NCBI GenBank assembly: GCA_016744705.1 | Contig: JADGDU010000001.1 | Coordinates: forward strand, 1-64,000 | Direction: 5' to 3' | Source: Candidatus Krumholzibacteriia bacterium | GTDB lineage: Bacteria > Krumholzibacteriota > Krumholzibacteriia > LZORAL124-64-63 | Length of the DNA stretch: 64,000 nucleotides | Part shown: piece by piece, positions 1 through 64,000 of the stretch | Numbering within the stretch: position 1 is the stretch's first letter | How the letters are laid out: each line of letters begins with the position of its first letter | Made by a program: the position numbers and the translations under genes | Notes under the pieces: model-generated | Database searches by the model: none | What the model was told of the DNA's origin: nothing | The model's input: the letters and a program-made list of their open reading frames with translations, nothing else

Positions 1-1425
1 AGCCACATAAGCCTGGGCTGGCAGCAACAGGTAAGGCCGGTCCAGGAACCAGTCGTCGTAGGTGTTGGAAGTGATCATTCCGCGTTCATAAGGGTCACGA
101 CGAAGGTTCACAATCAAGGGAATCCGCAGAGTGACAAAAGGTTCACGCCAGGACTGGAAGGTGGCTTCGGCGCGCTGCTCCATGAAGATGACTTTCCAGT
201 CATCGTAGCGCAGCGCTGTCATGTCACCGTCATCCGAGAAGTAGAAGATGTCTTTGCGAGGACCCTTCTCTACATCACCCGTCAGATAAGGCAGAAAGTT
301 ATAACCATCCAAGTGAACCTTGTACTTCCGATCGATGGCCTTGTGGCCTTTCAGAAGTTTCTCTTTCACATCATCTTCACCGGCAATAGCCAGGAAAGTG
401 GGCAACCAATCCATATGGTGCATGATCTCGTTGGACCAGGCGCCTGCCTTAATGTGGCCAGGCCAGCGGACCATAGCCGGTACTCTCCAGCCACCTTCCC
501 AGTTGGTGTTTTTCTCACCACGGTAAGGAGTCATGGCAGCATCGGGCCAGGTGTTCATGTGGGGGCCGTTGTCCGTGGAGTAGAAGACCACGGTGTTGTC
601 AGCAATGCCCAGTTCATCCATCAGGTCCAGGAACAAACCGATATGCATATCATGTTCGACCATACCGTCGGAATACTCGTCCTGGCCGGAAATGCCGCGC
701 AGCTCTTCCTTCACGTGGGAACGGAAGTGCATGCGAGTGCCACTCCACCAGACGAACCAGGGAATGTCGGCTGCGTGTTGGTCTCTGATGAACTGGATGG
801 CTGCGGCAGATGTTTCGTCATCTATCGTTTCCATGCGCTTTTTGGTCAGGGGACCAGTGTCTTCAATTCTGCCGTCGGCAAAACTGTGAATCACACCACG
901 GGGGCCATATTTTTTGCGGAATTCGGGGTTTTTGGGGTAATCTTCGTTTTCAGGCTCTTCCTCTGCGTTCAGGTGGTAGAGGTTGCCAAAAAACTCATCA
1001 AAACCATGATTGGACGGCAGATGCTCATCCTTATCACCCAGATGGTTTTTACCAAACTGGCCAGTGGCATAACCATGATTTTTCAACAACCCGGCAATGG
1101 TCGGGTCTTTCTCATTCATGCCCTCTTTGGCTCCGGGTAAGCCCACTTTGGACAGGCCCGTGCGGTATACGCTTTGTCCCATGATGAATGAGGACCGTCC
1201 GGCGGTACAGCTCTGCTCGCCGTAATAATCGGTGAAGGTCATGCCCTCCTGGGCAATGCGGTCAATGCTGGGAGTTTGGTAGCCCATCAGACCGTGAGTG
1301 TTGTAGGAGATATTGGACAAGCCAATATCATCGCCCCAAATCACCAGGATGTTGGGCTGATCAGCCGCAAAAACCTGGCTGGTAGCCAAAATGGCCATCA
1401 GCAACAAGAGAGTGATTCTTTTCAT
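1..1425 (-). CDS. Secreted sulfatase (arylsulfatase family), C-terminus cut by window edge
   Basis: Hydrolyses sulfate esters in the periplasm or outside the cell; the substrate cannot be told from sequence. The first 475 codons lie in the window and the frame runs off the left edge. Residues 1-20 form a signal peptide (MKRITLLLLM start, cleavage near VFA-AD). Metal ligands show as GDD at about residues 31-33. The sulfatase signature is SCTAGRS with Cys73, the residue normally matured to formylglycine; the variant CTAGR replaces the commoner CxPSR. A second metal motif, STDNGPH, lies farther in. The ATG at 1425 follows a good GGAGGG ribosome site. A formylglycine-generating enzyme or anSME would be needed and is not in this window. 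Family call is firm, substrate unknown. Confidence 0.93.
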   Translation of the reverse strand, partial: MKRITLLLLMAILATSQVFAADQPNILVIWGDDIGLSNISYNTHGLMGYQTPSIDRIAQEGMTFTDYYGEQSCTAGRSSFIMGQSVYRTGLSKVGLPGAKEGMNEKDPTIAGLLKNHGYATGQFGKNHLGDKDEHLPSNHGFDEFFGNLYHLNAEEEPENEDYPKNPEFRKKYGPRGVIHSFADGRIEDTGPLTKKRMETIDDETSAAAIQFIRDQHAADIPWFVWWSGTRMHFRSHVKEELRGISGQDEYSDGMVEHDMHIGLFLDLMDELGIADNTVVFYSTDNGPHMNTWPDAAMTPYRGEKNTNWEGGWRVPAMVRWPGHIKAGAWSNEIMHHMDWLPTFLAIAGEDDVKEKLLKGHKAIDRKYKVHLDGYNFLPYLTGDVEKGPRKDIFYFSDDGDMTALRYDDWKVIFMEQRAEATFQSWREPFVTLRIPLIVNLRRDPYERGMITSNTYDDWFLDRPYLLLPAQAYVA

Positions 1426-1554
1426 GGATTAGTCCCTCCAGATTTCATATTACAGTCAAAAAATGATCGGGCCCATGTATAGTTCTATTTATACTAAGTG
1501 TCAATGCGGCGAATCTGTAGCGATCATTGACCAGCCTCAAATTCACGCTGACCC

Positions 1555-1585
1555 TTGACACTTTCCAAATCTACCCCATTATATT
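1555..1585 (+). promoter_or_regulatory. Putative sigma70-type promoter of selD
   Basis: A perfect -35 hexamer TTGACA (1555-1560) is followed after 19 bases by TATATT (1580-1585), five of six matches to the -10 consensus. The spacer is longer than the ideal 17, so this is only a candidate. It lies 22 bases before the selD start codon. Confidence 0.4.
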
Positions 1586-1606
1586 CTGACCACTAAGGAG
1601 GTGAAG

Positions 1607-2659
1607 ATGTCTTTCCGCGAACGCATTGCCCTAACCCAATTTGCCAAAAGCGCCGGCTGAGCTGCCAAACTCAGTCCGGGGGACTTGAGCCAAATTCTGG
1701 AGCCCATCAAAGCCGCTGCCCCGGCCAACCTGCTGGTTGGTTTCGAAACAGCGGACGATGCCGGCGTATACCGTTTGACAGACGACAAGGCCATTGTTTC
1801 CACGGCCGACTTCATCACCCCTGTGGTGGATGATCCGTATACTTTTGGGCGCATCGCTGCCACAAATTCCATCAGTGACGTGTACGCCATGGGCGGCACA
1901 CCCTTGATGGCCCTGAACCTTCTGGGTTATCCTCCTGTGGGGCTTCCCAACCACGTTCTGGGAGATATTCTCGCTGGCGCCGGCGCCACCTGCGCCGAAG
2001 CCCGGTGCGCCGTGGCAGGCGGGCACACCGTGCGTGATGACGAAGTCAAATTCGGCCTCAGTGTTACGGGAGAAGTGCACCCGGACCGCATCCTGCGCAA
2101 CAGCACGGCCCAACCCGGCGATACACTCGTGCTCACCAAACCCCTGGGCACTGGCGCCCTGGTGGCGGCCATAAAAAAAGGTCGTGTGGATGAGGCAGGA
2201 TATGAAGCCCTTGTCACCTGCATGACCACTCTGAACAGTTGCGGCATCCGTTTGTTCAAGTTCGGCGCCACGGCCTGCACCGATGTGACCGGTTTCGGCC
2301 TCAGCGGCCACGCCCTGGAAATGGCTCAGGGATCGGGAGCCCATCTGCGCATTGACACCGCCACTTTGCCCCAACTGCCCAATGCCGAGCAACTCTGTGC
2401 CGATGGCTTCACCTGCGGTGGAACCAAGTCCAATGCCAGTTTCACAGATGTGTCCATCGCCTATGGCCCCGGCCTGGGTGAAGGAATGATCGGGTTGATC
2501 AATGATCCCCAGACCAGTGGCGGCCTGTTAGTCTCGGTACCGGCCGGGAAGCTGGATGGTATGCTGGCCATGCTGGCCGAAGAAAATACACTGACCTGCG
2601 CCGTCATTGGCCAAGTGGAAACCCGTGGCAGCGACGATCCCTGGCTCAGTTTTTATTAG
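1607..2659 (+). CDS. selD: Selenide, water dikinase SelD, selenocysteine-containing (in-frame TGA at codon 18)
   Basis: Makes selenophosphate from selenide and ATP, the selenium donor for selenocysteine-tRNA. The ATG at 1607 follows AAGGAGG. The reading frame runs through TGA at 1658-1660 and stays open to TAG at 2659, giving 350 residues, the usual SelD length (about 347 in E. coli). The TGA falls at the active-site position: LTQFAKSAG-U-AAKLSPG aligns with the E. coli LTQYSHGAGCGCK region, where Cys17 is catalytic. The flanking residues on both sides of TGA are SelD-like, so this is recoding and not a frameshift or pseudogene. An annotator that stops at TGA would start the gene at TTG 1685 and lose the catalytic N-terminus. 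The selA, selB and selC genes must lie elsewhere. Confidence 0.95.
1658..1689 (+). promoter_or_regulatory. Sec codon with SECIS-like hairpin
   Basis: Nine bases after the TGA a hairpin can form: CTCAGTCC (1670-1677) pairs with GGAC-T-TGAG (1681-1689), with a GGG loop and one unpaired T at 1685. Bacterial SECIS elements sit just downstream of the UGA, with a G in the apical loop and a bulged U next to the upper stem. In E. coli fdhF the bulge is on the 5' arm; here it is on the 3' arm. The structure was drawn by eye and not folded by computer. Confidence 0.55.
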
Positions 2660-2791
2660 GCCCAGCGCCACGGGATAATCGGAAATTCCAGCCGCCCCTT
2701 TAACTTCTGACAAATCTTTCTTAAATATGCCTAAAAATTGTCGATAGCATATTGAGTCAGGAGGAGTTGAACTCATTACCGAGGAGCAATC

Positions 2792-3667
2792 GTGGCCAAA
2801 TCTGTGACCAAATCACTGTTGGATATCCATCCCAGGGAACTCAAAGGGATTATCAAAGAAATCCCCACCCTCCCAGTGATTTATCAGGAACTCTTTCAGA
2901 AAATGCAGGAACCCAATGTTTCGGTTCCCCAAATTGCTGAAATCATTTCCAAGGACCAGGCTTTAACGGTCAAAATTCTGCATTTGGTGAATTCCGCATT
3001 TTACGGCTACAGCAAAGAAATCAAAACCATCAGTCGGGCTGTGGTCATTTTGGGCTTTCAGGCTGTTCGCAGCGCCGCCCTGGCCATCAGCGTCTTCGAT
3101 TATTTTAATGGCGAAGACTCCAGCCAAATCGATATGACTCAGTTCTGGAAACACAGCATTGCCACCGGCAGTATCTGCAAAGTTCTGGCTTCCGAAATCA
3201 GGATCAACCAACAGGAAGAGGCTTTTGTGGTGGGGTTGCTCCACGATACAGGCAAGCTTATTGAAAAACGTTATTTTTCAGAGGATTTTGAAGATCTTTG
3301 CCTGGCTGCTCAGGAACAACAATTGACTTGGTTCGATGCGGAAAAAGCCCTCTTTCAAATCAACCACGCCACCATCGGCAAAGCTATTTTCAGGGCATGG
3401 AAGTTTCCCACCAGTGTTGTAGATGCCGTGCAATTCCATCATTCTCCCGACTCGGCCACCCAATATCCCCAATTGGCCGCCTTGGCCCACCTTGGTGACT
3501 ACATGGCCTACCCCCTGGGATACCCATCGCCGGGAGCGATTCCTCCCCAAGGCTGTAATGAATCTGCCTTGAAACTTTTGGGGATCACTTTGGATGATTG
3601 CCAGCGGTTGGTGCCCAAATTCAAAGAAGATCTGGAAAGCAGCCTGGAGATTCTGAATCTGGTTTAA
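2792..3667 (+). CDS. HDOD domain protein
   Basis: A 291-residue protein made almost entirely of an HDOD domain, a catalytically degenerate relative of HD phosphohydrolases. HDOD proteins usually act as regulatory scaffolds in signalling, often near two-component or cyclic-di-GMP systems. Typical segments are the N-terminal IPTLPVIYQEL, the VKILHLVNSAFYG stretch, ISRAVVILGFQAVRS and the LLHDTGKL segment, where an HD pair survives. The GTG at 2792 is chosen because GAGGAG sits at 2781-2786. It stands alone between selD and the nuclease pair, so its partner is unknown. Confidence 0.85.
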   Translation: MAKSVTKSLLDIHPRELKGIIKEIPTLPVIYQELFQKMQEPNVSVPQIAEIISKDQALTVKILHLVNSAFYGYSKEIKTISRAVVILGFQAVRSAALAISVFDYFNGEDSSQIDMTQFWKHSIATGSICKVLASEIRINQQEEAFVVGLLHDTGKLIEKRYFSEDFEDLCLAAQEQQLTWFDAEKALFQINHATIGKAIFRAWKFPTSVVDAVQFHHSPDSATQYPQLAALAHLGDYMAYPLGYPSPGAIPPQGCNESALKLLGITLDDCQRLVPKFKEDLESSLEILNLV

Positions 3668-3671
3668 CCAC

Positions 3672-3689
3672 GCCTGTATACAAACAGGC
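3672..3689 (+). terminator. Weak hairpin after the HDOD gene
   Basis: GCCTGT (3672-3677) and ACAGGC (3684-3689) form a six-pair stem with a six-base loop just after the HDOD stop codon. No T tract follows, so intrinsic termination would be weak. Confidence 0.3.
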
Positions 3690-3759
3690 CCGTCATGCTC
3701 TATATTGCTTCGAAACATAATCATGCGGCATTTTCACCTGATTGTTTCGGAGCTATCTT

Positions 3760-5106
3760 TTGTCCACTCCAGACCCCCAAGTTAAAATCCTCTTTGTGGG
3801 CGACATGCACCTGGGTGTCCTGCCGTCGCACATCCCTCCTCACCTGGCCGAAACTCGCCAGCTCAGGGCCCATGACCTTGGCCCCCAGGCTGCCTGGAAA
3901 CGGGTCATCGACGCCGCCATTGAGCATGAGGTTCACGCCGTGGCTTTGGCAGGCGATCTGGTGGACGGCAACAACGCTCTCTTCGAGGCTTTCGGTCTGC
4001 TGGAGACCGGACTCAGACGTTTGCAAAAAGCGGGCATCCCCGTAGTGGCAGTGGCCGGAAACCACGACACCGAGGCCCTGCCCCGTCTGGCGGAAATGAT
4101 TGAGACCCTGCACCTGCTTGGCCCAGGGGGCACCTGGAGCAGCCACCTGATTAGCGGCGAAAACAAACTGAAGGTTTGCCTCACCGGTTGGTCCTTCCCC
4201 CGCCGGCATGTGGACACCAGCCCCTTGCCCGCCCCCGCGGCCCATGCCCATCACCCGACCTTCGGCCTGCTGCACGCCGACCTGGATCAGTCCTCCAGCC
4301 TTTACGCCCCTGTGTCTTCTCAAGAATTGCATTCGGCAGGATACCGGGCCTGGTTTCTGGGCCACATCCATTTGCCCGGCGCGCCCAACCAGGGCGGCCA
4401 ACCTTTTTATCTTGGCTCAGTCACGGGCTTGCACCCGGGAGAAACAGGCCTGCATGGCCCGGTGCTGGTGAAGATCAATGCCCAGGAAAAATTAACCATG
4501 CAACGCCTGCCATTGGCTCCGCTGCGGTGGGAAAACATAGTCATTGCAAGCGATGAACTGGGCTCCGAAACCATCGACCTTTTACCACTTTTGCTCCACC
4601 ATATTGATGCCCGAGCTCAGGCCTTGGGCGATTCACTGGTGCATACCCGAGCCCTGGGTTTTCGGGTCACCCTGACCGGAACCATGGACAATCCTTCTCA
4701 TTTGAGAAAGGCTATCGACCAGGTGATGAGCACTCGGGAAAATTTGGTGACTGATCGCCGGGGAACAGTCCTCTTCATCGATAAAATCTTCAACCAGACC
4801 ACTCTTGGCCTAAACCTTCTGGCCATGGCCCGAGATGAGAGCCCCGAAGGTTTGCTGGCCCAACGCATTCTGGTCCTGGAACATTTCCCCGACAGCATTC
4901 CTGGTGTGGATGATCCGGAACCCATGCGGGAAATCCTGATCTCCCAAGGTCGGCAAGCCCTGGCCCAGGTCGATGGGCAAACACCCTATCTCAATCTGCA
5001 GGGCCATCTGGAAACTGAAGAAATAGCCGCCCAAATGGCCCAATCCGGACGCCGGGCCCTGGAAGAAATTCTAAGCCGGAAGGAGGTGGGTTATGAAGCT
5101 GGATAA
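3760..5106 (+). CDS. SbcD/YhaO-like metallophosphoesterase (DNA nuclease subunit)
   Basis: Calcineurin-fold phosphoesterase, likely the nuclease half of an SbcCD/Mre11-Rad50-like complex with the next gene. All metal-binding motifs are present: GDMHLG (D15, H17), GDLVDG (D66), GNHD (100-103), LLHAD (about 170-174) and GHIH (201-204). Length is 448 residues, like B. subtilis YhaO (about 408) and E. coli SbcD (400). I chose TTG 3760 because GGAG at 3749-3752 is correctly spaced; an in-frame TTG at 3742 would add six residues. The 3' end overlaps the ATPase gene by 14 bases, which implies translational coupling. The C-terminal 230 residues are less conserved and probably bind the partner's coiled coil. 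Confidence 0.88.
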   Translation: MSTPDPQVKILFVGDMHLGVLPSHIPPHLAETRQLRAHDLGPQAAWKRVIDAAIEHEVHAVALAGDLVDGNNALFEAFGLLETGLRRLQKAGIPVVAVAGNHDTEALPRLAEMIETLHLLGPGGTWSSHLISGENKLKVCLTGWSFPRRHVDTSPLPAPAAHAHHPTFGLLHADLDQSSSLYAPVSSQELHSAGYRAWFLGHIHLPGAPNQGGQPFYLGSVTGLHPGETGLHGPVLVKINAQEKLTMQRLPLAPLRWENIVIASDELGSETIDLLPLLLHHIDARAQALGDSLVHTRALGFRVTLTGTMDNPSHLRKAIDQVMSTRENLVTDRRGTVLFIDKIFNQTTLGLNLLAMARDESPEGLLAQRILVLEHFPDSIPGVDDPEPMREILISQGRQALAQVDGQTPYLNLQGHLETEEIAAQMAQSGRRALEEILSRKEVGYEAG

Positions 5107-8100
5107 ACTCATCGTCCACCGATTGCCCGGTATGCCCGGTGGCTTTGAGTTAAAAACCGACGCCACCGTCAGCGTGATCATTGGCCCCAACGGTTCGGGA
5201 AAAAGCTCTCTTACCCGGGCCGTGCGTCACCTGCTCTGGACCGAAGGAACGCCTGGAAACCCTTTCTCGGTGGAAGCTTTCTTCACTTGGGAGGGCGAAC
5301 CCTGGAAGGCCACCCGAGAAGAAGGCATGCCCACCCGGTGGATGCACCATGGCCAACCCACTGAGGCTCCTGACTTGCCCGGCGATCACGTAGCCCGCTG
5401 CTACGAGTTGGGCCTTCTGGATCTGGTTTTGCCCGCCGGTGGAGAGGTGGAACAACAACTGGCTGGCATCATCAACAAAGAGATGTCCGGTGGCGTCAAT
5501 CTCTCTCAAATTGCTGAAGATGTTTTCTCCATGGGCCCGCGTTTAGCCGCTACACGAAGTGCCCAAATGCGGGACGCCAATCGTGCTCTCAATGCTTTGA
5601 TTCGCCAACAGAAGTTACTCTTTGAACAAGAAAAAGAATTAGCCAATAAAGAGCGCGACCTGGAACAAAGTCACCACGCTGCCATGGTTCACGATTTGCT
5701 TGAGAAGCTGAAGTTTCGCAATCAAAAGCTTATCGAACTGGAGGCGGTGCGTTTCCAGATTAATACTTTCGAAAAGGGCCAGGAGCATATTCGGCCCGAT
5801 GATAACGACACCTTGGCGTCCTTGACCAGGCAACATCTGGAAAAGGATCGCCAGGCCCAAATGGTAGGCACCGAACTGGCCATTCGGCAGAAGGAACTCC
5901 AAGCTCTGGACCTTCCCTCTGAGATCACCGAATGCGGGCTCCTGGCCCGGCAAGTGGCCGCAGTAACAGCCCTACAAGCCGACATCCAATTGCTCCAGGA
6001 AAAGCATGTGGCCCAGGAGGCTATCCTCAAGAGGGTTCTGATGGAGCTGGACCCTGCTGCCGACGATGAAGTTGCCGGGCCCCAACCTGGCAAGGATGTC
6101 TACACCAAGGTGACCAAAACCTACTCCCGTTTGATGGAGATGCAGTCTTTAGCTGAAGCTCTTGAGGCCTTACTGGCTCTTCCTGATTTGCAACTTTCCA
6201 CCAGAGATCCGCAACCCCAAGCCGTCACCGAGTCCCTGCTCCGTTGGTTGAACGCACCCGATGCAGACAAGTCCTCTTCTCTCATCCCCGGCCTGACGGC
6301 CGCTGTCGTGGCCGCTTCAAGCGGTTACCTGCTGCGAGTCTCTCATGGCGACAACATAGGTATCGTGGTTATGGGAGTGGGCGCCACCCTGGCTGGACAC
6401 TTCACCTGGCAATGGTTTCAGGCTCGATCCAGGGACAAGCATCGCCAGAATCTCAGCAAAGATGCATTCAGCCAGTGCCAGGCTGCTGGAATTTCCCTTG
6501 ATCTACCGCTCCAACGAGGCCAGGTCCAGGAACTGCTGAATGATGAGACCCAAGCCAAATCCATTGGCCAAACGCACCAGGCCCTGCGAGATAATGTATC
6601 CGGCCAATACCAGCGTCAGAACCAAAAGCTGGCCATATCTCAGGACCTTTTGGAACAATTGAGACAGGAACACGGCTTGGCTCTCGACAGAGAAATGCCG
6701 GACCTGATCCACATGTTGAATGTGATCCCCCGCTTCCGAGAAGCCAAGGATGAAATCGCCGCTCTGGAGGCCTCCATAGCCCACAAAAAACAACAACAGG
6801 ATGAAACCCTCGTTACCTGCGGCACCATTTTTACCGGCTTGGGATTTGAGCATCCTGCTTCGGTTCTAGAAGCAGAACAGTTTTTGGCAGACTTGGCATC
6901 GCGCCTGAGTCAGAAGCAACATCTCCTGGAGGAAAGCCAAAGGGACGAAAAAGAACTGAAACGCTTACAAGAGGACTTAAAAGGGATTAACCATAATTTC
7001 GCGGCCTTCTGGGATCGTCTGGGCGTAGAGCCACAAAAAGATGATCACCTGGTGCGCAACCTCGTCAACCAACTGCCTCAGTGGAAAACAGCCTTGGCTG
7101 AAGAGGCACACCTCAAACTGCAAACAGAAAACCTGGGCGAAGAATTTCGCTCCCAGCCCGCCATACTCGATCCACAAGAAGCAGAAAAATTGACAGAAGA
7201 AGAACTGGACCAACGCCTGGACAATCTCCTGGCCGACACCCAGATCCGGGAAGACCTCAGGAATGAAATCACCCGCATCAATTTGCAGGTGGAGCAGGCC
7301 CGAGATAGCCTTCAGGTGGCCGAAGCCCAGGCCTTACAAAACGCCACCCAATCCGCCCTAAACGAAACCAGAGACCTGGACCGTCAAAACACATTTGGCC
7401 GTTTGTTACTGGAAGGTGTGCAAAAGGATTACCACCACGCCTCACGACCCAAAGTATTGGCTCAGGCCTCCAATAATTTTCGTGATTTCACCCAGGGCCT
7501 GTACGAATTACAAGTGTTGCCAGGACCGAATCAAAACGGAATTTTTGCCGCCTTTGATGGTGAAAAGCAAGAAAATCTGGGCCTGGCTGAACTCTCCGAC
7601 GGCACCCGTTCTCAACTGTTGCTGGCTGTCCGCCTGGCCTTTATCGCCGTCAATGAAGGCGCAGCCAAACCGCCCATTTTTCTGGACGAATCTCTCACCT
7701 CAAGCGATCCCGAACGGTTCGCCGCCATCGCCGACAAACTGGCGGGTTGGGCCGCCTCTCACAATCGTCAGGTGTTTTATCTGAGCAGCAACCCCCACGA
7801 TGCCAAAGCTTGGGAAAGTGCACTGGAATCAGCCAAATTGCCGGAACCTAATGTGATTGACCTGGCCCAAGCCAGAAACCTTACATCGGGTCAAACGCCC
7901 ACTTACGACTATGAAGCGCCCTTCATTCCTTCTGCACCTGGTGCCATGACAGCCCCGGAATATGCTGAAGCCCTGGCCGTACCTGCCCTTGAGCCCTGGC
8001 GGCAGAACACAGAGGCTCATTTGTGGTATGTGCTGCAGGACGACCTGCCCCAATTGCATCATCTACTAGTCGTTGGCACCAAGACCCTGGGGAAACTTCT

Positions 8101-8563
8101 GTCCAGGAAAGACGAGATGCAGATTTTGGGAAAAATGAGTTCTCAAAAACTGGCCAACCTTGCAGCCAGAGGACATTGCCTGGACGCTTTTTTCAAAAAT
8201 TGGCGCATTGGTCGCAATCGTCCCGTGACCACTGATGTCTTGATCAGCAGTGGGGCCATTGGTGCGACCTTCATGGACAAGTGTCGACAATTATTAAAGG
8301 AAGTAGATGGAGATTCAACGGCATTCCTGGCCGGGCTGCGCAGCAAGAAAGTGAAGCGTTTTTCAACCAAGAAAATTGAACTTTTGGAGAATTTCTTACT
8401 TCAGGAAAACTACCTGGATCCCCATGAGGTTTTGCCTGAAGAAGATTTGCTGGGCCATGTTTTCTCTGCGGTGCAACCAGAGATTAAGGCTGGATCATTG
8501 CATCGGGTTGAAGTGCGAACATTGGTGCTTTCCTGGTGGGAATTGTTAAAGTCGGCAACGTAA
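5093..8563 (+). CDS. SbcC/YhaN-like AAA/ABC ATPase with central membrane hairpin and C-terminal extension
   Basis: A 1156-residue SMC-like ATPase, the partner of the upstream nuclease. The Walker A loop GPNGSGKS is at 31-38; a long Gln/Glu/Leu-rich coiled coil follows. At about 397-441 two hydrophobic segments sit in the middle of the coil, as in YhaN proteins, which suggests membrane attachment where SbcC has its zinc hook. The ABC signature is AELSDGTRSQ (near 830) and Walker B is PIFLDESLTSSDPERF. About 210 residues follow the ATPase lobe (from about 945) that ordinary SbcC/YhaN lack: a mainly helical region with no motif I recognise. The 3' end overlaps the convergent lipoprotein gene by 18 bases. 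Function in DNA end processing is inferred from the family. Confidence 0.88.
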   Translation: MKLDKLIVHRLPGMPGGFELKTDATVSVIIGPNGSGKSSLTRAVRHLLWTEGTPGNPFSVEAFFTWEGEPWKATREEGMPTRWMHHGQPTEAPDLPGDHVARCYELGLLDLVLPAGGEVEQQLAGIINKEMSGGVNLSQIAEDVFSMGPRLAATRSAQMRDANRALNALIRQQKLLFEQEKELANKERDLEQSHHAAMVHDLLEKLKFRNQKLIELEAVRFQINTFEKGQEHIRPDDNDTLASLTRQHLEKDRQAQMVGTELAIRQKELQALDLPSEITECGLLARQVAAVTALQADIQLLQEKHVAQEAILKRVLMELDPAADDEVAGPQPGKDVYTKVTKTYSRLMEMQSLAEALEALLALPDLQLSTRDPQPQAVTESLLRWLNAPDADKSSSLIPGLTAAVVAASSGYLLRVSHGDNIGIVVMGVGATLAGHFTWQWFQARSRDKHRQNLSKDAFSQCQAAGISLDLPLQRGQVQELLNDETQAKSIGQTHQALRDNVSGQYQRQNQKLAISQDLLEQLRQEHGLALDREMPDLIHMLNVIPRFREAKDEIAALEASIAHKKQQQDETLVTCGTIFTGLGFEHPASVLEAEQFLADLASRLSQKQHLLEESQRDEKELKRLQEDLKGINHNFAAFWDRLGVEPQKDDHLVRNLVNQLPQWKTALAEEAHLKLQTENLGEEFRSQPAILDPQEAEKLTEEELDQRLDNLLADTQIREDLRNEITRINLQVEQARDSLQVAEAQALQNATQSALNETRDLDRQNTFGRLLLEGVQKDYHHASRPKVLAQASNNFRDFTQGLYELQVLPGPNQNGIFAAFDGEKQENLGLAELSDGTRSQLLLAVRLAFIAVNEGAAKPPIFLDESLTSSDPERFAAIADKLAGWAASHNRQVFYLSSNPHDAKAWESALESAKLPEPNVIDLAQARNLTSGQTPTYDYEAPFIPSAPGAMTAPEYAEALAVPALEPWRQNTEAHLWYVLQDDLPQLHHLLVVGTKTLGKLLSRKDEMQILGKMSSQKLANLAARGHCLDAFFKNWRIGRNRPVTTDVLISSGAIGATFMDKCRQLLKEVDGDSTAFLAGLRSKKVKRFSTKKIELLENFLLQENYLDPHEVLPEEDLLGHVFSAVQPEIKAGSLHRVEVRTLVLSWWELLKSAT

Positions 8564-10309
8564 GACAACCCCAAATTCCCCCACGGTGTAGATGTCACCA
8601 CCTGGAACACCCCACACGCCATTAAAAGTCTCGTCATAAGATGTATTGATAACAGACCAAGTCTTTCCATCAAAATGAAGGATGACGCCATCCCTGCCCA
8701 CCGCCACAGCGGTGCCTTCGCCCGTGCCCCACACAGCGGAAAGATATTCTTGAGTGCCACTTTCCATGTCCACCCATGAATCCCCCACCAGTCTTTTGAT
8801 CTTACCGTTGGCTCCTACGGCAAACCCCTCGTCTTCACCCACCCAAAGCGAATGTAATTCGAATTCATCCTCAACCACGACCTGGGTCCAGGCGGTGCCG
8901 TCAAAATGCAGCAAGCCTCCATCCTCCATGCTGGCGAAAACATCATTGGGGCCACGACCGCCCACGGCCAACAAGCTCTTCTCCCAAATTTCAGGAAGGG
9001 TAGTCCACGAAATTCCATCAAAATGGAAAATTCGACCATGGCCTTCTCTTTGCCGGCCCACTGCATAAACATTGGTAGCAGAGGTACCCCAAATGTCTGC
9101 GAGGCCATAAGTGTCATCCAGAAAGTTTTCGGTCCACTGGCTGCCATCAAAATGAAGAACACTTTCACCAAAACCCACAACGTGGACATCGGTTGGAGAG
9201 CTTCCCCATACTGCCATAGGCTGAGGCTGCCTCACGGGGAGTTCCTGTTTTGACCAATCCATGCCATTCCAATGGTACAATTCATAGTCACCACAAGTCA
9301 CAAACAGATCGTTATCACCCACGCCCCAAATGTCAGTGAACCATTGCGTCAGCCCAGCACCAACCTGGTTTTGCCAGCCACTCTCCGTGAAGGCCCAAAT
9401 CTCATTGAGGGGGCCCACCGCATAAACAGCCCCGTCAGGACCTCCGTGCACATCACTGAGAGAGAATTTTTCTGTTCGGTCTTGAAAGGTCCAATTCTGG
9501 CCATCAAAGTGAGCGAAATCATCTCCCACGAAATAGAGATCATCGGGGCCACTTCCCCAAACATTCCGAAAGTGCAGGCGGTCCAATTCGGGAATTTCGA
9601 GCCAATCTTTCCCGTCGAAACGCAAGGCATGAGTGGTTCCCATGAGGATGATGTCGTCTGGTCCACTGGTCCAAATATGGTGCGCCACCCCAGGCGGAGT
9701 GCCTTCCACGACTGACCAGTTTTTACCATCAAAGCGGTGCAGCACTCCATCCAAACTCAGAGCCAGCACATGATCCGATCCTGTGCCCCAAAGAGAGCAA
9801 ATATAACTGTTAGTTCCACTGTCCATGACTTCCCATTTTTGACCATCCCAGCGTCCGATGGCGCCACCATATCCGGCGCCAAACAGAACCCCGTCTGGAG
9901 TTCCCCACAATTCGCTCAAACGCAATGGGGAGGCTGCTTCCACGGGCTGCCAGGAGGTACCATCAAAATGGAGAAATTCTTGGGAGCCGGTAGCGTAAAT
10001 GTCATCGGCACCAAACCCCCAAATACCAGTCAGGGCTCCACCACTGGTTTCATGGAAAATATGCCATCCGGAACCGTCGTTGTGGTAGATCTGCCCGCCT
10101 TCGTTCACAGCCCAGGCATCATCAACGGCATTAACCCAAATGGCACGCTGGTTGTGGGTCGGCTCAAGCATGGCCTCCCAATGGTCCGGCAGGGGAGTAA
10201 TTTTATTATCAGGAGTCGTCGAGGTCTCAGAGGAACAACCAACGACCAATAAAAATGCCGCCAGAATCAGGAATACCTGACTAAAACGGCAAAAAATTGT
10301 TGTTTTCAA
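8546..10309 (-). CDS. Lipoprotein with 13 propeller-like FDG/W repeats
   Basis: A 587-residue exported lipoprotein: hydrophobic signal segment with lipobox LVVGC near residue 25, then a short Ser/Thr-rich linker. The rest is about 13 repeats of about 38 residues, each with the pattern HFDG.xW ... IWGxGxxDvyaVG. Such repeats build beta-propellers in secreted proteins of many uncultured bacteria; no enzymatic motif is visible. The start is TTG at 10309, supported by GGAGGG eight bases upstream. Its last codons overlap the end of the convergent ATPase gene (stops at 8546 and 8563), so the two mRNAs are complementary at their 3' ends. Role unknown; probably a surface-exposed binding protein. Confidence 0.85.
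   Translation of the reverse strand: MKTTIFCRFSQVFLILAAFLLVVGCSSETSTTPDNKITPLPDHWEAMLEPTHNQRAIWVNAVDDAWAVNEGGQIYHNDGSGWHIFHETSGGALTGIWGFGADDIYATGSQEFLHFDGTSWQPVEAASPLRLSELWGTPDGVLFGAGYGGAIGRWDGQKWEVMDSGTNSYICSLWGTGSDHVLALSLDGVLHRFDGKNWSVVEGTPPGVAHHIWTSGPDDIILMGTTHALRFDGKDWLEIPELDRLHFRNVWGSGPDDLYFVGDDFAHFDGQNWTFQDRTEKFSLSDVHGGPDGAVYAVGPLNEIWAFTESGWQNQVGAGLTQWFTDIWGVGDNDLFVTCGDYELYHWNGMDWSKQELPVRQPQPMAVWGSSPTDVHVVGFGESVLHFDGSQWTENFLDDTYGLADIWGTSATNVYAVGRQREGHGRIFHFDGISWTTLPEIWEKSLLAVGGRGPNDVFASMEDGGLLHFDGTAWTQVVVEDEFELHSLWVGEDEGFAVGANGKIKRLVGDSWVDMESGTQEYLSAVWGTGEGTAVAVGRDGVILHFDGKTWSVINTSYDETFNGVWGVPGGDIYTVGEFGVVLRCRL
8660..10200 (-). repeat. About 13 degenerate tandem units of about 115 bp inside the lipoprotein gene
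   Basis: The codons for FHFDG recur as CATCAAAATG-like words (plus-strand view) near 8669, 8901, 9016, 9147, 9502, 9617, 9731 and 9959, with weaker copies between them. The period is about 115 bases, or 38 residues. The units are diverged at DNA level, so this is old internal duplication and not a recent tandem expansion. Confidence 0.75.
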
Positions 10310-10365
10310 TGAGTTGTCCCTCCACAGAACAAATTGATACCAACTACAGTTTTTCAGCCTCAGCT

Positions 10366-10701
10366 TTAAACTTCGTTTTTCCGAATAAGATCCGACAAAC
10401 TCACATGATCCTCCAGTCGTTCCAGCAAAATCTGCCGAGTCAGAGAACAGGCTTCAGAAATTTTGGCCGACCGCAGACTGTAATATACGTTGATGCCATC
10501 CTTACGAGTGTTCACCACTCCGGCCTGGCGCAAAACAGCCAAATGCTGAGACGTATTGGCCTTGGGAATTTCCAGCATTTCCGCCAGTTGATTGACTGAA
10601 ATCTCTTCCCGCTCTTTGAGAATATCGAGAATTTCCAATCGTTTGGGATTGGAGAGAGTTTTGCAGAGCTCTGCTTGCATTTCGTACAGTCTTTTTTCCA
10701 T
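10366..10701 (-). CDS. ArsR-family winged-helix transcriptional regulator
   Basis: A 111-residue DNA-binding protein. The ArsR-type winged helix is clear: CKTLSNPKRLEILDIL, then VNQLAEMLEIPKANTSQHLAVLRQAG as the helix-turn-helix, then a wing (VNTRKDGINVYYSL). No paired-Cys metal motif of the classic ArsR/SmtB type (ELCVCDL) is present, so the signal may not be a metal. The ATG at 10701 is chosen because AGAGG lies nine bases before it; in-frame starts up to 10812 would add up to 37 residues. It lies downstream of ispH on the same strand with a 153-base gap. Targets are unknown; the efflux operon is a possible but untested one. Confidence 0.85.
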   Translation of the reverse strand: MEKRLYEMQAELCKTLSNPKRLEILDILKEREEISVNQLAEMLEIPKANTSQHLAVLRQAGVVNTRKDGINVYYSLRSAKISEACSLTRQILLERLEDHVSLSDLIRKNEV

Positions 10702-10854
10702 TTTCAAATTCCTCTGAAGTGCCTCTGGACTATCGGATTCAGCCTTCAATCGCATAAATCCGAAAAACCTGTTGAACAGATAACAGGATAATACAACTTT
10801 CTTGAATGTCAAAATCTATTTTATGCAAAGTTTCATAACTATCAACTGCGAATA

Positions 10855-11799
10855 CTACCTGTCAATCAAATTACTGGGTAGCTTAAATTTGACGTTTTCC
10901 TCCAGAGTGACCACTTCTTCCACTTCCCAGTGAGTCTCGGCCAAAGTTTCAACCACAGCCTGCACCAAGTGCTCCGGGGCCGATGCACCGGCGGTGAGCC
11001 CCAAAGTGCTCAATCCCTTTAACACTGACAGGTCAATGTCTTCCGGTCCATCAATCAAGGTGGCCGGGACATTCAAATTCAGAGCCACTTCACACAACCG
11101 CCGACTATTACTGCTGGAAGATGATCCCACCACAAGCAAGTGTTGGATACCATTTTCCACCAAAGTTTTCACCGCATCCTGCCGATTTTGGGTAGCATAA
11201 CAAATATCACTTTTTTCGGGTTCGATGAGGTTTGGAAAGCGTTCCCGAAGGGCTTGCACAATGCCCCGGGTTTCGTCCACGCTCAGGGTGGTCTGGGTGG
11301 CGTAGGCGACATTTTGGCCGGGTTCAAACTCCAATTTGGCTACATCTTCAATGTTTGTCACCAGGCTGATACGGCCCGGCGCTTCGCCCATGGTGCCCAG
11401 CACTTCATCATGCCCAGCATGACCAATGAGGACCATTTCGCGCTCTGCTTCCACATGATGAATCACCTCGTTGTGCACCTTTGTCACCAGAGGACAGGTA
11501 GCATCCACGGATGTCAAATTTCGGCCTGCCGCCTCTTCACGCACAGCGGGAGACACTCCATGAGCACTAAAAACCACTGTTTGGCCGTGAGGGACTTCCT
11601 CCAGCTCATTCACAAAAATCACCCCGCGGCTGCGAAAATCTTCCACCACAGCCTTGTTGTGAACAATCTCTTTGCGCACATAAAGAGGGGTACCCTGTTG
11701 TCGTAACAGGCGGTCTACCACTTCGATGGCTCGTTCAACACCAGCGCAGAATCCACGCGGGTTCACTGTAAATAGTTTTTTCCGGACCTGTTCAGGCAT
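10855..11799 (-). CDS. ispH: 4-hydroxy-3-methylbut-2-enyl diphosphate reductase
   Basis: Last enzyme of the MEP isoprenoid pathway; an iron-sulfur enzyme that reduces HMBPP to IPP and DMAPP. It has 314 residues, the normal length. The three cluster-binding cysteines are at 18 (NPRGFCAGV), 102 (DATCPLV) and 200 (SDICYATQNRQ), and the conserved SAHG, GHAGHDEV and TTLS segments are in place. ATG at 11799 has AGAGGTG upstream. It tells us the organism uses the MEP route rather than mevalonate. Confidence 0.97.
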   Translation of the reverse strand: MPEQVRKKLFTVNPRGFCAGVERAIEVVDRLLRQQGTPLYVRKEIVHNKAVVEDFRSRGVIFVNELEEVPHGQTVVFSAHGVSPAVREEAAGRNLTSVDATCPLVTKVHNEVIHHVEAEREMVLIGHAGHDEVLGTMGEAPGRISLVTNIEDVAKLEFEPGQNVAYATQTTLSVDETRGIVQALRERFPNLIEPEKSDICYATQNRQDAVKTLVENGIQHLLVVGSSSSSNSRRLCEVALNLNVPATLIDGPEDIDLSVLKGLSTLGLTAGASAPEHLVQAVVETLAETHWEVEEVVTLEENVKFKLPSNLIDR

Positions 11800-11887
11800 G
11801 TATTCACCTCTGCTTGGGGTACTTCCAATGAGCTATAATAACACATTTTGGTAGTTGCCCAAATCCGGCCAATGCTCTCTAATAAAC

Positions 11888-11915
11888 TTGACATAGGGCA
11901 TTTGTGAGTTATTGT
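11888..11915 (+). promoter_or_regulatory. Putative promoter of the efflux operon
   Basis: A perfect -35 TTGACA (11888-11893), a 16-base spacer and TATTGT (11910-11915, four of six). It lies about 84 bases before the tolC-like start. A palindromic GAATATTC follows downstream, a possible operator. Confidence 0.4.
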
Positions 11916-11998
11916 CTGCCCTGTAAATCATATTAGAATATTCGAAACTACTCCGAGCCTACTTTAAATGGCTCCACAAACACAGGAAAGGTTTGTTC

Positions 11999-13471
11999 AT
12001 GAGCCGACTCTTAACCCTTGGTGGCTTGATGGGATTCTTCCTCCTGGCTGCTGGCCCCTCCACAGCCGCAGAATCCGCTGCCGCACCGGACACATCCTGG
12101 ATGCGCCTTGGCGTCATTGAGAACAATGTTCTGGTGGTGGACCGCAGCATGGTGGTCGAGGCCGCCCTGGAGCACAATGAAATGCTGGCTGCCAGCGGCG
12201 CCATGCGCGATGCCGCCGACGCCGACGCTTTGGGCGCCATGCGTGGTTTCCTGCCCCAAATTCAATTGGGTGAGTATTTCATGCGCTCCGATGACGCCCT
12301 GAACGTCTTTGGTTTCAAACTCCAGAACCGGGGTGTCACTCCCCTTGATTTTGGGATAACCCCCACTGGCTTTGAAAGCCACCTCATCAATGAACCAGGT
12401 GAGCTCAACAACTTCATCACCCGGATTCAACTGCTGCAGCCCATCTTCAACGGAGGCATGGGCATTTATGGCAAACAGGCAGCCAACGCCATGGGCCGAG
12501 CCGCTGGATACGAACACGCCCGCGCCAAAGAAACCATCCGTTTCCACGCCATCCAGGCTTTCGAAGGATTGACCCTGGCCACGGCCTACGAAACGGTGAT
12601 GGAAGCTGCCGTCACTTCGGCAGAAAGCCATGTGCGCCAGGCCCGCTCTATGGTCGACAATGAAATGGCCACCGAGGCCGACTATCTCCAGGCCAAGGTA
12701 TTTCTCAGCACCCTGCAACAAAAGCTCATCGAAGTGCGCAACTTGATGGCCGTTGCCGGTGAAAACATCAAACTTTTGACGGCGGTGGATGTGAACTATC
12801 CTCTGGCCACCAACAGTACTCCCTCCCTTGAGGCCAGCGAGCTGCTGAACCCCAATTTTGCCAACCTTCTGGACTTGGGCGCCATTCGCTACCGTAGTGA
12901 CCTGCTGGCCCAACGTGAAAAAGCCGTGGCTGCCGGCAAGATGGTAGGCGTGGCCACAGGCAGCCTTCTGCCTCACGTCAACCTCAGCATCCAAAAAGAT
13001 TGGTACGATCTGGAGAACCTCTTTGGAAGCAACAGCAACAGCTGGACCATGGGCGTGTATGCCACCATGGGCTTCGGCGTGCAAAACGTGAGTGATATTA
13101 AAAAAGCCAAAGCCCAACGCCGGGCCGCCGACTACATGGTGGATTTTGAAACCAGAAAAGCCCGGGTCGAGGCCACCGAAGCATTGCTCAGTGCCAAAGC
13201 AGCCCATGAAAAAGTACTCGTGGCCCGGGAAGCGGTGCATGCCGCTCGCTCTGGTTTGAAAATCGTCTCCAACCAATACCGGGAAGGTTTGGCCACCATG
13301 GTCAACCTGCTGGACACCCAGGCTTATGCCACCCAGGCCGAAGGCAATCTCGTCCAGGCTTTGCACGATTTCAGTGTGGGCCTGGCCAATCTCGAATTCG
13401 CAGGCGCCGTGAACCCCACGATCGCTGCTGATAACACCAACCAGGCAATCACGGCCCCCCAGGGTCAGTGA
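11999..13471 (+). CDS. TolC-family outer-membrane efflux protein
   Basis: Outer-membrane channel of a tripartite efflux pump. It has 490 residues, with a signal peptide (residues 1-23, cleavage near TAA-ES) and the long amphipathic helices typical of TolC, rich in Ala, Glu and Gln and with two repeated halves. The C-terminal half carries the familiar YREGLATMVNLLDTQ segment. ATG 11999 is preferred over TTG 11993 because AGGAAAG lies at 11984-11990. It is first in a three-gene operon; the membrane-fusion gene starts 20 bases after its stop. Confidence 0.92.
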   Translation: MSRLLTLGGLMGFFLLAAGPSTAAESAAAPDTSWMRLGVIENNVLVVDRSMVVEAALEHNEMLAASGAMRDAADADALGAMRGFLPQIQLGEYFMRSDDALNVFGFKLQNRGVTPLDFGITPTGFESHLINEPGELNNFITRIQLLQPIFNGGMGIYGKQAANAMGRAAGYEHARAKETIRFHAIQAFEGLTLATAYETVMEAAVTSAESHVRQARSMVDNEMATEADYLQAKVFLSTLQQKLIEVRNLMAVAGENIKLLTAVDVNYPLATNSTPSLEASELLNPNFANLLDLGAIRYRSDLLAQREKAVAAGKMVGVATGSLLPHVNLSIQKDWYDLENLFGSNSNSWTMGVYATMGFGVQNVSDIKKAKAQRRAADYMVDFETRKARVEATEALLSAKAAHEKVLVAREAVHAARSGLKIVSNQYREGLATMVNLLDTQAYATQAEGNLVQALHDFSVGLANLEFAGAVNPTIAADNTNQAITAPQGQ

Positions 13472-13491
13472 TCACCAGGAGGATGCCTTCC

Positions 13492-14586
13492 ATGGCTTTC
13501 TTGAATCTGAAAATTCGCCACCTTGCCACCCCTGTTGCGCTGCTCCTGCTGGTGCTCGTTTCCGTGGCCGGATGTGGCAGCAAGTCTTCTGAAACCAATG
13601 AGGCCCAATCCAAGGATGTATCTTGCACCACTGGTCTGGCCTCGCTGCAAAAAGTGCCGCAAAATGTCACCGCCACCGGCAGCCTGGTGGCCGACAAGAG
13701 CATTACCATTTCCACTCGCATGATGGGCTGGGTTGAAAAAATTCACGTGGTGGAAAACCAGACCGTCCGCAAAGGCGACAGTCTGATCAGCATCGACGCT
13801 TCCGATTTGCGTGCCAAAAAAGCACAGGCCGAAGCTGGCATCACGGAAGCCAACGCAGTCCTGGCCAATGCCGAGCGCATGGCTGTTCGCTTTGAAAAGC
13901 TCTATGCAGAAAAATCTGTCTCCAAACAACAGCTGGACGACGTTTTGACCGGCCGCGACCGTGCCTCAGCCGGAGTAAAGATGGCCGAAGCCGGATTGCG
14001 CGAAGTGAATGTGCACCTCAGTTATCTGAACATTGTGGCCCCCGTGGATGGGGTGGTGGCCCGCAAGATGGCCGAAGAGGGCAACATGGCAAACCCCGGT
14101 ATGCCTTTGCTGATGCTGGAGAGCACCGACCGCATGAAGGTCGTGGCCTACGTGGGCGAAAAAGACATCTCGTCTCTGAAGGCCGGCGATCCCGTGCAGA
14201 TCAACATCAGCTCCCTGCCCGACGCCCACTTCAATGTTCCCCTCAGCAGGGTCATCCAATCGGCCAATCCCGGCAGTCGCACCTATGATATCGAAGCCGA
14301 TCTGGACAACGCAGACGGCCGTCTCAAAAGCGGCATGTTCGCCCGGGTCACCGTTCCTGTCGGCACCCGCCAAGCCATCCTGGTGCCCCAGGGCGCCATC
14401 ATCCACCGCGGCCAATTGACCGGTGTGTGGACCGTGGACGAGCAAAGCATCGTCCACCTGCGCTGGATCCGCCTGGGGCACAAAATGGGTGAAAATGTGG
14501 AAGTTTTATCCGGTCTTGCCGGTGGCGAAACATTGATCCTTTCCTCGGAGGCCCCGCTGGCCGAGGGCGACAAGGCGGTGAGGTAA
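13492..14586 (+). CDS. RND efflux periplasmic adaptor (HlyD/AcrA family), lipoprotein
   Basis: Membrane-fusion protein that links the inner-membrane RND pump to the TolC-like channel. It has 364 residues from ATG 13492. The AGGAGG at 13477-13482 abuts an earlier ATG at 13483, so that start is unlikely. Signal peptide with lipobox VSVAGC means it is lipid-anchored. Domains in order: half-lipoyl (WVEKIHVVENQTVRKGDSLI), coiled-coil hairpin with the EKSVSKQQLDD segment, second half-lipoyl (IVAPVDGVVARK), beta-barrel and membrane-proximal domain ending LIL. No metal-binding His/Met-rich tail is visible, so drug or metabolite export is as likely as metal export. Confidence 0.92.
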   Translation: MAFLNLKIRHLATPVALLLLVLVSVAGCGSKSSETNEAQSKDVSCTTGLASLQKVPQNVTATGSLVADKSITISTRMMGWVEKIHVVENQTVRKGDSLISIDASDLRAKKAQAEAGITEANAVLANAERMAVRFEKLYAEKSVSKQQLDDVLTGRDRASAGVKMAEAGLREVNVHLSYLNIVAPVDGVVARKMAEEGNMANPGMPLLMLESTDRMKVVAYVGEKDISSLKAGDPVQINISSLPDAHFNVPLSRVIQSANPGSRTYDIEADLDNADGRLKSGMFARVTVPVGTRQAILVPQGAIIHRGQLTGVWTVDEQSIVHLRWIRLGHKMGENVEVLSGLAGGETLILSSEAPLAEGDKAVR

Positions 14587-14587
14587 C

Positions 14588-17818
<3,231 letters not shown>

Positions 17819-17833
17819 AGGGACATCCTCAAG

Positions 17834-17865
17834 GAAAGAAGAGAGGCAAACACCTCTCTTCTTTC
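17834..17865 (+). terminator. Strong hairpin ending the efflux operon
   Basis: A perfect 13-pair stem, GAAAGAAGAGAGG (17834-17846) with CCTCTCTTCTTTC (17853-17865) around a six-base loop, 15 bases after the RND stop. The T tract directly after it is poor; T-rich runs follow at 17900-17918. Confidence 0.75.
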
Positions 17866-18178
17866 TGGGAGTTCTCGGGAGGACTTTTCAATTTATCCCT
17901 TTTTTGTGATCTTTTTTTAGCACATTATCTAAAGTTTTTTGCTGTTTTTAACATATGAGGCGAATAAAAATCCATATTTATGGAATATACTATTGTATTG
18001 AATGAGAACTTGGACTATTCTTTTATTAATGAATGCAGAGACAGTAGCCCAACCGGTTACCAGGTCAGCCTCTTCAACAAACTTGCGGCCTGTCGGTATC
18101 TCCCTCCAATCCCCCACCGGCAAGTCGTTGGGTCGGTCACGTTATACGTTGACCGGCCCTTTTTTTATCAAGACTTCT
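17866..18178 (+). ncRNA. Candidate short independent transcript between the efflux operon and the thioredoxin gene
   Basis: This 313-base gap has no convincing protein gene. The left part is AT-rich, with an operator-like palindrome TCCATATTTATGGA (17971-17984) and a TATACT -10-like word at 17986-17991. The right part is GC-richer and ends in a textbook plus-strand terminator (18130-18167). The operon upstream already has its own hairpin 270 bases earlier and the next gene points the other way. The second terminator therefore needs a plus-strand transcript of its own, or serves as read-through insurance. No known RNA family was recognised. Boundaries are approximate. Confidence 0.3.
18130..18167 (+). 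terminator. Intrinsic terminator with T7 tract
   Basis: GGGTCGGTC (18130-18138) pairs with GACCGGCCC (18151-18159), one G-T pair included. An inner ACGT-TAT-ACGT hairpin extends the stem to 13 pairs with one bulged T. Seven T follow. It could also block read-through into the convergent thioredoxin gene. Confidence 0.8.
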
Positions 18179-19261
18179 TTACCGCCGACGCCCCCGATAT
18201 TGGTAGGGCCGTTTTTTTATTTCCTCTTCAAACAACAAGAGCTTTTCAGAATAGACCGCATTTCCAGGATCTGCCTTGAGAGTTTTCTCCATCCACCGCT
18301 TCGCTTTGGTAAACAACTTTCGGGCTGCATAACAATCAGCCAGAGCATCCATAACCCGAGGCTCACTCTTGCTCATGATCACAGCCCGCAAGCCATATTT
18401 AGTGGCCTGCTCCAGCTCCAGATTAGCCGCCACGGCCATCCGAGCAAAACCTTCAAGAGCCACTAAATTGGAATCGTCAAAATTGATAAGGGTGCGATAG
18501 GTGTTCATTACGCCCACAGTATCGCCCAGCGCCGCCTGGAATTCGGTAACACCCATGAGGTCGGCAGTGGCCGTAAGGTCTTCCTCTGTGTAGATGCTGG
18601 CAGCGCGACGGGCCAACCCCTGGGCCTGCTCTTGCCGACCAGCATTGTCCTCCAGAGTGGCCAAGCCCAACATGCCATTAACCACCACACTTTTGTCCCC
18701 ATGAAAGCGCAGGCCCATCAACCGGCGGTACAAAATTTCCGCGCGGACCAGATCCCCTTGCTCAGCATGGCGGCGAGCCAAATCGAAAAGCAAACCAGGG
18801 TCTTCCGGACTGGCCGCCTGCAGGTCGCTGATGCGGTAAAAAGTATCGCCCCCCTGCCGAATTGTGCGAATAATTTCCAGAAATTCATCCTTGTTTTGGT
18901 AGCCAGTAAAGCGGTCCAATTCCCGGCCCCGCTCATCCAACCAAACCAAAGTGGGCAAGATGGTGATGTTGAAATCAGTTTTCATCGTCCGGTACTCAGG
19001 CTTGCCGATGTCCACCTTGAAAGTCAGAACATCAGACAATTCTGCGATCACCTCGGGTTCGTTATAAACCATCACGTCCAACAACTTGCAGGGCCGGCAC
19101 CAGGTGGCATAAAAATCGATGAGAATGCTTCGAGAGGGTTCATCCTGGGCCCGATTGACGACCTCGGAAAAAGGGACATCTTCAAGCCAGGGCACCCGTG
19201 GAATATCGTCGACCACAGGATCAGTGGTTTGCAGAAGCAGTAAAAGCAGGAGAAATTTCAT
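18179..19261 (-). CDS. Exported thioredoxin-fold protein with C-terminal TPR-like region
   Basis: A 360-residue periplasmic redox protein. MKFLLLLLLL starts a short signal peptide; the ATG at 19261 has GGAAAC upstream and is preferred over farther in-frame starts. Residues 30-140 form a thioredoxin domain with the active site WCRPC (Cys55, Cys58) and the cis-Pro segment ITILPTLVW. From about 150 the chain is helical, with TPR-like helix pairs (DPGLLFDLARRHAEQGDLVRA; RVMDALADCYAARKLFTKA). Such fusions act as thiol-disulfide oxidoreductases or folding factors for exported proteins. It is divergent from the adenylate kinase gene. Partner unknown. Confidence 0.82.
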   Translation of the reverse strand: MKFLLLLLLLQTTDPVVDDIPRVPWLEDVPFSEVVNRAQDEPSRSILIDFYATWCRPCKLLDVMVYNEPEVIAELSDVLTFKVDIGKPEYRTMKTDFNITILPTLVWLDERGRELDRFTGYQNKDEFLEIIRTIRQGGDTFYRISDLQAASPEDPGLLFDLARRHAEQGDLVRAEILYRRLMGLRFHGDKSVVVNGMLGLATLEDNAGRQEQAQGLARRAASIYTEEDLTATADLMGVTEFQAALGDTVGVMNTYRTLINFDDSNLVALEGFARMAVAANLELEQATKYGLRAVIMSKSEPRVMDALADCYAARKLFTKAKRWMEKTLKADPGNAVYSEKLLLFEEEIKKRPYQYRGRRR

Positions 19262-19384
19262 GGGTAGTTTCCGGTGAATCTTTCGGGTAGGAGCAGTCGA
19301 GTGATTTTTATGCAAGCTACAACAGAACACCCGAACCTTCCATGTTTATCAGACTTTGCCGTTCCCGAAGGAGGCACCATACCC

Positions 19385-19390
19385 TATAAT
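19385..19390 (+). promoter_or_regulatory. Consensus -10 box before the adenylate kinase gene
   Basis: A perfect TATAAT at 19385-19390, about 45 bases before the start codon. No good -35 lies at 16-18 bases; the closest TTGCCG is too far upstream. Candidate only. Confidence 0.35.
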
Positions 19391-19435
19391 AATTTCCTGA
19401 TCCGGACCTGATACTGCACTCGACAAGGAGACTTC

Positions 19436-20605
19436 ATGCTGAACATTGCCCTCTTTGGAGCCCCTGGAGCTGGTAAAGGCACCCAATCCGAACTCCTCAT
19501 GAAAGAGCACAACCTGGTGTACATCGCCACGGGTGATATTCTGCGACAGGAAATTGCCGACGGCAGCGAATTGGGTCTGGCCGCCAAAAGCATCATTGAA
19601 GCCGGTGGTTTGGTTTCAGACGAAATCATCGTCCAGATTATTGAAAAGAAAATCATCACCAATCCCGATGCGGCCGGGTTCCTCTTCGATGGTTTTCCGC
19701 GAACCTTCGTGCAAGCCTACATCCTGGAAGGTCTGCTTTTGAAAATGCACACCTCCCTGACCTGCCTACTCAGCCTGGAAGTGCCGCCGGAAGAATCTTT
19801 CAAGCGGTTGCTGGAACGGGCCAAAACTTCCGGCCGCAGCGATGATACAGAAGTGGTCATCAAAAACAGACTCAAGGAATATGCAGAAAAAACAGCCCCT
19901 GTGGCCCAGTTCTACAAAGATCAGGACTTGTATTTCCCCATTGAGGGAGTGGGCTCCATTGAGGAGATCAACGAGAAACTCGAAGCCATCATCGACCAGG
20001 AACTGCGCAAAGTATTATTCAATGTTGTGCTGTTGGGTTACCCTGGCGCCGGTCGAGGAACCCAGGCGCGCAACCTGGCCCAAAAATACAATCTGGTTTA
20101 TCTCTCCACTGGAGAAATGCTAAAAGAAGAAATTGCCAAAAAATCCATCGTGGGACAGACGGTGCAATCCATTTTCAACCAGGGCGATCTGGTGCCCGAT
20201 GAAATCGTCATCAAGCTCATTGAAAAACATATCAAACGGAACCCCGAAGCCAACGGATTTATCTTCAAAGGATTCCCTCGCACTCTCGTACAGGCTTACA
20301 TCCTGGATGGCTTGCTGCGCAAGATACACTCTTCCGTTTCCTTCACACTGGACATCCAATGTCCCACTCTGGAGCTGATCAAGCGGTTGGATGCCCGAGG
20401 TAAAACCGAACGGCGCATGAGCTACGATCTGGAGACCACCACCATCGTGCACCGTTTGGAACAACACGAAAAAGTATGCCAACCCCTGGTTGATTATTAT
20501 GGCAAATCAGGCCGGGTGGTTGAAATCAGCGGAGAAGGCACACCCGAAGAAGTGTGGCAGCGCATTGAAGGACCAGCAGAAGAAGCCTGGCGCAAGGCGC
20601 GATGA
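19436..20605 (+). CDS. Tandem adenylate kinase with a degenerate second domain
   Basis: Two complete adenylate-kinase-like domains in one 389-residue chain (about 1-192 and 194-389). Adenylate kinase converts AMP and ATP to two ADP. Domain 1 looks active: P-loop GAPGAGKGTQ with Lys14, TGDILRQE, FDGFPRT, and an Arg-containing SGRSDD segment. The LID is the short form. Domain 2 repeats every landmark but has GYPGAGRGTQ (Lys to Arg207), KGFPRT (Asp to Lys278) and an altered DARGKTERR region. It is therefore probably a non-catalytic or re-purposed copy. The halves align without gaps over long stretches, for example GFPRTxVQAYIL in both, so this is an internal duplication. ATG 19436 has AAGGAG upstream. 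Confidence 0.9.
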   Translation: MLNIALFGAPGAGKGTQSELLMKEHNLVYIATGDILRQEIADGSELGLAAKSIIEAGGLVSDEIIVQIIEKKIITNPDAAGFLFDGFPRTFVQAYILEGLLLKMHTSLTCLLSLEVPPEESFKRLLERAKTSGRSDDTEVVIKNRLKEYAEKTAPVAQFYKDQDLYFPIEGVGSIEEINEKLEAIIDQELRKVLFNVVLLGYPGAGRGTQARNLAQKYNLVYLSTGEMLKEEIAKKSIVGQTVQSIFNQGDLVPDEIVIKLIEKHIKRNPEANGFIFKGFPRTLVQAYILDGLLRKIHSSVSFTLDIQCPTLELIKRLDARGKTERRMSYDLETTTIVHRLEQHEKVCQPLVDYYGKSGRVVEISGEGTPEEVWQRIEGPAEEAWRKAR

Positions 20606-20613
20606 TCAGGCGG

Positions 20614-21618
20614 TCATGTTTTTTGGGCCAAAACCACCATGTGGGACGAAAGCTTGTGGGCCACCAAAAAATCCTGAAGAGGCCCGGCCAGATCGTCGTA
20701 ACGCTCCAGCAGAACTTCGGCCAAAAAAGGTTGCGCACTCACATCCCAATCGCCTGCAAGGGCTTTCTTTCGGAGTAATTCTACGTCCAGTTTTCCCGGG
20801 GTGCTCACATCCAGCATCTTAAATCCAGCCCGCTCCAAGAGCAGGGCCACCGAATGCGGGTTGAACATATTGATGTGTTCGCCTCCCACGCTGGATGAGA
20901 GTTCACCCAGAGTCATGGTGTCGAAGCCCAGCATGTTAGGGCAACTCAGCAGTATCACTCCACCCGGATTCAGAACATTGAAGCAGGATTGCAGAACTTC
21001 CAGCGGATCAAAGAGGTGTTCCAGAGTTTCAAAACTCACCACCACGTCGGCCTGTATTCCCGTCAGAGAGGCTTCCTCCACGGGGCACTCGAGAACTTCA
21101 AGACCTCGCTCGCGGCATTTGCCGGCCAGAGTTGGCGTCAGCTCCAGGGCGATGACACGCTCGAAAATATCCAGCGCCTTTATCTCCTGTCCAAAAGTAC
21201 CAAAGCCCGCACCAATTTCCAGCAAGGTGCCGCAAGAAACCTGATGACGTTTCACAATCTCAGAAACCATTTCAGCCCGTGGACCAAAAATGCTTTTTCG
21301 ACGGGCTGCTTCCGAAGCGGGAAAAACATGCTCGTACCAGAATGCGTAATTTTTGGATTGTTTATAGTATTCGCCCAGCAAAGAGGCTTCCGGCCTGGGT
21401 GAAGCGTAGACGGTTCGGCACTTGGGACACGCCAGATAAGGAGTTTCAAACTTTTCAAATTGGTGAAGGCCTTCATCGGCGCCGCAGGCTGGACAACAGA
21501 CAGAAACAAAACGGTCTTTGCGATCCAGCAGATACTGTTTGTCCTGCCTCGCAAGTTCGCTGATACGGTGTTGGTATTCATCCGGTCTGATGTCGTTTTC
21601 TTTCATGACTCCTGCCAT
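20614..21618 (-). CDS. SAM-dependent methyltransferase with N-terminal zinc ribbon
   Basis: Class I methyltransferase, up to 334 residues. Residues 40-75 hold two Cys pairs (CCPAC and LACPKC), a zinc ribbon seen in sugar or surface-glycan methyltransferases. The SAM site is LLEIGAGFGTFGQEI (about 130-145), with VVSFETLEHLFDPLEVL as motif II and GGVILLSCPNM after it. No Methyltransf_14-type C-terminal domain is visible. The start is uncertain: ATG 21618 lacks a ribosome site, and ATG 21606 has AGGAG only two bases away. It is first of a set with two similar enzymes, a radical SAM protein and a MptE-like protein. The adenylate kinase gene converges on it 8 bases away. Confidence 0.85.
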   Translation of the reverse strand: MAGVMKENDIRPDEYQHRISELARQDKQYLLDRKDRFVSVCCPACGADEGLHQFEKFETPYLACPKCRTVYASPRPEASLLGEYYKQSKNYAFWYEHVFPASEAARRKSIFGPRAEMVSEIVKRHQVSCGTLLEIGAGFGTFGQEIKALDIFERVIALELTPTLAGKCRERGLEVLECPVEEASLTGIQADVVVSFETLEHLFDPLEVLQSCFNVLNPGGVILLSCPNMLGFDTMTLGELSSSVGGEHINMFNPHSVALLLERAGFKMLDVSTPGKLDVELLRKKALAGDWDVSAQPFLAEVLLERYDDLAGPLQDFLVAHKLSSHMVVLAQKT

Positions 21619-21630
21619 CTGTCTTTGGAG

Positions 21631-22623
21631 TTAGGATTCTTTTGAGCTTTTTTTTCTAACGATAAAAAACGTGGAATTACCACCCAGATTAAACAGGTAT
21701 ATGAGTGCATTCAGGGGAAGGTACACAAGATACCTCTTCCCTAGTGTGATCATCCGGCGAATAAATCCCGCCATGGAATCACCAAGGTGTCCCCTCACAC
21801 GAAGGCTTTCAATTTTTGATCTGAGGCCCCACTGAATCAGGGGAGCAGCTGTTTTCAAAGTCGTCCCCAGGAAAACAACCTCAAAACCATTTCGCTCAAA
21901 ACAGGCACGCAAACCTTTTTCTGAAAAGAAATTCAAATGTTCCGGTGGACAAATCATGTACCACTTCAGCCCTCTCATTCGCGCATAAATTCCGCTATAG
22001 TTGGGTACAGTCCCAGCAAAAACCCCATCTGAATCCAAGGCCGAACGCACACTCTTAATACCGTCTTCAAAATCTTCGATATGCTCCAACACCTGCCACA
22101 TGGTGACCAACTGCAGGTCCGATTTAGCATCCAGTGCCGACTGAAAGTCCTCACATGTAAGATTTAGGCCAAGCGTTTCAACTCCCAGAGCCACAGAACT
22201 CTCATCTAAGTCGATGCCCGATGATATCAACCCCAAGGAATTTCCAGCAACTACACTGAACCCGTGCCCACAACCAACATCCAAATACTTATAATTCTTC
22301 TTTCTACCTGTTTTATTTAAAATAATGGACAAAAATTCAACGCCATCCTCGATGACTGCTTGATTCGAGCGAATAATGGATTCACGGTCACCCAAATCAA
22401 CAATATTCGTTTTGCACAAACCAAAATATTCAGCATAGAAAGCTGATAGTTCCTTGGACGAAGGCCTGGGATACACGAAACCGGAACCGCACAAAAAGCA
22501 TTTTAGTAACTCATAAACTCGCCCGTCCTGTCCTGCAATTTCCCCAACGGAAGGGCAGCCTGCACCAGACTGGCAGGCCAAACAAAGCGTTACATTTTCA
22601 GTTTTCACCGGAACACTATCCAT
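21631..22623 (-). CDS. SAM-dependent methyltransferase with N-terminal zinc ribbon
   Basis: A second enzyme of the same build, 330 residues from ATG 22623 (AGGGG upstream). The Cys pairs CLACQSG and KCFLC sit in the first 40 residues. The SAM site is YLDVGCGHGFSVVAGN, followed by VTMWQVLEHIEDFEDGI and VFAGTVPNYSG. The C-terminus has a hydrophobic stretch (KRYLVYLPLNALIYLFNLGG), so it may touch the membrane. It lies 12 bases upstream of the previous methyltransferase on the same strand, a likely two-gene operon. A sugar-methylation role is inferred from context and family. Confidence 0.82.
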   Translation of the reverse strand: MDSVPVKTENVTLCLACQSGAGCPSVGEIAGQDGRVYELLKCFLCGSGFVYPRPSSKELSAFYAEYFGLCKTNIVDLGDRESIIRSNQAVIEDGVEFLSIILNKTGRKKNYKYLDVGCGHGFSVVAGNSLGLISSGIDLDESSVALGVETLGLNLTCEDFQSALDAKSDLQLVTMWQVLEHIEDFEDGIKSVRSALDSDGVFAGTVPNYSGIYARMRGLKWYMICPPEHLNFFSEKGLRACFERNGFEVVFLGTTLKTAAPLIQWGLRSKIESLRVRGHLGDSMAGFIRRMITLGKRYLVYLPLNALIYLFNLGGNSTFFIVRKKSSKES

Positions 22624-22774
22624 GAATATCAATCCCCTAGATAAACTCGTGATGCTCACTTTAGGCCGTTCCAGCAAAGACATCAAGCCTATTGGTTCTG
22701 GATAGGTGCCGAACACTCTGTTAAAGTACCGTTCAAACAATCCATCCCTTCCCAACCAAAGTGAGTTTGTACCC

Positions 22775-24640
22775 ATGGGTTCGGCCAACGAAACCTTCAC
22801 TCGCAACCTGGAAAAGCTCAACACTGGCGGAGCCTTGCGTCGGGTTTTGGCATCTCATCAACCCAACGGTGTGCATTGGGAGATCAAACCCGATGGAAAC
22901 CCGATCTTAAGCATCAACGGACATTCCATTTACAAACCCGAAAATGCCATAGCCACCGTCGCTCAGGAAATTAATGCTTTCCTGGAAAATTCGGACCCGG
23001 ATCTGATAGTCTTTTTTGGATTGGGCCTGGGGCTGCATCTTCAGTTTTTGCGGCTGCGAACCCAAAAACCCATCCTGGTTTTCGAACCCAGCCTGGATGT
23101 CCTGGCCGGTGTCCTTCCCGCCATTCCCATGGATTTGGAAAACGTCACATTGCTCACTAACACCGGACAGCTCATTGAGGCCGCCGGGAAAATTTTATCA
23201 AGGACCCAGAACAAACTGGCCGTAGGTGCCATCATCCCTTACCGCGACATCTTCCCGGCGGAGTTTGATAATTTCCGCACAGCCTTGGGGCAAGCCCTTA
23301 AAAACATTGATATCAAACAGTCCACCAGAGCCTTTTTCTCCCAAGACTGGATCACCCATCTGGAAGACAACCTGCCAGTCTTGGTCGGCTCTACTCCTTT
23401 GCACGCCATGAGCGATCTCTTCCAGGGGAAACCGGGCATCCTTGTGGGTGCCGGGCCATCGTTGGACACAAATATCGAGGATTTGAAGAAAGCCAAGGGC
23501 AAGGCCCTGATCTGCGTCGTTCATACCGCCGTGATGCCCCTGGCCAAAGCAGGGATCATCCCAGACATCGTGGTACTTATCGAGAGCCAGCATCTGGAAC
23601 ATTATTTTCAGAGTGTGGAAAACTTAGACCAGATGATTCTGGCACCGGCCCCTCACACTCACCCCGAACATTTGCAGATGGGGTTCAAAGGACTATTGAC
23701 CATCTCTGTGGGCGGCCATGCGGTTTCTGATTGGTTTAAACAGGCCTATGGCATCGCGCCACTGGAATCGGGCGGCAGTGTGGCCTGCACGACCCTGTCC
23801 ATTTTACACAGTCTGGGCTGCGACCCCATCATCCAGGTGGGCATGGACACCGCCTTCACCAACAACCGGACTCACGCAGGAGAAGCGGAGACCGGATGTT
23901 GTCAGGTTAAAAAGGATCCCGACGCAAACACCATGTCCTTTACCTACCTTGATAAAAGAACAGAAGATGGGCAGTGGGACGCCCAAATGGTGACCGCTTG
24001 GGGCGGCCAGCAGCAGGTCATGACAAGAATGCTTTTCAGTTCGTTCAGAAATTGGTTTGAGTCGGCAAACCAGACCTGGGCTTCTGATCGCACATTGATC
24101 AATGCCACCGAAGGCGGGGCCCGGTTTGAAGGTTTTGTGGAAATGCGGCTAGCCGACGCCCTCCAAAAATACGCTAATGAAACCTTCCCCGTTACTCATT
24201 TATTGGAACAAGGGCTGGCCTCCAATATCTTGTTGGACCCCAAGCTTCTGGGCAAAGAAATTCGCCAGGAAATCGAAACCGTTGCCCAAGCTTCTGCCAT
24301 TGCCAGTAAGGCCGAAACTGAAGCCACCAAGGCTTTGAAAAAATTGAAATCAGGAAAATTTGGAACTCTGCAACCAACCCTGGACAGACTGGCGAAAAAG
24401 GAAGTCCTGCTGCAAAAACTGACCCACCAGACCCGCCTCCTGAATATGATTGTAGGGCACGAAGCCACGGCACTTTCAGCCACCCAGCCCGCAGGTCAGG
24501 ATAAAGTCAGTATGACCATTCACTCGGTGGAAAAAAGTCGGGAAATTTCCCGACTCATCATCAAAGCCAGTGATATGATGCAAGGGATTTTCGCTCCTTT
24601 GGTCTCCAGGCTTCTGGAGGGCACCCCTCCACCGGAATGA
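22775..24640 (+). CDS. MptE-like/DUF115 protein (motility accessory factor family)
   Basis: A 621-residue cytoplasmic protein. The N-terminal third has FGLGLGLHLQFL, typical of the family. The central DUF115/MptE-like domain holds GILVGAGPSLDTNIEDL, GIIPDIVVLIES, LESGGSVACTTLSILHSLGCDPII and VGMDTAFTNNRTHA. The C-terminal 150 residues are helical and Lys-rich. In Campylobacter, Helicobacter and Aeromonas such proteins (Maf) transfer nonulosonic acids to flagellin. No flagellin or flagellar gene is in this window, so the acceptor here may be another surface protein. It is divergent from the methyltransferase pair and convergent with the radical SAM gene. The ATG at 22775 is chosen over an in-frame start at 22706 because family similarity begins after it. 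Confidence 0.85.
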   Translation: MGSANETFTRNLEKLNTGGALRRVLASHQPNGVHWEIKPDGNPILSINGHSIYKPENAIATVAQEINAFLENSDPDLIVFFGLGLGLHLQFLRLRTQKPILVFEPSLDVLAGVLPAIPMDLENVTLLTNTGQLIEAAGKILSRTQNKLAVGAIIPYRDIFPAEFDNFRTALGQALKNIDIKQSTRAFFSQDWITHLEDNLPVLVGSTPLHAMSDLFQGKPGILVGAGPSLDTNIEDLKKAKGKALICVVHTAVMPLAKAGIIPDIVVLIESQHLEHYFQSVENLDQMILAPAPHTHPEHLQMGFKGLLTISVGGHAVSDWFKQAYGIAPLESGGSVACTTLSILHSLGCDPIIQVGMDTAFTNNRTHAGEAETGCCQVKKDPDANTMSFTYLDKRTEDGQWDAQMVTAWGGQQQVMTRMLFSSFRNWFESANQTWASDRTLINATEGGARFEGFVEMRLADALQKYANETFPVTHLLEQGLASNILLDPKLLGKEIRQEIETVAQASAIASKAETEATKALKKLKSGKFGTLQPTLDRLAKKEVLLQKLTHQTRLLNMIVGHEATALSATQPAGQDKVSMTIHSVEKSREISRLIIKASDMMQGIFAPLVSRLLEGTPPPE

Positions 24641-24654
24641 TCACACCCTGCCCT

Positions 24655-25548
24655 CTAAAAAGACCAACCCTGCTTGCATTCACGGCAGCTGGGCAACTCA
24701 TCCCAACGCCCTTCTTTATGCAGCTGAAGGACGTTGGCCCGCTTGGCTCCACTGAACATTTCGGCCATGGTATGATCGGTCAGGTTTCCCATACAAAGAT
24801 CTTCTCCCACGCTCTTACAGCAAAGAATGACCCGACCTTTAAAATCAACGGCGCAGTCGCCCCGGGCCAACTGTTTGCAGAAATACCGGCTGCCGGGAGT
24901 ACGGGCCTTATCTGATGGTGTGCGCCGATCTTCGATGCTTCCCACATAGTCCATATAAGTGGCATAGATGATCTGATCAACCCTGTCGGTCCAATAGTCT
25001 TCAAAGTCGGGAATTTCTGCTTCATTGGCCTTTTGCCTGACCAAGCACACCCCCGTGATCACGGGAGAAGAGAGCTCCTTTTTCAGCTCCAGGAACCGAT
25101 TCACGTTGGCCAGCACTTCATCAAATTTGGCGCCTGCCCTGAGAGTTTCGAACGTTTCCCGAGTGGCCCCATCCACTGAGAAGAAAATTTCTGTCAATCC
25201 GCTTTTCAATAGCTGAATGGATTTCTCTTCAGTCAACAGGGTTCCGTTGGTACTCAACTGAGATCTGATGTCGGTTTTTTTCTCATGTAGGTAAGCGAGA
25301 AAGTCGAACAATTCCGGATGCAGAAGAGGCTCGCCTCCACCCTGCAGAGACATAAAAAAGGTCTCTGGATGATCGACCAGTTCGTCCACGATTTTTTGGA
25401 ACAAACCAAAATCCATACGCCCGCGTTCATCCCTGACGCCCTGCCCAGTCATGCAACTGGGACAATGAAGATTGCAGAGGTTGGTGGCTTCCAGAATGAT
25501 GCGGTGAGGAAAATCCGGTGGTGGGGCGATGCTGAATTCTTCACTCAT
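24655..25548 (-). CDS. Radical SAM enzyme with SPASM-type C-terminus
   Basis: A 297-residue radical SAM protein. The cluster motif is CNLHCPSC (CxxxCxxC, near residue 25), followed by LQGGGEPLLHPE and the STNGTLL segment. The C-terminal part has Cys residues for auxiliary clusters: FCKQLARGDCAVDF, VILCCKSVGEDLCMGNL and SCRECKQ. This is a SPASM/twitch arrangement used in peptide or sugar modification. It is not obviously an anSME maturase for the sulfatase at 1-1425. Within the methyltransferase/DUF115 island it probably modifies a nucleotide sugar or glycan. The ribosome site is weak (CCGAGTCGTCC). Confidence 0.85.
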   Translation of the reverse strand: MSEEFSIAPPPDFPHRIILEATNLCNLHCPSCMTGQGVRDERGRMDFGLFQKIVDELVDHPETFFMSLQGGGEPLLHPELFDFLAYLHEKKTDIRSQLSTNGTLLTEEKSIQLLKSGLTEIFFSVDGATRETFETLRAGAKFDEVLANVNRFLELKKELSSPVITGVCLVRQKANEAEIPDFEDYWTDRVDQIIYATYMDYVGSIEDRRTPSDKARTPGSRYFCKQLARGDCAVDFKGRVILCCKSVGEDLCMGNLTDHTMAEMFSGAKRANVLQLHKEGRWDELPSCRECKQGWSF

Positions 25549-25668
25549 GGACGACTCGGTTTCTTTGGGTTCTGATATCTCAGGCTCAACACTAAAGACT
25601 TCCCTAACAATACAGGCAGAGCTGTCTTTTGTCCTGTAAAATGTTGCCTGGGTTTTGATACAGAAACA

Positions 25669-26814
25669 TCACCGGGAATAGAGCTTGATTTGCCGCACAT
25701 TTGGAAATTTAAGATCCAGATAGTCAGCAATTTGCTCCTGGCTTTCAAAAGAGGAAATCACTACGGTATGGTTTCCCCCGGCCAGAATTTGCGGCGATTG
25801 CACCTCAAAGCCATCAAAGTCATTGCCCCAGCGTTCGGCATTGGAATCCACAATCGCCGTTACTGTGAGCCCCTGCAATACTCCTGACCGCATGAGCTGT
25901 GCTGTATGCATGCCCGCACCATAGAGGACCACATCTCCAGTGATTTTGGCGAGAGCCTGAGCCACTCCGTTCTGAAATTGGATTTTCCGGGCAGAAAAAT
26001 CAGCCATAATGTCCCGACCTCGCCTGTGTTCCTCTCCATCTGAGGACGTCTCTCCCTGGCCATCCTTGGCTTTTCTCAGCAAAACGCGAAAAGCGTGCTT
26101 CTGTTCATCTCTTTCCAGATGATCTAAAACAAGTCCCACTTTTTGAGCCGCAAACGCCAATGTTCCGGAAGTAAAGTACACCGTATGTTCCGGGGTAAAG
26201 AAGTCGGCTATGTTCTCCGTTTGTGGGTTTTCCATGTCAGGCACTTCCACAAAAACAAAACCACCTTGGCTGGTGATCGCGCCCGCCAAACGCAGAACTT
26301 CCAGAGGATTTTTGACGTGTTCCAAAACGTGATTCAGAACCACCACATCATACGGCCCACCTATATCGTGCATGGTTTCATCATTGAAAAAGCCCGGTAT
26401 CAGATCGTACCCAAAGGATCTCTTGGCTTCTTCACGGGCGCGGCTTGATGGTTCGATCCCTTCCACGTCAAAACCTGCCCGCGCGGCCAAACTCATAAAC
26501 GTTCCGTTGTGCCCACCAATATCAAAAAGAGTCCCGCCCTTCTGCTGCCAATGGTCCAGGATAAAATCTAACTGGCGTCTGCGGATAGGATCGTCTCCCG
26601 ATTCTCCATACATGAAATACTGATCATAAAATTCATGCAAAGACTGGCTTGTGGGCTGGGGATTTGTGTAGATCAAACCACACCCGGGACAAATAACCTG
26701 GGTTAAAACACAAGGCCGCAGCTCATTTCCAAACAGCACCCCATGATTCTTCTCATAAATGTTTTGGCCGTATGCATTTTCGCAAATGGGGCAGGTGATT
26801 TTTTCGAATTGCAT
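25669..26814 (-). CDS. C-methyltransferase-like protein (zinc-ribbon, SAM and C-terminal domains)
   Basis: A 381-residue protein with three parts. Residues 1-50 hold a zinc ribbon (CPIC, CPGC). Residues 70-260 are a SAM domain (LFDIGGHNGTFMSLA, VVLNHVLEHVKNPLEVL). Residues 280-381 match the C-terminal domain of nucleotide-sugar C-methyltransferases (VVLYGAGMHTAQLM, TAIVDSNAERWG, VVISSFESQEQI). This layout is that of the deoxysugar C-methyltransferase family (NovU/TylCIII type), so methylation of a keto-sugar is likely. ATG 26814 has GAGGA five bases upstream. It is followed on the same strand by the radical SAM gene 120 bases on. Confidence 0.87.
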   Translation of the reverse strand: MQFEKITCPICENAYGQNIYEKNHGVLFGNELRPCVLTQVICPGCGLIYTNPQPTSQSLHEFYDQYFMYGESGDDPIRRRQLDFILDHWQQKGGTLFDIGGHNGTFMSLAARAGFDVEGIEPSSRAREEAKRSFGYDLIPGFFNDETMHDIGGPYDVVVLNHVLEHVKNPLEVLRLAGAITSQGGFVFVEVPDMENPQTENIADFFTPEHTVYFTSGTLAFAAQKVGLVLDHLERDEQKHAFRVLLRKAKDGQGETSSDGEEHRRGRDIMADFSARKIQFQNGVAQALAKITGDVVLYGAGMHTAQLMRSGVLQGLTVTAIVDSNAERWGNDFDGFEVQSPQILAGGNHTVVISSFESQEQIADYLDLKFPNVRQIKLYSR

Positions 26815-26947
26815 GGGCTTCCTCGGATCAAGTGTTTAGGGAAAACCAACACATACGTTTCCCTATGGTCCAGATTATGAACCACGCTAATGCATCATGG
26901 GTGCATTTTCAATCCCATCGCCATGAAACTCACCAAACAGCTCAAAG

Positions 26948-26976
26948 TTGACGCCAAGGTTTTAAAAGGCTAGATT
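26948..26976 (+). promoter_or_regulatory. Sigma70-type promoter upstream of sulP
   Basis: TTGACG (26948-26953, five of six), an exact 17-base spacer, and TAGATT (26971-26976, four of six). Transcription would start near 26983, about 80 bases before the sulP start codon and just upstream of an intrinsic terminator. Confidence 0.55.
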
Positions 26977-27004
26977 GCCCCCACAATTCCAGTGACTGGG
27001 CCAA

Positions 27005-27029
27005 GGACCGCCTCTGCGGTCCCTTTTTT
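27005..27029 (+). terminator. Attenuator-like terminator in the sulP leader
   Basis: GGACCGC (27005-27011) pairs with GCGGTCC (27016-27022) around CTCT, followed by CTTTTTT. It lies between the promoter at 26948 and the sulP start at 27065. A second small hairpin, CCAGT-G-ACTGG (26989-26999), lies just before it. No protein gene precedes it on this strand, so it most simply acts as a transcription attenuator. Confidence 0.7.
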
Positions 27030-27064
27030 ATGGGTTACTGTCAAATTTCATGGGAAACGGATAA

Positions 27065-28678
27065 ATGTTGAACGCAGTTGAAAATTTCAGTAACGGGCTT
27101 TTTAAAAAATTTGGTTTCGCCCGCATCCGCATTGAAGTACTGGCTGGCCTGACTGTGGCTATGGCTCTGGTGCCCGAAGCCATTGCTTTTGCCTTCGTGG
27201 CCGGAGTCACCCCACTCAGTGGTCTCTATGCCGCCTTCATTGTGGGCCTGATCACCGCCATTTTTGGTGGACGTCCCGGCATGATCTCCGGAGCCACCGG
27301 CGCCCTGGCCGTGGTGATGGTTTCTCTCGTGGCCAACCATGGCCCCGAATACCTTTTTGCCACCGTAGTCCTGATGGGCGTGATCCAGATGGTGGCCGGC
27401 ATTCTGCATTTGGGTAAATTCATCCGCCTGGTGCCCTATCCTGTCATGTTGGGCTTCGTCAACGGTTTGGCCATTGTCATCTTCATGGCACAGTTCGAAC
27501 AATTCAAAGTGGCCGATGGAAATGGCGGACACAGCTGGATGGCCCGTCCCGATTTGTTGATGATGTTGGGACTGGCGGCCCTGACCATGGTGGTCATTTG
27601 GGGAACCAGCAAGGTGACCAAGGCGGTGCCTGCGCCCCTGATGGGAATTCTGGTCACTACAGGCGTAGTACTCGGTTTCGGGCTGGATGTGCGCAACGTG
27701 GGCGACATGGCCTCCATCGCCGGTGGCTTGCCCACCTTCAGCGTACCCAACGTGCCGCTCACCTGGGAAAACATGATGATCATCCTTCCCCACGCCTTAA
27801 TCCTGGCAGCCATTGGCTTGATTGAGAGTCTGCTGACTTTGAACCTGGTTTCCGAGATCACCGAAACCCACGGTAAAGCCAGTCAGGAATGCATGGCCCA
27901 GGGCGGAGCCAACATCATCACCGGCTTCTTTGGTGGCATGGGTGGTTGCGCCATGATCGGCCAGAGCATGATCAACGTGGAGTCTGGCGGACGCACCCGG
28001 TTGGCAGGCATTGCCGCTGCGCTCTTCCTCCTAGGCTTTATTCTCTTCGGTTCAAACCTTATTGAAATGATTCCTCTGGCAGCCCTGGTGGGCGTCATGT
28101 TCATGGTGGTCATTGGTACTTTTGCCTGGTCCAGTCTGCGCATCATTCACCGCATTCCCCTTTCGGATGCTTTTGTCCTGGTGCTGGTTTCTGCCGTCAC
28201 TGTGCTCACAGATTTAGCCATCGCCGTGGTGGTGGGAGTGGTGGTTTCCACTCTGGTTTTAGCCTGGAAATCGAGTCAAAATTTGCACACCAGGATCCAG
28301 ATTGGTGACGAAGGTGAAAAGATTTACCTGCTGGATGGCTCCTTGTATTTTGCATCGGTGGAAAGTTTTCACGCCATCTTTTCACCCCGGGAAGATCCCG
28401 ACGAAGTGATCATCGATTTCCTGGGCACACGAGTCTTTGATACCAGCGGCCTCCAGGCCATCGACAGCCTGGCGGAAAAATACAAACGGGTGGGAAAAAA
28501 TCTGCGCTTGCGGCACCTGAGTCCCGATTGCCGAGCTTTGCTTGAAAAAGCCGGCGACCTCATGGAAGTCAACGTTATCGAAGATCCGCAATATGGTGTG
28601 GCCGTGGATTATGGTGCGCGTTTTGACGCTGAGGAGCCTAAAACCGGACCGGGTATTTCGAAGCCTTTAGCAAGATAA
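27065..28678 (+). CDS. SulP-family anion transporter with STAS domain
   Basis: Inner-membrane transporter of the SLC26/SulP family, 537 residues. The SulP signature region VLAGLTVAMALVPEAIAFAF is at 25-44 and about ten to twelve hydrophobic segments follow, including SGATGALAVVMVSLV. The C-terminal STAS domain (about 420-520) has VFDTSGLQAIDSLAEKY. Substrate could be sulfate, bicarbonate or another anion; the sequence does not say. Start ATG 27065. It is preceded by a promoter and an attenuator-like terminator, so its expression is probably set in the leader RNA. It lies just before the cbb3 oxidase genes but on a separate transcript. Confidence 0.92.
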   Translation: MLNAVENFSNGLFKKFGFARIRIEVLAGLTVAMALVPEAIAFAFVAGVTPLSGLYAAFIVGLITAIFGGRPGMISGATGALAVVMVSLVANHGPEYLFATVVLMGVIQMVAGILHLGKFIRLVPYPVMLGFVNGLAIVIFMAQFEQFKVADGNGGHSWMARPDLLMMLGLAALTMVVIWGTSKVTKAVPAPLMGILVTTGVVLGFGLDVRNVGDMASIAGGLPTFSVPNVPLTWENMMIILPHALILAAIGLIESLLTLNLVSEITETHGKASQECMAQGGANIITGFFGGMGGCAMIGQSMINVESGGRTRLAGIAAALFLLGFILFGSNLIEMIPLAALVGVMFMVVIGTFAWSSLRIIHRIPLSDAFVLVLVSAVTVLTDLAIAVVVGVVVSTLVLAWKSSQNLHTRIQIGDEGEKIYLLDGSLYFASVESFHAIFSPREDPDEVIIDFLGTRVFDTSGLQAIDSLAEKYKRVGKNLRLRHLSPDCRALLEKAGDLMEVNVIEDPQYGVAVDYGARFDAEEPKTGPGISKPLAR

Positions 28679-28786
28679 AGAGCCATGGCTATTCTGCGGC
28701 TCGCGGACATGAATGGACCTTATCCATTTCATTGCACCAGAAATTTGACTTCAAGATAATAAAAGTCTAGAATCCAAAGGATATTA

Positions 28787-28817
28787 GCACACCCCCAGGC
28801 CCACCCGCCCGGTGTGC
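28787..28817 (+). terminator. Possible terminator after sulP
   Basis: GCACACC (28787-28793) and GGTGTGC (28811-28817) can pair with a 17-base C-rich loop, followed by CTCTTTG. The long loop and short T run make it weak. Confidence 0.3.
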
Positions 28818-28856
28818 CTCTTTGCGTGAAGCACCGATGTATAAAGCCCGCGAAAG

Positions 28857-31313
28857 ATGATCATGTCTGCCCCCACGCCAGACGAAACTTATCCAGCAGA
28901 TTGGCCCCCGGACTATCAGAAAGCCGCAAACAGCGGTGTATGCGTTCATTGTGGTAATTCTTTGGGGAAATTTTGGAACCGTGAGGACGGTCCTTTTTGC
29001 TGCCGGGGCTGCCTAAACGTCTACCGCATGATCCACCAGGAAAACCTGGAACGCTTTTATGACCTAAAACCAGTCTCCCACGCCCCAGCCGCCAATTTGC
29101 GGGGCGACAGCTTTGGCTGGCTGGATCGCCTCATCGAAGAGAAGGCCGCATCCCCCACCGCCACCACTGGTGTGCTGCACCTGGATCTGGATATTCAGGG
29201 TGTTCATTGCGCCGCCTGCGTCTGGCTCATCGAAGAACTTTTCAAGCGCCAACCGGCGGGCATCAGCTTGCGCATCAACCCCACTTTGGGCAAAGTGGAA
29301 TTGAGCTGGGACCCGGCCCAGGGCGAACTGAAAGAGTTCTTGGCCGAAGTGGAAAAGTTTGGCTACCGCCTGGGGCCCAGCCGCAAGGGAGTGCACAAGC
29401 ATTCCCGCAACCTGCTCATGCGCATGGCTGTATCCATCAGCATGGCCATGAATGTGATGATGTTCAGTCTGAGCTACTACTTTGGATTGGCGCCTGAAGA
29501 CGGCGGGCTGTACCAATTCTTTGGCTGGCTAAGCCTGGTTTTGGCCACTGTTTCGGTCATTGCCGGAGGGGGAGTCTTTTTCAAAGGCGCCATCGCAGGC
29601 CTGAGGCGCCGGGTCGCCCACCTGGATGTGCCCATTTCTCTGGGAATGGTCTTGGCCTATCTGGGTAGCATTTGGGGGTTTATGACCGGCGGCCCTGAAG
29701 AAGCCTACTTCGACAGCTTGACCATCTTCATCGCCCTAATGCTGGTGGGACGCTGGGCCCAGGAACACATTCTGGAAAAGAACCGCAATGCCCTGCTGGA
29801 TTCCTCCGGAGCCGAAAACCTCACCGTCAAACGCCTGGCCCAGGGCAAACTTGAAGCCATTTCCGCTACGGAAGTGATCCAAAACGACGAGCTGTGGATC
29901 GCCCCCGGAGATCTGTTGCCTGTGGAAGGCATCCTCATGCGCCGCAGCACCGAAGTGGCACTGGATTGGATCACCGGCGAATCGGAACAAATTGCCTTCA
30001 AACCCGGTGACGCCATACCCGCTGGGGCCTTCAACGCCACCCACCATGGCTTCACCGTCACCGCCAGCGAAGATTTTGCAGACAGCCGGCTACAGGATCT
30101 ACTGCGCTCCAGCACCCTCAGCGATGAAGATTTCAAACCCCAATGGTGGCACAATATCAGCAGTTGGTATGTCACATTGGTGCTGGTGGCCGCCTTTGCC
30201 GGTTTTGCCATGTGGGCCCAAACCGACATCACCCTGGCCCTGAAAGTGACCATCAGCGTTTTGGTCGTCACCTGCCCCTGCGCCTTAGGCCTGGCAACAC
30301 CCCTGGCTGAAGAATTGATCCACTTTGGCTTACGCCGAGGGGGAGTGTTCCTGCGCAAAGCCAGCTTCATGGAAAAAGCCCTCGCTGTTAAGAAGGTTCT
30401 GCTGGATAAAACCGGTACTCTCACCATGGGCCAGTTGATTCTGGATGACGAATCCCAAAACAACCTGCAGAATTTAGACAACCACCAAAAAGCAGTACTG
30501 CAGCACATGATTCTGCGCAGCAACCATCCCGTCAGCCAATGCCTGGCCCAAGCTCTGAAATCAGCTTTCACCAGCGAAGAATCCCCGCGGATTGTTTTCG
30601 GAGAAGAGTTGGCCGAAATTCCCGGTTCTGGTCTGGAATTGCCCCTCGAGGAGGGGATCTGGCGTCTGGGCAAAGCGGAGTTTGCCCTGGGGAAATCAAT
30701 CACCGAGTCCGGGGCCCAAACTCTCCTGACTTTAAATCACACCCTCATTGCCGGCTTCAACATGCGCGAAGAGCTCAAGGCCGATGCTGCCGCAGAGTTG
30801 AAAGATTTGAAAACAGCTGGTTTTGAAATCTATTTGTTAAGCGGCGATTCCCAGGCCAAAGTCGACCTGGCAGCCCAGGCCCTGGGTGTAGCCCCCGACC
30901 AATCCTTTGGAAACCTGAACCCTCAGGAAAAGGCCAAAAAAGTACGCTCTCTAGACAATGGTGATACGCTCATGGTGGGCGACGGCCTAAACGACAGCCC
31001 CAGCTTCGAAGTAGCCCTCTGCGCCGCCACCCCGGCCGTGGACCGCCCTGTTTTGCCGGGTAAAGCCGACTTCTATTTTATGGGTGACGGCATATCCGCC
31101 ATCCGCAAGTCCCTGTTGGCAGCCCGCCATCTGCGCAAAGTTGTCCGCGACAATATTGCTATCGCCATTATTTACAATGCCTTATCCGTAGGATTGTGCC
31201 TCGCTGGCCTCGTCACCCCCGTGGTGGCCGCCATCCTGATGCCTCTCAGTTCGGTTTCGGTTGTTTCACTGACCGCCCTGCGCCTGACGACCCGGAGGTT
31301 GCCATGGATGTAA
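28857..31313 (+). CDS. ccoI: Copper-transporting P1B-type ATPase for cbb3 oxidase assembly (CcoI/FixI)
   Basis: Inner-membrane copper ATPase that supplies Cu for cbb3 oxidase. It has 818 residues. A Cys-rich N-terminus (CVHCG and FCCRGC, near 27-57) and an HMA domain (GVHCAACVWL, Cys118/121) are typical of CcoI/FixI. ATPase landmarks: TGES (373-376), CPC in TM6 (473-475), DKTGTLT with the phosphorylated Asp520, an NHP motif, and GDGLND (Asp709). It starts a unit with ccoS, whose ATG overlaps its 3' end by 10 bases. An ATG two codons later (28863) is an equally possible start. Placement before ccoNOQP supports the CcoI role rather than general copper export. Confidence 0.95.
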   Translation: MIMSAPTPDETYPADWPPDYQKAANSGVCVHCGNSLGKFWNREDGPFCCRGCLNVYRMIHQENLERFYDLKPVSHAPAANLRGDSFGWLDRLIEEKAASPTATTGVLHLDLDIQGVHCAACVWLIEELFKRQPAGISLRINPTLGKVELSWDPAQGELKEFLAEVEKFGYRLGPSRKGVHKHSRNLLMRMAVSISMAMNVMMFSLSYYFGLAPEDGGLYQFFGWLSLVLATVSVIAGGGVFFKGAIAGLRRRVAHLDVPISLGMVLAYLGSIWGFMTGGPEEAYFDSLTIFIALMLVGRWAQEHILEKNRNALLDSSGAENLTVKRLAQGKLEAISATEVIQNDELWIAPGDLLPVEGILMRRSTEVALDWITGESEQIAFKPGDAIPAGAFNATHHGFTVTASEDFADSRLQDLLRSSTLSDEDFKPQWWHNISSWYVTLVLVAAFAGFAMWAQTDITLALKVTISVLVVTCPCALGLATPLAEELIHFGLRRGGVFLRKASFMEKALAVKKVLLDKTGTLTMGQLILDDESQNNLQNLDNHQKAVLQHMILRSNHPVSQCLAQALKSAFTSEESPRIVFGEELAEIPGSGLELPLEEGIWRLGKAEFALGKSITESGAQTLLTLNHTLIAGFNMREELKADAAAELKDLKTAGFEIYLLSGDSQAKVDLAAQALGVAPDQSFGNLNPQEKAKKVRSLDNGDTLMVGDGLNDSPSFEVALCAATPAVDRPVLPGKADFYFMGDGISAIRKSLLAARHLRKVVRDNIAIAIIYNALSVGLCLAGLVTPVVAAILMPLSSVSVVSLTALRLTTRRLPWM

Positions 31314-31525
31314 TCATTGCCCTCGTACTCATCAGCCTGATGCTGGTCATAGCTGGACTGGTATTCTTCTTCACACGCCTTTTTGACGGCGATTTTGAGC
31401 ACGGAGACAGACTTAGCCTGCTTCCATTAGCCGACGACACAGGAGAAAATGAAAACAAGACAAAAAAGGATGATGACAATTCGGACACAATCGATTCTAA
31501 TGCTCAGGGGCAATGCGCCGAGTAA
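31304..31525 (+). CDS. ccoS: cbb3 oxidase assembly protein CcoS
   Basis: A 73-residue single-span membrane protein (MDVIIALVLISLMLVIAGLV) with a LFDGDFEHGD segment, the CcoS hallmark of an N-terminal TM followed by a short acidic region. The ATG at 31304 has GGAGG upstream and overlaps the end of ccoI, so translation is coupled. CcoS is needed for cofactor insertion in cbb3 oxidase. The tail is very acidic and Asn/Asp-rich. Its stop lies inside the following terminator stem. Confidence 0.92.
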   Translation: MDVIIALVLISLMLVIAGLVFFFTRLFDGDFEHGDRLSLLPLADDTGENENKTKKDDDNSDTIDSNAQGQCAE

Positions 31526-31545
31526 TTCCATTCGTGGAATTTTTT
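31524..31545 (+). terminator. UUCG-loop terminator after ccoS
   Basis: AATTCCA (31524-31530), loop TTCG, TGGAATT (31535-31541), then TTTT. The very stable TTCG tetraloop and T run make it a clear intrinsic terminator. It overlaps the ccoS stop codon and separates ccoIS from ccoNOQP. Confidence 0.8.
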
Positions 31546-31601
31546 GACGTTCCCCTTGATCGGGTAGTCGGGACAATTAGCAAAGGAGGAAGGTGCTCCC
31601 T

Positions 31602-33962
31602 ATGGAAGCAACGAACACCCAAATGAAGACTGTCGTTTATGATGACGCAGTCGTACGCGCCTTTTCGATCATTACGATCGTATGGGGCGTGGTAGCATTT
31701 CTGGTTGGCGTCATTGTCGCCACCCAACTGTCTTTTTGGCAGGCCAATTTTGGCGTCGAATGGTTGAGCTTTGGACGTTTGCGTCCCCTGCACACCAACG
31801 CCGCCATCTTCGCCTTCGTGGGCAACGGCATGTTTGCAGGAATTTATTATTCCACGCAAAGGCTGCTGAAAACCCGCATGGCCAACGATTTTCTGAGTTG
31901 GGCCAACTTCTGGGGATGGCAACTGGTCATTGTAACGGCCGCCATTACCTACCCTCTGGGTCTGACCCAGGGTAAAGAATACGCCGAACTCATCTGGCCT
32001 ATCGATTTGCTGGTTGTAGTTGTTTGGGTGATTTTCGCCGCCAACTTCTTCTGGACCCTGGCCATTCGCAACGAGAAAAACCTCTACGTTGCTCTCTGGT
32101 TTTACATCTCCACCATCGTGACCATTGCGGTGCTGTACATCGTCAACAACCTTCAGTTGCCGACGAGTTTCACCCACAGTTATCCGATATATGGAGGTGT
32201 TCAGGACGCTCTGGTTCAGTGGTGGTATGGCCATAACGCCGTAGCCTTCTTCCTGACTACGCCGCCTCTGGGCCTGATGTACTACTTCATGGTCAAGGCA
32301 GCTGATCGTCCGGTGTACTCTTACCGGCTGTCGGTGGTTCACTTCTGGTCCCTCATTTTCCTGTATATCTGGGCCGGACCCCACCACTTGCTGTACACCG
32401 CTCTTCCCGATTGGGCTCAAACCCTGGGTATGATCTTCTCGATTATGCTTTGGGCACCCAGCTGGGGTGGCATGCTCAACGGCCTGCTCACTCTGCGTGG
32501 AGCCTGGGATAAGCTGCGCACCGACCCGGTCATCAAATTCTTCGTGGTTGCTGTGACCTTCTACGGCATGAGCACCTTCGAAGGTCCTTTGCTGTCTATC
32601 AAGAGTGTCAGCGCCTTGGGTCACTACACTGACTGGATCATCGGGCACGTGCATGCCGGCGCCCTGGGCTGGAATGGCTTCATGACCTTCGGTATTCTTT
32701 ACTGGATGTGGCCTCGGTTGTACGGCACCAAACTTTACAGCACCAAGCTCGCAGAAATGCACTTCTGGATTGGCACCATTGCCATCCTGATGTATGTCGT
32801 CTCCATGTGGGTCAGCGGTGTGAGCCAGGGTCTGTTCTGGCGCGCACTGGATGCCGAAGGCTTCCTCAAGTACCCCGACTTCATTGAGGGCCTGACCAAC
32901 AGTCGTGCCATGTACCAGACTCGTCTGGCTGGCGGAACGCTGTTCTTCCTCAGTTCCTTCCTGTTGGTGTACAACATGATTATGACTGCCAGACAGGGCA
33001 GTCCCAAAACCGTAAGCGTTCAGGTGCCTGTGAAGCGTCCTGAAGGTGATAAGGTCAGCATTTGGGCCTTGATGACCAGCGTGCCCATGATGTTCATCAA
33101 CTCCATTCTGTTGGTGGCCTTCCTGTTCGGTTTTGCCGGCGACATGGTCAGCCCACTGCTGCTGGCTCTGCTCCTGGTCCTTTTCATTGCCGGAATCATT
33201 TCTTATGGCACCAGCCAGAGGAAATGGGGCGAATGGTACGGATTGATCGAACGCCATGCTCTGGTGTTCACCATTCTGGCCCTGGTGGCTGTGCTCATTG
33301 GTGGAGCGGTGGAAATCATTCCCACCCTCATCATCAGCGAGAATGTGCCTCTGGAAATCACTGAAGAGATGATCGCCGAAGATCCTTCTCTGGCCGAGAC
33401 TGCCAAGTGGTTGCAAAAACCCTACAGTCCTCTGGAGCTGGCCGGGCGCGACATCTACGTGGCCGAAGGTTGTTACCTTTGCCACAGCCAGATGATTCGT
33501 CCCTTCCGTCATGAAGTTCTTCGCTATGGCGATTATTCTCGCATGGAAGAGTCTTTGCTGGATCACCCTTTCCAGTGGGGTAGCAAGCGCACTGGTCTGG
33601 ATCTGGCCCGGGTGGGCGGCAAGTATGATAACTTGTGGCATTACCTACACCTTATGGACCCTCGGTCCACGTCGCCTTCGTCCAACATGCCTGCTTATAC
33701 TCATTTCAAGACCAAAACGGTCGATCCTGAAATGATTGTGGGTCGCATGCGCGCCCTGGGCAAACTCGGAGTTCCTTATCATGAAGAGGACTACGACTTG
33801 GCCGCCCAACGATTCATGAGCCAGGGACAGTTAATTTCTGATTACCTGGCTGGCAACGATGTCAATGTGGCACCTGACAGCGAAATGGCTGCCATGATCG
33901 CTTACCTGCAACGCTTGGGACGCGGGCCTCAGCCCCTGACCCCGGCCGTTGCCACCAAGTAG
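31602..33962 (+). CDS. ccoNO: Fused cbb3 cytochrome c oxidase subunits I and II (CcoN-CcoO)
   Basis: Catalytic core of the high-affinity cbb3 terminal oxidase, with subunits I and II joined in one chain of 786 residues. The CcoN part (1 to about 470) has heme and CuB histidines in RPLHTNAAIFAF, WYGHNAVAFF, WAGPHHLLYT and GHVHAGALGWNG. Extra hydrophobic segments at about 490-590 link to the CcoO part. There the heme c motif CYLCH lies near residue 623, followed by RPFRHEVLRYGDYS and an NMPAY axial-Met segment. Such fusions are known from Bacteroidota and relatives. ATG 31602 is chosen with AGGAGG at 31584-31589; a GTG at 31593 is too close to it. Confidence 0.95.
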   Translation: MEATNTQMKTVVYDDAVVRAFSIITIVWGVVAFLVGVIVATQLSFWQANFGVEWLSFGRLRPLHTNAAIFAFVGNGMFAGIYYSTQRLLKTRMANDFLSWANFWGWQLVIVTAAITYPLGLTQGKEYAELIWPIDLLVVVVWVIFAANFFWTLAIRNEKNLYVALWFYISTIVTIAVLYIVNNLQLPTSFTHSYPIYGGVQDALVQWWYGHNAVAFFLTTPPLGLMYYFMVKAADRPVYSYRLSVVHFWSLIFLYIWAGPHHLLYTALPDWAQTLGMIFSIMLWAPSWGGMLNGLLTLRGAWDKLRTDPVIKFFVVAVTFYGMSTFEGPLLSIKSVSALGHYTDWIIGHVHAGALGWNGFMTFGILYWMWPRLYGTKLYSTKLAEMHFWIGTIAILMYVVSMWVSGVSQGLFWRALDAEGFLKYPDFIEGLTNSRAMYQTRLAGGTLFFLSSFLLVYNMIMTARQGSPKTVSVQVPVKRPEGDKVSIWALMTSVPMMFINSILLVAFLFGFAGDMVSPLLLALLLVLFIAGIISYGTSQRKWGEWYGLIERHALVFTILALVAVLIGGAVEIIPTLIISENVPLEITEEMIAEDPSLAETAKWLQKPYSPLELAGRDIYVAEGCYLCHSQMIRPFRHEVLRYGDYSRMEESLLDHPFQWGSKRTGLDLARVGGKYDNLWHYLHLMDPRSTSPSSNMPAYTHFKTKTVDPEMIVGRMRALGKLGVPYHEEDYDLAAQRFMSQGQLISDYLAGNDVNVAPDSEMAAMIAYLQRLGRGPQPLTPAVATK

Positions 33963-33971
33963 GAGACTGAG

Positions 33972-34181
33972 ATGTATCAGCAATTCTACGACAAGAGCGA
34001 TCTGCTGGCTTGGCCCCTGGTGGGCCTGGTCATCTTCATCGGGCTTTTCCTTGGAGTTCTGGGCTATGTGTTTTTTGGTCTGAAGAACAAGGATAAAGTC
34101 GACGAAATGGCTGCTTTGCCATTCGTAACAGAAAATGAATCTGACGGTTACGCTGAAGGGAGGGCCCAAAACAATGAGTGA
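33972..34181 (+). CDS. ccoQ: CcoQ-like small cbb3 oxidase subunit
   Basis: A 69-residue protein with one transmembrane helix (WPLVGLVIFIGLFLGVLGYV) and a short cytoplasmic tail. Size and position between ccoNO and ccoP fit CcoQ, which stabilises the complex. Its start follows GGAGACTGAG, and its end overlaps the ccoP start by 8 bases. Similarity is mostly by position and topology. Confidence 0.8.
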   Translation: MYQQFYDKSDLLAWPLVGLVIFIGLFLGVLGYVFFGLKNKDKVDEMAALPFVTENESDGYAEGRAQNNE

Positions 34182-34770
34182 ACATAAAGACAGTGGCCAT
34201 GACAACAGGTCGGAGTATGTAGCCGACACTGTCATGGAGCATGAATACGACGGGATCCAGGAGTTCGACAACAAATTGCCGAACTGGTGGTTGTGGCTTA
34301 TGTGGGGCAGCATGGTTTTTGCGCTGTTCTACTGGCTGGTTTTCCACACTCTGGAAATCCGTGATTTGCCCAAAGGTGATTTCGAAACCGAAATGCGCCT
34401 GGCCGATGAAGCCATGATGGAACGCATGAAGAACAACCCCGTCACCAATGAGTCTCTGATGGCTATCGTTGAGATGCCAGCTCAGGTAGCAGAGGGACGG
34501 GATATGTTTGTGAAGTTCTGTGTGGCCTGTCACCTGGACAAGGGAGAAGGCCTCGTAGGCCCGAACCTCACCGATGGTGTCTGGGTTCACGGCTGCGAGC
34601 CCATGGACCTGCATAAAATCGTCTCTGACGGTGTTGCAGCCAAAGGCATGCCTGCCTGGATGAACCAACTTGGCCCCGGTGGAGTGCAGACGGTGGTGGC
34701 TTATGTCATGACCCTCCGCAATACCGAGGTAGCCGGTAAAGCCCCGGAAGGGGAGCCGTGCAAGTTCTAG
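34174..34770 (+). CDS. ccoP: cbb3 oxidase subunit III (CcoP), mono-heme form
   Basis: Membrane-anchored cytochrome c that feeds electrons to CcoNO. It has 198 residues, shorter than the usual roughly 300. An N-terminal segment with NKLPNWWLWLMWGSMVFALF is the typical CcoP_N plus TM helix. Only one heme motif is present, CVACH at 116-120, with KGMPAW as the probable axial Met. Classic proteobacterial CcoP has two. ATG 34174 has GGGAGGG nine bases upstream. A strong terminator follows. Confidence 0.92.
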   Translation: MSEHKDSGHDNRSEYVADTVMEHEYDGIQEFDNKLPNWWLWLMWGSMVFALFYWLVFHTLEIRDLPKGDFETEMRLADEAMMERMKNNPVTNESLMAIVEMPAQVAEGRDMFVKFCVACHLDKGEGLVGPNLTDGVWVHGCEPMDLHKIVSDGVAAKGMPAWMNQLGPGGVQTVVAYVMTLRNTEVAGKAPEGEPCKF

Positions 34771-34802
34771 TCGAGGGCGACGAGAAAAAGCACATCGGAA
34801 AG

Positions 34803-34834
34803 GGCGGTCGCCATCCGGCGGCCGCCTCTTTATT
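34803..34834 (+). terminator. Intrinsic terminator after ccoP
   Basis: GGCGGTCGCC (34803-34812) pairs with GGCGGCCGCC (34817-34826), a ten-pair stem with one G-T pair and an ATCC loop, followed by TCTTTATT. Confidence 0.85.
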
Positions 34835-34879
34835 ATGGTCTAAAGCCCACGCTTTGACCCTGAATTGGAGGACGCGATC

Positions 34880-36301
34880 ATGACGGAAAATAGCGGGCAG
34901 GATGCCCCACGGAAAAAGGTCAGCAAAAAACGCGCACCTGACCTCAATACCGTTTACACCATCAACGCCGATGGATCCCGCAACTTCCTGCAAGTTGCCG
35001 ATGTCAAAGGGAAATGGCATCTCCGTCGCAACATAGTTTATTACCTTTTACTGGCCGTGTTTCTTATCACTCCCTGGTTGACCATCGGTGGCAAACCAGC
35101 CCTGCATCTGAATATTCCCGACCGCAGCGCACACATCTTTGGCGGTACGTTCACCAACCAGGACTTCCATCTGGTCTTTTTTCTACTAATTGGCGCCGGA
35201 CTGAGCATCTTCGTGATGACCTCCCTGTTTGGCCGCATCTGGTGTGGTTTCTTTTGCCCCCAGACCATGTTCATGGAAGGCGTTTACCGCCCCATCGAAC
35301 GGTTGATCGAAGGCGACCGCATAGCGCGCATCAGGCGCAACAAGGGCGAGGCCAGTGCCGATAAAACTGCTCGTAAATTTCTAAAGCACGTGGTCTTCAT
35401 CGCCCTTTCGTGGTTTTTCTCAGTGGCCTTCATGGCTTTCTTCATTCCTCCCCACGAATTGATCACCCTGCTGCCCTTCTTTCCCGGTCACAGCACCGCA
35501 TTAATCTGGAGTCTCTTCTGGACCGGCATGCTTTACTTCGATTACAGCTGGTTCCGCGAACAAACATGCCTCATCATTTGCCCTTACGGCCGCCTGCAAT
35601 CCACCCTGGTTGATTACGATACAGTGATCATCGGATACGATGAAAAACGTGGCGAGCCCAGGGAAAAAGGCGTAAAAAGTGGTGGCGACTGCATCGATTG
35701 CCGGCGCTGCGTCGATGTTTGCCCCACCGGTATCGACATCCGCAATGGTCTGCAGCTGGAGTGTATCGGTTGCACCAACTGTATTGATGCCTGCGATGAT
35801 ATCATGGACAAAATCGGTTTGCCCCAGGGCCTGGTCCGTTTCGATTCCTCTCGGGGATTCGAGACTGGGAAAAGCCAGATCTTCCGGCCCCGGTTCTGGA
35901 TTTATGCTGTGGTATTGCTGTCTCTGACGGCTCTGTTCGTAGTACGTGCGGGCAACCGTGAGTCGTTCCATATCACGACCATGCGCAGCCAGGGCATGCC
36001 CTATACCATCGACGCAGGCAACATCCGCAACCTGTACACCATGCACCTGCAGAATAAAACCGATGAAGAAAAGGTATATTTCATCAGTGCCGCCGACGAT
36101 GCCCTGGAAGGATACGAAGGTGTTTCATACATCATTCCCCAGCCTCGCATTGCTTTGTCGGCCTTGGGTGACCAGCAGTTGACCCTGTTTGCGATCATGC
36201 CCAAATCGAGCTATTCTCTGCCCGAAGATTTCCACTTCGCGTTCACCGACTCGGCGACCGGCGTAGTGCAGAAGAATAAAGTTCGTTTCAGGGGGCCATG
36301 A
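34880..36301 (+). CDS. ccoG: cbb3 oxidase accessory protein CcoG (4Fe-4S ferredoxin-type, membrane)
   Basis: Membrane iron-sulfur protein thought to reduce copper for cbb3 assembly. It has 473 residues, with several TM helices in the first 220 and a WCGFFCPQTMF segment typical of the NapH/CcoG family. Two 4Fe-4S motifs follow at about 270-300 (CxxCxxCxxxCP and CxxCxxCxxxC forms). A last TM leads into a C-terminal Ig-like periplasmic domain. ATG 34880 has GGAGG eight bases upstream. It sits after the ccoP terminator, so it needs its own promoter or read-through. Confidence 0.94.
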   Translation: MTENSGQDAPRKKVSKKRAPDLNTVYTINADGSRNFLQVADVKGKWHLRRNIVYYLLLAVFLITPWLTIGGKPALHLNIPDRSAHIFGGTFTNQDFHLVFFLLIGAGLSIFVMTSLFGRIWCGFFCPQTMFMEGVYRPIERLIEGDRIARIRRNKGEASADKTARKFLKHVVFIALSWFFSVAFMAFFIPPHELITLLPFFPGHSTALIWSLFWTGMLYFDYSWFREQTCLIICPYGRLQSTLVDYDTVIIGYDEKRGEPREKGVKSGGDCIDCRRCVDVCPTGIDIRNGLQLECIGCTNCIDACDDIMDKIGLPQGLVRFDSSRGFETGKSQIFRPRFWIYAVVLLSLTALFVVRAGNRESFHITTMRSQGMPYTIDAGNIRNLYTMHLQNKTDEEKVYFISAADDALEGYEGVSYIIPQPRIALSALGDQQLTLFAIMPKSSYSLPEDFHFAFTDSATGVVQKNKVRFRGP

Positions 36302-36305
36302 TAAA

Positions 36306-36485
36306 ATGCGCAAATGGTTGTACGATCGTCCATGGATCTGGATTGTGGTGATGTTGACTTTGTTGGTGGGCTTTGGAGCTGTGGTGCTGGTCATCGCAGA
36401 ATTGAACAAGCCGACAATTGTCAAACCCAGGACTTCGATGGTGGTTCCGGTTGAGGCTGCTGCCTTCAGGGTGGAAACTGTCTGA
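36306..36485 (+). CDS. Small single-span membrane protein of the cbb3 locus (CcoH-position)
   Basis: A 59-residue protein that starts 4 bases after ccoG and ends just before a strong terminator. Residues 11-32 (WIVVMLTLLVGFGAVVLVIAE) form a TM helix; the rest is a short outer tail (KPTIVKPRTSMVVPVEAAAF). FixH/CcoH normally stands here but is about 150 residues long. This could be a reduced CcoH, a new assembly factor, or an extra small subunit. Tight spacing and shared terminator support a real gene; function is not shown by the sequence. Confidence 0.65.
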   Translation: MRKWLYDRPWIWIVVMLTLLVGFGAVVLVIAELNKPTIVKPRTSMVVPVEAAAFRVETV

Positions 36486-36503
36486 GACTTGATCTTATGA
36501 GAT

Positions 36504-36536
36504 GGCCAGGGTTCCGTTGGAGCCCTGGCCTTGTTT
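36504..36536 (+). terminator. Intrinsic terminator closing the cbb3 locus
   Basis: A 12-pair stem: GGCCAGGGTTCC (36504-36515) with GGAGCCCTGGCC (36519-36530) around GTT, followed by TTGTTT. It also lies between convergent genes. Confidence 0.85.
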
Positions 36537-36544
36537 GGAGAGTC

Positions 36545-37414
36545 TTAGAATTCCCCTTTGCCCCCCGGTCCCCCTTCTCCTGTTCCCACTTTTTCAGGAA
36601 TGCTTGAATTGATGGCAGAGGGCAACTTCCCACAAGCGACTCCTGCAAGCCCCATTAAGCCGGGAGCCTTTCTCATGATGCCATCCAAATGAATGTCTGT
36701 GACTTCTGAGCTTTCGTTATCTTTGAGCACCAGAACATCAGCGGATTGTTCATTCGCTTCCCCCGTGAGAAGAATTTCATCCCAACTATCAGCTTTCCCA
36801 CTCCATACCCTGGTCCCATCTTCCAGGTCGTAGATTTCCATGCTCATGAGCACACTCCGCCCAATGGTCACGGTTCTGGCCAGAGTATTGGCGTGAGGGT
36901 CGCGGCCGTCACGGTTCCTTTGATCCATAGCGAGGGATGCAAAGTCTTGGTCGGTATCAATATCCGAATCATCAAGACGAGCAAAGACCAGATAGCGCAC
37001 CCCCTGCAAATGATCGGCCAGATTTTTTAAATGTTCTATCGAAGGCATTCTGGACTGAGTAATATACTCAGAAACAGCCATCAGAGAAGCTTCCGGCACC
37101 CGTGAGAACACCGTGCTGAATGTCCACACCTCCATGCCATAATCAACTTTCATAAAGCCGCCGTATAGCTTGGGCGCAAGCTCTTCAGAGAGAGCGTCCC
37201 AGGGTTTCAGGAAGGGCTTAAGTTCTTTTTTGGCCATCCCATCGGGTGCAAAATCCGCGTTGAGGTAGACTCCCCCAATGGCCCAGGACGACTCTTTCAT
37301 TTTTTCAAAATCATAGTTCTCTGTTTGGGTGATAACTTTGGCTCCACCGCGGCAGCCCACCATAAAAAGAAGAGAAATTAGAACGAGAAAGAATCGATGG
37401 TTTTTCTGGATCAT
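36545..37414 (-). CDS. Lipoprotein, possibly LpoB/CsgG-like fold
   Basis: A 289-residue lipoprotein from ATG 37414 (GGAGG upstream). Signal peptide and lipobox FMVGC are near residue 20. The mature part has alternating strands and helices, with VRYLVFARLDD and SVLMSMEIYDLEDGTRVWSG, a pattern seen in LpoB/CsgG-type and related periplasmic lipoproteins. The C-terminus is Gly-rich. I cannot assign a function. The cbb3 terminator separates it from the convergent oxidase genes. Confidence 0.75.
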   Translation of the reverse strand: MIQKNHRFFLVLISLLFMVGCRGGAKVITQTENYDFEKMKESSWAIGGVYLNADFAPDGMAKKELKPFLKPWDALSEELAPKLYGGFMKVDYGMEVWTFSTVFSRVPEASLMAVSEYITQSRMPSIEHLKNLADHLQGVRYLVFARLDDSDIDTDQDFASLAMDQRNRDGRDPHANTLARTVTIGRSVLMSMEIYDLEDGTRVWSGKADSWDEILLTGEANEQSADVLVLKDNESSEVTDIHLDGIMRKAPGLMGLAGVACGKLPSAINSSIPEKVGTGEGGPGGKGEF

Positions 37415-37438
37415 CCCCTGGCCTCCACAATAAAAGAG

Positions 37439-37462
37439 TTCCCCGACCTTCTGATCGGGGAA
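37439..37462 (-). terminator. Terminator after the GT2 gene
   Basis: TTCCCCGA and TCGGGGAA pair around eight bases; on the minus strand CTCTTTTATT follows. Confidence 0.7.
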
Positions 37463-37491
37463 CACTCATTATGCATCAAATATCAGCTAGA

Positions 37492-39312
37492 TCAAGAACT
37501 GGCCGCCGTTTGATGAACAGGCTTTCCTTTTGCCGTTTTTTCCAGGGTAACACCCAAGGACTGGAAGTGATCCCGGGCCTTGAACCCACCCACCAACAGG
37601 GTACTCAAATCCAACTGAGAATTTAGGGTTATGGCTTCAGGAATATTCCACTTACGCTTGAAGATTTCCCATTGGATTTCCAGCTGCATCATTTTGTCGG
37701 TCTGGGCCACAACAGTGGTGCCCATGGGTTGGCAGTGCACAAAACAACCCCGGGCAATCACACACTCATATCCGGCCATGTGCGCGCGCATGCTGTAATC
37801 GTTGAACTCATACAAGCCACCGTCAAAACGAGGATCCAGCCCACCGATACGGGCCAACAGTTCGCGTTTGATCAGCAAACAGAATCCACCCAGGCGTAAG
37901 GTCCGGGAATGGTCACTGGAATGAGTCATCATTTGTCGGGTCGCGAAAGACTCCAGACCATCCAGAGTATTGATGTCATAATCTACGGCAGGCACCTGCT
38001 GCATGCCGTTCATGCGGTTGGTCACAGGTCCCACCATCCCTGCGCGCGGAGTCATGTCTGCCGTGCCGATGAGGGTTTCCAACCAGCCGGAAGTGACCAC
38101 CACTCGGCGATCCAGCATGACCACATGCCGTCCTTCGCTGAGATTCAGCGCCTGGTTCATAGCTTGGGCTTCGTTGGCACCATCACCACTGAGCAGAAGC
38201 TGAACCTGAGTATGCTGCCTGGCCACATGACTAAGGTACTCGTTCAGGGCCAGGTTGGTCCCCGAGTCCATCACCAGCAAATCATGACACGCGTCCGTAT
38301 TGTTCAGCAAAGCCGCCAGACAGCGACGGGTCAATTCCAAATCATCACCGGTGTTGAGTATGACGGATGCCGCCGACTTGTTGGCCCCACCTTCAGGGGC
38401 TACCATGCCCCGAGCAGGTGCCGACTGAAAATTGAGAACCGGCTCCACATAGGGCCGGATGGAATCGTGGTCGCTGGGCGCGCCACCGCCTGAAGCCGTC
38501 ACCCGGAAATCGGGATGAACCCGATCCAACCAGGTGCGGTTGATGATACCCATATCACGCTCATGGTTGGCAAAATCTTCGTTGCTATCGCGCAAACGAG
38601 TCATGATGGACTCGGGGCGGTAGACACACGACCACCCTCTGTGTCCCAGACGCAGACAAATGTCCATACCTGCGGGGTCACCGGCAAAGTCGGGACGGCA
38701 TAGCAAATGTTCGCGCCCCACCCGGGCAGAGAAACCACCCACGGCAAAAAAGGATGTGGCCCGCACCATGATGGCCTCACCGGCCACCGCCTGCACCTTC
38801 ATGGGCCGTTGCGCGCCTTCATAATTTCCCGGCCGCCCGGCGTGGATAGTGCGACTGGTCAAACGAGGCCGGGATGTTTCTGTGGCAGGCCATTGCAAAA
38901 GAGCCAAACCGGCGTGATCCAGGTTGCCATCGGGAAGCAGAATCCGTCCCCCCACAGCGGCCAAACGAGGGTCTTTTTCCAAAGTGCGCACCAGAGGGTC
39001 GCACCATTGGGGAGCCACAAGAACACCAGGATCCAGGAACATCAAGTGGCGGCCAAATGCAATGTGAGCCCCCTGATTTCTCGCTGCGGTCCGGCCTTTC
39101 TTATCGGCCGCAAAAATGGCTCTGATGGTTCCTTTTTCAGCCTGAAGAGTTAGAAACTGATCAGTCCCGTCGGTGGAGCCACAATCGACCACAATGATCT
39201 CAAAAGGAACCTCTGGCTGTTGGTCCAACAGGGACAACAGCGAGAACTTCAAGGCTCCCAGCTGGTTACGAGATGTCATAATGATCGAAAGAATAGTATC
39301 CGGGGCACTCAT
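37492..39312 (-). CDS. Double-domain GT2 family glycosyltransferase
   Basis: A 606-residue cytoplasmic protein with two GT-A folds. Domain 1 begins LSIIMTSRNQLGALKFSLLSL with IIVVDCGSTDGTDQF and FLDPGV in the DxD position. Domain 2 begins ASVILNTGDDLELTRRCL with LLVMDSG and VMLDRRVVVTSGWLE. In both, the second Asp of DxD is missing, which also occurs in active GT2 enzymes but weakens any catalytic claim. The ATG at 39312 has GGGAGGG upstream; an upstream in-frame start at 39348 lacks support. Likely part of surface glycan or glycoprotein synthesis. No neighbouring sugar genes, so acceptor and donor unknown. Confidence 0.87.
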   Translation of the reverse strand: MSAPDTILSIIMTSRNQLGALKFSLLSLLDQQPEVPFEIIVVDCGSTDGTDQFLTLQAEKGTIRAIFAADKKGRTAARNQGAHIAFGRHLMFLDPGVLVAPQWCDPLVRTLEKDPRLAAVGGRILLPDGNLDHAGLALLQWPATETSRPRLTSRTIHAGRPGNYEGAQRPMKVQAVAGEAIMVRATSFFAVGGFSARVGREHLLCRPDFAGDPAGMDICLRLGHRGWSCVYRPESIMTRLRDSNEDFANHERDMGIINRTWLDRVHPDFRVTASGGGAPSDHDSIRPYVEPVLNFQSAPARGMVAPEGGANKSAASVILNTGDDLELTRRCLAALLNNTDACHDLLVMDSGTNLALNEYLSHVARQHTQVQLLLSGDGANEAQAMNQALNLSEGRHVVMLDRRVVVTSGWLETLIGTADMTPRAGMVGPVTNRMNGMQQVPAVDYDINTLDGLESFATRQMMTHSSDHSRTLRLGGFCLLIKRELLARIGGLDPRFDGGLYEFNDYSMRAHMAGYECVIARGCFVHCQPMGTTVVAQTDKMMQLEIQWEIFKRKWNIPEAITLNSQLDLSTLLVGGFKARDHFQSLGVTLEKTAKGKPVHQTAASS

Positions 39313-39420
39313 GAAACCCTCCCTGGGTTTTGTTGCTGGTAAATCCAATTATCCAGAGGAGATAAAGCAGGAAATGTACCAACCCACCGAGCACCGATTG
39401 TAATCACACTATATAAGAAA

Positions 39421-39451
39421 CCCGCTACGCCAATAGAGTTGGCATAGCGGG
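39421..39451 (-). terminator. Terminator after the pyrophosphatase gene
   Basis: CCCGCTACGCCAA (39421-39433) and TTGGCATAGCGGG (39439-39451) pair with one mismatch around TAGAG. On the minus strand TTTCTTATAT follows. Confidence 0.75.
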
Positions 39452-39481
39452 CAGGAAATAAACTCAGTTTTGAAACGGAAC

Positions 39482-40159
39482 TTAATCGTCTTTGGTTTTC
39501 AAGGACTCAAAGAGCCCCTGCAATTCCCCATATTTCTCTGTGTAATCCATCATACTGAACTCAATAACCTGATGGGCTTCATCACGGCCATAAACCTGGG
39601 TGATTTCTGTGTTCCGTTTACCCTTGGCGCCCGGGGCATCCTTGTAAGTAAGGAAATAATGCTTCAACCGGTCGATCAATGCGGGAGGGCATTCGTAAAT
39701 ATCTTTCATATGACCATAAATGGCATCCCCGCGCATCACTGCGATGATTTTGTCATCAGCTTCATTGCCATCCAGCATGCGCAAGCCACCAATGGGTGTC
39801 ACGGGCAGAAGGATGTCACCATGAGTGATGGATTTTTCTGCCAAAACGCAAATATCAAGGGGATCAGCGTCACCAACAATGCCTTCGCGGCTGGCCTGTT
39901 TCATACAGAATTCGGCAGTGCGCGGGCCACAGTAAGTTTGTGGAATCAATCCATAGAGAGTGGGATAAACATTAGAGAATTTTTGTGGTCGGTCCACTTT
40001 CATGTGGCCAGTGGGTTTATCTAATTCGTATTTCACAGTGTCCGAAGGGACGATCTCAATGTAGGCAGTCACCACTTCGGGACTAGCCTCACCAATGGAA
40101 ACACCGTGCCAGGGATGAGCACGAAAAAGCTGATGGAATAAAGTGAGATCGATGTCCAT
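39482..40159 (-). CDS. ppa: Inorganic pyrophosphatase, family I
   Basis: Hydrolyses pyrophosphate to drive biosynthesis; cytoplasmic. It has 225 residues, larger than E. coli Ppa (175) and of the longer form seen in several non-proteobacterial groups. The signature GDADPLDICVL carries the catalytic Asp residues, and KYELDKPTGHMKVDRPQ and YPTLYGLIPQTYCG are typical. ATG 40159 has GGAGG nine bases upstream; GTG 40165 is too close to it. Confidence 0.95.
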   Translation of the reverse strand: MDIDLTLFHQLFRAHPWHGVSIGEASPEVVTAYIEIVPSDTVKYELDKPTGHMKVDRPQKFSNVYPTLYGLIPQTYCGPRTAEFCMKQASREGIVGDADPLDICVLAEKSITHGDILLPVTPIGGLRMLDGNEADDKIIAVMRGDAIYGHMKDIYECPPALIDRLKHYFLTYKDAPGAKGKRNTEITQVYGRDEAHQVIEFSMMDYTEKYGELQGLFESLKTKDD

Positions 40160-40199
40160 GGTCACAAGCCTCCGCTTGAATTATGTACGTTATGGAGAA

Positions 40200-40598
40200 C
40201 TACTGAGGGCCGTCCATTAGCCACTGCTGTCTGTCCAGGAAGTACAGAGTATCCCCTTTTTTATAGTGCTCCGCAACTATTGGAATCAAATCCCCCACCA
40301 TCGGCACGGGTGGAGGCAATAAGAGGCGAACTTTCACGCTATCGGGAGTGCTGACCAGAACCCGGGACTGCAGTTCAGGGAAACCAGGTGACTGCAAGCC
40401 TTCGGCTTCAATCTGAACCACCGTGCAGGAAATGTTTTCCCTTAACTCCATAGGGTTACAACGCTGCCATTGCATTGCAATGATGGCTATAAACAGAAAC
40501 AGAGCCGCTCCTATGCCGCGGGAATTTCGGTACATCACTGCTAATGAATTCCAGAAGTCCATGGGAGGGACAATAGCCCTCTGAAAATGGTCCATCAA
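40200..40598 (-). CDS. Small membrane-anchored protein of unknown function
   Basis: Up to 132 residues. One TM helix near 29-43 (IGAALFLFIAIIAM) is followed by an exported domain of about 85 residues, rich in Pro and Val, ending QQWLMDGPQ. No family recognised. The start is unclear: ATG codons at 40595, 40562 and 40535 all lack a clear ribosome site. It lies 40 bases upstream of the ppa gene on the same strand and could be co-transcribed with it. Moderate belief that it is real, from hydrophobic pattern and lack of a competing gene. Confidence 0.5.
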   Translation of the reverse strand: MMDHFQRAIVPPMDFWNSLAVMYRNSRGIGAALFLFIAIIAMQWQRCNPMELRENISCTVVQIEAEGLQSPGFPELQSRVLVSTPDSVKVRLLLPPPVPMVGDLIPIVAEHYKKGDTLYFLDRQQWLMDGPQ

Positions 40599-40736
40599 CA
40601 GTTATCTCAGGGAAACTATCAAACATCATGACTTCGGCCCCTTTAGCCCATGATTCACCGACGGCAATGAGAGATTGGATTGAAAACGTATCAACAATGC
40701 AGTAAAATGATTCCATTGCCAATCAAAGGGAGAATC

Positions 40737-42191
40737 ATGAATATCCGAACCCTGATTCCTGTGATTTGTTATTCCACACTCTTGATTTTTCCCAATTACA
40801 GCTGGGCCACTTGGGGCGATGAACTCGGCGGAGGCGTTTCCCGGAATGGAAATTACGGCCATGTAACATGCGTCACGCAATTCCAAGGCGACCTCATCGT
40901 TGGGGGACTTTTCGATTTGGCCGGCACCACCACAGTGACCAATGTGGCTCGCTGGAACGGAGTCAGCTGGAGCGCTATGGGAGATAACCTGCTCGGTGAT
41001 GAATGGAACTCCCCCCCGGTGGAAAACCTCTCAGTCATCGGTGGGCAACTCATTGCCACCGGAAATTTCCGCATCGCTACCGGAGCACCCACCAACGCAG
41101 TGGCTCGCTGGTCAGGCACTGCGTGGGAACCTCTCGCTGCCCCCCTCACTTCCCCTCTGGCTTTGGATTGCCAAATAAATGCCATCATCCAATACGATGG
41201 AACTATCTTTATCGGTGGCGATGATCTCGATACAGCCCAGGGTTCTTCGATGGCCAGGTGGAACGGATCCGGATGGACCTTTTTGCCCACAGTCTTCCAC
41301 TCAGTTAGGGACATGGAAGTTCTTGAAGGATGGTTATTTGCCGTCGGAACTGGGTCTTCAAAAGTCTCCATCGTGGCAAAAATGGATATGGGTGAAGGAA
41401 CCATCCTGGCCAGTGGAGGAGGATTCACCGACCTGTGTGCTCACAATGGAAGCCTCTATCTTGGTGGTCAATTCAATCAGATTGAGGGCCAGGACGTTCA
41501 TATGGTCGGACGTTGGACAGGTAGCAGCTGGGAGCAAGCCTACTCCGGCACACTGGACGAAGGCTTCTGGTACGACAACGGACCGGGTGAACCCAGTTGG
41601 GCCAACTGTTACGTTTCCCGGTTGCACAGCATTGGCGAAACTCTTTATGTCGGTGGATTGCTCTCCGGCTCTTCGGTGGGAGCACCTTCCGGAAAAATTG
41701 CCATCGCACCCAACGGAGGGATGGCTCTGGTTGGCGGCCGCTTGGGATTGCATGTGGGATGGGGCACCATCTGGCCCATGGTGGAAGTCTTCGGTGCGGT
41801 GGATGGCCAACTGATTATTGCTGGTGATTTTAACCGGGCTGAAAATGAAAATGAGATTCTGGGCGGGATGATCGGATTGCCGGTGATAACCCCTGTCCCG
41901 GAAAATCAGCCCAACCTTACAGTCCTGAATCCCCCCGCCCCCAACCCCTTTAATCCCCAAACTTTACTGCGTGTGGACCTGGCCCAGGACGGTCCCCTGC
42001 GACTGGAAATTTTTGATCTGCGGGGGCGTTCGGTTAAGGTGCTGATGGACGGTATCAGCCTCGCTGGCCCTAATGATTTCTACTGGGATGGGTCCGATCA
42101 GATGGGGCGGCCTGCCCCTTCGGGTATTTATTTTGCGAAATTCCGGGATGCAACCGGAGCACAATTTCAGAAATTGCTGTTGGCAAAATAG
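40737..42191 (+). CDS. Secreted propeller-like protein with FlgD-Ig/T9SS-type C-terminal domain
   Basis: A 484-residue exported protein: signal peptide 1-22 (ends YSWA-TW), then repeats of the form VARWNGxxWxxLG ... DLIVGGLF, as in beta-propellers of secreted proteins in the FCB group. The last 85 residues form a FlgD-type Ig/sorting domain: PNPFNPQTLLRVDL, LEIFDLRGRSVKVL, FYWDGSDQMGRPAPSGIYF. Proteins with such tails are exported to the surface, in some phyla by type IX secretion; whether this organism has T9SS is not visible here. ATG 40737 has AAAGGGAGA upstream. It converges with tyrA, 19 bases apart. Confidence 0.87.
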   Translation: MNIRTLIPVICYSTLLIFPNYSWATWGDELGGGVSRNGNYGHVTCVTQFQGDLIVGGLFDLAGTTTVTNVARWNGVSWSAMGDNLLGDEWNSPPVENLSVIGGQLIATGNFRIATGAPTNAVARWSGTAWEPLAAPLTSPLALDCQINAIIQYDGTIFIGGDDLDTAQGSSMARWNGSGWTFLPTVFHSVRDMEVLEGWLFAVGTGSSKVSIVAKMDMGEGTILASGGGFTDLCAHNGSLYLGGQFNQIEGQDVHMVGRWTGSSWEQAYSGTLDEGFWYDNGPGEPSWANCYVSRLHSIGETLYVGGLLSGSSVGAPSGKIAIAPNGGMALVGGRLGLHVGWGTIWPMVEVFGAVDGQLIIAGDFNRAENENEILGGMIGLPVITPVPENQPNLTVLNPPAPNPFNPQTLLRVDLAQDGPLRLEIFDLRGRSVKVLMDGISLAGPNDFYWDGSDQMGRPAPSGIYFAKFRDATGAQFQKLLLAK

Positions 42192-42210
42192 AAGAGGAAA
42201 GTCTACTCCC

Positions 42211-43032
42211 CTACTTTTTTAATTGGGCCATCATCCGCCCAAACCCCGGGCCATCATCCACACCCGACAAACCATCCAGCTCCGCCATGGCAGCCACCAG
42301 ATGATCCCGAGTTATCTGCGCAAAAGGGTTCTCTGCCTGAATAGAATGGTAAGTCTCAGGATCCCCCGCGGTGATTCGTTCCACCAATTCGAAAATAGGT
42401 TCCGATACCGCCGTGCTCATGGCCTGCAATGTCTCCCTCGAAACACCGGACAAAATGGTCGCCTTGGCAAAAGCCAACACGGCCGCATGGGCCCCGCCCT
42501 GCAACACCGCCGCTGCTCGATCGTGTTCCTCAGCAGAGAGAGTCACCACCCTGGATCCCCACTGTTGAACCAAGTCCAGAAATGCCGCCGTGCGCGGTCC
42601 ATCCTGAACCGGAATGGCAGCCACCGCAAAATTTGTAAACCCCCATCGGGGAGCAAACATGGGATGAAGACTCAGATACTCCCCCACAAACCCGGCGGCC
42701 GCAGCATGAGCCCTCACTTGGGTTTTGACCGAAAGGACATCCAGACAGAGTGAATCACGACCCAGCAATGGAGCGGCATGGTCGATCCACCAGAACGCCG
42801 CCTGACTCGGCACGCAAAGCACAACCAAAGATGAAGATTTTAAATAACCATCAACCTCGCCAGTGGAGCAATTCTCTGGCACCGCAGAGAAACTGTGGCA
42901 CCGGTTGGCACCGACCGTGGGTTCAGCCAAATCCACTCCAGCCACCTGCCACCCCTCGCCCAATAATTTTTCGGAAAACAGTTGGCCGAAACCGCCATTG
43001 GCTCCAATAAGGGTCGCCATCTTTTCTGGCAT
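42211..43032 (-). CDS. tyrA: Prephenate dehydrogenase (TyrA family)
   Basis: Tyrosine biosynthesis: NAD-dependent oxidation of prephenate to 4-hydroxyphenylpyruvate. It has 273 residues. The nucleotide-binding loop IGANGGFG is at 9-16, followed by VLCVPSQAAFWW, LCLDVLSVKT and LSLHPMFAP, which is characteristic of TyrA-type enzymes. It lacks a chorismate-mutase or ACT domain. ATG 43032 has AAAGGA six bases upstream. It follows the two-TM sensor gene on the same strand after 85 bases. Family call is good; arogenate as an alternative substrate cannot be excluded. Confidence 0.87.
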   Translation of the reverse strand: MPEKMATLIGANGGFGQLFSEKLLGEGWQVAGVDLAEPTVGANRCHSFSAVPENCSTGEVDGYLKSSSLVVLCVPSQAAFWWIDHAAPLLGRDSLCLDVLSVKTQVRAHAAAAGFVGEYLSLHPMFAPRWGFTNFAVAAIPVQDGPRTAAFLDLVQQWGSRVVTLSAEEHDRAAAVLQGGAHAAVLAFAKATILSGVSRETLQAMSTAVSEPIFELVERITAGDPETYHSIQAENPFAQITRDHLVAAMAELDGLSGVDDGPGFGRMMAQLKK

Positions 43033-43117
43033 CGTCTGTCCTTTCACTACCATGGTATGCAGCGAATTTCTCACTATGTTGTCAGATAAAGAGGATGGCC
43101 CACACTGGAGCAGAAGG

Positions 43118-44593
43118 CTAATCTTCGTGAGAGTCGAATCCGGATGGGGACTTGAATTCCAGCCGGTCCAGTTTTTCACTGATCTGTTTCAATTCGCCCA
43201 GATGGGTCAACAGTGGCCCAGTTCCAGCAGCTGCTGAACGCGCGGCCCCTAGAGTTCTGAAGGCGGTATTCCAAGTAAAGTCCACATTGTTCTGTAATTG
43301 CACAGACTTCTGATGAGACGAACCTGCCGATGCTACCATGGCCTTGGTCTCAGGAACAGCTTTAGCCACAACTTCATCAATGCGACGGAGAATCTCTTTA
43401 GTCTGTGTGGCTGGATCCTGACCGGCAGCAGATTCTGACCAGCTGTCCTTCACCAAATTGGCAATATCCGAAAAGGCCGTGGCTGAACTGTTGGCGGCAG
43501 CATCCTGATGCAACAACGCTTCCGTCAATTCCCCCATGGCCAGGGAAATCTCTTTCAATTCACTGTTCAGGCTTTCGCCCTCAAGGCCTATGGAATTGGC
43601 CGCCTGGGCCAAACGAAGCCCCACCGGTTCAATCTTCTGGAGATCCAGCTCCAGGTCTTTTGTCACGCTGTTCAACGGTTTTCCAAAAATACGCTTTGTA
43701 CTGACGATGGCCGCTGCAGAGAACAGCATCACCAAGCCACACCCGGCCAGCATCCAGATAGCCGCGATCCGTGATTTGTTCTTCCAGTCGAGACCGGCTT
43801 CCTGAACATGAGTCAGGTATTCGTCCACCATATCTTCTGCTTCTGCCATCCATATATTACTGGTGCTGGCCAGATCCTCATTGGCAGCTTGCAGATTGCT
43901 CGAGGATTGGGGCCACTGACGGCCCAGATATTCCAGATCACCCAGAGCAGCGCGCACTTCGGCCAGCTTTCCCTTGTCAACAATTCGGGGCAAAGTGGCC
44001 AGTGTTTCCATAGGCCGCAGCAAAGAGGGAATGCGTGGACTGTCCGCATTGATGGGTTTTGCCAAAATTTCATTCACCAGGAGGATAACCTGGCTCACGG
44101 TTGTGATTCTATCATACCGGTTCTGACGTGTGACCGCCGTCACCCCAGGCATGGTGTTTTCATAGGTCTGCCACCGAGTTTCCGCAGCCAAAAAGAGGCG
44201 AACTTTAACCCGAAATTGGTCAGAAAGATCGCCCAGCAGCGCGGCCAGTTCTTTATGAGTGCGCATGGCATTGGCAGTGGAATCCAAGGCATTGAGCCAA
44301 TCGTCCCGGGCCGAAGTGCTGGTTTTCAGGCTATCCAGAGGCAGGGCATGAAGCAAAGCCTTATCGAGCAGATACTCATCTCCCACCATACTGTATTCGC
44401 GGGCCCAGAAAATGGCCTGTCCTGTAGCCTCACGGGCTTGTCCCAGGGCCAGGGCAGGTGCTAGACTTTGGTCCAGTAGGGTGCCAGTTTCTTGCCCCTT
44501 GTCCCAAAGCTGCCAAGACAGTACAAGGCAAAACAGCGCGCAAACGCCCCCCAGAGCCAGTATTATCCCATTTATGCCAGATCCAATTTTCAT
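43118..44593 (-). CDS. Two-TM sensor-like protein with no recognisable output domain
   Basis: A 491-residue inner-membrane protein. TM1 is at about 7-28 and TM2 at 275-297, with a helical periplasmic domain of about 245 residues between them, as in chemoreceptors with long helical sensor domains. After TM2 a helical region of about 190 residues follows, rich in Ala, Glu, Leu and Ser (SLNSELKEISLAMGELTEALL and others). It resembles a chemoreceptor in build but lacks the conserved hairpin-tip motif of methyl-accepting proteins and any kinase, cyclase or EAL domain. Function unknown. It may be co-transcribed with tyrA. Confidence 0.7.
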   Translation of the reverse strand: MKIGSGINGIILALGGVCALFCLVLSWQLWDKGQETGTLLDQSLAPALALGQAREATGQAIFWAREYSMVGDEYLLDKALLHALPLDSLKTSTSARDDWLNALDSTANAMRTHKELAALLGDLSDQFRVKVRLFLAAETRWQTYENTMPGVTAVTRQNRYDRITTVSQVILLVNEILAKPINADSPRIPSLLRPMETLATLPRIVDKGKLAEVRAALGDLEYLGRQWPQSSSNLQAANEDLASTSNIWMAEAEDMVDEYLTHVQEAGLDWKNKSRIAAIWMLAGCGLVMLFSAAAIVSTKRIFGKPLNSVTKDLELDLQKIEPVGLRLAQAANSIGLEGESLNSELKEISLAMGELTEALLHQDAAANSSATAFSDIANLVKDSWSESAAGQDPATQTKEILRRIDEVVAKAVPETKAMVASAGSSHQKSVQLQNNVDFTWNTAFRTLGAARSAAAGTGPLLTHLGELKQISEKLDRLEFKSPSGFDSHED

Positions 44594-44626
44594 GCTTCAG
44601 GAATATGCAACTCCTATACCGAAAAA

Positions 44627-44655
44627 ATGCCGACCAACAAAACGTTGGCCGGCAT
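44627..44655 (-). terminator. Terminator after the third DUF4402 gene
   Basis: ATGCCGACCAAC (44627-44638) and GTTGGCCGGCAT (44644-44655) pair with one A-C mismatch; on the minus strand TTTTTTCGG follows. Its stem lies between this gene and the sensor gene. Confidence 0.8.
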
Positions 44656-44684
44656 AGAGTTGTATCCCGTGAAAGTCTCCTCGA

Positions 44685-45200
44685 TCAGTTGAAGTTTACC
44701 GAAACCCGATAACCGATGGTCTGATTGTCACCCAGGGATGCTGTGGAAGCATCTACGGTGATGTCGGCGCCCAGATTCAGATCTGATACAGCCGCACTCA
44801 AAGTCACGCCCACAAAAGTATTGGCGCCTGCTTCATCGGCTCCCCCATCGATGTTGATTTTGAAGTTGTCGAGGGTCAATCCCACCGCAGGAACAACTTC
44901 AGTGATGGCGATGTCATAGGCATTGCCTGCGATGGCGTTAATTGAAAAGACACCCTGGCTGACAGTGGCGGCATCGAAAGACAGATAGTCCGGGTCGGTG
45001 ATGGTCCCATTTGTACTCACGGTCATGGTACCACTGCTGAGCGCCACATCCCCAAAATTCAGAGCTGATGATTCGGTGACTGTTATGCCTTCCACGATAT
45101 CCAAAATGGCGTTGGTATCCAGATCAGTAGCCCCTGCAGGGATGGCGATCAATGCCGTCAAAGCCAATGTCGTCAGTGTTGTCTTCGTCCTTGAATTCAT
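44685..45200 (-). CDS. DUF4402-like secreted subunit (third copy)
   Basis: A 171-residue exported protein from ATG 45200 (AAGGAG upstream). Signal peptide MNSRTKTTLTTLALTALIAI ends near AGA-TD. The mature part fits DUF4402: N-terminal strand AILDIVEGITVTE, then ALNFGDVALSSG, FSINAIAGNAYDIAI and a C-terminal strand IGYRVSVNFN. DUF4402 proteins are small all-beta, Ig-like secreted proteins often found near pilus chaperones. It lies last in the fibre locus, separated from the hydrolase-like gene by 247 bases with no gene, and has its own terminator. It is probably a pilin-like subunit. Confidence 0.82.
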   Translation of the reverse strand: MNSRTKTTLTTLALTALIAIPAGATDLDTNAILDIVEGITVTESSALNFGDVALSSGTMTVSTNGTITDPDYLSFDAATVSQGVFSINAIAGNAYDIAITEVVPAVGLTLDNFKINIDGGADEAGANTFVGVTLSAAVSDLNLGADITVDASTASLGDNQTIGYRVSVNFN

Positions 45201-45227
45201 CGTTGTTTCTCCTTGATGCTTGTCCAT

Positions 45228-45243
45228 ATCCGCCATTGCGGAT
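45228..45243 (+). repeat. Inverted repeat upstream of the third DUF4402 gene
   Basis: ATCCGC-CATT-GCGGAT, a perfect six-pair palindrome 28 bases upstream of the start codon at 45200. It could be an operator or a leader hairpin. The rest of the 45201-45447 gap shows nothing clear. Confidence 0.35.
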
Positions 45244-45447
45244 GAAGTCCTGTTAAGGGCCTTACAAGGAAAAAACGTACCATTTGGAAGAGGGCTACAT
45301 TATGTGAAACACGGAGGAATCACGAGGAACAAGAGGAATCGGCGAGGGAAAGCACGCCATGGGAGGAAGGTAGGAGACAGAGGCAGAAACCATGCAAAAC
45401 CCATGGCACCCACAACCCTTGATGAGGTAATTTGCAACCCTTGGTGG

Positions 45448-47571
45448 TTATTTGGACCCGAACCAGCGCGCAATCCAGGCGGTATCCAGAGTTTCCTGCT
45501 CAAGCATTATGGCATGAATTTTATAACCCAGGTCATGCATTGTGGCTTGAATGAGTTGAGTCTGCGAGGAAGAGCCGCCACTCGATACGATACTGTAGGG
45601 TAGCTGGTTCAGAGTTGATCCCAGCTTTGCCGTCACACTGGCGGTAGTGACATCTTTCAACTCCCGGTAGAGCAGAGAGCCGTCCAGCAAAACTTCATGA
45701 CAGAATTCGGGGCCCAGCAGGCTGGCGCTCATGGCGGCGTCAGCACCATCTCCGAGCCCCACCAGCGTAACCTTTTTTTCACCAAACAGCTGAGTAGCCC
45801 ACTCCATGGCCAGGATCGTTTCCCGGGCGGCTCTTTCAGTATTGAGGCTACTGTAGCCATGAGACTGAGGAACCAGAATGATGGTACCTGGGTCCCTGCC
45901 AAGGGCCTCTCCCAAAGTTTGGGCCAGGATGTCCTCAGTCTGCGGCTTCGATGGCAGCACCATAAGCAATTTGAGATTGTTTTCCTGCTTAAATCCCTTG
46001 GGTAAGTACATACTGCAAGAGCGCATGGTCATGGTTCCGGTGGTGAAACCACTTTGGAAAAGCCCCTCATCAGGCAGACAACTTTTACCAGCCTCACTCA
46101 AGGCAATCATGTCCACCATACTGGTATACACCGGGTGAATGTGGGACGCATCACTTTGCGGGTGCCGGATTTCAGCCAGCCGGGTCAGCAGAAACAAGTA
46201 GTATTTGAGAGTGCTTTGTTCAGGACCTTTCAGTTGGTGGACTCTTTCATTCAAAAGCCCGAGCCAATTTTCCTGAAAATTATCAAAACGGATGTCACGG
46301 GCAAACAGGCGCCCATTGGCATCTTCAAGTTCCACCCTAAGGGCGAGAGATGCATCAGGCAAGTGAGACAAATCGATCTCGAAATTGTAAAGATTTAACC
46401 CCTCTTCACAGAACACAGCTTCAGAAGATTCCCCCCCAAGGGCGGCTGATGATTCGTCTTGGGGATGAAAGGTGAACCGGCATTGAGCAGCACCTTCAGC
46501 TTCAGACCAGAAGGCCAATTGAAGGCCCACTTCAACACCTTCTGTCAGACGATTATATAGGCGCCCTCTCAGACGGGCGGTAGACCGGTCGCTGTCCAGG
46601 AAGGACACAGGAATGTACCGCCGCCAGCTGTTGGCCACCAAGGCCGTCTTCTTCTCTGGCATTAAGGAGTACACCGGTTGGGACGTCCCTTCTCCGGTGC
46701 TGAAATAAAAGACATTCAACCCCATTTCCGGATCAAGAGAAGGTGCATAGGGTTCGAAAAAATCCCAGGGAATAGCGATTTGGTAGGTGGTCTCATTCTC
46801 CTGGCGGGAAATGGCTGGATTCAGCTGAGGCATAGGCTCCAGTAAGACTTCCTTGTGCCGACCCACCAGAGTAGCCTGCGCCTCACCATCGCGAACAAAG
46901 AAGCCATAAGAGTAGAACCGTCGGGAATCATAATCATCAGGTGAGACCGGATGCACAAGATTAACCAACACTCCGCAACCGCCTTCCCATGGCGGTTTTC
47001 CTCCCGTATTGGCGAGGTCATCAACAACGAGAGTGACCAATAATTCCTCTGCATTGAACGCGACTGAGGCCTGGGGCTTCAGATTATTTCCGGATGTGCT
47101 CTGCAAGAGAAGGTCCACCATCTGGGGTGGATAACCTTCCTCAAGAAAAATAGCACGAGATTGAAAGTCCTCAATGAAGCTATCTTTGTACTCATTGAGC
47201 AGAGACTCAAATCGGGGGTCATCACGCAATAAATCCAAATCAGGGTCTACTCCCATCAAGCGGAAGTTTGTGTATCCATTATCCAGGGCATTTTCCAGAT
47301 CAGCAAATGCCAGGTCTTTTTGGGAAAGCAGAAGGTCCAAACAGGTGAGATTGTAATGCATCGTGCCGTCGGTGCTGTGATCTTTGAGATAGGTGCGAAG
47401 AACTTCCTGGGCATCCGGAACGCGGCCTGATCGTGCCAGTTGAACCATGCGCAGAATGACCTGATCACGGTCCAGCGAATCGTCATCAGCCGACTCATTC
47501 ATGGCCGTGGCGCCTGCACCTGAAATCACCAATAAAAACAGGAAAATTGCCACCAATTTCAGGGAAGACAA
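45448..47571 (-). CDS. Exported TPR-like / CBM9-like / alpha-beta-hydrolase-like protein of the fibre locus
   Basis: A 707-residue exported protein with three apparent parts. After the signal peptide (residues 1-23), about 35-135 are helical and TPR-like (LRTYLKDHSTDGTMHYNLTC). About 165-310 look like a CBM9/DOMON-type beta sandwich (LLVTLVVDDLANTGG, YQIAIPWDFFEPY). The last 200 residues resemble an alpha/beta-hydrolase (VLPSKPQ, TIILVPQSHG). At the nucleophile elbow it reads GLGDG (605-609), so Asp608 replaces Ser. It may be inactive, or an Asp-nucleophile enzyme. The start is TTG 47571 with GAGGTG upstream. It lies 30 bases after the usher gene, so in the same operon. Confidence 0.7.
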   Translation of the reverse strand: MSSLKLVAIFLFLLVISGAGATAMNESADDDSLDRDQVILRMVQLARSGRVPDAQEVLRTYLKDHSTDGTMHYNLTCLDLLLSQKDLAFADLENALDNGYTNFRLMGVDPDLDLLRDDPRFESLLNEYKDSFIEDFQSRAIFLEEGYPPQMVDLLLQSTSGNNLKPQASVAFNAEELLVTLVVDDLANTGGKPPWEGGCGVLVNLVHPVSPDDYDSRRFYSYGFFVRDGEAQATLVGRHKEVLLEPMPQLNPAISRQENETTYQIAIPWDFFEPYAPSLDPEMGLNVFYFSTGEGTSQPVYSLMPEKKTALVANSWRRYIPVSFLDSDRSTARLRGRLYNRLTEGVEVGLQLAFWSEAEGAAQCRFTFHPQDESSAALGGESSEAVFCEEGLNLYNFEIDLSHLPDASLALRVELEDANGRLFARDIRFDNFQENWLGLLNERVHQLKGPEQSTLKYYLFLLTRLAEIRHPQSDASHIHPVYTSMVDMIALSEAGKSCLPDEGLFQSGFTTGTMTMRSCSMYLPKGFKQENNLKLLMVLPSKPQTEDILAQTLGEALGRDPGTIILVPQSHGYSSLNTERAARETILAMEWATQLFGEKKVTLVGLGDGADAAMSASLLGPEFCHEVLLDGSLLYRELKDVTTASVTAKLGSTLNQLPYSIVSSGGSSSQTQLIQATMHDLGYKIHAIMLEQETLDTAWIARWFGSK

Positions 47572-47601
47572 ATCACAACACCTCTAAAAGTTCAGTCCAG
47601 T

Positions 47602-50600
47602 TTAGGGAGCCGGATCATCCGGCCAGAGGGAATTACGATACAGCACTTCATAAACGAGGGACAGGGTTAATTCCTTGTCGAATTTGGGGAAACTCTCATC
47701 AGCATATGTCGCCCCAGCTTTGGAAACAACCGCAGCCAATTCGGGGCTCATGGTTTGCACAGGACTGACTTCCACTACTTCAAGGTTTACAGTTTCGGAC
47801 TGTACAAACTTTTTATCTTCGGTTTTCGGATCCTGAACTTCAGGCTTCTTGGTAGCCAATTGCTCTTCTTCAGGCTCTTCCGTTTCCTTCTCAGGAACTA
47901 TAGCGACCATGATGGGCATCTCTGGCTCAACGGGAACAATTCTCTGCAGAACAACATCCGGGCCAGTTATGAAACCGCCATCCTCAGGAATCAGGAACGG
48001 CACAGGTTCAGGAAGCAGATACCGATTGGTATTGATGGTAGAGGCAATGACGCCCAATTTGTATTCACCCGAATACAGCTTGGAGAAATAGTAATAGCCA
48101 TCAAATTCGGCAACACTGCTCTGGACTCGATTTCCTTCAGCGTCCAAAACTTCAAGACCCACGTGGCGAATGGGGGCCTCCATAGCGCCGGCATCCAGAA
48201 CCATGCCTTCCATTTCTCCTACATATGAGAAGGCAAAGTCCACATCTACAAAACTGCCCGGATGACCAACAACATTGATGCCTTCCGTCAGAGGGACAAG
48301 GTAGGGATCATCAATGGTATTCAAATCCAACTTGATGGTCTGCGCATGATGCACAAGCAGGCCAGTCAGGAGGGCCGCACCGTTGTCATTGCTACGAATG
48401 TTTTTCCAGGCTGTGAGATTCAAGAATCCAATGCCCGGCAGAGGCTCATCCGTTTCGTCGAATACTTTGTTGCCATTCAGATCAATGAAAGTGCGCACCG
48501 ATGCTGCACTGTGGTTAGCAAGGCGGCGATGCTGCACTGCAAAACAGCTGGACCGGTTGTCTCGGGTCAAAGAAGTTCCGATGGTCAGCCCGATGGAGGG
48601 CCCACCGAACTTGAAATAGCTGTAATTGGCACCCAGAGAGAACTGGTCAAAGAAGACAGTGACATCCAGGCCCACGCTGTCGTTGCCAAATTCTGGTTTC
48701 AGGAAGTGGGCCCCACGGGCAACCAGCTGCACACGGTCGGTTTGGAACCAGTTGATAGTGGCGCCGGCGGATCGGAATCGGTTGGGGCTGAGTTCATAGT
48801 TCAAATCACCGCGCAAAGAAAGGGGGCCCAGCTGGGCTCGGACTAATTGTGTACCCTTCAGATCACTGGCAATGCTATTTTCATAATGGGATTCCCGGTA
48901 CCGAAGATTGTGCGACAAGAGCAGTCTGCTGATGTTGCCCGAAATGTGGAATTTGAACTCATTGTCCATTTTCAGCACACTGTCTTCGAAATTCCGGTTA
49001 ATGGCAGACAGGTTATAAAACAGCATGCCTGTACCCAGATGCATCAGGCTGCCACTGCTGCGAAATACAGTCTCCCCAACCAAATTACTATTCCCGAAAT
49101 AGGCTTCGGCCCGATAGTTGGAACTGGATTTATGCGAAGCGAATAAGTTCTGATTCATAAATCGGGCTTGGCCTGCCAGTGAAAAAGCTGACCCACCTCG
49201 CATACTCTTAGCCAAAATTGTTTCCAGATAAACACGCCCCAGAGAATTATGGCTAGTCAAACTGCTGAAAAGCTCCTGGCTTCCCTCCACCCGTAACCTG
49301 GAAACATTACCCACCAGAGCATGTTTGGGAGTCAGTGAATAACTCAGCTCAACCTGCTGGTTCCAAGGTTCATTCAGGAGGTAATTGTTACTGGCAGGTT
49401 TCGTCAGCAACCCCTTACCCTCTCTCACCACAATTGCCCTGTACTTCAACTCGCCCACATCAGACATCTCGGCACTGATGTTAGCGTTCTTGACGATTTC
49501 ACGGGTTTCACCGCGAGGACCATAGAGAACCGTCCGGAAAATATTGGTGCCATAAACAAGAGGAACTTTCGTAAAGCGGAATTCCCCGATTGTTCCAATA
49601 GTCTGGAAATCGTATAGCGTGCCGTTGATATAGAGTTCGGCTTCCCATCCAGGTGGGGCATCACCTTGAATTTCCGTGGTATCAAATTCACGGTTGTGGC
49701 CGATGCTCTGATTCGTAACCATCAAACCCAAGCCCTGTTTACTCATGGAGATCAACGGAATACGAGAAATATAAAGATCCCCGGCTTCATATTGTGTTGC
49801 CCCTACGGGTCCCAGCAATCCGCCTTCAGGGCTCCAACGGCCAGCCTTCAACCGGGCAATGGTCTGGCTATGGTTGGTATTTCCCAAATGAGAAATGAAG
49901 AGGTTGGTTGAGAGTCCAGCGATATCGGCATGACTCTGCAGGGCGAAGCGTTGCGTAAGAGGTTGGCGGCCTGTGAGAAAACCGGCCGTTGCATCCACAA
50001 GGGGATAACTCCACATGCGATAGGGCGCCTGTTGCATGGGGTATTTGTTTTTGTCATTGCCATGGCGTGATAACCAATAGCTGCGTTGTTCATCTCGCTT
50101 GAGGCGACTCTGGAAGGGCAATGTTTCCCGTGGGGAAATTTTGACGTGCATGCGGGGGAGATTGATGGACAGGTCTACAGGCAGCCATTGTTCCAGAACA
50201 GTCGACTGGATATAGATATCGTTTTCATCATACCCCACAAGAATCCCTGGCAGCGGTTCCAAATTGCCTTCTCTGGAAATGGTCTGCGCCGGAAGATTGA
50301 GAGCGAAGGTGCGGTCCTCATGGATAATCCAGCCCTGTGCCGTGCCATTATCCGGATCCACCATGATACTCAATTCCAGAATGGAGCAGAGCTCACCCAG
50401 CGGCAAAAGAGTGGCCTCTTCATGCTGGTAAGCAATCAAACCATGTCCGGTGGCTTTGTTGCCCACCCGAACTTCCAAAACCAGAATATCTTCTTCATTT
50501 ACCTGAAGGTATGGAGAGGCTGTCGTTTCATTGTTTGAATGTTCTGCCTGCTGGGCATAAGACACCACCGCCGGAACAACCAGGGTTCCGGTTAATAAAA

Positions 50601-50643
50601 GGACGAAGATCGCCCGGGTGAGGTATGTCTGCCAGCGAGTCAT
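47602..50643 (-). CDS. Usher-like outer-membrane assembly protein with C-terminal extension
   Basis: A 1013-residue outer-membrane protein, 10 bases after the chaperone gene. A signal peptide (1-31) is followed by an N-terminal domain, then a long strand-rich region. Usher hallmarks include QGDAPPGWEAELYINGTLYDF, FTKVPLVYGTNIFRTVLYGP and YSLTPKHALVGNVS. Near 720 an SdrD/Ig-like segment begins (FIDLNGNKVFDETDEPLPG). From about 905 a Glu/Pro-rich spacer leads into 40 C-terminal residues. FimD-type ushers are about 830 residues, so about 180 are extra. Role: pore and assembly platform for DUF4402 subunits delivered by the chaperone. Confidence 0.82.
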   Translation of the reverse strand: MTRWQTYLTRAIFVLLLTGTLVVPAVVSYAQQAEHSNNETTASPYLQVNEEDILVLEVRVGNKATGHGLIAYQHEEATLLPLGELCSILELSIMVDPDNGTAQGWIIHEDRTFALNLPAQTISREGNLEPLPGILVGYDENDIYIQSTVLEQWLPVDLSINLPRMHVKISPRETLPFQSRLKRDEQRSYWLSRHGNDKNKYPMQQAPYRMWSYPLVDATAGFLTGRQPLTQRFALQSHADIAGLSTNLFISHLGNTNHSQTIARLKAGRWSPEGGLLGPVGATQYEAGDLYISRIPLISMSKQGLGLMVTNQSIGHNREFDTTEIQGDAPPGWEAELYINGTLYDFQTIGTIGEFRFTKVPLVYGTNIFRTVLYGPRGETREIVKNANISAEMSDVGELKYRAIVVREGKGLLTKPASNNYLLNEPWNQQVELSYSLTPKHALVGNVSRLRVEGSQELFSSLTSHNSLGRVYLETILAKSMRGGSAFSLAGQARFMNQNLFASHKSSSNYRAEAYFGNSNLVGETVFRSSGSLMHLGTGMLFYNLSAINRNFEDSVLKMDNEFKFHISGNISRLLLSHNLRYRESHYENSIASDLKGTQLVRAQLGPLSLRGDLNYELSPNRFRSAGATINWFQTDRVQLVARGAHFLKPEFGNDSVGLDVTVFFDQFSLGANYSYFKFGGPSIGLTIGTSLTRDNRSSCFAVQHRRLANHSAASVRTFIDLNGNKVFDETDEPLPGIGFLNLTAWKNIRSNDNGAALLTGLLVHHAQTIKLDLNTIDDPYLVPLTEGINVVGHPGSFVDVDFAFSYVGEMEGMVLDAGAMEAPIRHVGLEVLDAEGNRVQSSVAEFDGYYYFSKLYSGEYKLGVIASTINTNRYLLPEPVPFLIPEDGGFITGPDVVLQRIVPVEPEMPIMVAIVPEKETEEPEEEQLATKKPEVQDPKTEDKKFVQSETVNLEVVEVSPVQTMSPELAAVVSKAGATYADESFPKFDKELTLSLVYEVLYRNSLWPDDPAP

Positions 50644-50653
50644 TGCAGCTGGG

Positions 50654-51529
50654 CTAACCCTTTCCTAAAGGAACGATCAGCTCTGCAGCCTGGTCACCAT
50701 GCATATCCTCTGATTCCGTGTACCGCACGATCAATTGCCCGGAACTCAACATTTGCTTGCTGGCATCCTTAAGGGTGATGACTCGGGTGCGTTTGGGAGT
50801 GGGCAAATAGACCGCCAGGCCTCGACTCATGTGGAGTGGGGTTTCTTTCCCATCAGGTGCCTGGTGAATGATTTCCAGAGAGCCATAAACGGACCTATTC
50901 CCACCACGAACCATATCTACGGAAAAAACAGGCATTCCAGACAGCGTGTCCTTCATGACCAAATCGGGGTTTTCCAACTTGATGGTGGCTTTGGGGTCTC
51001 CCAGGCGGACAATGATCGGAATTACCGTCTCAATGGTAGCCACGGCCGTGACCGAAAGTTTCCCCTCGGCAATCAGGTTTTCCTCATTTTCTAAATCTTT
51101 AAGATGAGGCGTAACGGGAATGGACCTGATGGCTAAATGAGTCCGGAATTCGATGTTTTCCGGGTATTCACCCCGGGGTCGCCGAACCAGAAGCCGGATG
51201 GTCTGGGATGTAAACGGAGCAATGGTGACCCGCCGTGGTGAAAACCTAATGATTTGGTCAGCAAAGTATTCGCCTTCCATGGCTTTCTCCGCCTCAACAA
51301 TCGCTCCGGTTTCCAACATTCGCCTGTTGACCAGGGAAATTCGGTAAGTGGCCGTGCTTGCTGTTCGGTTGGTCAGAAAAACCGTTGCCGAACGGGTTCT
51401 TCCGTCAAAAAGAACACGCAAAGGAGCAATAGAGACCCCTTGAGCCCAGCATTTCTGGCCCAGGGGTACGACAAAAAGTAAAGCAAGTACGGATACAATA
51501 CAGGCGGTGCAGAACCTTCTCAGGCGCAT
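50654..51529 (-). CDS. Periplasmic pilus chaperone (PapD-like)
   Basis: A 291-residue exported protein; ATG 51529 has GGAGG seven bases upstream. Signal peptide 1-30 (ends CWA-QG). Two Ig-like domains follow: the first with PLRVLFDGRTRSATVFLTNRT and YRISLVNRRM, and FTSQTIRLLVRRP before the G1-type strand; the second with VFSVDMVRGGNRSVYGSLEI. This pattern and its place before an usher gene mark a chaperone-usher chaperone. The F1-G1 loop is long (IRSIPVTPHLKDLENEENL). It is 114 bases downstream of the second DUF4402 gene. Confidence 0.85.
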   Translation of the reverse strand: MRLRRFCTACIVSVLALLFVVPLGQKCWAQGVSIAPLRVLFDGRTRSATVFLTNRTASTATYRISLVNRRMLETGAIVEAEKAMEGEYFADQIIRFSPRRVTIAPFTSQTIRLLVRRPRGEYPENIEFRTHLAIRSIPVTPHLKDLENEENLIAEGKLSVTAVATIETVIPIIVRLGDPKATIKLENPDLVMKDTLSGMPVFSVDMVRGGNRSVYGSLEIIHQAPDGKETPLHMSRGLAVYLPTPKRTRVITLKDASKQMLSSGQLIVRYTESEDMHGDQAAELIVPLGKG

Positions 51530-51649
51530 CAACAAACCTCCAAATTACGTAAGTGTTTCCAGTGCAATGGATTAAAGATAAACCAAGACACGTGTCACCC
51601 CAGAAGTGGCAAATGGTGTGCCAGAATCCCGGTTTCTCAGGAGGGAGGT

Positions 51650-52177
51650 CTAGTTGTAGGTGGAAGTGATTGTAAAAGGGATACCTTGGCCGCTACCAAC
51701 CAGAGCAGTGGTGGCGTCCAGAGTAAGGGTGGCGCCAAGGGTTAAGACTAGAAACCCTCCGGCATTCAAGGTCACCCCAACGAGGGGAAGGATTCCTTCA
51801 CTGGAAACAAAAGACCCCAGTGAAAATCCGTTGCTGGCATTGGTGTTGATGTTGATGTCTACCAGAGTGTCCGGGTCACCGGTGAGTGTATAAATTCCGG
51901 AATATGGAGATCCGCCGAAATGAATATAATTGGGATCCGCGATGATGGAATCAGCCAAGCCAAGAGTGACGGCACCGTCTTTGTCGGCCAATTGCCCAAA
52001 ATCCATCTGTTGGTCGGTGGAAATGCTCACTTCAGCAGCGAGATGAATTTCTGGATCATTTTGGGGCCCCGGTGCTGACAGAGAATTATGAACCGGGCAT
52101 ACCCAGACTGATAAAAACACAATGAGGCAGAGCCAGAATGGCCCTCCCCAAGGTCTATTTTTTACCAGCAAGCCCAT
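51650..52177 (-). CDS. DUF4402-like secreted subunit (second copy)
   Basis: A 175-residue exported protein from ATG 52177 (AGGGAGA upstream). Signal peptide MGLLVKNRPWGGPFWLCLIV, ending near LSA-PG. The mature part: EIHLAAEVSIS strand, MDFGQLADKDGAVTL, YTLTGDPDTLVDINI, and C-terminal FTITSTYN. It is more diverged than the first and third copies. It has its own promoter candidate (52255-52260) and is followed by chaperone, usher and hydrolase-like genes. It may be a minor or tip subunit. Confidence 0.8.
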   Translation of the reverse strand: MGLLVKNRPWGGPFWLCLIVFLSVWVCPVHNSLSAPGPQNDPEIHLAAEVSISTDQQMDFGQLADKDGAVTLGLADSIIADPNYIHFGGSPYSGIYTLTGDPDTLVDININTNASNGFSLGSFVSSEGILPLVGVTLNAGGFLVLTLGATLTLDATTALVGSGQGIPFTITSTYN

Positions 52178-52254
52178 CAAAACTATCTCCCTACCCCGAA
52201 AGACCATTCTCTTGTATCGATCAAGCCCAGGTTACAGAGCCAGCAACTGTTGTC

Positions 52255-52270
52255 ATTATAACATGTTATA
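52255..52270 (-). promoter_or_regulatory. Palindrome overlapping a TATAAT box before the second DUF4402 gene
   Basis: On the minus strand TATAAT (52260-52255) lies about 78 bases before the start codon. It overlaps a perfect 14-base palindrome, TATAACATGTTATA (52257-52270). A good -35 is missing. The arrangement suggests a regulated promoter where a dimeric protein could cover the -10 box. Confidence 0.45.
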
Positions 52271-52343
52271 CTCTACCACTGACATCCGTATCATTTTGTT
52301 CAGTTTCTCAGGGGCTGGAATTGCAATTGATATGCCAAAGAAA

Positions 52344-52376
52344 GGCGGGAAGTTCCTTTTCAGGATTCTTCCCGCC
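52344..52376 (-). terminator. Terminator/attenuator after the first DUF4402 gene
   Basis: GGCGGGAAG (52344-52352) and CTTCCCGCC (52368-52376) pair perfectly; on the minus strand TTTCTTT follows. It lies 30 bases after the stop of the first DUF4402 gene and before the assembly genes. Intrinsic hairpins after a major-subunit gene are common in fimbrial operons. Confidence 0.75.
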
Positions 52377-52405
52377 ATTCACTGCTCGAAACCAAAGGGC
52401 TTGAA

Positions 52406-52912
52406 CTAGTCCAGAACAACATTCAGGTTATAATCGACGTCCTGAGCACCGAGCAAGGCTGCATCAGCATCAACGGTCAAAGTACAACCAACATTCCAAG
52501 TGTCAGTTCCGGCGATCTGAGTGATGGCAGTAATATCAGCCTCGTCTGCCCCACCACCATCAAGAGAGACTTTGAAAGCTGACAGAGCCAGGCCATCAGC
52601 TGCATCGGTGTCAGTGATAGTGGCATTCAAGGTGGCACCAATGATACTGGTGACTGAGAATACGGCAGGAGTGTATCCTGTAGGGTCAAAAGAGATATGG
52701 GCAGCATCAGTCATGGCTGTTCCAGGATCGGTAGCCAGAACCAGGGCGCCATCAAAATCGGCTACTTGGCCGAAGTCCATACCTGTGACCTGTGCAATTG
52801 TAAGACCTTCAACAACTTCAACAGCTGCAGTTGTAGGAAGATCAAAAGCCATGGCGGTTGTTGCTGTCAGGGCGACAAGGGCCAAGACGGTAAGTGTTTT
52901 GAGGGATTTCAT
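52406..52912 (-). CDS. DUF4402-like secreted subunit (first copy, likely major subunit)
   Basis: A 168-residue exported protein; the ribosome site AAGGAG is strong. Signal peptide MKSLKTLTVLALVALTATTA with cleavage near AMA-FD. The mature part begins with strand AAVEVVEGLTIAQ, then MDFGQVADFDGALVL, FSVTSIIGATLNATI and a GGADEAD turn also present in the third copy. The C-terminus is VDYNLNVVLD. It is first in the minus-strand locus, has the best translation signal and is followed by an attenuator-like terminator, which fits a highly expressed major subunit. Assignment to DUF4402 rests on motif pattern, not a search. Confidence 0.83.
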   Translation of the reverse strand: MKSLKTLTVLALVALTATTAMAFDLPTTAAVEVVEGLTIAQVTGMDFGQVADFDGALVLATDPGTAMTDAAHISFDPTGYTPAVFSVTSIIGATLNATITDTDAADGLALSAFKVSLDGGGADEADITAITQIAGTDTWNVGCTLTVDADAALLGAQDVDYNLNVVLD

Positions 52913-53122
52913 TTTCTAACTCCTTTTCGAACAGTGACAGTTTCCAATCCATTGTAAACTAGGATGGTTAATCTCAGATTCTTCCAAGACGTGAATTAGT
53001 TTTCGGAATCCCACCAACCGACTTTAATGTTTTTATGAAATATTTTTGAGGTTTCTCCAAATGCAATATCGGTATCTGATTAAAACCCCCTAAAACACCG
53101 GAAAATGCATAATGCAAGGGTA

Positions 53123-53152
53123 TTTACACAAGGGGCTTCCTTATGGTATAAT
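53123..53152 (+). promoter_or_regulatory. Sigma70-type promoter of the divergent small secreted protein
   Basis: TTTACA (53123-53128, five of six), an 18-base spacer, and a perfect TATAAT (53147-53152), 50 bases before the start codon. The 289-base divergent gap also holds a weak minus-strand TACAAT (52956-52951) for the DUF4402 gene. Confidence 0.6.
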
Positions 53153-53201
53153 AAAGTTTCCGATGGTTCCTTTACAGCCCTAAGCTTTTCAGGTGGGTAT
53201 C

Positions 53202-53612
53202 GTGCGAAATATGTTATTGGTATCGGCTTTATCATTTCTTGTACTGGGGATGTTGTTTTGCGCCAACCCGGTGCAGGCTGCCATCGTTGAGACCTTTGCC
53301 CGGGTGAATCTTGTGCAAGGAATGGATGCAGCACTTGCTTCGCCAAACCAGGAACCAGATGCCCTGCAGAACTCCACATCCTCAGGGCAATTTAAGGTCT
53401 CTGGTCCTGCTGATTATTGTGTTGAAGTGCAAATGACCGCCCTTGAACCCCAATCTGCGTGGACTGATGAGGGTTTAAAAGGTGGCACCACCTTCGGCAC
53501 CCACCACGACTCACAGGGCAGCCTGAACATGGACCTTCCCAATGATGACATGGACCCAGAAGAAACTGCACTCCATTCCCCCCGTTATATAGTCACCCTG
53601 ACATACGAATAA
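53202..53612 (+). CDS. Small secreted protein, possible fourth fibre subunit
   Basis: A 136-residue exported protein. GTG 53202 is chosen because AGGTGG sits five bases upstream; GTG 53193 or ATG 53211 are alternatives. The signal peptide ends near VQA-AI. The mature protein opens with IVETFARVNLVQGMDAAL, has SGQFKVSGPADYCVEV, and ends RYIVTLTYE. This N-terminal strand, central beta signature and aromatic near the C-terminus parallel the three DUF4402-like proteins. No DUF4402 FG motif is seen, so membership is uncertain. Divergent from the fibre locus with its own good promoter. Confidence 0.65.
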   Translation: MRNMLLVSALSFLVLGMLFCANPVQAAIVETFARVNLVQGMDAALASPNQEPDALQNSTSSGQFKVSGPADYCVEVQMTALEPQSAWTDEGLKGGTTFGTHHDSQGSLNMDLPNDDMDPEETALHSPRYIVTLTYE

Positions 53613-53706
53613 TCTTCGTCCCTTTCTGTTGGCCCGGTCCTTGATCTCCAGGTATAACCCGATGGTCCTCAATTCGGGCCTAAATACCTGTAGATTGGGA
53701 GTACCA

Positions 53707-54363
53707 ATGAAGTTCGTGCTTTGGGCTACTGTTTCACTTTGTATCATTCTGCTGGGTTCTCTACCCGCCTCTGGACAGAACCTGGTCACTGCTGATAGTA
53801 ATTTCCGTTCCGCTCAGTGGGGCCAAAGCCCTGATGAAGTAGAATCTCTCGAAGAAGTGGCTCCTCTTTATCGCGACAACACCCTGCTCATTTTCCATGA
53901 TAGGTTCCTGGGTATTCCCACCGAGGTGATTTACTTCTTTCTGGATAGCCGGCTGATCATGGGCCTGACCCACATGCGGCCCGAGCACAACGACCTGGAA
54001 CAATATTTTGCTGATTATGAGCAGGTTAAGTCGGCCATAGGCAGAAATTTGGGGACTCCCGACAGGGAAAACTGGCAGTTTTTCCTGCCCGATTTGGAAA
54101 ACGACCGCCCCCTCTGGGCAGAAGCCCTGGGATTCGGGATGATCAAAGTGGAGGCTGGTTGGTTATTGCCCGGCACAGGCATTGCCATCCGTCTATCAGG
54201 AAGTAAGCTCAAAGGGCATCTGACTACCATTCATTTCAGCATGGATGATATGAATGCGGGTCGCCTTGCTTATAAAGAGTATTTCGCTGAAGAAGTCGGC
54301 GTTCCCAATGAGTATTTCCAGGGAGCAGCAGTCTCACAGCTTTCCCCATCTCATCAAAAGTAG
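53707..54363 (+). CDS. Exported protein of unknown function
   Basis: A 218-residue protein; ATG 53707 has GGGAG upstream. The signal peptide (1-23) ends ASG-QN. The mature part starts with SNFRSAQWGQSPDEVESLE, a segment seen at the start of many small exported proteins of unknown role. Mixed alpha/beta; no catalytic motif seen. It lies 94 bases after the small secreted protein on the same strand and may be co-transcribed with it. Confidence 0.7.
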   Translation: MKFVLWATVSLCIILLGSLPASGQNLVTADSNFRSAQWGQSPDEVESLEEVAPLYRDNTLLIFHDRFLGIPTEVIYFFLDSRLIMGLTHMRPEHNDLEQYFADYEQVKSAIGRNLGTPDRENWQFFLPDLENDRPLWAEALGFGMIKVEAGWLLPGTGIAIRLSGSKLKGHLTTIHFSMDDMNAGRLAYKEYFAEEVGVPNEYFQGAAVSQLSPSHQK

Positions 54364-54376
54364 GAACAGCCGAAAC

Positions 54377-55051
54377 TCATTCCTGGCGAACGTTCATCAA
54401 TTGGGAAGAGTCCTTTCGTTGGATGTTGGGCACCGTGGCTTCGGCAGCGGGATGCCCTACCACTAAAAGCAGGAAGGGTTTCTCATGGGACGGTCGTTCC
54501 AGAATCTGATTCAAAAACCCCATGGGACTGGGTGTGTGGGTCAGGGTGGCCAATCCCGCCTCATGCAGCGCCGCGATCAGGAATCCGGAAGCCAGCCCCA
54601 CTGATTCCTTGGTATAATAATGGCGCCGGCGATCACCATTTTCATCAAACCCATGACGTTGTTCGAAGATGACCACCAGCCAAGGGGCGATCTCCAAAAA
54701 AGGCTTGTGCTCATCAGTCTCCAGGGGACTGAGCGCTTCGATCCATTCCTCAGAGGCCCGGCCGTTGTAAAATTTCCGTTCTTCCTCTTCAGCCGCCTGC
54801 CTGATCTGACGTTTGATTTCAGGATCACCCACAATTTCGAAATGCCAGGGTTGCATGTTCGCACCGCTGGGAGCCTGAGCTGCTGCCATCACGCACTCCC
54901 GAATAACTTCAACATCCACTGGCTGGTTACTGAAATCTCTGATGGTGCGCCGGGTGGCAATGCGCTGATGAAATCCTTGGGCTGCCTTCAGCATTTGCCC
55001 CGGTTCCAGCTGAGGAAGGCCAAGGAATGGGCTGTGCTTGTCCTGAGGCAT
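54377..55051 (-). CDS. Nitroreductase-family FMN oxidoreductase
   Basis: A 224-residue cytoplasmic flavoprotein of the nitroreductase superfamily. Landmarks: RRTIRDFSNQPVD (phosphate binding), AAQAPSGANMQPWHFEIV, an insertion with EEERKFYNGRASEEW and GLATLTHTPSPMGFLNQIL near the C-terminus. The insertion and order resemble the iodotyrosine-deiodinase-like branch more than NfsB; the natural substrate is unknown. ATG 55051 has AGGAGA upstream. It converges with the unknown secreted gene. Confidence 0.88.
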   Translation of the reverse strand: MPQDKHSPFLGLPQLEPGQMLKAAQGFHQRIATRRTIRDFSNQPVDVEVIRECVMAAAQAPSGANMQPWHFEIVGDPEIKRQIRQAAEEEERKFYNGRASEEWIEALSPLETDEHKPFLEIAPWLVVIFEQRHGFDENGDRRRHYYTKESVGLASGFLIAALHEAGLATLTHTPSPMGFLNQILERPSHEKPFLLLVVGHPAAEATVPNIQRKDSSQLMNVRQE

Positions 55052-55299
55052 AGTCTCTCCTGATGAAAATGGTATTGTCCGACACAAGTCAAAGATAACC
55101 AGAGCTTAATCCACTCGCATTACCCGAATATGAAACCCACGTTCCCGCAGCCCAGGTACAGTAACGAGAAGCACGTGCATAGGTAAATCTTTATGCTTGG
55201 ATTTTACTAACCCTTCCACTATGCTCCCATCTGACCTTTCTTCGGTGACCTATTCTATTGACCATTTCTATTCTTTTATGACCAAACAAGGGCGCTCCC

Positions 55300-57714
55300 A
55301 TGACAACCGAACTGACATACGAAGCACTCACCCATCGCATTGAAGAACTGGAGCAGCAAGTTGCCACACTCGAGACCAGACTTCTTCACCACCAAACAGT
55401 AAACGAGCAAGTGGCTGCCAAAATGCAGCCTCGTACTGAGGCCATGGCTCACATCGGCAGCTGGCATTGGAACATTGCCACAGATGAAGTGACCTGGTCT
55501 GAAGAGCTCTTTCGTCTCTTTGGGCGTGATCCAGCCCTGGGCGCTCCCCCCTATGCCGAACATTCCGCTCTGTACTCACCTGAAGATATGGAAAACCTCG
55601 GCCAACTTGTGCGCAAGGCTGTGCAACACGGGAAACCTTATGATTTGGAGTTGAAAATTCATTGCCCTGATGGAACTTTTCGTCATTGTAAAGCTCAGGG
55701 ATTCCCGGAACGTGGCCCCTCTGGTCAGGTGGAAAATTTGTATGGTTTCATGCAGGACATCAGCCATACCCATCACATCCAAATGGAGTTGCAACAGAGT
55801 GAGATACAATTCCGCACTCTGTTCGAAAATGCAGCCGACGCGGTTTACCTGTTGAAGCCCGATGGATTTTTTATTGATGCCAATGCGGCCGCCCAGCAAC
55901 AGACCGGCTACAGCCGAGAAGAACTGTTGAACATTTCAGTGGCACATCTGGATCCTCGTGCAGTTGAGGAGAATGACCGTCAGCATGTCTGGGATCACCT
56001 CAAAGCGGGCCAGACTGTTACCCTCCAGACCCGGCACCTGCGCAAGGACGGCTCTTCTTTCCCTGCGGAAATCAACATCAGTGTTATGGAACTCAATCAC
56101 AATCGAATCATCATCGGCTTTGTACGTGACGTGACCGAAAAAAATCGTGTTATCAAAAATCTTAAGTTGAGTGAAGAACGCCTCTCTCTAGCTTTTCAGG
56201 GAGCCAACGATGGTCTCTGGGACTGGGATCTGGAGACCAATGAGACGTTCTTTTCACCCCGCTGGAAGAGTATGCTTGGTTACGAAGACCACGAAATTGA
56301 GAACCGCCTCGAAGAATGGGAACGCCTTGTGGCTCCCGAAGATTCCAAACGTTCCTGGCAGGCCTTAAAAGCTTATTTAAATGGCGAACAACCATCCTTT
56401 GATATCGAGTTCCGCATGAAGCACAAGAAGGGCCACTGGGTGGATATTCTCTCCCGGGCCTTCGCTATTCGGACAGAGGAAAATCAGAAACCGATTCGAT
56501 TAGTGGGCACTCACGTGGATATCACCGAACGCAATGAAATGCAGCGGAGACTCGAACAATCCCAGCGCCTGGAGTCTATTGGTAACCTTGCCGGAGGAAT
56601 TGCCCACGACTTTAATAACCTGCTTCATCCTATCATGGGTTTTTCCGAATTGCTGTTGCTGGATCTCACCCCTGGCACCCGGGAGTATAAAAACACCCAG
56701 GAAATCCTCAGTGCCAGTAAGCGAGGCCGAGACCTGATAGAGAGCATCCTGGCTTTCGGCCGGCAATCCGAAGGCAAGAAGAAGCCCATCCAACTCCAAA
56801 ATCTTCTCGAAGAAATCATCAAAATGGCCCGGGCAACCATTCCCTCCAATATCGAAATTTTGCATCAATGGGATGTAAAATGTGGCGTGATAGAGGCTCA
56901 TGTTACCCAAATCCACCAGGTTGTGATGAATCTGGTCACCAACGCCTATCATGCCATTGGACCCAATGAAGGACGTATGACCATCGAGCTTGAAGAGCTC
57001 AATCTTCTTCTACCCGAAGCCCAGAGCATGCACATTCCTGCTGGACGGTATGCTCGTCTGCGCGTGACCGACACTGGTTGCGGCATTGAACCGGAGCACC
57101 AGGGAAAAATTTTCGAGCCATATTTCACAACTAAAGAACAGGGCAAGGGCACCGGCATCGGGCTCAGTACGGTGTACGGCATTGTTCATGATCATGGTGG
57201 AGAAATCAAAGTAGAGAGCAAACCCGGCAACGGATCCACTTTCGACGTCTACCTTCCCATTATGACCCGGATAAACCCCACTGAGGAAACCAATGCACCC
57301 GGCCCCGTGGTCGGAGGCAAGGAACGCATCCTCCTGGTGGATGACGATGACCTCATTTCCAGCCTTGAGAAAAGCCTGCTCCAACGCATCGGTTACCAGG
57401 TCACAGCCATGGTCGACAGTCGCGAAACACTGGCTCTGTTTGCTTCTGATATCTCTGCATTCGATTTGATCATTACCGACATGACCATGCCCGGCATGAC
57501 CGGCGACCAATTGGCTGGAAAAATCCATGCCCTGCGGCCTGAACTTCCCATCATTGCGTGCACCGGATATAGTGATCGGCTTGACAAGGACAACGCCAAA
57601 GCCATCGGCATTCGGGGCGTTCTCTACAAACCCGTATCACGGGAAGACCTGGCAGGGAAAGTTCGCCAAGTATTGGATGAAGCAGGTAAGAGCAGCGGGC
57701 ATGCCCAGTACTAG
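55300..57714 (+). CDS. Hybrid histidine kinase with three PAS domains and a receiver
   Basis: An 804-residue sensor kinase without clear TM helices, so probably cytoplasmic. A short coiled coil (1-35) precedes PAS domains at about 45-155, 160-285 and 290-410. The phospho-acceptor is His436 in GGIAHDFNNLL. The ATPase domain has NLVTNAYHAIG, DTGCGIEPEHQGKIFEPYFTT and GTGIGLSTVYGIV. The C-terminal receiver (about 670-795) has phospho-Asp727 (LIITDMTMPGMTG). No output domain, so a phosphotransfer partner must be elsewhere. Ligand unknown. The 55052-55299 gap shows no gene. Confidence 0.93.
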   Translation: MTTELTYEALTHRIEELEQQVATLETRLLHHQTVNEQVAAKMQPRTEAMAHIGSWHWNIATDEVTWSEELFRLFGRDPALGAPPYAEHSALYSPEDMENLGQLVRKAVQHGKPYDLELKIHCPDGTFRHCKAQGFPERGPSGQVENLYGFMQDISHTHHIQMELQQSEIQFRTLFENAADAVYLLKPDGFFIDANAAAQQQTGYSREELLNISVAHLDPRAVEENDRQHVWDHLKAGQTVTLQTRHLRKDGSSFPAEINISVMELNHNRIIIGFVRDVTEKNRVIKNLKLSEERLSLAFQGANDGLWDWDLETNETFFSPRWKSMLGYEDHEIENRLEEWERLVAPEDSKRSWQALKAYLNGEQPSFDIEFRMKHKKGHWVDILSRAFAIRTEENQKPIRLVGTHVDITERNEMQRRLEQSQRLESIGNLAGGIAHDFNNLLHPIMGFSELLLLDLTPGTREYKNTQEILSASKRGRDLIESILAFGRQSEGKKKPIQLQNLLEEIIKMARATIPSNIEILHQWDVKCGVIEAHVTQIHQVVMNLVTNAYHAIGPNEGRMTIELEELNLLLPEAQSMHIPAGRYARLRVTDTGCGIEPEHQGKIFEPYFTTKEQGKGTGIGLSTVYGIVHDHGGEIKVESKPGNGSTFDVYLPIMTRINPTEETNAPGPVVGGKERILLVDDDDLISSLEKSLLQRIGYQVTAMVDSRETLALFASDISAFDLIITDMTMPGMTGDQLAGKIHALRPELPIIACTGYSDRLDKDNAKAIGIRGVLYKPVSREDLAGKVRQVLDEAGKSSGHAQY

Positions 57715-57817
57715 CCCCCCACACAGAAAATTGATTATTCAGGTTTTGCCCCAAGAAACCGATATGAAAGGATCAGCTTAGTCCAGTTTTGACGATTTCA
57801 AGAGAAAGGCCCCCACC

Positions 57818-58663
57818 ATGGCTGCCCGCATCCTGTGTTTTGTTCTTTTGGCGATGATATCCGCCGTCCCTGCTTCAGCAATAGATTCTCCAGAGAACCT
57901 GACTCTGAATTTTGGTCTGTACCAAAGTGACAAAGCCACCGAGATGTACCGCAAGTTTACCCCCGTTTTGGAAGCCCTCCAGAATTCCCTGAACAAAAGC
58001 CTGGGCTATCCTGTAAAAATTGAAATGCGGATATACAAAACGTACAAGGAAGCCCAGGACGCCCTCGTAAAGGGCGACATTGACTTCGCCAGATTTGGGC
58101 CTGTCACTTACATCTTATGCCGGGACCGCAATCCAGGAATCACTTTATTAGCCATGGAAAACAAAAAAGGGGGGCGTAGTTTCAAAGGCGTCATTGCTGT
58201 GCAAACTGGCTGTAAGGCTCAAAATTTGGCTGATCTGAAAGGGCACACTTTTGCTTTTGGGGATTCCAGCTCCACCATCGGGCGTTACCTGGCCCAGGCC
58301 GAGCTGTTGGCTGCCGGTGTTTCCGGCAATGATCTGGAGTACCAGTTTCTAGAGCGCCACGACCGGGTGGCCAAGGCGGTGGCCCATGGAGATTTTTATG
58401 CCGGGGCCCTGAAAGAATCGTCCTATAAAAAAGCTAATAAGAATGGTGAAATGCGGGTCTTGATCTCCTTCGACAACGTCACCAAACCCTGGCCTGTCAG
58501 GGCCGGATTGGACCAAGAAGTAGTAGAAGCTCTCAAAAATGCACTCCTGGAAATGACAGATCAGCGTGCTTTGAAAAGTTTGAAAGTCGATGGGTTCTTT
58601 CCCGGTGAAGATCACTACTATGATGTCATCCGCCAAAGCATCCAAAGAGTGAGGGAATTCTAG
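57818..58663 (+). CDS. PhnD-like periplasmic binding protein, sensor partner of the next kinase
   Basis: A 281-residue periplasmic protein: signal peptide 1-22 (ASA-ID), then the PhnD/phosphonate-binding fold (FGLYQSDKATEMYRKF, VKGDIDFARFGPVTYIL, GHTFAFGDSSSTIGRYLAQ). No ABC transporter gene is nearby. The next gene, a membrane histidine kinase, starts 3 bases after its stop, so the protein more likely presents ligand to the kinase than to a transporter. The ligand may be phosphonate-like, but this family also binds other small oxyanions. Confidence 0.88.
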   Translation: MAARILCFVLLAMISAVPASAIDSPENLTLNFGLYQSDKATEMYRKFTPVLEALQNSLNKSLGYPVKIEMRIYKTYKEAQDALVKGDIDFARFGPVTYILCRDRNPGITLLAMENKKGGRSFKGVIAVQTGCKAQNLADLKGHTFAFGDSSSTIGRYLAQAELLAAGVSGNDLEYQFLERHDRVAKAVAHGDFYAGALKESSYKKANKNGEMRVLISFDNVTKPWPVRAGLDQEVVEALKNALLEMTDQRALKSLKVDGFFPGEDHYYDVIRQSIQRVREF

Positions 58664-58666
58664 GCT

Positions 58667-60502
58667 ATGGCGAGTTTGCTCAAACACCAACTGGGACTCC
58701 GGATCATCGTGATGGTGATTGGCCTCTTTGGCTTGGTCACCATTTGGCAACTGGGTCAGAATTATCAACACAATTCTGCCCAATTGAACCAACAGGTGGA
58801 TCGCTTGGGTAGTTCCATGGCCGAAGTTGCGGCAGCAATGAGTGTGGAGCCTCTTCTGATTCTGGACTATTCCATTCTCGAATCTTACGCCCAAAGTCTG
58901 GTAAAGGGCCACCCTGATATTACATTCGCCTCCTTTTTACTATCTGATGGCCGGCAAGTGGCAACCTGGCCTCAGGACAGCAAATCTGAACATTCTCAAC
59001 AGACAGACGTCAGAGATTTTCGCCATTCTATTAAGATGGACAATACAGAAACCGGATTTCTTGGAGAAGTGGTCATCGGCATTGATACACTCCCGATGCA
59101 GGTGGAGAGCCAAGCCAGGATGCGCCAAACACTCATCCGAATATTTGCGGCCTTTCTTTTTCTGACAGCTTTTCTAGGGTGGTGGCTGCGGCGTGAATTA
59201 AGCCAACCCCTGGAAAAACTGGCCGGCCATGCCTTGACCCTGGGCCAGGGAAACCTGGAAAACCCCATTCCCGTCATCGGTCGGGGTGAACTGGGAAGCT
59301 TGTCCCATGTGATCGAGGAAATGCGCCAACGCTTGGACAAATCTCTAAAAAGATCCGAACAATTGGCTCAAGCCAAAGATGATTTTCTGGCCACCATGAG
59401 CCACGAAATCCGCACCCCCATGAACGGGGTTCAAGGTATGCTATCCTTACTCGTTGATGGAGATTTGAGTGAAGGCGATCAAAAGTTGGCCCAAACAGCT
59501 TTGGATTCGGCAGAAGCCTTGCACATTGTCTTAAATGACATCCTGGATATTTCCAAGCTTGAGTCGGGGCAATTCACCATCGAACAAATTCCATTCAGCC
59601 TCCGAGATCTTGTAAATCAAATCAGTCAATTTGCCGTGACGGAATCTTCCAAAAACAGCAATAATTTTCAAACTGTTTACCTGGCTGATTGTCCAGAGAC
59701 CCTTATTGGGGACCCCACTCGCCTGCGCCAGATCTTACTGAACTTGGTGGGCAATGCTCTTAAATTTACCAAAAATGGGCACATTGCCTTAAACGTTGAA
59801 TGCCTGGAACAAAACGAAACAAACACCCGTCTAAAAATTTCAGTCAAAGATTCCGGCATTGGCGTTCCGCCTGAAAGACACCAACACATTTTCAGCCGTT
59901 TCACCCAGACAGACACCTCGACAACGCGGGTGTTCGGAGGCACCGGTCTAGGTTTGGCAATTTCCTACCAACTCGTGACGCTGATGGGTGGAACCATGGG
60001 CCTAAACAGTGCAGTAGGCGAGGGATCAGAGTTCTATTTTGAAATTGAATTCTTACGAGCCTTGGAGTCTCCCGTGTCCTCTAAGCCGGCCAAAACCAAA
60101 TCCCAGAAATGGGATGGCACCATTTTGCTTGTGGACGACAACAAGACCAATCTGTTAGTAGGATCTACTATGCTGAAACGCAAAGGCTGTCAGGTGACCA
60201 CGGCTACCAACGGCCAAGAGGCTCTCGATCTGATCCAAACCAATTCTTTCGATTTGGTATTGATGGATATCATGATGCCAGTGATGGATGGTTTGGAAGC
60301 CACCAAGATGATCCGTTCTCAGGGTGGAAACAACACCCAACTCCCCATCATTGCCACCACAGCCAACGCCATGCAAGGGGACCGGGAAAGATATCTCGAA
60401 GCCGGCATGGACGACTACATTGCCAAACCGATTCGTGGTGTTGAGTTGGACCGGGTATTAGGCTGTTGGTTGGCAGAAAAGACCGCAACCCCATCCCCGT
60501 AA
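58667..60502 (+). CDS. Membrane hybrid histidine kinase
   Basis: A 611-residue sensor kinase. TM1 at about 10-30, a small periplasmic domain (35-155), TM2 at 156-176, HAMP to about 230, then the dimerisation domain with His246 (MSHEIRTPMNG). ATPase motifs are NLVGNALKFTK, DSGIGVPPE and GGTGLGLAIS. The receiver domain has Asp534 (LVLMDIMMPVMDG). The periplasmic domain probably binds the PhnD-like protein made just upstream. No HPt or output domain. Ends before a 198-base gap in which I see nothing clear. Confidence 0.93.
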   Translation: MASLLKHQLGLRIIVMVIGLFGLVTIWQLGQNYQHNSAQLNQQVDRLGSSMAEVAAAMSVEPLLILDYSILESYAQSLVKGHPDITFASFLLSDGRQVATWPQDSKSEHSQQTDVRDFRHSIKMDNTETGFLGEVVIGIDTLPMQVESQARMRQTLIRIFAAFLFLTAFLGWWLRRELSQPLEKLAGHALTLGQGNLENPIPVIGRGELGSLSHVIEEMRQRLDKSLKRSEQLAQAKDDFLATMSHEIRTPMNGVQGMLSLLVDGDLSEGDQKLAQTALDSAEALHIVLNDILDISKLESGQFTIEQIPFSLRDLVNQISQFAVTESSKNSNNFQTVYLADCPETLIGDPTRLRQILLNLVGNALKFTKNGHIALNVECLEQNETNTRLKISVKDSGIGVPPERHQHIFSRFTQTDTSTTRVFGGTGLGLAISYQLVTLMGGTMGLNSAVGEGSEFYFEIEFLRALESPVSSKPAKTKSQKWDGTILLVDDNKTNLLVGSTMLKRKGCQVTTATNGQEALDLIQTNSFDLVLMDIMMPVMDGLEATKMIRSQGGNNTQLPIIATTANAMQGDRERYLEAGMDDYIAKPIRGVELDRVLGCWLAEKTATPSP

Positions 60503-60700
60503 ACAATCATGCTGCCTATTTCCCCGAGAAACTAAACCAACGGTGTTCGCAGGAATTGTCTCTCCCCAGGGAATTTGGAGTCACGCTTTCAAGTGGACAT
60601 GAATTAATAATTACCGTAGAGTTGCATCAAGATTGTACTACGGAGTTTACGGTAGAAAGCTAACGTGTGGCGTTGTATCGTGCTGGTGAATTGAGTTTTT

Positions 60701-63397
60701 ATGGAGGCTAACCATAGTCCATGGCAAGCACTCCGCACGAAGGCCACCACAGGCACTTGCGTTGTTATATTTCTACTCATAATCAGTCCTTATTTCTTGC
60801 CCGGGATCCCCACCCCACTCTTCGAAAACTACTGTAACAATTGGATTGAACCTCTTTTAATCTGCCTCGTTCTCGGGTCCATCCTGAGCGTCCGGGGGCG
60901 TCATCTTGCACTTCGAGCCCAAAAATTCTGGGATTTAACAGCCTTGGCCATTGGGTTTTGGCTGGCTGGAAGTTCTCTCTGGTCAATCTTCCAATCCCAT
61001 GGCCTTGCCATTAGTGTCACTGCGGACCTCTTGTATCTGCAGTTTTATATCTTCCTCATGGTTGCCCTAGAGACCAGCCCCCAAAGCCCTAATCCGAACC
61101 CTTTCGAGCAACGGTTGCGCCGGTACACTGTAACCGGGGGAACCGTCTTGCTCCTGACATCCTTTGGATATTTTGGCTTATTGCCCGCCTTGCTTAGCCC
61201 CGAAACCTACAACAGTTGGGAACCGGCCGTGGTGGGTTCGGGCGTCATGGATTTTTACCTGTTGATTCGTTTCACCAACTATTGGCGCAACACCAAAAAC
61301 CCATTGTGGCAGCGAAACTTTGGGTGGCTTGCGGCCGCTTTAGCCCTTTGGACGGCCACTGACCTTCTGAATGCCTTTTGGTTCTACGACATGTTTTTGG
61401 TCTTGGAAATTGGCACTTTATGGGATTTGCTCTGGTATGCACCCTATCTGGTGATGGCCTTGGGAGCGATCACCACTGGCGCGGGTCGTCCCGATGTAAA
61501 ACCTGAGACACTCACCCCCAACGCTCCCTCCGAAATTTTACGTCTGCCCTCCACACCGCTTGTGGCCTATGCCTTTTCCATGCCACTGGTGCACGGAATT
61601 TTGGTCATGTTAGGCTTCAACAGCGACCCGTTACGGACGGCCCGGGTCATCCTCTTGTTCATCGAAGCGGTGATTTTGGCGGCACTCATTTTTCGCACGC
61701 ACCGCATCATCCTTCAGGAGAACTTCCGCCTTGCCAGGGAGCATGTGACCCTCACAAACAACTTGTCTGATGCGAACCGTGACCTGGAAATGCTGGTTGA
61801 ATACCGGACTTTCGAATTGGCAGCTGCCAATGGAGAATTGGCCAACGATCTTGCCGAACGCCAAGTCGTAACCTCTCAACTGATCCAGGCCGAGCAACAA
61901 ATCCGCGCTTTGCTTGCTGCGATGCCGGAAGTATTAGTTCGTATTGGACCCTACGACTTGATCCAGGAAGTATTTCGAGGCAAGGCCCTGGTCGACCCCC
62001 TCAATCTGGCTGACGCTGTGGGCCAAACTCTCATAGACGTGCTTCCGGATGGCCATCGCCAAGAAGTATCGGAAGCTCTGGCAGCAGCCCGCACCGGTCA
62101 ATGCCCCCAGGCTTTAACCATCGCCACAGACAATGGCGAAGCCGAAAGCCACTGCGAAATTCGGTGCAGTAATTGTGGAGAGGGTAACTTGCTTATTCTG
62201 GTCCGGGATATCACTCGGCGCCGAGCCCTGGAAATGACTCTGCAACAATCCCAAAAGATGGAAAGTCTGGGACTGATGGCAGGTGGCATTGCCCACGACT
62301 TCAATAATCTGTTAACGGGAATCCTCGGCAATGCACAATTGGCCAAGGAAGACGCCATCGCTGGCTCGGACATGGATCAGGCCCTGGCTTCCATTGAGGG
62401 CAATGCTCTCCGAGCCTCAAAATTGACCGGTAACCTACTGGCCTATGCCGGAGACGCCCACATCACTGTGGAACCGCTGAACATGAATTCACTGGTCACT
62501 GAGTTAACCGGCATGATGGAGGCTGTCATTCCGCGACGCGTGGGACTCAAACTTGATTTGCACCAAGAGCCCCAATGGATTGCCGGCAACGAGGCCCAAA
62601 TAACCCAGATCCTGCTCAACCTCATCCAGAATGCCAAGGAAGCCATCGGCCCAAACGTTGGTAAGATAACCATCTGCCTGAGACCTCAGACTTTCCCTCT
62701 GGCTGAAATGCCCAAATGGTTCTGGGGTGAGGAGCTCCCTCCTGGCCCGGTGGTGGCTCTGGAAGTTTTCGACACCGGCTGTGGCATCCCGCCAAAGGTC
62801 CAACAACGCATCTTTGATCCCTTCTTCACATCAAAAGACAAGGGCCGTGGTCTCGGCCTAGCTGCCGTACTGGGCATCATCATCAAACACGGGGGAATGT
62901 TGACCTTGGAATCGGCCGAGAGACAAGGCACCATGTTCCGGATCCTGTTACCGACCGCCGCTCCTCCCTCGGTTCTCGTGGAGGTGCCAACCGCCAACCC
63001 CGAACCAACAGCGCGGGGCAAGATCTTGGTTGTCGATGATGAACCAGAAGTTCGCCAGATGGTGGTCACCTATCTCCAGAGAAAGGGGATGCAAACCCTT
63101 GAGGCCGAAAATGGTGCTGTGGGTGTTACTCTTTTCCGGGAACATCGAGACGACCTGGACGCGGTGGTGATGGATTTTTCCATGCCAGTTATGAACGGAG
63201 CCCAAGCCCTTGAAATCATACGCAAGGAGGCCCCCCGGCTACCCATTGTGATGATCAGTGGATATGGAGATCAAAAGGAGCTCGAGGCCCTGGCCCACGA
63301 GCTCTTCACCAAGTTTCTCCCCAAGCCGTTCAATCTGGAGGAATTGGGACGCAATCTGGATGCCATTTGCCACGGAGCCCAACAGACAAAGGGCTAA
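60701..63397 (+). CDS. Hybrid histidine kinase with multi-TM N-terminus
   Basis: An 898-residue kinase. Residues 15-340 hold eight or more hydrophobic segments, a membrane sensor with no large outside domain. A coiled-coil linker (345-400) leads to a PAS-like segment (LLAAMPEVLVRIG, 405-510). The phospho-acceptor His532 lies in GGIAHDFNNLL, as in the first kinase of the cluster. ATPase motifs are NLIQNAKEAIG, DTGCGIPPKVQQRIFDPFFT and GRGLGLAAV. The receiver has Asp825 (VVMDFSMPVMNG). ATG 60701 has only a weak ribosome site. Function and partner unknown. Confidence 0.92.
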   Translation: MEANHSPWQALRTKATTGTCVVIFLLIISPYFLPGIPTPLFENYCNNWIEPLLICLVLGSILSVRGRHLALRAQKFWDLTALAIGFWLAGSSLWSIFQSHGLAISVTADLLYLQFYIFLMVALETSPQSPNPNPFEQRLRRYTVTGGTVLLLTSFGYFGLLPALLSPETYNSWEPAVVGSGVMDFYLLIRFTNYWRNTKNPLWQRNFGWLAAALALWTATDLLNAFWFYDMFLVLEIGTLWDLLWYAPYLVMALGAITTGAGRPDVKPETLTPNAPSEILRLPSTPLVAYAFSMPLVHGILVMLGFNSDPLRTARVILLFIEAVILAALIFRTHRIILQENFRLAREHVTLTNNLSDANRDLEMLVEYRTFELAAANGELANDLAERQVVTSQLIQAEQQIRALLAAMPEVLVRIGPYDLIQEVFRGKALVDPLNLADAVGQTLIDVLPDGHRQEVSEALAAARTGQCPQALTIATDNGEAESHCEIRCSNCGEGNLLILVRDITRRRALEMTLQQSQKMESLGLMAGGIAHDFNNLLTGILGNAQLAKEDAIAGSDMDQALASIEGNALRASKLTGNLLAYAGDAHITVEPLNMNSLVTELTGMMEAVIPRRVGLKLDLHQEPQWIAGNEAQITQILLNLIQNAKEAIGPNVGKITICLRPQTFPLAEMPKWFWGEELPPGPVVALEVFDTGCGIPPKVQQRIFDPFFTSKDKGRGLGLAAVLGIIIKHGGMLTLESAERQGTMFRILLPTAAPPSVLVEVPTANPEPTARGKILVVDDEPEVRQMVVTYLQRKGMQTLEAENGAVGVTLFREHRDDLDAVVMDFSMPVMNGAQALEIIRKEAPRLPIVMISGYGDQKELEALAHELFTKFLPKPFNLEELGRNLDAICHGAQQTKG

Positions 63398-63419
63398 AAA
63401 ATGGCCCCAGCCTCCAGGG

Positions 63420-63956
63420 TCAATCCTTCTGACCCAAGCTTCGCCATAGCCCCACCAAAAAGACCCCCAGGGAAAGCCCCATGCCCGAATGGATGAAAGC
63501 ATAAAGGATGTATCTTAAGGAACTTGATCCAGCCAAAAAGGCCGCATCGACAGCTCCCATATCCACCTGTCCATGACGCACCGCCAACAAAATGAAATAT
63601 CCCTTGAAGAGTTGCAGAGCGATGTTGGCTGCAACAAAAGGTAAAAAACCCCAAGTGAGGACGGCAAGCATAGGGTTGCCCACTGGCGAGCCACCGGCTT
63701 TTAGCCCCATCACCAGAGCGCCGGCCAATGCCAGGGGCAAAAAGACGCCCAGAGTAAAGACATGGCCATGGACCAAAGCCAAAGGCAACGTTGCCTGTAA
63801 ACGCAGTCCGTCAGGCGCCTCAGCATAGGTCAGTTTGTGGGCAGATTCCTGGTAAGAGATACCGATCAAAAGGCCGAAAATTGCCAAGGCAATGGCATAG
63901 CGGATAAGGATCTTGATCACTCTATTATAAGATTTTGGTAAGGCCTGGTCAGACAT
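63420..63956 (-). CDS. DUF2871-like membrane protein
   Basis: A 178-residue inner-membrane protein with about five hydrophobic segments. Segments YAIALAIFGLLIGISYQES, LALVHGHVFTLGVFLPLALAG and FIHSGMGLSLG recall DUF2871, a small family of unknown function with His residues in the membrane. ATG 63956 has AGGAG upstream. It converges with the third kinase gene, 22 bases apart. Confidence 0.65.
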   Translation of the reverse strand: MSDQALPKSYNRVIKILIRYAIALAIFGLLIGISYQESAHKLTYAEAPDGLRLQATLPLALVHGHVFTLGVFLPLALAGALVMGLKAGGSPVGNPMLAVLTWGFLPFVAANIALQLFKGYFILLAVRHGQVDMGAVDAAFLAGSSSLRYILYAFIHSGMGLSLGVFLVGLWRSLGQKD

Positions 63957-64000
63957 GAAATACTCCTGGTCAGAAAAAGAAAGCTCGCTCAAGAACCCTT

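Follow-up and report, generated by a model that had tools for sequence, protein, structure and literature searches.

The window analysed here, a stretch of 64,000 nucleotides from a Candidatus Krumholzibacteriia bacterium, contains a gene cluster that very probably builds a hair-like surface fibre by the strand-swapping used in E. coli adhesive pili, with deeply diverged parts. We conclude with good confidence that it represents a deep and so far unrecognised class of chaperone-usher fibre operon, strand exchange and fibre formation themselves being inferred. The computed evidence comprises the usher fold, the homology of the chaperone, the fold similarity of the subunits, a C-terminal hallmark, the existence of two subunit sorts, the conservation of the operon, and the co-occurrence of subunit and usher genes.

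The cluster lies on the minus strand and encodes, from higher to lower coordinates, a probable shaft subunit S1 (52406-52912, 168 aa), a probable tip or initiator subunit S2 (51650-52207, 185 aa), a PapD-like periplasmic chaperone (50654-51535, 293 aa), an outer-membrane usher (47602-50643, 1013 aa), an exported accessory protein (45448-47571, 707 aa) and a second shaft-type subunit S3 (44685-45236, 183 aa). The three exported DUF4402 proteins, the PapD-like chaperone and the usher-like protein named in the first-pass annotation are thus all present, and the large exported protein does sit between usher and S3 (47571-45448). The statement that everything is on one strand is correct for these genes but not for the stretch as a whole, because 53193-53612 encodes a different exported protein of 139 aa on the plus strand. 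This divergent protein has conserved counterparts next to the operon in four relatives and may be a further subunit, which is not established; its similarity to DUF4402 (hhalign 89.8%) is partly due to the signal peptide. Only 30 bases beyond the end of S3 lies the region's strongest terminator-like hairpin (44627-44655, minus strand; a 13-pair stem followed by a T run), and the genes from S1 through S3 therefore probably form one operon.

The accessory protein possesses a TPR end domain near its N-terminus (NCBIfam TPR_END_plus, E 1.6e-12) and an alpha/beta-hydrolase-like C-terminal part. A hydrolase role was considered and dropped, since the G-x-S-x-G nucleophile motif is absent from the orthologue alignment. 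The gene is kept beside the usher in relatives of the same family and is not found in the Proteobacterial operons; we regard the protein as an addition specific to this lineage, its role being unknown. A role linked to the surface or to assembly would be a guess from its position only.

The subunits belong to the uncharacterised Pfam family DUF4402 (PF14352), which is matched above the cut-off by S1 (E 2e-5) and S3 (E 3e-6), while S2 (E 0.0045) stays under it. They match PF14352 instead of the SCPU family PF05229, the profile link between the two families covering just the C-terminal 29 columns, at 35%; no significant link of DUF4402 to FimA-type or SCPU pilins was found with sequence profiles. 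The structural model of S3 (AlphaFold, mean pLDDT 86.9) has a core rich in strands that begins at residue 52 and runs to the C-terminus; everything N-terminal of residue 52 is unpaired, with no strand called there. When this model was compared with the PDB using Foldseek, the top seven matches were all chaperone-usher pilins (CfaB, FimF, PapH, FimH and FimA, among others), though weak ones (E only 0.008-0.02). It had been proposed that predicted subunits with complete Ig folds would refute the fibre reading; in the model the Ig-like fold of the subunit is incomplete, and its last strand forms the end of the chain. That this leaves an open groove is inferred from the topology of the model, and the groove itself was not inspected.

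The C-termini carry the hallmark of such subunits. A tyrosine at position -2 and a glycine at position -14 are classical marks of chaperone-usher pilins, and both are present in FimA. Among 138 distinct DUF4402 C-termini, tyrosine occupies position -2 in 94 (phenylalanine in 16 more) and glycine position -14 in 92; in the window, S1 has the glycine and S2 the tyrosine.

Furthermore, the DUF4402 subunits are of two sorts, as expected for the shaft and tip subunits of donor-strand assembly. The mature N-terminus precedes the FG motif by ~24 residues in the long sort and by ~12 in the short one, and in 33 of 43 operons it is the subunit adjoining the chaperone that has the shorter N-terminus (median 14 vs 24 residues, Wilcoxon p 9e-4; signal cleavage sites were set by a simple rule). 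In the long sort, separated from the short one by a simple pattern, the mean hydrophobicity alternates between hydrophobic and polar without exception over positions -24 to -14. The additional segment of the long sort (residues 37-48 in S3) is the part that is unpaired in the model and missing from the short sort. S1 and S3 are both long. The mature N-terminus of S1, FDLPTTAAVEVVEGLTI, starts 24 residues ahead of the FG motif, and its proposed donor strand (residues 23-34; 52811-52846, minus strand) shows the alternation L-T-A-V-V in the segment that short-sort subunits lack. In S3 the proposed donor strand (residues 37-48; 45093-45128, minus strand) is coil in the monomer model, with L39, T41, A43, L45 and I47 alternating. 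The mature N-terminus of S2, APGPQNDPEIHLAAEVSI, has P, P, N and P at the donor positions, which are small or hydrophobic in S1 and S3, and the whole region is proline-rich and unconserved among S2 orthologues. The N-terminal alternating strand that all three subunits were said to share is hence confirmed in S1 and S3 and not in S2, which for the same reasons is likely the tip subunit, a role inferred from its composition. The division into short and long subunits is seen most clearly in Proteobacteria, and for the window it depends on the composition of S2. A DUF4402 protein with two domains, a natural fusion, is encoded elsewhere (L103, 15095-16039).

Taken together with the usher described below, these models support the earlier proposal of a chaperone-usher fibre made of DUF4402 subunits, although actual fibres have not been seen. 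In the mechanism we propose, S1, S2 and S3 would be exported to the periplasm, where the G1 strand of the PapD-like chaperone would complete the incomplete Ig-like fold of each subunit (donor-strand complementation, which is inferred). The usher would then take up the chaperone-subunit complexes and thread the growing fibre through its barrel. S2, having no donor strand, would start the fibre as its tip, and S1 or S3 would insert its N-terminal strand into the groove of the preceding subunit (donor-strand exchange), giving rise to the shaft. An adhesive function of the product is likewise an inference.

The product of the same strand exchange could also be a polyadhesin or thin amorphous coat, as with Caf1, instead of a discrete pilus. 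This is a real, if less probable, possibility: the subunits are few, the Proteobacterial operons lack a large two-domain adhesin, and Caf1 itself is among the structural matches of the subunit. Nothing decisive can be set against it, as gene content does not tell a coat from a fibre.

In the putative pilus operon, the 1013-aa protein is an outer-membrane usher by its predicted fold. The AlphaFold model (mean pLDDT 82.6, alignment of 65 sequences) comprises an N-terminal domain (residues 50-175), a barrel (215-720) in which six strands are followed by a plug-like insertion (322-374) and then by the remaining strands, and C-terminal beta-sandwich domains (756-901) with a low-confidence tail. A Foldseek comparison with the PDB places only FimD and PapC structures in ranks 1-18 (best E 6e-30); LptD barrels are far weaker (E 4e-7). 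The absence of an usher-type barrel, which would have refuted the fibre reading, is therefore not what the model predicts. Profile comparison (hhalign) gives 99.1% against classical plus archaic ushers (E 1e-18, score 173) and 97.5% against alpha ushers; none of 15 column-permuted controls scores above 22, and a reversed one scores 36. Pfam detects none of this: Usher (PF00577), PapC_N and PapC_C are not found in the window usher, the scanned relatives or the window's genome (positive control for PF00577, FimD), and neither TcfC (PF16967) nor CooC_C (PF15976) rises above the cut-off in the usher or the scanned relatives (positive control, EcpC). The only Pfam matches at the C-terminus of the protein are weak ones of the carboxypeptidase-regulatory/SdrD_B-like type. 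When the PDB was searched by sequence, none of the usher, chaperone or subunit profiles gave a usable match.

The chaperone is recognised by Pfam only below the threshold (PapD_N, E 0.007), so that its assignment, like that of the usher without an Usher match, needed other evidence. Compared with E. coli chaperones by hhalign, it scores 96.7% with both domains covered. The position of R8 in PapD is occupied by arginine in 70 of 77 chaperone relatives, and that of Lys112 by proline in 74 of 77. Archaic and alternative chaperones use a conserved arginine in domain 1 instead (PMC4654587); the position aligned with Arg89 of CsuC is histidine in 73 of the 77, with a conserved arginine two residues earlier. 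With proline at one anchor position and histidine at the other, neither known chaperone anchor is fully present, as far as the alignments indicate. Arg131 of the window chaperone had been taken for the non-classical anchor arginine; this was abandoned when a later alignment placed His133 there.

Chaperone-usher systems have been described as three groups with six clades (PMC9452303). Compared with the classical pili (type 1 FimA/C/D/H, P PapA/C/D/G), the operon shares the usher fold with its plug-like insertion, a PapD-like chaperone that keeps the R8 arginine, the Tyr (-2) and Gly (-14) marks of the subunits, and shaft subunits with an N-terminal donor-like strand. It differs in the lack of any match to Usher, PapC_N, PapC_C or PapD_C, in the incomplete Arg8/Lys112 pair (no lysine at the second position), and in having DUF4402 subunits whose sequences show no detectable link to FimA; structurally aligned residues are only ~11-13% identical. 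With archaic (sigma) pili such as Csu (PMC4654587, PMC9452303) it has in common a wide spread over phyla, the layout of subunits plus chaperone plus usher, an usher profile matching archaic-type ushers (98.8%), and subunit ends of the form A-G-x-Y...V-T-V-x-Y. Unlike them, it has no SCPU subunits and has histidine at the position that aligns with the conserved arginine of archaic chaperones, and its ushers do not fall with the archaic ones, which the tree groups with the classical. Alternative (alpha) pili, e.g. Ecp and CFA/I, resemble it in usher homology (97.5%) and in the weak carboxypeptidase-regulatory-like C-terminal match, which EcpC has too; they differ in the TcfC/CooC_C matches, in their separate usher clade (100/99), and in their chaperone and subunit families.

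Could the cluster then be an ordinary archaic, alternative or classical member that Pfam merely misses? Its chaperone and usher are indeed homologous to known ones, the layout is similar, and archaic systems are also known from beyond Proteobacteria (PMC4654587). We nevertheless consider this improbable. In a tree of 44 ushers, the 21 new ones lie on one side of a branch (100/99), apart from the alpha ushers (100/99) and from 14 of 15 classical plus archaic ushers, which stand together (100/99); the remaining row (L163) is a suspect long branch, possibly in a wrong reading frame. The archaic identity of the second usher reference set was checked by its neighbouring SCPU subunits. Besides, the subunits are DUF4402 rather than SCPU or FimA-type, and the new ushers lack the Pfam/NCBIfam matches that a FimD-like or EcpC-like usher should give. 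Still less credible is a reading in which the large protein does not polymerise the DUF4402 proteins as an usher would but exports or anchors them as monomers: although no fibre has been seen and the N-terminus of the window S2 is atypical, the protein has the usher fold including the plug-like insertion, the subunits have donor-strand-like extensions, and a dedicated PapD-like chaperone adjoins the usher in nearly every locus.

The tree and the missing Pfam matches thus support a new class within the chaperone-usher pathway, as the first-pass annotation had suggested. The class reaches beyond this phylum, the only one of which that annotation spoke, and is widespread in Proteobacteria. Relatives of the usher within the same family share 31-71% identity with it (71% in another genome of the same genus), and a search with conserved peptides revealed usher relatives in 324 stretches from named genomes, among them Halomonas, Marinobacter, Massilia, Vibrio, Sphingomonas, Desulfobacterota and Acidobacteriota. 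The gene order was compared in related genomes and recurs; the same operon is present in Halomonas, Marinobacter, Massilia, Sphingomonas and Desulfobacterota, and in Marinobacter and Halomonas it consists of four genes.

DUF4402 and the new usher co-occur almost perfectly. In 80 Krumholzibacteriota genomes, all 13 with DUF4402 possess the usher (Fisher p 4e-14), one distant genome (G045) carries the usher without DUF4402, and 66 have neither; of the genomes in the genus to which the window belongs, two carry both and four lack both. An evenly drawn set of 143 Gammaproteobacteria contains 6 genomes with a full-length new usher, and DUF4402 is found in 5 of these (p 8e-8). As the genomes counted are related, these p-values are too small; the pattern is clear. 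The PF00577 usher is absent from 13 of 15 genomes carrying the new usher, and in the gammaproteobacterial sample PF00577 is present in 8 genomes and TcfC in 7, compared with the 6 for the new usher.

In NCBI records the parts are listed and the system is unnamed: the gene order is annotated as DUF4402, then a hypothetical or DUF4402 protein, a chaperone (or hypothetical protein) and a carboxypeptidase regulatory-like protein. A search of the literature for DUF4402 or PF14352 found no papers; preprints and most subscription journals were outside its scope, so an earlier description cannot be excluded.

On balance we lean, without strong commitment, towards a fourth major chaperone-usher group, as deep as the split between the alternative and the classical/archaic systems. 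It would span at least Krumholzibacteriota, Pseudomonadota, Desulfobacterota and Acidobacteriota, and its chaperone would grip the C-terminus of the subunit by residues unlike both known anchors. Surveys based on the Pfam Usher family miss the new usher, which public records name 'carboxypeptidase regulatory-like'. As its parts are not recognised by current annotation and are present in many Proteobacteria, a widespread class of bacterial surface fibre appears to have been overlooked. The new usher clade lies outside all sampled ones, and genera that can be cultured carry it, among them Halomonas, Marinobacter and Massilia; the uncharacterised family DUF4402 gains a testable role, that of a fibre subunit.

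Next to the window operon, an exported protein of 139 aa is encoded in the divergent direction (53193-53612, + strand; C-terminal end ..TLTYE), with a sigma-70-like promoter match (53123-53152; 11/12, extended -10) immediately upstream of its gene. This protein is kept beside the operon in four related loci (L023, L024, L025, L026) and may represent an additional short subunit. The genes corresponding to S2, the likely tip subunit, encode proteins of 268-276 aa with a long and variable N-terminal region in L044, L045 and L047. This region could contain a small tip or adhesive module; alternatively, the start calls could be over-long.

Some Proteobacterial ushers (L052, L069) end C-terminally in a SPOR domain. 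As SPOR domains usually bind septal peptidoglycan, this hints that the fibre is positioned close to where the cell divides. More remote usher-chaperone pairs (~19% identity) are found in L036 (genome G053), L037 (G139) and L038 (G045), and possibly form a sister class using different subunits. In L038, a PilY1/VWA-like gene adjoins the pair, and no DUF4402 match is present in genome G045.

The operon is plasmid-borne in L191 and in L192 (Polaromonas sp. JS666 plasmid 2), the latter plasmid being conjugative and the operon there being flanked by IS6 elements; therefore, it can move between hosts.

Furthermore, two DUF4402 domains are naturally fused in L103 (15095-16039, - strand). The N-terminal extension is missing from the first domain, and that of the second is located in the linker. 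This fusion thus offers a ready-made natural construct on which strand exchange can be tested.
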